Virus record (IMG/VR): IMGVR_UViG_3300035190_000493
Coordinates: 1 to 23,114 of that record
DNA length: 23,114 nt
Reading direction: 5' to 3' (one strand)
Origin: a virus
The position numbers and the translations under genes are program-made. The notes below the pieces were generated by a model. The model made no database searches, was not told where the DNA came from, and saw only the letters and a program-made list of their open reading frames with translations. Below, piece by piece: positions 1-23,114 of this stretch (its first letter is position 1; every line of letters begins with the position of its first letter).

Positions 1-130
1 AAAGAAAAAAATAAAAGTGAATAGCCTTTTATTTCGTTCAGACGGGAGCCAATCCCTCGAATTGTCTGACTTTGCCGCAATGATTCACGGCTAAATGAAT
101 CACTGGTGATGGCTTTATATCACAAAAGCA
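1..130. other. Non-coding leader region upstream of the (unseen) capsid-side gene
   Basis: No ORF on either strand. On the minus strand this lies after the scaffold-gene terminator and before the next late gene, which is outside the window (major capsid expected). It holds two weak inverted repeats: TGATTCA (81-87) with TGAATCA (96-102), and TCAGAC (38-43) with GTCTGA (64-69), the latter enclosing GGGA/TCCC. I found no convincing promoter. It is probably a structured 5' leader or an intercistronic spacer. Confidence 0.4.
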
Positions 131-159
131 AAAAAGGCGCTAGTATTTCATAGCGCCTT
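131..159 (-). terminator. Intrinsic terminator after the scaffold-like gene
   Basis: AAGGCGCTA (134-142) pairs perfectly with TAGCGCCTT (151-159) around an 8-nt loop. Read on the minus strand, the stem is followed by a short T tract (the A-run 131-135 on the plus strand). It sits 55 bp beyond the scaffold-like stop codon, so it can end or attenuate minus-strand transcription before the next structural gene. Confidence 0.7.
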
Positions 160-214
160 CGAGGTAGAGCAATAAACACACCTCCTTTTGGGAGGCAGTT
201 TACATTAACATAGC

Positions 215-1078
215 CTACCGCTTATATCGGGCTTGACGTGCCGCCATGTCCTCAGCATTACGCGCTGCAATGTACTCTTCTGTACTCATTTGCGAGTAGT
301 CTTTAGCGTTTCCCGGCGTATTGCCGACAGCGGATATAGGCTTAATAGGTGCTGGTGCGTTGGTCACCTTCCTTGGAGCGCGATTGATTATCTCAGCCAG
401 CCTCATCCCTGCCTGTATGGGATTCATGTTCGCTATTTCGTACGCTACATCAAGGTTTTTACCTAGTGTATACGCGATTTCAGGTCCATTTTCCAAGCCT
501 AGAAGGGCTTGTCGAATGGTCTGGTTTTGAGCCAGCATAGGGTCAGACGTAATCTGCTCAATAACTCCATCATAATCACTGTATCTTGCTCTTGCGGCTG
601 CTTCTGCTGTTTCCAGCTTACGCTGTTGCTCCGCTAAAGCCTGACGCTGCATGGTCTCCTGCTGCTCTTGCTTAACAGCCTCGATAGCCTCCATCTTGGC
701 TGATTGGCGTGTGTACGCCATCATGTCGCGCATATAACGCGGATCGAACTCGCCGCCCACATAGTCATCAGCATTGGGCGCAACAGGGCCTTGGGCCGCC
801 TGTGGTACGTTATTTTGCGAGAATTGGCGCAGCATCTGCTCTTGCTGCTCCAAAACCTTTTCAAGCCTCTCAGCCTGTCTACGGGCCTCATGCTTATCTC
901 GCGTTAGCTCGTCGATCCTGCGCTTATACCAAGGGTTTTTTTCGGCCTTAGGTTCAGGAACTTCCTCACCTTCCGGTTGTCCAGCGTCCTCCACTTCCAC
1001 CGCGTTTTCATCGGTGAGTTCGGCAGGTACATCGTCAATAATTGCTTCTGCTGTGCTTTCGATAATGTCATCGCTCAT
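215..1078 (-). CDS. Scaffold-like head assembly protein
   Basis: This is a 287-residue, highly charged, alpha-helical protein. The N-terminal 45 residues are rich in Glu/Asp. A Lys/Arg/Glu/Gln coiled-coil stretch spans roughly residues 46-160 and the C-terminus is basic (ending RQARYKR). Scaffolding proteins of podoviruses have this composition, with a basic C-terminal helix that binds coat protein. The place directly after the portal gene and before the expected capsid gene is the classical scaffold position. It starts at an ATG preceded by GAGGG, 15 bp after the portal stop. I see no protease motif. The call rests on composition and synteny, not on a diagnostic motif. Confidence 0.65.
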   Translation of the reverse strand: MSDDIIESTAEAIIDDVPAELTDENAVEVEDAGQPEGEEVPEPKAEKNPWYKRRIDELTRDKHEARRQAERLEKVLEQQEQMLRQFSQNNVPQAAQGPVAPNADDYVGGEFDPRYMRDMMAYTRQSAKMEAIEAVKQEQQETMQRQALAEQQRKLETAEAAARARYSDYDGVIEQITSDPMLAQNQTIRQALLGLENGPEIAYTLGKNLDVAYEIANMNPIQAGMRLAEIINRAPRKVTNAPAPIKPISAVGNTPGNAKDYSQMSTEEYIAARNAEDMAARQARYKR

Positions 1079-1093
1079 ATTGCCCTCTAGTGT

Positions 1094-3247
1094 TTACTGT
1101 TGTTCTGGCTTCTGTGCGCCCGTTAGCGCGGCGGTATCTGGTTTACGTGTCATTGCCCCGGGTCCACGTGTAGCGCTTTGTGGTGCGCCTTGTGGTGGCT
1201 CTGGCGGGGCTTGCATAGCGGCTTGCATGGCCTGCTGCTCTAACTGCTCAAATTGCGCGTCTTCTTCTGCGAATGTTGGGGTAGTTTGACCAAGCATCTT
1301 AATTAGATTAGTTTGGATCAATTTCTCTAATCCTGTGGTCTGCGTCATCAGTCCGGCCTCTGCTTGCATTCGTCTGGTAAAGCTGTCAAACCACTCACGT
1401 TCCTTGTCTTGGATGGCAAGTATCCGCTCATCACGTAAATACTGTAACTCTTGGCTCATTTGCTCCATCTGACCAGCCATTTGATCCATCATGCGTTGGG
1501 CCTGAATAACGCTAGGATCGACCTTTTCTCCTTGTGCTGTTGGCTGTAATTCAGGTGGTAACAGCATTTGCAAGCGCTTGGCTATCTCGTCTGCTCCCGG
1601 CCAGTCCATGTTCCTCATCATCAGGTCCCCGATGGTCTGGAATAGCTGCGGGTTAGCTTGTGTGAGTGCTAGCATCATGTTAGCCGCTTCATCGCGCTTG
1701 GTAGCGTAGCTGGGGCCAGCATCACATACCACGTCATACTCACCTAGACCGAGGTTATAGATACTATCTATCTCAGGATTATCAGTACCCGTTGAGGCTT
1801 GCTGTTGATTGGGGTCAATCTGTACCTCACGTGGAGTACCGTCCTCACCCAATATGCGCAGGACTCTAGCTCTGTCATAAACTTTGGGGATCATGTCCAA
1901 AACAATGCGACCGACCTGCCGAATGGAGCGGTTCAGGTTGTCTTGATAGTGAAAATTACCGACTTCGGATTGCTTCTGACGCAACAATAATGCGCGTCCC
2001 GAGGTTTCGTTAGACTCACCACCTAGACTGGGCTGATAGATCCCCATTGACTGCATGATGTCATTCTCTGCGAGTTGCAGGGCTTGCATGATGGCGGGTG
2101 ATGCTTGTGGGGGCATAGCGCGCTGTGGTGCGCCTACAGGTGTCCCCGCAATACTTACGGGATCATACTCAAGATAGGCGAGAGATTCCTTATTAGCGCG
2201 TCCCCAATTAGGATCACTCTCAAACTGGCCAGCAACCCCAACAAAAGGCGCTTTAGGGGCTAACGCCACATTCTCAGCGTTGGCTGAAAGATAGTAGTTG
2301 TAGAGCCTCTGAGCGTCCTTAGCATTGCGTACAAGGCCAGAACGGTAACACTTACCTTGTAACCAGATTTCATGCCCAATAACAGGAATGATAGGAATGT
2401 ACTTGGTAGGAACCTCTGTGCTTTCTAGCACCTTGTCACCAACACACTTAGCCCACATACAACGCTTGACGAATGTGGAGCGCGTCTGGCCTGATTCGGG
2501 GTCTTGTATCTCTGCTGGCTCATGATCTAGCCAATAATATTCCGCAATGCGTACACTGTCCTTTGTGTACCAGCCCTGCATGTCACCATTGCCAGCCGCG
2601 TCGAAGTTAGTCTCATCTACGTCTGGATATAAGCGTCTAAACTCGTCTTTCGGTATTTCCTCGGCTATGATCGCCCAGCAAGCGTCTGAGCCATCAGGTG
2701 ACTTACTATGCGGATCGTAATAGACCTTGAATGGATCAGGAATGCGGTCGACATATATTTCTTGATCGAAGCTAGTATCACTGGACCAATCGTTACGGAC
2801 TCGGATATATCCAAGCCCAGTATCAACCTGCCATTCAACAGCAGTATCGTACGCGATTGCAGCATTGCTATTATCCTGTATGTGATGAACCAACCCCATC
2901 AAGACTTCTGCTGTCTCTTGATCAGCGCCGTTAGTCGCTGGTCGAATGCGAATGCTTGGGGTATTCTGCCGGATTTCATTGACGACCCTATCTCTAAACT
3001 GCAATAGTCGATTGACTACTAGCATGGGCCGCTCTTTACCCGGGCGATTACGATCATATTTCGCGTATTCTGGCCACTGGTCGCCTAGACGCGCAAACCG
3101 CACGTCATCGAGCCGCTCTTGCCGGTTAACAGATTCAAACTCGACCGCTTGCTGAAAGCGTTCGCGTATCTCCCTAAGTAGCTTTTGCTCGGGGTCTTGG
3201 TCAGCCCCACCTAAGGAATCCATTACTGCGTCTGTATCTACATTCAT
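1094..3247 (-). CDS. P22-type portal protein
   Basis: This 717-residue protein matches the P22 gp1 family in length and character. Twelve copies form the ring at one capsid vertex through which the terminase pumps DNA. Features typical of the family are the N-terminal acidic segment, the early region around residues 55-95 with RPMLVVNRL and QNTPSIRIRP, the KVYYDPHSKSPDGSDA segment near residue 180, and a Gln/Met-rich helical C-terminal barrel (roughly residues 580-690). The C-terminus is Pro/Ala/Gln-rich. It starts 12 bp after the large terminase stop with GAGAG upstream of the ATG. The order TerL-portal-scaffold is standard for phage heads. Recognition is from sequence character and synteny. 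Confidence 0.88.
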   Translation of the reverse strand: MNVDTDAVMDSLGGADQDPEQKLLREIRERFQQAVEFESVNRQERLDDVRFARLGDQWPEYAKYDRNRPGKERPMLVVNRLLQFRDRVVNEIRQNTPSIRIRPATNGADQETAEVLMGLVHHIQDNSNAAIAYDTAVEWQVDTGLGYIRVRNDWSSDTSFDQEIYVDRIPDPFKVYYDPHSKSPDGSDACWAIIAEEIPKDEFRRLYPDVDETNFDAAGNGDMQGWYTKDSVRIAEYYWLDHEPAEIQDPESGQTRSTFVKRCMWAKCVGDKVLESTEVPTKYIPIIPVIGHEIWLQGKCYRSGLVRNAKDAQRLYNYYLSANAENVALAPKAPFVGVAGQFESDPNWGRANKESLAYLEYDPVSIAGTPVGAPQRAMPPQASPAIMQALQLAENDIMQSMGIYQPSLGGESNETSGRALLLRQKQSEVGNFHYQDNLNRSIRQVGRIVLDMIPKVYDRARVLRILGEDGTPREVQIDPNQQQASTGTDNPEIDSIYNLGLGEYDVVCDAGPSYATKRDEAANMMLALTQANPQLFQTIGDLMMRNMDWPGADEIAKRLQMLLPPELQPTAQGEKVDPSVIQAQRMMDQMAGQMEQMSQELQYLRDERILAIQDKEREWFDSFTRRMQAEAGLMTQTTGLEKLIQTNLIKMLGQTTPTFAEEDAQFEQLEQQAMQAAMQAPPEPPQGAPQSATRGPGAMTRKPDTAALTGAQKPEQQ

Positions 3248-3259
3248 AAGTGTCTCTCG

Positions 3260-4531
3260 TTAAGCCATCCAAGACCCAGCGCCTTGGTCAAGGCTTCGCT
3301 TGCGCTGGATATTATCATTTCGCATTGAGTCTATGGCGGTGGCCAGATATCTGAATGCGTCTGCGCCGTGACTATATTCATCATGTAACGGGCCGGTCGG
3401 TTGATTAGTTGTAGCATTGATTGAGCGTCTATAACGCTTTAAGCACTCCTGTAATCGTGCTGTTTTCTCTTTGTCCATCCATACACGCGGGAATAATAAC
3501 CTACTCAAGCGTATCCCATGCTCTACGTCACCAATCGGAATCACCTCAACAGACCATCCTAGCTGAGTCATAATCTCTGCGGCTGATCTACCTGTACGAT
3601 AGTCTTTGCTAACAGCATCATGCGGTAAGTATACCTTACCCCAGTTATAGGGACGCTGCTTCAGGGTGTTGCTGTACCAATCGAGCGTCTGATGCGTTTC
3701 CTCGATATAGTCAATGATGCGGGCCTCTGATCCAGACTTCTGCACCATGATAATAGTCATTGCGTCATTCCATCCCAAGTCAAACACGCAATGCGTTTTC
3801 AGGACTGGATCATGTGATACGCGTGTAATTCTGTGGTCATCAATTAGGGCTTGGAACTCATCAGCATAGATAGCCCCGTCAACGACTGTTTTAGGCTTAC
3901 CTTCCCATATATTGTCATAGTCCTTGGGGTTATGAGCCTTACAGTGTAAACGCTCTTTGTCGAGGACCTCAGGGAACCAAGGATTATCTGACCAGTTGAT
4001 TTTAAGCAGCAATGAATCGTCCGGTTTGTTGACGACAAACCGGACGTAAGTATCGTCAGTATCAAGGTCTGGATTCATTGATACCCAGATTTCAGACTCA
4101 GGCTTACGAATGGTAGGGATTAAGATATCCCAAGACTTTTTGGAGACCGTTTGGGCTTCTTCGACCCAGCATCTATCGCAGCCTTCAAATGACTTGATAG
4201 ACTCAACAGTGTGGGTTGCTAGGCCAGCAAATGAGAAGGTTGTCCCGTTCAACCCTCGTATTTCAGACTCAGTAACAGTATAGAAGTAACCAAGCTCTAA
4301 TGCTTGTATCTGATCAACTAAGAGCGTGTGAACGGATTGCTTAATCGATTTCTGTACCTCACGTGCACAGAGGACGCGCATTGTATGCTCTGCGCCTTGG
4401 ATCAGCAAAGCACGTGCAAAAGCCCAGGACTTGCCTGAGCCTCGCCCACCATAAGCTATTTTGTACCTGTAAGGGTCGAAGACACCTTTTAGCTTGGGTG
4501 GGAAGTTAACGACTGTTTCGAGCGCAGTCAC
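3260..4531 (-). CDS. terL: Terminase large subunit (packaging ATPase and nuclease)
   Basis: A 423-residue, full-length TerL of the PBSX/Terminase_3-like group. The N-terminal ATPase has Walker A at residues 28-35 (GGRGSGKS) and Walker B near 120-126 (RCWVEEA, acidic pair E124/E125). The C-terminal RNase H-like nuclease has FDLGWND at 250-256 (D251), PHDAVSKD at 303-310, and HDEYSHGADA at 383-392, giving the usual acidic metal ligands. It cuts concatemeric DNA and translocates it into the prohead through the portal. The start is GTG at 4531, overlapping the methyltransferase stop in a GTGA junction, so translation is probably coupled. The portal gene follows within 12 bp. Confidence 0.95.
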   Translation of the reverse strand: MTALETVVNFPPKLKGVFDPYRYKIAYGGRGSGKSWAFARALLIQGAEHTMRVLCAREVQKSIKQSVHTLLVDQIQALELGYFYTVTESEIRGLNGTTFSFAGLATHTVESIKSFEGCDRCWVEEAQTVSKKSWDILIPTIRKPESEIWVSMNPDLDTDDTYVRFVVNKPDDSLLLKINWSDNPWFPEVLDKERLHCKAHNPKDYDNIWEGKPKTVVDGAIYADEFQALIDDHRITRVSHDPVLKTHCVFDLGWNDAMTIIMVQKSGSEARIIDYIEETHQTLDWYSNTLKQRPYNWGKVYLPHDAVSKDYRTGRSAAEIMTQLGWSVEVIPIGDVEHGIRLSRLLFPRVWMDKEKTARLQECLKRYRRSINATTNQPTGPLHDEYSHGADAFRYLATAIDSMRNDNIQRKRSLDQGAGSWMA

Positions 4532-5058
4532 ACTTCATTGCCCCAAGCGTCCCAGCCTTCAAACCGATCCCTAGCAAACAGCTCTATTCTTGGTAAATCA
4601 CCACTAACATCTACAATCATTCGCCTGAACATATCCGGTTTTTCAGAGTGTTTTAACCTCTTATGCTCGAACCATGAGGAATCAATGCGTTTTTGTGCAG
4701 TCAATGTTCCCCTTCGACAAAATAATAAATGCTCAGACGTTTGAACAAAAGTTCCGCCAATCCCAATCCCATGCCGTGGCTTGCACCATGTCAGCAAACA
4801 CGAAGGCTTAAACCCCCATGCCCTAGCGATATCATAAGTTTCAGGTATATACTTGTTTATTGTCCAAATATAGCAATGAGCATTGTCTTGGCTAATGTAT
4901 TTAACCGGAATGCTTTTAATGTCTTCAATTGACATTGTTGGATATGGTAAAGGCTTGCTTGGACCATTGCTGTTCCAATCAGGACCACGCTGAACACGCC
5001 ACGGAGGATCAGCATAAATAATGCTGTACTTCTTGGTTGGGAAGTTCTCAATCGCCAA
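4528..5058 (-). CDS. MT-A70-family adenine-N6 methyltransferase
   Basis: A 176-residue protein with the catalytic DPPW motif at residues 17-20 (YADPPWRV) and the C-terminal SAM-pocket segment IELFARDRFEGWDAWGNE that is typical of MT-A70 methyltransferases. It should transfer a methyl group from S-adenosylmethionine to N6 of adenine in DNA, probably to protect phage DNA from host restriction or to mark it. The start is TTG at 5058, inside the end of the small terminase gene, with AAGGTG about 6 nt upstream. No ATG occurs before the catalytic motif. It is inserted between terS and terL. No cognate endonuclease is visible, so it is an orphan methyltransferase. Target sequence cannot be read from the gene. 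Confidence 0.88.
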   Translation of the reverse strand: MAIENFPTKKYSIIYADPPWRVQRGPDWNSNGPSKPLPYPTMSIEDIKSIPVKYISQDNAHCYIWTINKYIPETYDIARAWGFKPSCLLTWCKPRHGIGIGGTFVQTSEHLLFCRRGTLTAQKRIDSSWFEHKRLKHSEKPDMFRRMIVDVSGDLPRIELFARDRFEGWDAWGNEV

Positions 5059-5449
5059 ACTTCACCTTGAGCGCGTGTTGAACTGGGCCACCATCTGCGC
5101 CAGTGATCTGTTTCTTCTCTACATAAATACCGGATGCTTTGCCTCGTAATTCTTCCGCTTTAATAGCCGCTGCCACTTGCCCGTTGTCTAAAGCTATCTG
5201 AGCAAGCTCTTTTAGTCGCTCCATGTGCGATTCTAGCGTAATCATAGCTTTCTCCGCTATCGGTTTCCTCAAGTCATTAACCCTTGTGCGAACATGGGGC
5301 CTTGCCATGATCTTAGAAGCCTCTTGATTGACCGTCTCAGGCTTTGTTGTTGGCCTTACTTTAACAGCGACTCGATAGGCATCAGAATAGTTCATTCCTG
5401 ACGCAACGGCCACAGCAAACGCTTCTTCTTTAGGTGTAAGTGAATTCAA
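5048..5449 (-). CDS. terS: Terminase small subunit
   Basis: A 133-residue protein of the Terminase_2 type. It begins with a helix-turn-helix region (LTPKEEAFAVAVASGMNYSDAYR), has PHVRTRVNDLR near residues 77-88, and ends with the family-typical RGKASGIYVEK segment (about 109-119). TerS binds the packaging site and loads TerL. The only start consistent with an upstream in-frame stop (TAG) is TTG at 5449, with AAGGA about 8 nt before it. The stop overlaps the methyltransferase start. Weak start codons here and in the next two genes may keep packaging proteins low. Confidence 0.87.
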   Translation of the reverse strand: MNSLTPKEEAFAVAVASGMNYSDAYRVAVKVRPTTKPETVNQEASKIMARPHVRTRVNDLRKPIAEKAMITLESHMERLKELAQIALDNGQVAAAIKAEELRGKASGIYVEKKQITGADGGPVQHALKVKFGD

Positions 5450-5510
5450 TGCCGTATCCTTGCATGGCTTTTTCTAATTTGCCAAGCGCATAAACGTAAT
5501 AATTATTCAT
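5430..5510 (-). CDS. Possible 26-residue ORF ahead of terS
   Basis: A short ORF starting at ATG 5510, directly in the stop region of the 56-residue Cys-rich gene (the ATG lies 5 nt before its TAA), with GAGG just upstream. It runs 20 bp into terS in another frame. It may be only a translational-coupling leader peptide that delivers ribosomes to the TTG start of terS. There is no recognisable domain. Confidence 0.3.
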   Translation of the reverse strand: MNNYYVYALGKLEKAMQGYGIEFTYT

Positions 5511-5673
5511 CCTCAGTCCTCTCTAACCATTGATCGCAACTATGATCAGCAGATACCTCAATTGGTTCTTGAAAGTGATCCAGTGCGCAGTTTCCTAAAC
5601 GATACTCAGTCCTAATAATGTCATAAAACTCGCAATACTCGCAAGTCTTATGGATTATGTGTCTTTGTTCCAC
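5503..5673 (-). CDS. Small Cys-rich protein (GTG start), putative metal-binding
   Basis: A 56-residue ORF starting at GTG 5673 with AGAGG about 7 nt upstream. It contains CEYC (residues 11-14), a third Cys at 29 (GNC) and a fourth at 46 (HSCDQW). This spacing, CxxC then two isolated Cys followed by a Trp, recalls small phage zinc-binding proteins. It overlaps the DUF3310 gene by 26 bp and fills the gap before terS. The length is below the cut-off of most gene finders. Function unknown. Confidence 0.65.
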   Translation of the reverse strand: MEQRHIIHKTCEYCEFYDIIRTEYRLGNCALDHFQEPIEVSADHSCDQWLERTEDE

Positions 5674-5869
5674 ATTGAACCTCTATATACTTTTCCAGCA
5701 CATGCTGCGCTTTGAGTAAATCATCAATGCCTCCTTTGTGTCGCCAACGGGTAATGTACTTTACTATTGTACCCTGAAACCAATCCAGCTCATTGGCTGC
5801 AATAAAATCCCACACTTGGATTGGGGTTTGGTAATGGCTACCAGCAATCTGTTTATCGTTCGCGCTCAT
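5648..5869 (-). CDS. DUF3310 family protein
   Basis: A 73-residue protein with the characteristic order of this phage family: GSHYQT (residues 10-15), a WDFI helix, and WFQGTIVKYITRWRHKGG followed by DLLKAQHVLEKYIE. The family is common in phages of many hosts and appears near nucleotide-metabolism genes, but its biochemical role is not established to my knowledge. The start is ATG 5869, immediately at the stop of the ThyX-like gene. Confidence 0.85.
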   Translation of the reverse strand: MSANDKQIAGSHYQTPIQVWDFIAANELDWFQGTIVKYITRWRHKGGIDDLLKAQHVLEKYIEVQCGTKTHNP

Positions 5870-6397
5870 TTATTTCCCGTAGGCCTTCATAACCTTTGCG
5901 AGTCCCGGCTTACACTCTTTCAGCTCAGGACATATCCCATTGCGATACACACAGGCTGGAACCATGTGATCTGATAAGGCTGGATCAACCTTCTTCATCG
6001 CTTTTTTTAGCTTCATCCACACTGAGACAGTTTCAGGAGCAGAAGCATAACACAATCGCTTTAGGCTCATGTTTATCGCTGCCTGAGCATTGATAAATAG
6101 CCCATGATTGACGGGTGTATATCGAGTTTCCTCGCCATTGCCTCCACGATCCTTCCTGTTTGATTCTACAAAGTGGCTCACGCCGACATTATGCCTCACC
6201 AAGTGTACACTAACCAGTGTATAGATGTTCTGCAATTCGATCCAGAATGTTTGCGTCCTTGCGGGACTATGTTCGCACCTGTAAATCTTCTCCAGCGTCA
6301 TCTCGCTAGGGTTCATACCGGGCTTGCGTGTCATATCGCAAGCTCTGCGCATGATCCGCTCATCGACTAGCTTTTCTATATGGATAGTTGTTTTCAT
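5870..6397 (-). CDS. ThyX-like (thymidylate synthase complementing-like) protein
   Basis: A 175-residue protein that resembles phage members of the ThyX fold. It has EHSPARTQTFWIEL (residues 42-55), then the ThyX-signature region with VRHNVGVSHFVES (67-79), then YTPVNHGLFINAQAAINM (93-110) and CPELKEC near the C-terminus. Classical ThyX makes dTMP from dUMP using FAD and methylenetetrahydrofolate and carries the motif RHR-x7-S. Here the third position is Asn (RHN) and the Ser is displaced by one, so catalysis is doubtful. The start ATG overlaps the upstream stop in an ATGA junction and GAGGA lies next to it. Confidence 0.65.
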   Translation of the reverse strand: MKTTIHIEKLVDERIMRRACDMTRKPGMNPSEMTLEKIYRCEHSPARTQTFWIELQNIYTLVSVHLVRHNVGVSHFVESNRKDRGGNGEETRYTPVNHGLFINAQAAINMSLKRLCYASAPETVSVWMKLKKAMKKVDPALSDHMVPACVYRNGICPELKECKPGLAKVMKAYGK

Positions 6398-6687
6398 TCC
6401 TCTTCCAGCACTTGTAACGCGGCTCTAATCTGCACTCCTACTCGATCTAGCTCAGGAGTCCAGCCATCACTTCCAAAGTCTGACTTAACCAATATCTTCA
6501 GCGGCTCAATCAACCCGTCAACAATATCCGCGCGCATATAAGGAATATCGCAAGAACTCTCAGTAGCAAACCAGCCACCCATATCGCTGATCCAGACTTT
6601 CTTGGGCGTTGAGCCAGCATTAAGCTTGTCAGCAAACTCCTTGCACCGAGCGTTAAACTCGGCTTTTGTTAGTAGTCTGTTGCTCAT
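6394..6687 (-). CDS. Hypothetical phage protein
   Basis: A 97-residue soluble protein. I do not recognise a domain. Residues 30-50 (KKVWISDMGGWFATESSCDIP) are rich in aromatics and Gly, and the C-terminus is an acidic helix (RAALQVLEEE). It is translationally coupled on both sides: its ATG overlaps the stop of the 134-residue gene by 4 bp, and its stop overlaps the ThyX-like start by 4 bp. Confidence 0.75.
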   Translation of the reverse strand: MSNRLLTKAEFNARCKEFADKLNAGSTPKKVWISDMGGWFATESSCDIPYMRADIVDGLIEPLKILVKSDFGSDGWTPELDRVGVQIRAALQVLEEE

Positions 6688-7088
6688 TCTTCGTCCCCCA
6701 TCTTTTTAAGCCCTTGTACAATGTGCAGAGCCAGTGTAATCAGGTCGTCAATAGACTGTTTTTTGTCAGCCGAAAATTCATGTGTGGACTCAATAGACTG
6801 TAACGTATCACACCCAGAGCAAGAACCATAATCGACTCTGACGTAGTAATAGTTAGATGGTTGATAGCCTTTCTCTGCGACCACATAGACCAATGTACCT
6901 TGGTAATCCCCATCATCTATTTCATGTATGCGCTCCGGGTCAATATCATGGGTGGTGTATTCTTTAGCTGTGATGATCTCCACCACCGCCTTAACAATAT
7001 CCTTATATTCATGGGGGAAATCTGCTTCAAACTTAGCCCGAAGCACATCCTTGTTCTGCATAAACCGATCTACAAAATCTTTAATCAT
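6684..7088 (-). CDS. Conserved hypothetical phage protein with SCSGCD motif
   Basis: A 134-residue, mostly acidic protein. It contains an aromatic strand region NYYYVRVDYGSCSGCDTLQ (about residues 79-97) followed by a helical C-terminal half (DDLITLALHIVQGLKK). The YGSCSGCDTLQ motif recurs in phage hypothetical proteins that I have seen described without function. The two Cys in CSGC could bind metal. It overlaps both neighbours by 4 bp, in line with a polycistronic block. Confidence 0.8.
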   Translation of the reverse strand: MIKDFVDRFMQNKDVLRAKFEADFPHEYKDIVKAVVEIITAKEYTTHDIDPERIHEIDDGDYQGTLVYVVAEKGYQPSNYYYVRVDYGSCSGCDTLQSIESTHEFSADKKQSIDDLITLALHIVQGLKKMGDEE

Positions 7089-7420
7089 TTGCTTTCCTCC
7101 TTCACAAAGATACCATCGCTGGTTAAGTATCCCTTTCTATCCTTGATCATCTCATAAGCATCATCTAAACAACTTCGCAAGTCTGTCCCCAATAAATCAG
7201 CGCCTATTATCAATGTGACAAGGATATCGCCATAGGCATCTCTCGCTTCATCTTGAAACCACTCCCGATCTACACTGCACTGATTTAGCGCAGTAAGCAA
7301 CTCGCTTACTTCCTCAAGCGTCTTTATAGCCTGAGCCAGCGGGTTACTGTTAGGGATGATCTTTCTCGCCTCTGCCCATCGGAGGACCTTTAATTCTAAT
7401 GTCTGAAATGATTCGCTCAC
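7085..7420 (-). CDS. MazG-like nucleotide pyrophosphohydrolase
   Basis: A 111-residue all-alpha protein with the MazG signature: E36-E37-x2-E40, then E58-x2-D61-x3-D65 in DEARDAYGDILV. These acidic residues bind Mg2+ and hydrolyse nucleoside triphosphates (or related nucleotides) to monophosphates. Phage MazG proteins are thought to adjust host nucleotide or alarmone pools. I choose the GTG at 7420 because it overlaps the upstream stop (GTGA), has GGGAG 8-9 nt upstream, and the family alignment begins after it. A longer in-frame form from 7468 would lie inside the neighbouring gene. Confidence 0.75.
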   Translation of the reverse strand: MSESFQTLELKVLRWAEARKIIPNSNPLAQAIKTLEEVSELLTALNQCSVDREWFQDEARDAYGDILVTLIIGADLLGTDLRSCLDDAYEMIKDRKGYLTSDGIFVKEESK

Positions 7421-7698
7421 TGTTGCTCCCCCGTTGCTTTCTTGATTGCGGCGCGGGCTTTTGCCCATGCTTCTCTGTCTTCTTCGTCATCAGCAACATC
7501 TGGGTAAGTTTCATTGAACACACTCAACATAAACTCAAGTGCCTCCAATAAATCCGGCGCGGCGGCTATCAATCTGGCGTTTGCTGGATTGACACAATCC
7601 GCAATCATAAAGTTGGAAAGGCCGTATCCAGACCGAATTTCCGCCCATAAATCATGCGCTTTCTCAACCCTCCAAGACCCCGGCGTGTGCTCGCTCAT
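7417..7698 (-). CDS. Conserved phage hypothetical protein (HTPG...NARLIAAAPDLLEAL type)
   Basis: A 93-residue protein with a widespread phage pattern: an N-terminal HTPGSWRVE, a central NPANARLIAAAPDLLEALE helix (residues 38-56), and an acidic linker before a C-terminal AWAKARAAIKKA helix. The family is frequent in the early or accessory regions of many Gram-negative phages and has no settled role. It starts at ATG 7698, with its start overlapping the upstream stop. Confidence 0.85.
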   Translation of the reverse strand: MSEHTPGSWRVEKAHDLWAEIRSGYGLSNFMIADCVNPANARLIAAAPDLLEALEFMLSVFNETYPDVADDEEDREAWAKARAAIKKATGEQQ

Positions 7699-7925
7699 TG
7701 CTTTCTCCTTCCTCGCTTTCTCCTTCCGCTAAGCGCCAAAGTATATTCTTCTTTGCTATATTCTTGGCCATTCAAATACCAGCGACGAGTACCATCAAGG
7801 CATTCAACAGCAGGACCATCCTGTCTATGTAGTTTGAGATTGTAATACCAATAACGATCACCATTATCATTAACGGTCACTCTATATGAGATCATTTTAA
7901 CGCCTTTATCTATTGTTATCGTCAT
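7695..7925 (-). CDS. Small repeat-like protein with HRxDGPA motif
   Basis: A 76-residue protein with YNLKLHRQDGPAVE and RRWYLNGQEYSKEEY (residues 28-63). This HR-x-DGPA-x-E ... W-Y-x-NG pattern is common in short phage proteins and in longer repeat proteins; function unknown. The C-terminus is very basic (SGRRKRGRRKQ), which could bind nucleic acid. An internal ATG at 7895 has the better ribosome site (AAAGG) and may be the true start, giving 66 residues. The longer form overlaps the 38-residue membrane peptide gene by 20 bp. Confidence 0.75.
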   Translation of the reverse strand: MTITIDKGVKMISYRVTVNDNGDRYWYYNLKLHRQDGPAVECLDGTRRWYLNGQEYSKEEYTLALSGRRKRGRRKQ

Positions 7926-8022
7926 CAGTTGCTTTCATTATCAACAGCATTGCAAATGCAATCAATACTGCGATAATAGTCAGCGATATAAATAGCTGCT
8001 CTCCGCTTATTGAGTCTTCCAT
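7906..8022 (-). CDS. 38-residue single-span membrane peptide
   Basis: A short ORF from ATG 8022 to TAA 7906. After a polar N-terminus of nine residues comes one hydrophobic helix (about residues 10-29, rich in Ile, Leu and Ala), then a Lys and an Asp/Asn-rich tail (ATDDDNNR). The charge layout predicts a single transmembrane segment. It overlaps the previous gene by 16 bp and the next by 20 bp, and without it this interval would be unused. AAGGA lies directly next to the ATG, which is tighter than ideal. Function unknown; a membrane-acting accessory protein is possible. Confidence 0.6.
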   Translation of the reverse strand: MEDSISGEQLFISLTIIAVLIAFAMLLIMKATDDDNNR

Positions 8023-8198
8023 TCCTTGATTACACCTATTGTTTGTCTGATCTTCATCAGTGCCATGTCCGGCATCTCATTATCTATTGACTGTGCAATG
8101 TGATGCACTTGGTCAATTAAGTAATTACGCTGTTTGAGCGTATCAGCGTTATCTTGAATAGATTCATCGTTATTCCACCACTGATCGAAGTTAGCCAT
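8007..8198 (-). CDS. Small hypothetical protein
   Basis: A 63-residue, mainly helical protein (FDQWWNN N-terminus; LKQRNYLIDQVHHIAQSIDNE helix). Not recognised. It starts at ATG 8198, 8 bp inside the preceding gene, and ends 16 bp inside the membrane peptide gene, so it belongs to the same translationally coupled series. Confidence 0.7.
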   Translation of the reverse strand: MANFDQWWNNDESIQDNADTLKQRNYLIDQVHHIAQSIDNEMPDMALMKIRQTIGVIKEWKTQ

Positions 8199-8430
8199 TA
8201 TTCCTCCCCGCTTTCCCCTGCATCATTGCCATCGCTTCCATCCATGCTGCGTAGGCTTCACCCGCGTCTGTGATGCGCTGACCTAGGAATACCAGTCCAT
8301 CTTTGTCCAGCCTCATGATTTCTTCGTTTTGTGGCTGGAATATGACGAAACTGTGGGGTGCTATATCGGCGCTGGAGAGCATGCCCGCAGGCAGGTCTCC
8401 AGCGTTCACGATCACTTTAGTGTCAGTCAT
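8191..8430 (-). CDS. Conserved hypothetical phage protein (LDKDG...GQRI...DAGEAY)
   Basis: A 79-residue protein with a beta-rich N-terminal half and the segment FQPQNEEIMRLDKDGLVFLGQRITDAGEAYAAWMEAM (split over residues 32-68), a pattern found in many phage hypothetical proteins. The ATG at 8430 is chosen because AGGAG lies 7-8 nt upstream; the longer in-frame form reaches into the structured non-coding island. It is the first gene after that island. Confidence 0.8.
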   Translation of the reverse strand: MTDTKVIVNAGDLPAGMLSSADIAPHSFVIFQPQNEEIMRLDKDGLVFLGQRITDAGEAYAAWMEAMAMMQGKAGRNNG

Positions 8431-8820
8431 TGCTTTCTCCTGTAATTGGGTGCCGCCCACTGAGTACCAATCAGTGACGGCGCGATGGTTTCCAGATCAT
8501 GTCGTGTCGGGTAAAGCCCCTAGCTGGTGCGACTTAATCCGGCGGGCCATGTAACCCGCCGCAGCAATCTCTGCGGGGAGAGCCGTTACAGTACCTAACG
8601 ACAAAGGGCAGTCATCACAAGGCCTTCTCAGTCATTGACTCATGACATCAGCCGATTAACGCCTCGGCGCGGCCAGATACCGTCTGGCGCGGGGTTAGTT
8701 GGTCCCAGGTAGATTTTTGATCGACTCCCACCCAAGGATGTAAGTAGATACCGGGGACCATTGTATGTCGGGTGACAGTACGGCTCGTTTTGTTAAACCC
8801 TATGGATTTAAGACCGCCCA
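8431..8820. other. 390-bp structured non-coding island
   Basis: No credible ORF is present on either strand (longest candidates about ten codons). The region is dense in inverted repeats: CACTGA 8458-8463 with TCAGTG 8471-8476; CGGCGGG 8540-8546 with CCCGCCG 8555-8561; CCGCAG 8559-8564 with CTGCGG 8571-8576 (exclusive with the previous pair); GCCAGA 8672-8677 with TCTGGC 8683-8688, extended by CGC/GCG across a bulge; TGGTCCC 8700-8706 with GGGACCA 8754-8760. No T-tract terminator or consensus promoter was found. It is likely a structured leader of the gene series below it, an ncRNA, or an origin. Confidence 0.5.
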
Positions 8821-9048
8821 TCACCCATAAACTCTGGTTGTCGTTTTACCCCTGCAACCACAGGATTTACTGCGTCGACTGCACAAGTTCTGCAGTAGAA
8901 CGGAGCGTATTGTACCACAATCGCATCGGACTACAACAGCCCTTGCCTGGACCGGCCTACCTTTTTTTATGTAGTCCACAGGCTCAGACTCTCCGATCAC
9001 GGTCCAATGTGTATACACCTTACCCTCCACGTCTAGCCGCTTACCCAT
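8821..9048 (-). CDS. Small Cys-rich protein of the homing/AP2-associated type
   Basis: A 75-residue protein whose core (YTHWTVIGE ... VVRCDCGTIRSVLLQNLCSRRSKSCGC) matches a short domain found in phage proteins, often as the N-terminal part of HNH or AP2-containing DNA-binding proteins: a W-V-I strand, a CDCG knuckle and a final KSCGC. Only this small domain is present; no nuclease motif follows. The Cys pairs (CDC, CGC) suggest a zinc knuckle. ATG 9048 has GGAG about 8 nt upstream; the longer in-frame form would lie inside the neighbour. Confidence 0.7.
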   Translation of the reverse strand: MGKRLDVEGKVYTHWTVIGESEPVDYIKKGRPVQARAVVVRCDCGTIRSVLLQNLCSRRSKSCGCRGKTTTRVYG

Positions 9049-9238
9049 GCAATCTCCGCTCCCTGTCCTTGGGATGATGGGACGGTAGGGGACACCACCA
9101 AACCCACTGGCTATCTGGATACCAGACTCCGATAGTAGCAGCACCTAGATCAGTCTTCCATAGGCATTTAGCGTTCTTAGGGAAGGGGCCGTCCTCTACG
9201 TGTCGCCAGTAGGGTTTATACTCAGATACGTGCGTCAT
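9041..9238 (-). CDS. Trp-rich small hypothetical protein (DUF551-like?)
   Basis: A 65-residue protein with many Trp residues (KPYWRHVEDGPFP ... IGVWYPDSQWVWWCPLP). The W-x-x-V-x-DG-x-x-P start and the W-x-PLP end recall DUF551, a short phage domain of unknown role, but the match is loose. The start at 9238 forms an ATGA overlap with the RusA stop; an ATG 12 nt upstream is also possible. It overlaps the next gene by 8 bp. Confidence 0.65.
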   Translation of the reverse strand: MTHVSEYKPYWRHVEDGPFPKNAKCLWKTDLGAATIGVWYPDSQWVWWCPLPSHHPKDRERRLHG

Positions 9239-9600
9239 TTCATCTTGCATACTGTCACTATTACTCCACCATCTTGAATCGGATCACCGTACTCGGCCAC
9301 AATCAGCCTGATCTGTCTGTCAGTTTCAATGTACACGCCTTGGATAGAATCACCTATCACTTTGAGACAGTTGTCCAGGTCCATGCACACCTTGCTAGCC
9401 AGCCCTTTAGTTGTCAGCTTAGGGAGTAGCTGTATTGTAAGACTGACTTCACCTGCGTACAAGTCCTGAGCTGGACCAGCCTCCTTAACGATCTTCTTGA
9501 ACGCGGTTGCTTCCTTGCTTGGGACGGTCCTACCTCTGAAAGTCCTCCAGTAGCGGTTTGTGGATGGTGGGTAGGGTAGGTGTAGCTGGACTAGCTGCAT
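9235..9600 (-). CDS. rusA: RusA-like Holliday junction resolvase
   Basis: A 121-residue protein that matches RusA in length (about 120) and motifs. It begins with LPYPPSTNRYWR (residues 8-19), and has the catalytic DLDN at 74-77 followed by K80 and D84, and TDRQI with D94. D74, D76 and D94 correspond to the three metal-binding Asp residues of Escherichia coli RusA (D70, D72, D91). It cuts four-way junctions symmetrically, clearing branched DNA from recombination or replication before packaging. I chose ATG 9600; a GTG at 9642 would add residues that overlap a promoter. The ribosome site is weak. Confidence 0.85.
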   Translation of the reverse strand: MQLVQLHLPYPPSTNRYWRTFRGRTVPSKEATAFKKIVKEAGPAQDLYAGEVSLTIQLLPKLTTKGLASKVCMDLDNCLKVIGDSIQGVYIETDRQIRLIVAEYGDPIQDGGVIVTVCKMK

Positions 9601-9605
9601 TGTAG

Positions 9606-9635
9606 TTGACAGGTTGTGAGATGTGTGGTTAGAAT
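9606..9635 (+). promoter_or_regulatory. Sigma70-type promoter reading into the non-coding region
   Basis: A -35 box TTGACA (9606-9611, perfect) and a -10 box TAGAAT (9630-9635, five of six) are separated by 18 bp. The predicted transcription start is near 9642. It points away from rusA, into a 530-bp stretch without genes on the plus strand, so its product would be non-coding. Confidence 0.55.
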
Positions 9636-9639
9636 AGCA
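9631..9639 (-). promoter_or_regulatory. Possible extended -10 element for rusA
   Basis: On the minus strand TGC-TATTCT (plus coordinates 9631-9639) fits an extended -10 (TGnTATAAT, four of six in the hexamer). The -35 position is poor (GGGGTC). It overlaps the -10 of the plus-strand promoter almost base for base, so the two would exclude each other. rusA starts 31 bp downstream. Confidence 0.25.
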
Positions 9640-9972
9640 CACGGCTTGGGACTGACCCCTCAGCCAACATAGGCATACGGCGTAACGCTCGCACGCAGTC
9701 GGGAAACCTCTCTCCCGATCAAGAGGATCAGGATAGCTCTTTAATCGGCCTTAGCGCCATCATCCTGTACCCTGTAGCCCGTGAAGCTACAAACCTGCTC
9801 CTTCGGGACACACGGGGTCGTATGGTCCTCGATATACGTTAAGGCAACGAATTAAATGTTTCAGTAGCATTGACTCCGCTTCACAGCGGCCAAGCGTGTT
9901 GCTCTTTTCTCAAAAGCCGCAAGGGGCGGGCTTATACACCTCTATACACAGCGAGAGAGCAAGCGCGATACA

Positions 9973-10001
9973 TAGGACGATGCGACTAAAGCATCGTCCT
10001 A
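9973..10001. repeat. Perfect 11-bp inverted repeat
   Basis: TAGGACGATGC (9973-9983) and GCATCGTCCTA (9991-10001) are exact reverse complements around the 7-nt loop GACTAAA. No T tract follows on either strand, so it is not an intrinsic terminator. It is the strongest stem inside the candidate ncRNA; it could equally be a protein-binding site or replication structure. Confidence 0.7.
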
Positions 10002-10067
10002 GATTTGGTCCATCGTGATCCGCTGGCGTAGCCCCAAGCGTAGCCAGCGGGTTAACAGTTATCCTCT

Positions 10068-10110
10068 ATAGCATCAACTCGCGCAAAGGCGCTCGTAGAT
10101 GCTATTTTCT
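10068..10110 (+). terminator. Plus-strand terminator-like hairpin
   Basis: ATAGCATC (10068-10075) pairs with GATGCTAT (10098-10105). The interior continues with AC/GT and GCGC/GCGC around an AAAG loop, giving a nearly symmetrical stem of about 14 pairs with mismatches. TTTTCTCTT follows on the plus strand; no T tract follows on the minus strand. This orientation matches the promoter at 9606-9635. Confidence 0.55.
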
Positions 10111-10119
10111 CTTGCACAT

Positions 10120-10159
10120 AAAAAAGCGGGGTCGGATGCTTGAGGCATCCTTCCCCGCT
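10120..10159 (-). terminator. Strong intrinsic terminator after the prim-pol/helicase gene
   Basis: AGCGGGG (10125-10131) pairs with CCCCGCT (10153-10159), and inside it GGATGC (10134-10139) pairs with GCATCC (10145-10150). Read on the minus strand this 13-bp compound stem is followed by TTTTTT. It lies 14 bp beyond the stop at 10174 and should stop most transcripts from the prim-pol gene before the rusA block. Confidence 0.85.
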
Positions 10160-10173
10160 CACATTAAGACTAT

Positions 10174-11760
10174 TTACTGCGTTACAACACAAGTCGAAAC
10201 AGGCCGTCCAAATTTACTATATCCCATCGTAATAGTCTCTAAGTTAAAGCGTAGAGAATTGTGCTTAGATGACAAGCTCCTTTGCTTGCTCACTGTTAAC
10301 AGCCGCTCCCCATCTTCCTCTGTGATATGAAACGAGCTATCAATGTGAGCCTGTAAAGAGCTATGTCCTCTAGCTGCTGTTCCGCTTTTCTGAGTGTGGT
10401 GGACAAGCATGACAGTTGCTTCTGTCGCATTCATTAAACGATCAACACGGTTGAGTAGGGGTTGCATAGCAGTTAGTGAATTTTCATCCCCTCCATTGAG
10501 CATACGCGCTAATGTGTCAGCGACAATAAAGGTAGCCCTCATCTGACGCTGTTCCTCCGCCTGCTTGATAACCTCAATTATCTTTGCTGCATCTGATTCA
10601 TCCGTATACAGGTCAATAGGGCGCTGGATAATCAGCAGATTATCCAGCGAGCAACCATAGTATTTCTGATACGCTTGTAATCGCATTCTGATAGACGATG
10701 GCGATTCTGTAGCTAGATACACGGCCATCCCGTGCTGAGTCCTTAACCCTAGAAAGTCTGTGCCATTGCTGATAGCTGCCGCCATCGCAACAGCGAGAAA
10801 TGATTTTCCAGTGTTGCTCTCCCCGTACATCATAGCGGTTGTTCTTGATGACAGCAGTTCCTCTACTAACTCATCTTCTGGCTCAAACTCTGCTGGCAGC
10901 TCATTAGCAAACACTGCTCCCATCGAGTCCAGAAGACTTTCATCCTCCTTAACATCTGGTCCAGCGAATGGATCAAATACTTGGTACTTTTGTCCAGCAG
11001 TCCTCACCAATGCAGGTATTTGCTTATACCTGTCATAGTAACGCTGATCCCTTGGAGCTGCGCTCGCCTCCATCAGGCCGCGCAAATGGTTAACTATGGA
11101 CCCATGATTACCGCCAGAAGCAACAAGGCTGGCTGCTAGATCACGCAAGGAGTCATGCAGTACTTCGCCCGTTATAACTCTCTTAATCAGTTCAGCATGG
11201 CGCTCAGTCGGTTTGCGGTCAATCACTTCACCTGTGGCCGTATCAACGTGCTTGTCAGACCTGATGTGGTAGGCCAGCGCCTCGAAATGATTAAGCTCCC
11301 TGAGAGGTTCATTGCGAAGCGTTTGGTCCGTGACAGTTAGGTAGCGCTGGCTAGAGTAAAGCTCCACCGCCATGCCTTGAAAAACACCCTTACAGCCCTG
11401 TAATAACGGAGTGGCATAGCCGAACGCCCTCAGCCCATGCCCACTGGGGGATAGACTGATATAGGCCGCACCTAGCTGATCCAGAAGCTCTACAGCGGCT
11501 GGCTCAACCACGCCGTCAGTCACTACATGATCTATGTCAACACCGACCAACCCATCTCCATTCAGCACAAAGCCTATCCCTAGCGCCTGATCACACTCTT
11601 CATAAGCGGTGGTTGCTTGGTCAAAGCTGGCCCAAGTGTCGGGATTGGTTGAGCTAGCACGACTGTTTACATACTTAGCGTCGTAAGGGATCTTCCCCTC
11701 TCGCCACACTACCCATCTGTCTAAGTCCTTGAGTTCATTAGGAATGTTATCGTAGTTCAT
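10174..11760 (-). CDS. Prim-pol / RepA-like helicase fusion (replication initiation)
   Basis: A 528-residue, two-domain replication protein. Residues about 10-190 form a bifunctional primase-polymerase (AEP) domain with GVDID (73-77, metal-binding Asp residues), SPSGHGLR (104-111) and VELYSSQRYLTVT (132-144). Residues about 300-500 form a RecA-like hexameric helicase of the RepA/AAA_25 type with Walker A GESNTGKS (313-320), Walker B FIVAD (411-415) and a VHHTQKSG sensor segment. Together it should prime and unwind the phage origin. It is transcribed alone, ends in a strong terminator, and diverges from the plus-strand early operon. The start at ATG 11760 has AGAGGA upstream. No DNA polymerase gene is in the window. 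Confidence 0.9.
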   Translation of the reverse strand: MNYDNIPNELKDLDRWVVWREGKIPYDAKYVNSRASSTNPDTWASFDQATTAYEECDQALGIGFVLNGDGLVGVDIDHVVTDGVVEPAAVELLDQLGAAYISLSPSGHGLRAFGYATPLLQGCKGVFQGMAVELYSSQRYLTVTDQTLRNEPLRELNHFEALAYHIRSDKHVDTATGEVIDRKPTERHAELIKRVITGEVLHDSLRDLAASLVASGGNHGSIVNHLRGLMEASAAPRDQRYYDRYKQIPALVRTAGQKYQVFDPFAGPDVKEDESLLDSMGAVFANELPAEFEPEDELVEELLSSRTTAMMYGESNTGKSFLAVAMAAAISNGTDFLGLRTQHGMAVYLATESPSSIRMRLQAYQKYYGCSLDNLLIIQRPIDLYTDESDAAKIIEVIKQAEEQRQMRATFIVADTLARMLNGGDENSLTAMQPLLNRVDRLMNATEATVMLVHHTQKSGTAARGHSSLQAHIDSSFHITEEDGERLLTVSKQRSLSSKHNSLRFNLETITMGYSKFGRPVSTCVVTQ

Positions 11761-11796
11761 GCTCTGTCCTCTGAAGAAAAAACGGGTGCAAGTCTA

Positions 11797-11809
11797 CTAC
11801 ACTTTGTAG
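11797..11809. promoter_or_regulatory. Putative operator in the divergent control region
   Basis: A perfect 5-3-5 palindrome, CTACA-CTT-TGTAG, lies between the divergent start codons (10174-11760 gene and 11930 gene). On the minus strand it overlaps the region where a weak promoter (TTGCTT, 16 bp, TAGTAG) could drive the prim-pol gene. A repressor bound here could control that gene. No repressor gene is recognised nearby. Confidence 0.3.
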
Positions 11810-11855
11810 CTGACCAAGCAAGAGAAATTATTTTCACTTTTTTTGCTTTAGGGGG

Positions 11856-11883
11856 TTGACGTGCTTGCTGAGGCGCGTACAAT
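11856..11883 (+). promoter_or_regulatory. Early promoter 1
   Basis: TTGACG (11856-11861) and TACAAT (11878-11883), each five of six to the sigma70 consensus, are separated by 16 bp. The transcript start should be near 11890, giving a leader of about 40 nt before the ATG at 11930. The same TTGAC/16 bp/TACAAT design recurs at 15908-15935. Confidence 0.75.
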
Positions 11884-11929
11884 ACCCATCAAGCCAGATA
11901 CATGGCGAAACACACAGAGGACAAAAGAC

Positions 11930-12175
11930 ATGGATATAAATAAAGACACATTGTTCTACGGCGAAGGACGCTTGTACGGCGTCCCTTTTACCGGCAACAG
12001 CCGGGAAGTGACCCGTCAAGCCGGGTCATTCATGACCGGATTTGGCGGAACTGAAACCATCACGCAGTGGGAGGTCCGAGTCCCAGACGGTTTCTATCCC
12101 GACGGGGACCCACGTCCCGGATACACGGACTGGGTATCCGAACATGAAGTGGTGTTGGAGCCGTGGAACGGCTAA
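11930..12175 (+). CDS. First gene of early operon 1, unknown
   Basis: An 81-residue, acidic, Gly/Trp/Pro-rich protein with no domain I recognise (NKDTLFYGEGRLYGVPFTGN ... WEVRVPDGFYPDGDPRPGYTDW). No membrane segment or signal is seen. The ATG at 11930 is preceded by AGAGGA and follows early promoter 1. The coding sequence contains an internal TGACCCG/CGGGTCA pair (12009-12015, 12022-12028). Position as the first early gene suggests a host-takeover or regulatory role, which is inference only. Confidence 0.75.
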   Translation: MDINKDTLFYGEGRLYGVPFTGNSREVTRQAGSFMTGFGGTETITQWEVRVPDGFYPDGDPRPGYTDWVSEHEVVLEPWNG

Positions 12176-12182
12176 ACATCAC

Positions 12183-12231
12183 GGCCAAGGACGGCCATCT
12201 ACACAATAAACACACTGAGGATAGAAAAATG
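12183..12231 (+). repeat. Duplicated leader cassette, copy 1
   Basis: A 49-bp element ending at the ATG of the next gene, containing the ribosome site GAGGATA and a GGCC...GGCC self-complementary pair at its 5' end. It is identical to copy 2 (12435-12483) at 47 of 49 positions. A shorter version (AAACACACAGAGGA, 11908-11921) precedes the first gene of the operon and shares 14 exact bases with copy 2. Confidence 0.9.
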
Positions 12232-12423
12232 AACTTCAAAACCGACAAACTATTTCTTGAGCTGGTAGCAGCACATAAAGCTGGTCTTAAAATTGCACGT
12301 AAACCGGGGAACCGCTCTGCTTACGCGGCTCTGATTCAGAAGCAAATGAATTTACAAGAGAAGCTGATGAGGCAGTATGATGTTTCTTTCATACAATTAA
12401 ACGGCGCAATGATCAGCGCATGA
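12229..12423 (+). CDS. Small basic helical protein, unknown
   Basis: A 64-residue, Lys/Arg/Gln-rich protein, largely helical (LELVAAHKAGLKIARKPGNRSAYAALIQKQ split over residues 9-38, then QEKLMRQYD). The ATG at 12229 is set by the GAGGATA ribosome site within the repeated leader; the longer frame upstream would overlap the previous gene. Not recognised. Confidence 0.75.
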   Translation: MNFKTDKLFLELVAAHKAGLKIARKPGNRSAYAALIQKQMNLQEKLMRQYDVSFIQLNGAMISA

Positions 12424-12434
12424 TTGACGAAATA

Positions 12435-12483
12435 GGCCAAGGACGGCCATCTACACAATAAACACACAGAGGATAGGAAAATG
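12435..12483 (+). repeat. Duplicated leader cassette, copy 2
   Basis: Second copy of the 49-bp leader, ending at the ATG at 12481. It differs from copy 1 at two positions only (T to A before GAGG, A to G after GGATA). The identity covers non-coding bases far beyond the ribosome site, so it reflects a recent duplication or strong selection on the leader. Confidence 0.9.
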
Positions 12484-12930
12484 ATCATGAATAAAGAAAT
12501 CGCGGTCGGACTGAAGATGCTGGCTTTTACATACCCCCGTCAAGGGGCTGGCTGGCCTGCCTCTGATATTGAAGATAAGGCAGAGGCCTTCTTTCAGGAA
12601 AACAACCTTAACGATCTCGGGCAAACGCCCGAGGAAGCGGCTGCAGTGGAGGCGTACTACGCGGCTGAAAACGCTGCTAGGGCAGCGAAACGGGAGGAGG
12701 CAGCGGCAAAACGCGCTGCCCTAATACAGGCAGCGGTTGACGCTTTGCCGCGCAGTCGGACGCCAAAGGACGTGGCAGCATTTGCCACCCTAATACCCCG
12801 TTTCACCCTTGATGAAGCGGTTACTTTGGGGTTCGACCGTGTGCACCCCTATCAAACCAGCGATGTAGAAGTCGAACTAGGCGGCGGCGTAATACGCCCC
12901 ATCAAAAAACCACGCCGCCACCACAACTAA
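12481..12930 (+). CDS. Ala/Glu-rich coiled-coil protein, unknown
   Basis: A 149-residue protein. After a short folded-looking start (KEIAVGLKMLAFTYPRQGAGWPASDIEDKA) comes an Ala/Glu/Arg-rich helical stretch at about residues 50-85 (EEAAAVEAYYAAENAARAA, KREEAAAKRAAL), then a segment on threonine/proline turns (SRTPKDVAAFATLIPRFTLDEA) and a basic C-terminus KKPRRHHN. No catalytic motif is seen. ATG 12481 is preceded by GAGGATA from the repeated leader; a second in-frame ATG follows two codons later. Confidence 0.75.
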   Translation: MIMNKEIAVGLKMLAFTYPRQGAGWPASDIEDKAEAFFQENNLNDLGQTPEEAAAVEAYYAAENAARAAKREEAAAKRAALIQAAVDALPRSRTPKDVAAFATLIPRFTLDEAVTLGFDRVHPYQTSDVEVELGGGVIRPIKKPRRHHN

Positions 12931-12944
12931 CAGAGGAAATGACC

Positions 12945-13241
12945 ATGAAAAAATTCGCCTTTATCAGCCGTCACACCCCAACTAAGGAGCAACTTGACCT
13001 TGCTACCGAGCAAGGGATTGATATGACCTATATCGGTGACGCAGACGCTTTCAGCGTTGACCCTGATTTTGTCAGGGGCCGCGGTGACTTTGTAGGCGTC
13101 ATCGTCGTACACCCTGCCGCAGCCCTGCGTTTGGCCTCATCCTTCTTGGTCGGGGTGTTTGAGCATGGCTATCTCGTGGAAGTGGCTGGTAAGCCTCGCT
13201 TTTACGCCACCTCTTTACAAATCTATGATCTGCGGGACTAA
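12945..13241 (+). CDS. Small Rossmann-like protein, faint Csx16 resemblance
   Basis: A 98-residue protein: FAFISRHTPTKEQ (residues 4-16), GIDMTYIGDADAFSVD (24-39), GDFVGVIVVHPAAALRLASS (46-65) and a C-terminal LQIYDLRD. The alternating strand/helix pattern and the SRH near the N-terminus, a GI in the middle and a GD-x-V-G ... AA segment recall Csx16 (Cas_VVA1548), a CRISPR type III associated family. The resemblance is from memory and weak; the protein could be simply an unknown phage family. ATG 12945 is chosen over 12939 because AGAGGA lies 7 nt before it. Confidence 0.7.
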   Translation: MKKFAFISRHTPTKEQLDLATEQGIDMTYIGDADAFSVDPDFVRGRGDFVGVIVVHPAAALRLASSFLVGVFEHGYLVEVAGKPRFYATSLQIYDLRD

Positions 13242-13248
13242 ATAGATA

Positions 13249-13419
13249 ATGTTAGACGACCTAGACGAACCTAACACAGCTCCGGGCATGTGCCCGGACT
13301 GTGGACAGCTAGCTGATATATGGATTGCGAACAGTCAACAGTACGAATGTCGTCTGTGTGACTGGCGCGGTAGAAACCCAAACAGAGAGATAAACAATGA
13401 TACAAATAAACAACACTAG
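13249..13419 (+). CDS. Small zinc-ribbon protein
   Basis: A 56-residue ORF too short for usual gene finders. It carries CPDC (residues 15-18) and CRLC (34-37), each followed by a G or DW turn (CPDCGQL, CRLCDWRG), the classic two-knuckle zinc ribbon. Such proteins bind DNA, RNA or partner proteins in transcription or replication. It starts 8 bp after the previous stop and overlaps the Sak4-like start by 23 bp. The ribosome site is weak, so coupling to the upstream gene is likely. Confidence 0.7.
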   Translation: MLDDLDEPNTAPGMCPDCGQLADIWIANSQQYECRLCDWRGRNPNREINNDTNKQH

Positions 13420-14065
13420 AGATATACAGCACACTGGACTTAAGGTTCTCGTATACGGGGCTTCAGGCAGTGGAAAAACTACGCTTGTCAGTACAACCCC
13501 TGCACCTATCGTATTGAGTGCTGAGGCTGGCTTGTTGAGTCTCAGGGATTACGATATTCCTTACATCGAAATCCGCAACATGGATGATCTGGCTGAAGCC
13601 TACCATTGGGCGGCTGAATCTGAAGAAGCTAGTCAGTACCAGACTGTTTGCCTTGACAGCATCAGTGAGATTGCAGAAGTGGTGCTGGCTGCTGAAAAGA
13701 AAAAGAATAAGGACGCCCGCGCAGCATACGGTGTTATGCAAGACACGATACAAGACTACGTGCGCAAGTTCAGAGACTTGTCCGGTATGCACGTATACTT
13801 TAGCGCAAAGCTAGAAAAGGTACAGGATGAAATGGGGCGTATACTGTACGGTCCATCTATGCCGGGGAATAAAATCGGCCAGCTACTCCCGTACTACGTG
13901 GATGAAGTGCTAGCGCTACGTGTAGAGCATAACGACACCAATCAGACCATCCGCATGCTACAATGCGAAGGTGACGGCACGTGGCTGGCTAAAGATAGGT
14001 CTGGTAAGCTGGACAAATGGATGGAGCCCGATCTGTCAGGTATTATGCAGAGGATCATAGCATGA
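13397..14065 (+). CDS. Sak4-like RecA-fold ATPase (recombination)
   Basis: A 222-residue P-loop ATPase of the AAA_24/Sak4 type. Walker A is GASGSGKTT (residues 21-29) and Walker B is TVCLDS (83-88), followed by helices and the segment YFSAKLEKVQDEMGRILYGPSMPG that is typical of the family. Sak4 proteins are short RecA-core proteins that promote single-strand annealing or strand exchange in phages together with a single-strand binding protein. It is followed by a DUF669-like protein and a Cas4/RecB-like nuclease. The start at 13397 has AGAGAG upstream and overlaps the zinc-ribbon gene. Confidence 0.85.
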   Translation: MIQINNTRDIQHTGLKVLVYGASGSGKTTLVSTTPAPIVLSAEAGLLSLRDYDIPYIEIRNMDDLAEAYHWAAESEEASQYQTVCLDSISEIAEVVLAAEKKKNKDARAAYGVMQDTIQDYVRKFRDLSGMHVYFSAKLEKVQDEMGRILYGPSMPGNKIGQLLPYYVDEVLALRVEHNDTNQTIRMLQCEGDGTWLAKDRSGKLDKWMEPDLSGIMQRIIA

Positions 14066-14322
14066 AGATTAACGCCGAAGACGTGTTTTTTGTTACGGAA
14101 GAAGGAAAACAAACCACACTGGTTGATTTCATGCAAAGCGTACTAGCAACCATGCAGATGCTAAAAATTGAATCTGTAGACGCGAGCAATATCTTGCTTG
14201 TTGATGACAATGGAGACACTCTACCTTTAGAAGATTCTATGTGGGGCTGCATTAACGCCATAGAGGGCTTGAACGACAGATTATTAGACTTGGAAACAAG
14301 AAAGATTAGCAAACCACACTAA
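14062..14322 (+). CDS. Small acidic protein between sak4 and DUF669, unknown
   Basis: An 86-residue, acidic, helical protein with coiled-coil-like character toward the C-terminus (GLNDRLLDLETRKI). ATG 14062 overlaps the Sak4 stop in ATGA, so translation is coupled. Not recognised; its place in the recombination cluster suggests a partner of these proteins, which is inference. Confidence 0.75.
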   Translation: MKINAEDVFFVTEEGKQTTLVDFMQSVLATMQMLKIESVDASNILLVDDNGDTLPLEDSMWGCINAIEGLNDRLLDLETRKISKPH

Positions 14323-14334
14323 GGAGCAATAAAC

Positions 14335-14835
14335 ATGGCAAATTTAGGTTTTTCCGTTAGCCCAGAAGACGCAGTTGAGCATACATACGACGATAGCCCC
14401 GTACCTGCTGGCTGGTATGATGCAGTGATTAAGAAAGCTGAAATCCTACCCACGAAAAACGGCGGTCACAGGATCAATATACGCTATGATATTACTGGCC
14501 CCACCCTTGCTGGCCGCGTGGTTTTCGGTAGCGTAAACATTGCTCACCCAACCAGCCCAAAGGTAGCGGAGATCGGGAGAGAGCAAATTGCTTTGATTGC
14601 AGCCGCATTGAACAAGCGTATTTCCGACTCCGACGAATTAGTCGGCGGTGTCTTGCGTATCAAGGTCAAGATCACCAAGTCAGAGCAGTATGGCGAGTCA
14701 AACGACGTAGCATCATGGGGTAGACCATCCTCAGCGCTCCCACAAGCTCCCCTAGGCTCTGCTGCGCCTAAATCAGGCAACAACCCATTTGCCTCTGCTC
14801 CGCCAAACCCTTTTGCCCTCCCCCCCTCGGGTTAA
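14335..14835 (+). CDS. DUF669-like, SSB-like protein
   Basis: A 166-residue protein resembling DUF669: an N-terminal PVPAGWYDAVIKKAEI, NGGHRINIRYDITG, GRVVFGSVNIAHPTSPKVAEIGREQI (split across residues 62-87), and RIKVKITKSEQYGESNDV. DUF669 proteins occur next to Sak4-type ATPases and are thought to have an OB-like, ssDNA-associated role. The C-terminus is a disordered Pro/Ala/Ser-rich tail ending in NPFALPPSG, with NPF repeats that could be a protein-docking site. AAGGAG lies 8 nt before the ATG. A strong terminator begins 31 bp after the stop. Confidence 0.75.
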   Translation: MANLGFSVSPEDAVEHTYDDSPVPAGWYDAVIKKAEILPTKNGGHRINIRYDITGPTLAGRVVFGSVNIAHPTSPKVAEIGREQIALIAAALNKRISDSDELVGGVLRIKVKITKSEQYGESNDVASWGRPSSALPQAPLGSAAPKSGNNPFASAPPNPFALPPSG

Positions 14836-14866
14836 ATAGTTCTACACTTCCTCTGTAGAGACCTTT

Positions 14867-14891
14867 AGGGGGCTTATGGCCCCCTTTTTTT
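14867..14891 (+). terminator. Intrinsic terminator/attenuator before the exonuclease
   Basis: AGGGGGC (14867-14873) pairs perfectly with GCCCCCT (14879-14885) around TTATG, followed by a run of Ts to 14891. It directly abuts the ATG at 14892. A second pair, TCTACA/TGTAGA, lies just upstream. As a terminator it would cut off the exonuclease from the operon, so read-through must be partial. Confidence 0.85.
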
Positions 14892-15899
14892 ATGGACATG
14901 GACATGAACCTACCAGAACAAATCGATCACGTGCTAGAACAAACGGTAGAGAATCCTAGACCACATATAGGTGGCTCTACGCTCGGCCATCCCTGCGACC
15001 GTTACCTGTGGCTGGCCTTTCACTGGGCGGTCACGCAGCAATGCCCTGGGCGGCTACTAAGACTGTTTAAGCGTGGACAGGACGAGGAAGCATCCGCTAT
15101 CCGGTACCTAGGACTGATCGGCGCAAAAGTGACGCAGCAGCAGCAGGTTGTTGACTTTGGACAGCATGTATCCGGTAGTGTAGATGGAATCATTACAGGC
15201 TTACCTGGACATGAGCTAGCGAAGGTGCTGTTGGAGGTTAAGACGCACAATAAAAAGTCGTTTAATGAGCTAGAGAAAAAGGGAGTACAGCTTGCTAAGC
15301 CCATACATTACACACAGATGCAGGTGTACATGCACGGGCTAAAGCTGGATCGTGCGCTGTACTACGCTGTTTGCAAGGATGACGACCGGCTACACACAGA
15401 GATAGTGATGTATAACCGGGAGGCGGCTGTCCTCGCTATCGAGCGTGGCCAGCGGATCGCTATGACCAGTAGAATGCCTGAGCCGATAGCTGCTACAGGT
15501 GATTACTATGTGTGCAAAATGTGCCCTATGACGGAGTTCTGCCACCAGACGCGATGCACCAAGAATGTCAATTGCCGAACATGCGCTTATGCTGATCCAA
15601 CAATAAACAGCACATGGAGATGTATGGTTCATGGTGCTGACATCCCGTATAACTGGCAACTATCAGGCTGCGATAATCATGTCCTTCATTCGGACCTTGT
15701 ACCGTGGCCTATGACGGTCAATGATGATGGCCCACCACAGTACAGGATTGACGGCAAACAAGTCGCTAACGGCGTGTCAGGGCCGGGAGTGTACAGTTCT
15801 AGGGAGATATTGGCTGATCCTGCTTTATGCGCGACTGCTGATCCCACCGTGGAAGAGCTGCGCTCACGCTTCAATGCAAAAATTGTTCAGCCTACTTAA
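14892..15899 (+). CDS. Cas4/RecB-like PD-(D/E)XK exonuclease with Fe-S-type cysteines
   Basis: A 335-residue nuclease. The PD-(D/E)XK core has SGSVDGI (94-100, D98) and LLEVKTHN (113-120, E115/K117), then QMQVYM (142-147), the RecB/Cas4 Q-x-x-x-Y motif. C35 plus C208-x2-C211-x5-C217 match the Cys layout of the Cas4/AddB 4Fe-4S cluster. A further Cys group follows (C222, C228, C231, then RC and GC before DNH), suggesting an added zinc site. It should resect DNA ends for the Sak4/DUF669 annealing system. Start: ATG 14892 abuts a terminator and has no good ribosome site; ATG 14904 is an alternative. Confidence 0.85.
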   Translation: MDMDMNLPEQIDHVLEQTVENPRPHIGGSTLGHPCDRYLWLAFHWAVTQQCPGRLLRLFKRGQDEEASAIRYLGLIGAKVTQQQQVVDFGQHVSGSVDGIITGLPGHELAKVLLEVKTHNKKSFNELEKKGVQLAKPIHYTQMQVYMHGLKLDRALYYAVCKDDDRLHTEIVMYNREAAVLAIERGQRIAMTSRMPEPIAATGDYYVCKMCPMTEFCHQTRCTKNVNCRTCAYADPTINSTWRCMVHGADIPYNWQLSGCDNHVLHSDLVPWPMTVNDDGPPQYRIDGKQVANGVSGPGVYSSREILADPALCATADPTVEELRSRFNAKIVQPT

Positions 15900-15907
15900 A
15901 ATTTTTG

Positions 15908-15935
15908 TTGACATTAGCATTCACAGCTTTACAAT
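15908..15935 (+). promoter_or_regulatory. Early promoter 2
   Basis: TTGACA (15908-15913, perfect) and TACAAT (15930-15935, five of six) with a 16-bp spacer, the same layout as early promoter 1. The predicted start, near 15942, falls inside the left arm of the inverted repeat 15937-15970, so the repeat can act as DNA operator, RNA hairpin or both. Confidence 0.85.
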
Positions 15936-15936
15936 A

Positions 15937-15970
15937 CTCCTTAACGCGGCAATTCAGCCGCGTTAAGGAG
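15937..15970 (+). promoter_or_regulatory. 14-bp inverted repeat masking a perfect Shine-Dalgarno
   Basis: CTCCTTAACGCGGC (15937-15950) is the exact reverse complement of GCCGCGTTAAGGAG (15957-15970) around the loop AATTCA. The right arm contains the first half of the Shine-Dalgarno TAAGGAGGTGAT, which is complementary to the 16S rRNA 3' end over twelve bases and ends three bases before the ATG at 15979. Folded RNA would hide the ribosome site; the DNA form overlaps +1 of promoter 2. Confidence 0.9.
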
Positions 15971-15978
15971 GTGATATT

Positions 15979-16056
15979 ATGAGCGACGCAACAGCATTTT
16001 TACTAACTGGGCTTATTGCCCTTTTGCTGGCCTATGCTTACGTGGGGATGATCTAA
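15979..16056 (+). CDS. 25-residue membrane peptide with the strongest ribosome site in the window
   Basis: A 25-residue peptide. After MSDATA comes a Leu/Ile/Ala hydrophobic helix (FLLTGLIALLLAYAYV) spanning the membrane, ending GMI. It follows an extended Shine-Dalgarno and heads early operon 2. The stop TAA shares its last A with the next ATG (TAATG). Features of a regulated tiny membrane peptide: hairpin-controlled initiation, own promoter and coupling to the next gene. It may act on the host membrane, or simply serve as a translated leader for the next gene. Function not known. Confidence 0.7.
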   Translation: MSDATAFLLTGLIALLLAYAYVGMI

Positions 16057-16355
16057 TGAGTATGGAAACTGTAACCTGTGAACTCGATGGTATACAGGTG
16101 GAATGTACGCTTGAGGTTGAGCCGGATACACCGGCTTACACGTCTGGTCTACCAGAGAACTGTTATCCAGCAGAGGGTGGTATCGGTGACATAGAAGTGA
16201 CATATACCACAGATGGGCTGGTCAAAGTAGATGGTCAATGGATTAAGTTTGATGACGTAATGGTCGATATTACCGACCTGCTAACCCATGAGCAAATGGA
16301 ATCACTAACGGAACAATGCTATGACTATTTTAGCAAAGATCAAACAGAGTATTGA
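16056..16355 (+). CDS. Highly acidic small protein, unknown
   Basis: A 99-residue protein with 23 Asp/Glu, three Lys and no Arg, so strongly negative. It looks beta-rich (VTCELDGIQVECTLEVEPD, GDIEVTYTTDG, GQWIKFDDVMVDITD) with a C-terminal helix (LLTHEQMESLTEQCYDYF). Similar short phage proteins with an ELDGI start and a DITDLL end are familiar to me without function. The charge would fit a DNA-mimic, which is speculation. Its ATG shares one base with the preceding stop; an in-frame ATG two codons later is possible. The end is overlapped by a second ORF for 35 bp. Confidence 0.75.
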   Translation: MSMETVTCELDGIQVECTLEVEPDTPAYTSGLPENCYPAEGGIGDIEVTYTTDGLVKVDGQWIKFDDVMVDITDLLTHEQMESLTEQCYDYFSKDQTEY

Positions 16356-16500
16356 GCATAGGAGTCTAGTGCGGGAGTATGACCGCATTAGACAAGAGAT
16401 TGACGACCTACACGCACAGATAGACACGCTGTCTATTCGGTTGGGTACAAGCGTTCGTCGTAAGTGTGAGATAGAAATAGAACTGAGCAGGGAGCAATAA
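16321..16500 (+). CDS. 59-residue coiled-coil protein, overlapping
   Basis: A 59-residue ORF from ATG 16321 to TAA 16500, one residue below a common cut-off. It is a Lys/Arg/Glu/Asp-rich helix: LVREYDRIRQEIDDLHAQID (residues 16-35) shows hydrophobic positions every third or fourth residue, a coiled coil. It begins 35 bp inside the acidic protein gene and ends one base before the next ATG (16502), whose ribosome site (GGGAG) lies within its last codons. This fill-in of the gap and the tight junction support it. Confidence 0.65.
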   Translation: MTILAKIKQSIEHRSLVREYDRIRQEIDDLHAQIDTLSIRLGTSVRRKCEIEIELSREQ

Positions 16501-16501
16501 T

Positions 16502-16864
16502 ATGAGCTTTTTAGAGACTGTTTACCAACAGGTGCTGTCCATGCACCTTCCAGCAAGTAGTAACGATGTTTGCATCGCTATGAAAAACCATGAGTCGATG
16601 GGCGTACTGTCACCCGTCGCTAAGCGTGAAAAGGTCCGTAAGGCGCTGGCTGACCTACGCACTAAGCGGAAAGTGCTGATCTCATGGACTGATGACGACG
16701 GCATATTGTGGTGGAACCTAGCCCATCAAGAGGATACCAAACCGCAAGAGGCTGTCAGTGATGTCCCAGAAAAGCTGCCGGAGCTGTCTCATTCCGTCAT
16801 CGTCATGCGTCAGATGCTTCGAGAGATCAGCAGGGCCTTGCTAAAGGCAGCCGATGATCTCTGA
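16502..16864 (+). CDS. Putative winged-helix-like protein, unknown
   Basis: A 120-residue protein. Residues about 15-70 (ASSNDVCIAMKN ... KREKVRKALADLRTKRKVLIS ... DGILWWNLA) have the helix-helix-hairpin order of a winged-helix DNA-binding fold, with a Lys/Arg-rich recognition-like helix. The rest is a Pro/Glu linker and an amphipathic C-terminal helix (VMRQMLREISRALLKAADDL). A regulatory role in the early operon is plausible but unproven. GGGAG lies 8-9 nt upstream of the ATG. Confidence 0.7.
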   Translation: MSFLETVYQQVLSMHLPASSNDVCIAMKNHESMGVLSPVAKREKVRKALADLRTKRKVLISWTDDDGILWWNLAHQEDTKPQEAVSDVPEKLPELSHSVIVMRQMLREISRALLKAADDL

Positions 16865-17213
16865 TGGCATAATGGAGGACTATGGGCCGTATAAGCGGCT
16901 CATAGCGGCGATTATATTGCAAGCCATGCATGATGCTAGGCAGACCCCTATGGACTACAATAGCCCGGGGCAAGAAGCGGAGATATGCAATAACGCTGAG
17001 GACGCGATAGACTTCTTATGCTCTGACAGGCTGAACATCTATTGTGAGATGCTGGAGATTGAACCGGAGGCGCTAAGAGAGAATCTAATCAAAGAGCAAC
17101 ATAAACGCTGTGATGATTGTCGCATGTCGTCATTTGATCGCAGCAGGGAGAATAGATACCGTTACAATTTCAGGATGAACTATGAACTATATAGACCAAC
17201 AGCTAGCGATTAG
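16854..17213 (+). CDS. Conserved hypothetical phage protein
   Basis: A 119-residue, acidic protein with several Cys. The N-terminal half carries YKRLIAAIILQAMHDAR and the central AEDAIDFLCSDRLNIYCEMLEIEPEALRENL (about residues 46-78), a pattern seen in many phage hypothetical proteins (an FL-x-SDR-x-x-x-YCEMLEI-x-PEA-x-R motif). The C-terminus has CDDC (residues 85-88) within a His/Lys/Arg context, a possible metal site. It overlaps the previous gene by 11 bp. ATG 16872 is an alternative start. Confidence 0.75.
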   Translation: MISDGIMEDYGPYKRLIAAIILQAMHDARQTPMDYNSPGQEAEICNNAEDAIDFLCSDRLNIYCEMLEIEPEALRENLIKEQHKRCDDCRMSSFDRSRENRYRYNFRMNYELYRPTASD

Positions 17214-17388
17214 CTTTATCAAGGCGGGGCTGACACCCCGTCGCTTAGAGCAAACAGAGAAACGAAACGTCAATAGAATGGCTGAAATGGCTGGCTTTAC
17301 AGGCGATCAGCTAAGGACAATCTTCGAGCGCTGGGATATTGAAGGCGCTAAGAAAAAAGCTCGTGACTTAAAAAAGGAGGCAGTATGA
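17182..17388 (+). CDS. Small helical basic protein, unknown
   Basis: A 68-residue helical protein (QLAISFIKAGLTPRRLEQ; RMAEMAGFTGDQLRTIFERW; KKKARDLKKEA). The middle MAEMAGFTGDQLRTIFERW resembles a helix-turn-helix-like unit, but I cannot assign it. It overlaps the previous gene by 32 bp with AGGA about 7 nt before the ATG, and its TGA overlaps the next ATG (ATGA). Confidence 0.65.
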   Translation: MNYIDQQLAISFIKAGLTPRRLEQTEKRNVNRMAEMAGFTGDQLRTIFERWDIEGAKKKARDLKKEAV

Positions 17389-17660
17389 GAGTATTAGTTT
17401 TGTTGTTAATGTGTGGTGCCGCTAACGCATCAGTAGGCTGTTACACTTACGGCAGCATCACTACCTGCGGTGATGGCGTGTCCATCTACCGATTCGTCAA
17501 CATGTCGCAAGTCATTACCCCACAAGGCTCGACCACCGTATATAATTACGATAACGGCAAAAGCGGGACTCGCACGATCATGGTACCAAGAAACTCTGCT
17601 CCCAAGCCCTACTTGGAGCCGTTGTTTGACACTCCCTTGCTGAAACCCTCGCTAGACTGA
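17385..17660 (+). CDS. Secreted small protein with signal peptide, unknown
   Basis: A 91-residue protein with a classical signal peptide: Arg2, a Val/Leu/Met core and a cleavage site after A15 (AANA-S). The mature part is small with two Cys close together (GCYTYGSITTCGDG), which could form a disulfide in the periplasm, and a Pro-rich tail. A strong ribosome site AAAGGAGG lies 5-6 nt before the ATG, and an ATGA overlap couples it to the previous gene. It is the last gene of operon 2; its 3' end overlaps the convergent spanin-like gene by 83 bp. Confidence 0.7.
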   Translation: MRVLVLLLMCGAANASVGCYTYGSITTCGDGVSIYRFVNMSQVITPQGSTTVYNYDNGKSGTRTIMVPRNSAPKPYLEPLFDTPLLKPSLD

Positions 17661-17823
17661 TCTGAATAAGGTTAATGTCTTTGCGGACCTCGCTCATTTC
17701 CTTTGCTCTCAGATCGAGGCTTTTCTCCAAAGCCTCGATCTGATATACCTGCTCGCGCTGCGTGACGTACATGGTAATAGCAATGCCTAGCACTCCTAGT
17801 ACCGCTTTGAGTAACTCGCTCAT
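17578..17823 (-). CDS. Spanin-like membrane-anchored coiled-coil protein
   Basis: An 81-residue protein with an N-terminal transmembrane helix (about residues 4-20, LLKAVLGVLGIAITMYV) followed by a charged coiled-coil periplasmic-type segment (VYQIEALEKSLDLRAKEMSEVRKDINLIQ). This layout and the position right after holin and endolysin fit an inner-membrane spanin (Rz-like) or a lysis accessory protein. No embedded Rz1-type lipoprotein was found. The start at 17823 overlaps the holin stop in ATGA. The gene contains a perfect 15-bp inverted repeat, and its last 83 bp overlap the convergent gene. Confidence 0.55.
   Translation of the reverse strand: MSELLKAVLGVLGIAITMYVTQREQVYQIEALEKSLDLRAKEMSEVRKDINLIQISLARVSARECQTTAPSRAWEQSFLVP
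17709..17743. repeat. Perfect 15-bp inverted repeat inside the spanin-like gene
   Basis: TCAGATCGAGGCTTT (17709-17723) and AAAGCCTCGATCTGA (17729-17743) are exact reverse complements around TCTCC. No T tract follows on either strand. It lies between the convergent operons, 49 bp beyond the end of the plus-strand gene, and codes for QIEALEKSLDLR in the minus-strand protein. It may be a transcription block, an RNase III site, or a decay barrier for both converging messages. Confidence 0.9.
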
Positions 17824-17981
17824 CCCTTAAACAACACACCAATGAGGCCAGCAACGGCTGTGCCTGTGACTACAATCTGCTCCATCAGATCAGGTTTTAT
17901 AGCAATGCCCATCGAGGTTATCAGCATCGTAATCCCTCGCCACGTAGACGGTTGTTTTAGCTGATCTATTACCCATTGCAT
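17820..17981 (-). CDS. Small holin
   Basis: A 53-residue protein with the pattern of short phage holins: MQWVIDQLKQPSTWRGIT, then two hydrophobic stretches (about residues 16-28 and 36-52, TGTAVAGLIGVLF) split by KPDLMEQ. The P-S-T-W-R-G start and the two-helix layout are typical of a widespread holin family. It opens the inner membrane so the endolysin can reach the wall. AGGAGG overlaps the endolysin stop (TAGGAGG), 7 nt before the ATG, and the stop overlaps the spanin-like start. Short enough to be missed by ORF callers. Confidence 0.75.
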   Translation of the reverse strand: MQWVIDQLKQPSTWRGITMLITSMGIAIKPDLMEQIVVTGTAVAGLIGVLFKG

Positions 17982-17990
17982 AATGTCCTC

Positions 17991-18374
17991 CTACGGATAG
18001 TGTTTGCGATTAAGCTCTATGTGCGGACCGTCCTTAAAAAACCTCCAATCCCCACCCCAGACAATCGGTACCCCTAGCTCTGTAGCAGCTTCCTTAAAGG
18101 CAGCGGCTATCTTTGCGTATAGCGGAAAATCCCAGCTAACAGCGCCTTTAGGTAGCGCCACAAAGTCAATAGCGTGGCCAGTAATATGACGAGAGCGCAT
18201 GGTCCTGCTAGCGCCTTTCTTGACTAGATATGCCTGACGCTCCCTTGTGCGCAATCCCTCCGTTATCCTGAAGTCAATGGGAGTCAATTGAATCGCTCTC
18301 TTAACCACCTTCACTAGGTCAGGATGTACCCCAGTAAGGCGCTGTAATGATTTCTCGCTCAATGTGTATGCCAT
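17991..18374 (-). CDS. Endolysin, zinc L-Ala-D-Glu-type peptidase (M15)
   Basis: A 127-residue, single-domain M15 peptidase (VanY/endolysin type). The zinc motif SRHITGHAID (residues 61-70) gives H63/H67 and D70, and FFKDGPHIEL (112-121) supplies H118. It cleaves the peptide crosslinks of peptidoglycan. No signal peptide or membrane helix is present, so release depends on the holin encoded next to it. It follows the tail-fibre stop by one base in the junction GGGTACTAACATGGC and is followed by the holin. Confidence 0.92.
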   Translation of the reverse strand: MAYTLSEKSLQRLTGVHPDLVKVVKRAIQLTPIDFRITEGLRTRERQAYLVKKGASRTMRSRHITGHAIDFVALPKGAVSWDFPLYAKIAAAFKEAATELGVPIVWGGDWRFFKDGPHIELNRKHYP

Positions 18375-18375
18375 G

Positions 18376-19401
18376 TTAGTACCCCAGAGCCAGATAAGTC
18401 AATTTGATGTTGTATGTGCCAGCAGGGACTACGGCTCTGCAAATAATATCATAAACAAACCCGTTTACTGTGACATTGTAAACGGATAACATCGGGCTAT
18501 ATTGACCAAAGCTCACACTAAAATCACCCAGCGTAGCCAGCACTTGAAAGCAAGCTGTTGGGAATGCGCTAGAAAATGAGTCAGTGTAACTCTGTGATAC
18601 GGTCGAACCCGTCGAGACGAAGGTAATATCTTTAACCTCACGGTAGAAACGGAATCCATTGGCGGAAGTAATAAAACCAGCACTAGGGGAGACGGATGTT
18701 CCAAACGTGTTATTAGCGTTAGTCCATGCTGGGTTAGAGTTGATTGTAAGCGCGCCGGACACGGCTAGATCACCGTCAATGACAGCATCATCACCTACTG
18801 TAAGGTCGTCAGTAATAACCACATCTTCAAAACGATCAGGAGAGGATGCAGGGGTGACGAAAGAATACTCGACTAGCGATATACCCGAATCAATTAAGCC
18901 GGTCACGGTCACTGTTGTCACATTCAGGGCAAACGATGAACTGATAACGCTGTGGACAGATACACCGCCAGAATCAGTAATGCGCAGCTTCCTATTGGGG
19001 ATAAATATCGACCGATAGTCACCTGTTACAGTAAAGCTAGTGGTCGATAAGAAAGTCGGCGCAGCAGGGAATGGTACCCAATCTTCCGGTGCATCACTGC
19101 TAGTAATACCCGTGATGTTGTCATGCTCAGTGATGACAACACCGTGAGTCTGGCCATAGATCGGCCTACCCTCAAGCACAATCCGGTAAGGATCACCCGT
19201 TTTTAACCATATCGTTCCAGCACAAGCACCCCGCGCATTCAGTACAATGGGATTGGGCCACGGGACTGTTCCGGCTGAATCAGAGTAAGAAATAGACAGG
19301 GTGCTGGTTCCTGCCTCATAAAACCAAAGCAAACCGCCCGCTAAAAACTCGTTGTTATCAGTAAGCTGCGGCTCTTGAAAGACTGGGCAAAGTGAGGCCA
19401 T
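18376..19401 (-). CDS. Tail fibre or tailspike-like protein
   Basis: A 341-residue protein. The N-terminal ~100 residues (MASLCPVFQEPQLTDNN ... GGLLWFYEAGTSTL ... VPWPNPIVLNARG ... PYRIVLEGRP ... TEHDNITGI) match a head-binding domain seen at the start of many podovirus tail proteins. The remainder is Ser/Thr/Val-rich beta structure (ADDAVIDGDLAVSGALTINS-type stretch near residues 200-220), compatible with a short trimeric fibre. No sugar-hydrolase motif is visible. The start at ATG 19401 is preferred, 1 bp after the upstream stop; a longer form from 19428 overlaps the upstream gene. It probably contacts the host receptor. Confidence 0.8.
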   Translation of the reverse strand: MASLCPVFQEPQLTDNNEFLAGGLLWFYEAGTSTLSISYSDSAGTVPWPNPIVLNARGACAGTIWLKTGDPYRIVLEGRPIYGQTHGVVITEHDNITGITSSDAPEDWVPFPAAPTFLSTTSFTVTGDYRSIFIPNRKLRITDSGGVSVHSVISSSFALNVTTVTVTGLIDSGISLVEYSFVTPASSPDRFEDVVITDDLTVGDDAVIDGDLAVSGALTINSNPAWTNANNTFGTSVSPSAGFITSANGFRFYREVKDITFVSTGSTVSQSYTDSFSSAFPTACFQVLATLGDFSVSFGQYSPMLSVYNVTVNGFVYDIICRAVVPAGTYNIKLTYLALGY

Positions 19402-19402
19402 G

Positions 19403-21010
19403 TTAGTATCCTGTAGCGAATGAAGCACCCGTAGCCGATGCTGGTTGACGTAAAGCTGATAATCCCCGTACTGCGGCCTGTCTAGCAGGTCCCGGTTGTT
19501 TCAGGGCTTGTTGAACCAAGAAATCCTGAACGGCTGGGGAATAGGCGCCTTGAGCACCAAAGTAAAAAGCGGCAGCTTTCGGTAAGCCACCTACACCCGC
19601 AGCAAACAGATCCCCTAAACCCAATCTGCCAGCAGTACCGGAATCAGGGTATTTGTTACCTAGCACCTCTTGCGCAGACCTACCCCATTCCTGTAGCGGC
19701 ATTTGTCCGCTAGCAAAACTTGAACGATCTTTTGCTCTTAATGATTGCAGTAATTGGGCGGGCGTCATTAGCTCGTTAGCAACTGATGATGTTGTTGCTT
19801 GCTCAATGCGTTTCAGTTTCCAATAAGACGAATCGGCATTACGCAACGCTTGCTCATAATTTGGGTTCTGCGTTGCCATCATTTCATGGATTTGATGCTG
19901 CGCCTCTTCCATTGCATCACCCACTCTGCGTTCATCGGCAATACTGGATTTGGAGTAGTTTTCAGCTAAATTAGTTAGCTCGGAGTCCATTTCTTTAAGC
20001 GTAACGCCATCTACTCTTTGACCGGGCTTAAACCTAGAATAAACAACATGCTTTAAGATTGAGTCAATTTGATTTCTATATGATTCGCGCATGGTTTGCG
20101 CTAATTCACGAATACCCTGTAATCCAGCTTCCAGTTCTGGCGTCATTTCTCCGCTGGTGTTTTCGGTTAAGCGTCCATAAGCATCTTTGACGGCGCTTTT
20201 AACTTCTCTAAATCCTTCGGCACCGGGTTTTATTTCACCAATTTCAACTTTGATTTTTGGGACACCCGCAAGAGACGTCGGCGCAATTAAATCAGTTTCA
20301 ATCGTATCCATGCCGCGATTCAAGTCATCAACTACCTTTTGCAGTGTCGCCGCGTTAAATGTTTCCATTCCCCGGCGATGCGCTTTCGTAATAGCAGCAC
20401 CGATGAGCGGCACAGATTCCAGCTTTTCCTCGGCGGTCTTCACTGCGCCACCGATAGCTTGTGCGGCTGTTGGCCGTACACCTTCCTCAAACAATTCAGC
20501 AACACCCTTCTGAGCCACAGGGCCGCGCATTATCTTGCCCAGCCCCCCTACTAGCCCCTCACCCACGTATGAGCCTAGAGCAGCCTCTCCTGCGCTTCTA
20601 AGCCTATCTTCTGGGCTAATGGTTGCAGCAGTACCGGCTGCCGTAGCCGCACGTCCTAGCATGGTAGCTGGACCAAGCCCAGCGCCGGCCATGTAAGCGG
20701 GGGCTTCAGCGGCTATGCGCCCCACAGTAGCGGGCCAGCCTGCCTCTGACTGGTAGCGTTTCATGGCCTCGATTTCCGAGATATCGACTGGCTCAAGCTC
20801 AGACACCAAGCCTTTGATGCCTTTGCCCATACCACGTAAACCAATAGCAGCACCCTTAGCCATCTGCTCATACCACGGATCAGAGCGAGCGCTAGAGATA
20901 TCTATGCCAATCTCAAACTTTCCCGGCTTATATTCTGGAACGGGTTTAGGTGCTCCATAGCGTGACCACGGACCCGATTCAGTCTGATACTGCTCCCACG
21001 GACCGGCCAT
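19403..21010 (-). CDS. Ejection-type virion protein (P22 gp16-like position)
   Basis: A 535-residue protein. It begins MAGPWEQYQTESGPWSRYG, with the short AGPWEQY-type repeat that I know from phage ejection/injection proteins. A Gly/Ala-rich hydrophobic region lies near residues 90-150, followed by long helical charged segments (to about 440) and an Ala/Gly-rich C-terminus. P22-type phages have three ejection proteins (7, 20, 16) that pass into the cell with the DNA; this is the third gene before the tail fibre. It starts at ATG 21010, sharing one base with the upstream stop (TAATG), with GGGAG 8-9 nt upstream. Homology is inferred from order and composition. Confidence 0.6.
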   Translation of the reverse strand: MAGPWEQYQTESGPWSRYGAPKPVPEYKPGKFEIGIDISSARSDPWYEQMAKGAAIGLRGMGKGIKGLVSELEPVDISEIEAMKRYQSEAGWPATVGRIAAEAPAYMAGAGLGPATMLGRAATAAGTAATISPEDRLRSAGEAALGSYVGEGLVGGLGKIMRGPVAQKGVAELFEEGVRPTAAQAIGGAVKTAEEKLESVPLIGAAITKAHRRGMETFNAATLQKVVDDLNRGMDTIETDLIAPTSLAGVPKIKVEIGEIKPGAEGFREVKSAVKDAYGRLTENTSGEMTPELEAGLQGIRELAQTMRESYRNQIDSILKHVVYSRFKPGQRVDGVTLKEMDSELTNLAENYSKSSIADERRVGDAMEEAQHQIHEMMATQNPNYEQALRNADSSYWKLKRIEQATTSSVANELMTPAQLLQSLRAKDRSSFASGQMPLQEWGRSAQEVLGNKYPDSGTAGRLGLGDLFAAGVGGLPKAAAFYFGAQGAYSPAVQDFLVQQALKQPGPARQAAVRGLSALRQPASATGASFATGY

Positions 21011-22566
21011 TATTGTTTCTCCCAATTATTAGGATCAGCAGGATTACCACCCTTGAACATATAGCCAGATTCAACCTGTCCAATCTTTGGCTTGCTACCA
21101 CGCTTAACTGATGGTGCTTCAGGTGCTTCTTCCTCAGTTGCATCATCTTCTGCTGCGTTCAATCCCTTAGCTAGTTCAGGGCTTTTCATTAGAGACTTGC
21201 GCAGTATACGGTTAAACATCTCTAATTGCTGTTTGCGGGTCTTGGCTGGGGTCGATGCTTCAGCGATATTACCAGCCGCTTCTGACATTTGCCGCTGCTC
21301 AAAATCAGATACAGCACCAGCACCCACTAATGATTTGGTGATCTGCTTCATCTGGGCGGCTACAATCTCAAGCTGTTTACTAGCGCCTAGCGCCTCAGTA
21401 GGGACACCGGCTATCTCACCTAACAGCTTACCTTTACCGATTGCCTCAATCTGGCCTGACATAGACTGATCAATCAACTTATTTAGTTCCGGCACTGTTG
21501 GCAAAGAGGACAGCACCTCCGCTTTTTGCTTACGTGCTTCAGACTGTGCCACCTGCGCCTTAGCTTCCTCCTGTGCCTTGGTCTCTGCGGCCTTTTCCTC
21601 GACCACCATCTGTTGACGCTGTTCAGGCGTGACAAAGCCACCACGTCGCGGCATACTCTGCTTGATAGCATCAGCCAACATAGCGCCTAAACGCTCTTTT
21701 TCTGGACCCTGCGCCTGTTGGTACATGGTACGCAGATTATCAATGTCAGCCGCCCCCATAGGCGCTTGCTGCATACCTTGCATTGCATCAGGTCCAACTA
21801 CTTCAAACGGAGCAGCTTGCGGTCCCATAATGGGAGGCTGTCTCATGGGTCCTTGTGGAGTCATCTGTACTCCACCATAATACTGCTCGGCTGATGGTGC
21901 TGGCGGTAACTGGCGCTTATACTGCTCACGTCCCAGTTCAAGCTGTGATCCATATCCCATCTCACCCATCTTTTGCTGTGATTCAAGATGCTGAGATCGG
22001 TATCCATGCCCTGACGCGGCTCGCAAAGCCGCGTCAGGAGTCAGAGCGTTCATGTTAATTTGTGCGTCAGGAGTCAGTCCTTGCTGCTCTAGCTGTTGCA
22101 AAGCTTGACCCACAGACCTGCGGAACTTGTTCAGCGCTTGTCCTTCCGGCATATTGGACTGGATGTCCATGTAATACTGATCGCCATAAGGACCAATCGC
22201 ATTAGCAAAGGCTTTACCCTTTTCCATCTGCATCTCTTGGCCTATCTTGCCGGTACGCATCCCTGACTCACGAATCTGAGCTTGTTTAGCCATATTCTCA
22301 AGCTGGGCTTGCTGTAGCTTAATCGCCATGTCTGGGCTGTACTGGCCGACAGAAGCAATGTCAGGCATACCCTGCGACTGTGCAAACAGTTCACGTAGCC
22401 TTTGAGTATTCTCGTAGTCCTCGAAGGTTTTACGCGCTTCTAACCGTTTCAGGTCCATCTCCATCGGCATCATCTGCGCTTGAGAGATGTTCTTGTAATA
22501 ATCGAGCGCATTCGGCTGGTTCTGAAACTGCTGCTGCGCCTGAAGAAATTCCGCTAAACTAGCCAT
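21010..22566 (-). CDS. Ejection-type virion protein (P22 gp20-like position)
   Basis: A 518-residue protein, very rich in Gln, Met, Ala and Glu, mostly helical (LQAQQQFQNQPNALDYYK; MPMEMDLKRLEARKTFEDYE; EKAAETKAQEEAKAQ; KQQLEMFNRILRK). A Pro/Met/Gln-rich flexible stretch occupies residues about 215-265. The composition matches the middle ejection protein of P22-like phages. AGGAG lies 9-10 nt upstream of ATG 22566. The C-terminus ends ...NPADPNNWEKQ; this GNPADPNNW tail recurs in phage structural proteins. Exact function is inferred from synteny. Confidence 0.6.
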   Translation of the reverse strand: MASLAEFLQAQQQFQNQPNALDYYKNISQAQMMPMEMDLKRLEARKTFEDYENTQRLRELFAQSQGMPDIASVGQYSPDMAIKLQQAQLENMAKQAQIRESGMRTGKIGQEMQMEKGKAFANAIGPYGDQYYMDIQSNMPEGQALNKFRRSVGQALQQLEQQGLTPDAQINMNALTPDAALRAASGHGYRSQHLESQQKMGEMGYGSQLELGREQYKRQLPPAPSAEQYYGGVQMTPQGPMRQPPIMGPQAAPFEVVGPDAMQGMQQAPMGAADIDNLRTMYQQAQGPEKERLGAMLADAIKQSMPRRGGFVTPEQRQQMVVEEKAAETKAQEEAKAQVAQSEARKQKAEVLSSLPTVPELNKLIDQSMSGQIEAIGKGKLLGEIAGVPTEALGASKQLEIVAAQMKQITKSLVGAGAVSDFEQRQMSEAAGNIAEASTPAKTRKQQLEMFNRILRKSLMKSPELAKGLNAAEDDATEEEAPEAPSVKRGSKPKIGQVESGYMFKGGNPADPNNWEKQ

Positions 22567-22569
22567 AAA

Positions 22570-23114
22570 TTAAACTCCTGCCGCCCTTCTTGCGCGTAAA
22601 TCATCAGCTGCTGATGGTGGAGCAGATGACATGCCCCCGCCACCATATTGTCCATAGATAGACATACCAGCCCCTAGCAATCCTTGAATACCTTGATTGA
22701 TAGCACCAGCTTGTCCATAAGCATTAGCAGCTTGTGCATTACCATAACCCTGCATAGCTTCATTTTGCTGACCTGTAATGCCAGCACCAATCCGACCTAA
22801 ATCAAGCGCCATGTTTACACCAGATTGGCCTAACGCCTGAGCAGCCCCAGCACCTCTGTTAGCCATGTTGCCGTACAAGCCAGCAGCACCTGATACTAAA
22901 CCAGCCTGTTGTGCGTTCTGAGCTTGATTCTGAGCAAAGGCAGACTGATAGGCTTGCTGTGCTCTCTGCCACGCATTCTGGAAGCCCGTAGCGGCCTGTT
23001 TCTGTGCATAGTTACCAGCAGCCCGTTGTTGAGCACCGGATAACAAACCACCTCTAGCAGCCGCTGTTTGAGCCAATGCTTGTTGTCCCTGTTGTAGCTC
23101 AAACTGATAACCAG
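22570..23114 (-). CDS. Ejection-type virion protein, N-terminus cut by window edge (P22 gp7-like position)
   Basis: A partial CDS of at least 181 residues. The frame stays open to 23112 (GYQFELQQGQQALAQTAAAR...), so the start lies beyond the window; internal TTG or ATG codons are not the true start. It is strongly Ala/Gln/Gly-rich with long helices. The motif AAARGGLLSGAQQRAAGNYAQ is a known signature of a phage virion protein family. The order with the next two genes matches ejection proteins 7, 20 and 16. The stop at 22570 is followed by the next gene at 22566. Confidence 0.65.
   Translation of the reverse strand, partial: GYQFELQQGQQALAQTAAARGGLLSGAQQRAAGNYAQKQAATGFQNAWQRAQQAYQSAFAQNQAQNAQQAGLVSGAAGLYGNMANRGAGAAQALGQSGVNMALDLGRIGAGITGQQNEAMQGYGNAQAANAYGQAGAINQGIQGLLGAGMSIYGQYGGGGMSSAPPSAADDLRARRAAGV

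Follow-up and report, generated by a model that had tools for sequence, protein, structure and literature searches.

Genomic context

The analysed stretch of 23,114 nucleotides (the window) covers part of the genome, about 38 kb long, of a tailed phage. Portal, terminase and replication proteins were recognised among its products, the terminase sharing about 55% identity with its counterpart in Pseudomonas phage H66, and a near-complete IMG/VR record of 37.6 kb (G001) is 100% identical to the window over the shared parts, in circularly permuted order. On the plus strand, a gene group extending up to 15899 encodes a Sak4-like annealing protein, an SSB-like protein and a Cas4-domain exonuclease. 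It is followed by a promoter, a hairpin that holds part of the SD, and a series of small genes without assigned function, starting with the two listed for operon 2 in Table 1.

Several other features were observed in the vicinity and elsewhere in the window. The exonuclease gene has no SD, and its ATG is directly abutted by a terminator-like hairpin (14867-14885) with seven T (the whole feature spanning 14867-14892), which is present with changes in one relative (L003) and missing in another (L006). The 120-aa product of 16502-16864 resembled a winged-helix protein at first sight and was considered as an autorepressor, but its Pfam match is insignificant (E 0.16) and its structure model too poor to use (pLDDT 41). 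Further upstream, about 500 bases to which no gene is assigned (9606-10170) begin with a near-consensus plus-strand promoter, TTGACA-18-TAGAAT, and end close to a GCGGGG/CCCCGC hairpin. Relatives are 89% conserved over 8979-9972, which overlaps this stretch, and no Rfam match was found for it; it is a possible candidate for a phage non-coding RNA.

Table 1. Features at the start of operon 2 and in its surroundings (positions in the window)
Feature	Position	Strand	Remarks
Cas4-domain exonuclease gene	14892-15899	+	PHROG 1990, E 3e-86; putative source of read-through RNA
-35 box TTGACA	15908-15913	+	
-10 box TACAAT	15930-15935	+	
Left arm CTCCTTAACGCGGC	15937-15950	+	First 5-6 bases are anti-SD, between -10 box and predicted start
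Predicted transcription start	15942-15944	+	7-9 bases past -10 box, consensus spacing; A at 15943 preferred
Loop AATTCA	15951-15956	+	AATCAA in L006
Right arm GCCGCGTTAAGGAG	15957-15970	+	
SD TAAGGAGGTGAT	15964-15975	+	12 bases complementary to the 16S 3' end
Membrane-peptide gene	15979-16056	+	25 codons; ATG at 15979, stop at 16054-16056 overlaps next start
Second gene of operon 2	16056-16355	+	99 aa, no function assigned

Promoter, inverted repeat and SD

The original prediction described a near-consensus promoter, followed at once by a perfect 14-bp inverted repeat and a perfect 12-base SD lying partly in its right arm, and all three were recovered. The promoter, TTGACA-16-TACAAT (15908-15935), agrees with the sigma70-type consensus at 11 of 12 positions, its spacer of 16 being one short of the optimum of 17; this consensus was the yardstick used, and the promoter rules of the host may differ from it. 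The inverted repeat begins one base after the promoter, its arms (15937-15950/15957-15970) pair perfectly over 14 bp, and the right arm holds 7 of the 12 SD bases. When folded from 15937, the RNA reaches -28.3 kcal/mol (z -5.7), a value equalled by none of 200 shuffles. Shuffled windows contained a mean of 0.07 perfect repeats of at least 12 bp (loop 3-10) each, and the 14-bp repeat exceeds chance expectation, as had been claimed. The palindrome by itself is not unique in the window, where the longest perfect repeat has 15 bp and a 5-base loop (17709-17743, inside a predicted minus-strand reading frame at 17578-17823, where plus- and minus-strand gene groups converge); what is unique is its position together with its conservation. 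No Rfam family matched at gathering score anywhere in the window.

Conservation in related phages

The element was found in seven IMG/VR contigs (L001-L007), which together with the window represent three sequence variants, and a search with the hairpin pattern returned seven viral contigs only, all from the same phage group. Two of them (L001, L002) have the window sequence, and three (L003, L004, L005) have a hairpin identical to that of the window. In the comparison of L003 with the window, 34 of 34 hairpin bases are identical, along with 10 of 16 in the promoter spacer and 2 of 8 in the leader. The third variant (L006, L007) has the arms CTCCTTAACAGGGC/GCCCTGTTAAGGAG and a different loop; in L006, two neighbouring pairs are altered on both sides with respect to the window, from G-C to A-U and from C-G to G-C. 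All 14 pairs are maintained in every variant, and the outer 9 bp of each arm are invariant. The shuffle control for covariation was weak, with the observed value reached in 23 of 500 shuffles and three variants only. The variants thus appear to support symmetric pairing, and alone they do not separate an RNA stem from a DNA dyad.

A DNA dyad is what the original prediction had in mind when it also read the palindrome as an operator over +1. According to this explanation, a dimeric repressor, encoded by the phage or by the host, would bind the 34-bp palindrome near +11 and block the promoter, the RNA hairpin being a by-product. The perfect dyad is centred at about 15953.5, near +11, which is also where the lac operator is placed, the symmetric changes in L006 suit it equally well as they suit an RNA stem, and the constancy of the outer 9 bp agrees with it. 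However, operators usually, though not necessarily, recur at other promoters, and the palindrome has no further copy, allowing 3 mismatches, in the window or in the contigs of six relatives, nor was one seen in the near-complete 37.6-kb genome. Half-sites elsewhere occur singly, and none of the products tested from the near-complete genome was recognised as a repressor, most of its small products having no known function. Both arguments are weak in a genome full of unassigned genes. The geometry of the dyad near +11 is good, and we regard the operator as an unlikely explanation of the element.

Outside this phage group, blastn against annotated phages gave no match at the hairpin. Among the matches listed for a promoter-plus-CTCCTT pattern, AAGGAG followed at the hairpin distance downstream in 2 of 116 sampled sites, and the design is therefore not general. 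A version with a perfect TATAAT gave, among the matches listed, scattered look-alikes, few of them with a good -35 box.

The first gene of operon 2

In the membrane-peptide gene, L003 and L006 differ by seven synonymous and three non-synonymous codon changes, with no change in a second position; judged by these changes, the 25-codon peptide is a real gene. The original prediction had regarded this peptide as the partner of the hairpin. This is ruled out, since the identical hairpin stands before a 116-aa gene instead in L003, L004 and L005. The alignment of L003 with the window stops at 15971, one base past the right arm, and continues from 16029. Between these points L003 has open frames of 116, 83 and 51 aa, so that the peptide comes fourth in L003, shifted downstream and without this hairpin. 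The mosaic boundary between the two (window 15971, L003 7080) coincides exactly with the end of the right arm. An exchangeable first gene behind a retained hairpin is as expected for a lock that belongs to the promoter-SD unit.

Predicted start site and the cost of opening the SD

As the -10 box ends at 15935, the transcription start is expected within the left arm, a position that we infer from the consensus spacing. The anti-SD bases CTCCT(T) would therefore be part of the promoter region and would be absent from the local RNA. For a start at 15943, the predicted stem consists of 15943-15950 paired with 15957-15964, which leaves AAGGAG (15965-15970) unpaired. A transcript from 15942 was computed to retain nine pairs, the number previously estimated.

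The cost of opening AAGGAG was computed for RNAs beginning at each successive position. In the window, read-through RNA (starts up to 15937) requires 13-14 kcal/mol, and past 15937 the cost falls to about 10, 8, 5, 3 and 2 kcal/mol at successive starts, reaching 0.6-2.4 kcal/mol at 15943-15944, depending on the amount of downstream sequence included. RNA from the local promoter would keep 8-9 pairs; these reach AAGGAG or end immediately short of it, and opening costs about 0.6-3.4 kcal/mol. In the other two variants, the cost for read-through RNA drops from 10-14 to 0.6-0.7 kcal/mol (L003) and from 10-12 to 0.2-0.9 kcal/mol (L006) when the RNA begins at left-arm base 7 or 8, which is the predicted +1 in all three. 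The median change in 18 promoter-SD-start units, taken as a control from loci fetched by protein homology, was 0.4 kcal/mol, and within such loci only the three variants of the hairpin element changed by more than 5 kcal/mol. The claim that the hairpin hides the SD is consequently supported for read-through RNA and not for RNA from the local promoter.

In the RNA reading of the original prediction, the hairpin would hide the SD of the local transcript too, and some factor or temperature would then have to open it. This would hold if transcription started at or before 15937, where opening costs about 13 kcal/mol. However, 15937 is 2 bases past the -10 box, RNA polymerase is not known to start that close to it, and no better-placed promoter was found, so that a locked local transcript seems highly improbable.

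Alternatively, the blunt hairpin of 8-9 bp could stabilise the local transcript by blocking RppH and RNase E, the sequestration of the SD in longer RNAs being incidental. These enzymes depend on single-stranded 5' ends, and mRNA is stabilised by 5' structures (PMC3997798). With a start at 15942-15944, the predicted 5' end would be paired from its first base, and the compensatory changes preserve the inner GC-rich pairs. Such a role leaves unexplained why, in every variant, the palindrome extends 5-6 bp beyond +1 on the upstream side and there matches the anti-SD exactly. As this extension is not needed by a 5' stabiliser, it counts for a lock, and we consider stabilisation as the main role to be improbable, somewhat more so than the operator. 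Both roles may nevertheless coexist with the lock.

A proposed start-dependent lock on read-through RNA

The sequence, the folding energies, the conservation and the two compensatory pairs together suggest a start-dependent ribosome-site switch at operon 2, which we hold to be probable, if only by a little. The exonuclease gene contains no promoter-like site above 9/12, and no terminator-like site was found between this gene and the hairpin, so that its transcript should enter the hairpin; we infer that such read-through RNA exists and that its folding affects translation. As it would contain both arms, the full 14-bp hairpin would form and close the SD of the first gene of operon 2. The exonuclease stop codon precedes the left arm by 37 bases, a distance from which a terminating ribosome probably could not melt the stem. 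Locally started RNA, on the other hand, would begin in the left arm, lack the anti-SD bases and carry a stem of 8-9 bp at its extreme 5' end, with the SD free. The first gene of operon 2, whichever it is, would thereby be translated only from its own promoter, and the short 5' stem may additionally shield the message against decay. A point against the lock is that read-through RNA could be made scarce by the terminator-like site at 14867-14885, ahead of the exonuclease gene.

More tentatively, and with less confidence than in the switch as such, the 63-bp unit at 15908-15970 could be viewed as a portable cassette that combines a promoter, translational insulation from read-through, a protective 5' stem and a docking point at which phages swap the first gene of the operon, the untranscribed bases between the -10 box and +1 doubling as the anti-SD lock. 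If the switch as such is real, the trick by which T4 ties translation to the choice of start site would also be used with ordinary sigma70-type promoters in unrelated small-genome phages, and the element would represent a compact, easily testable natural insulator. Otherwise, annotation would count the first gene of operon 2 as also expressed from the upstream operon.

Comparison with known systems

Pattern searches also returned sequences of other kinds. In cellular genomes, the outer-arm pattern led, among the matches listed, to a different element in many Clostridia, which has a long loop and precedes an MFS-type gene. In these (L394, L455, L463, L503 and others), CTCCTTAAC-N12..20-GTTAAGGAG is followed closely by a gene of about 365-390 aa, which is an MFS transporter in the one member tested with Pfam; the element may be an operator or a ribosome-site hairpin. 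Several viral contigs among the matches listed (L522, L534, L562, L572, L595, L599, L603, L620, L630) have a TATAATCTCCTTATC-like leader, a small hairpin and GAAAGGAG, a leader that recurs before different genes, mostly with a good -35 box missing.

In the fold-back of IS10 type, external read-through RNA hides the ribosome site, and the element's own promoter escapes. The proposed lock and escape at operon 2 are the same, whereas a transposase gene and the inverted repeats of an insertion sequence are found only in IS10. A 5'-terminal stem is shared with the stabilising stem-loops of ompA and papA, which lack the anti-SD extension upstream of +1 (PMC3997798 and references therein). Furthermore, in seg43(25) of Aeromonas phage 25, a stable hairpin abuts the ribosome site directly upstream of an uncovered SD (PMC2988022); it resembles the local transcript predicted here, with no local start described within its stem.

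The closest comparison is offered by phage T4. There, the SD of e, soc, 49 and I-TevI is held in a stem when the transcript is a long incoming one, and transcripts from a promoter located at the stem's 5' strand lack this strand and are translated; for gene e, sequestration reduces lysozyme synthesis about 100-fold (PMC3014915, PMC2988022). As in T4 e, soc and I-TevI, the SD of operon 2 would be sequestered in upstream RNA, at a computed folding cost of 13-14 kcal/mol in the window and at least about 10 kcal/mol in the other two variants, and a local start in the left arm, predicted from promoter consensus and folding, would free it (0.2-2.4 kcal/mol). Unlike in T4, the late promoter TATAAATA is missing, and TTGACA-16-TACAAT is of sigma70 type. 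The stem is a perfect 14 bp here, the local RNA retains a short 5' stem touching the SD, and the phage is unrelated. The purpose of the lock is evident in T4, where early RNA runs into the region of a late local promoter; the local promoter here is sigma70-like, which counts against the lock.

A search with the CTCCTTA...TAAGGAG pattern revealed, among the matches listed, CTCCTTATAAATA...TAAGGAG hairpins with TATAAATA in three viral contigs (L080, L091, L184), and the comparison with T4 therefore rests on more than literature. Like the hairpin in the window, they have the same anti-SD and SD hexamers with a start codon behind, the gene in L184 encoding a gp5-type baseplate protein; they differ in that the T4-type late-promoter motif overlaps the left arm, and they were found by pattern in unrelated phages. 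The element at operon 2 is thus real and conserved, and most likely a start-dependent switch of the T4 type, here with a sigma70-type promoter: it would work like the start-dependent SD hairpins of T4, yet it is not a member of their late-promoter class.
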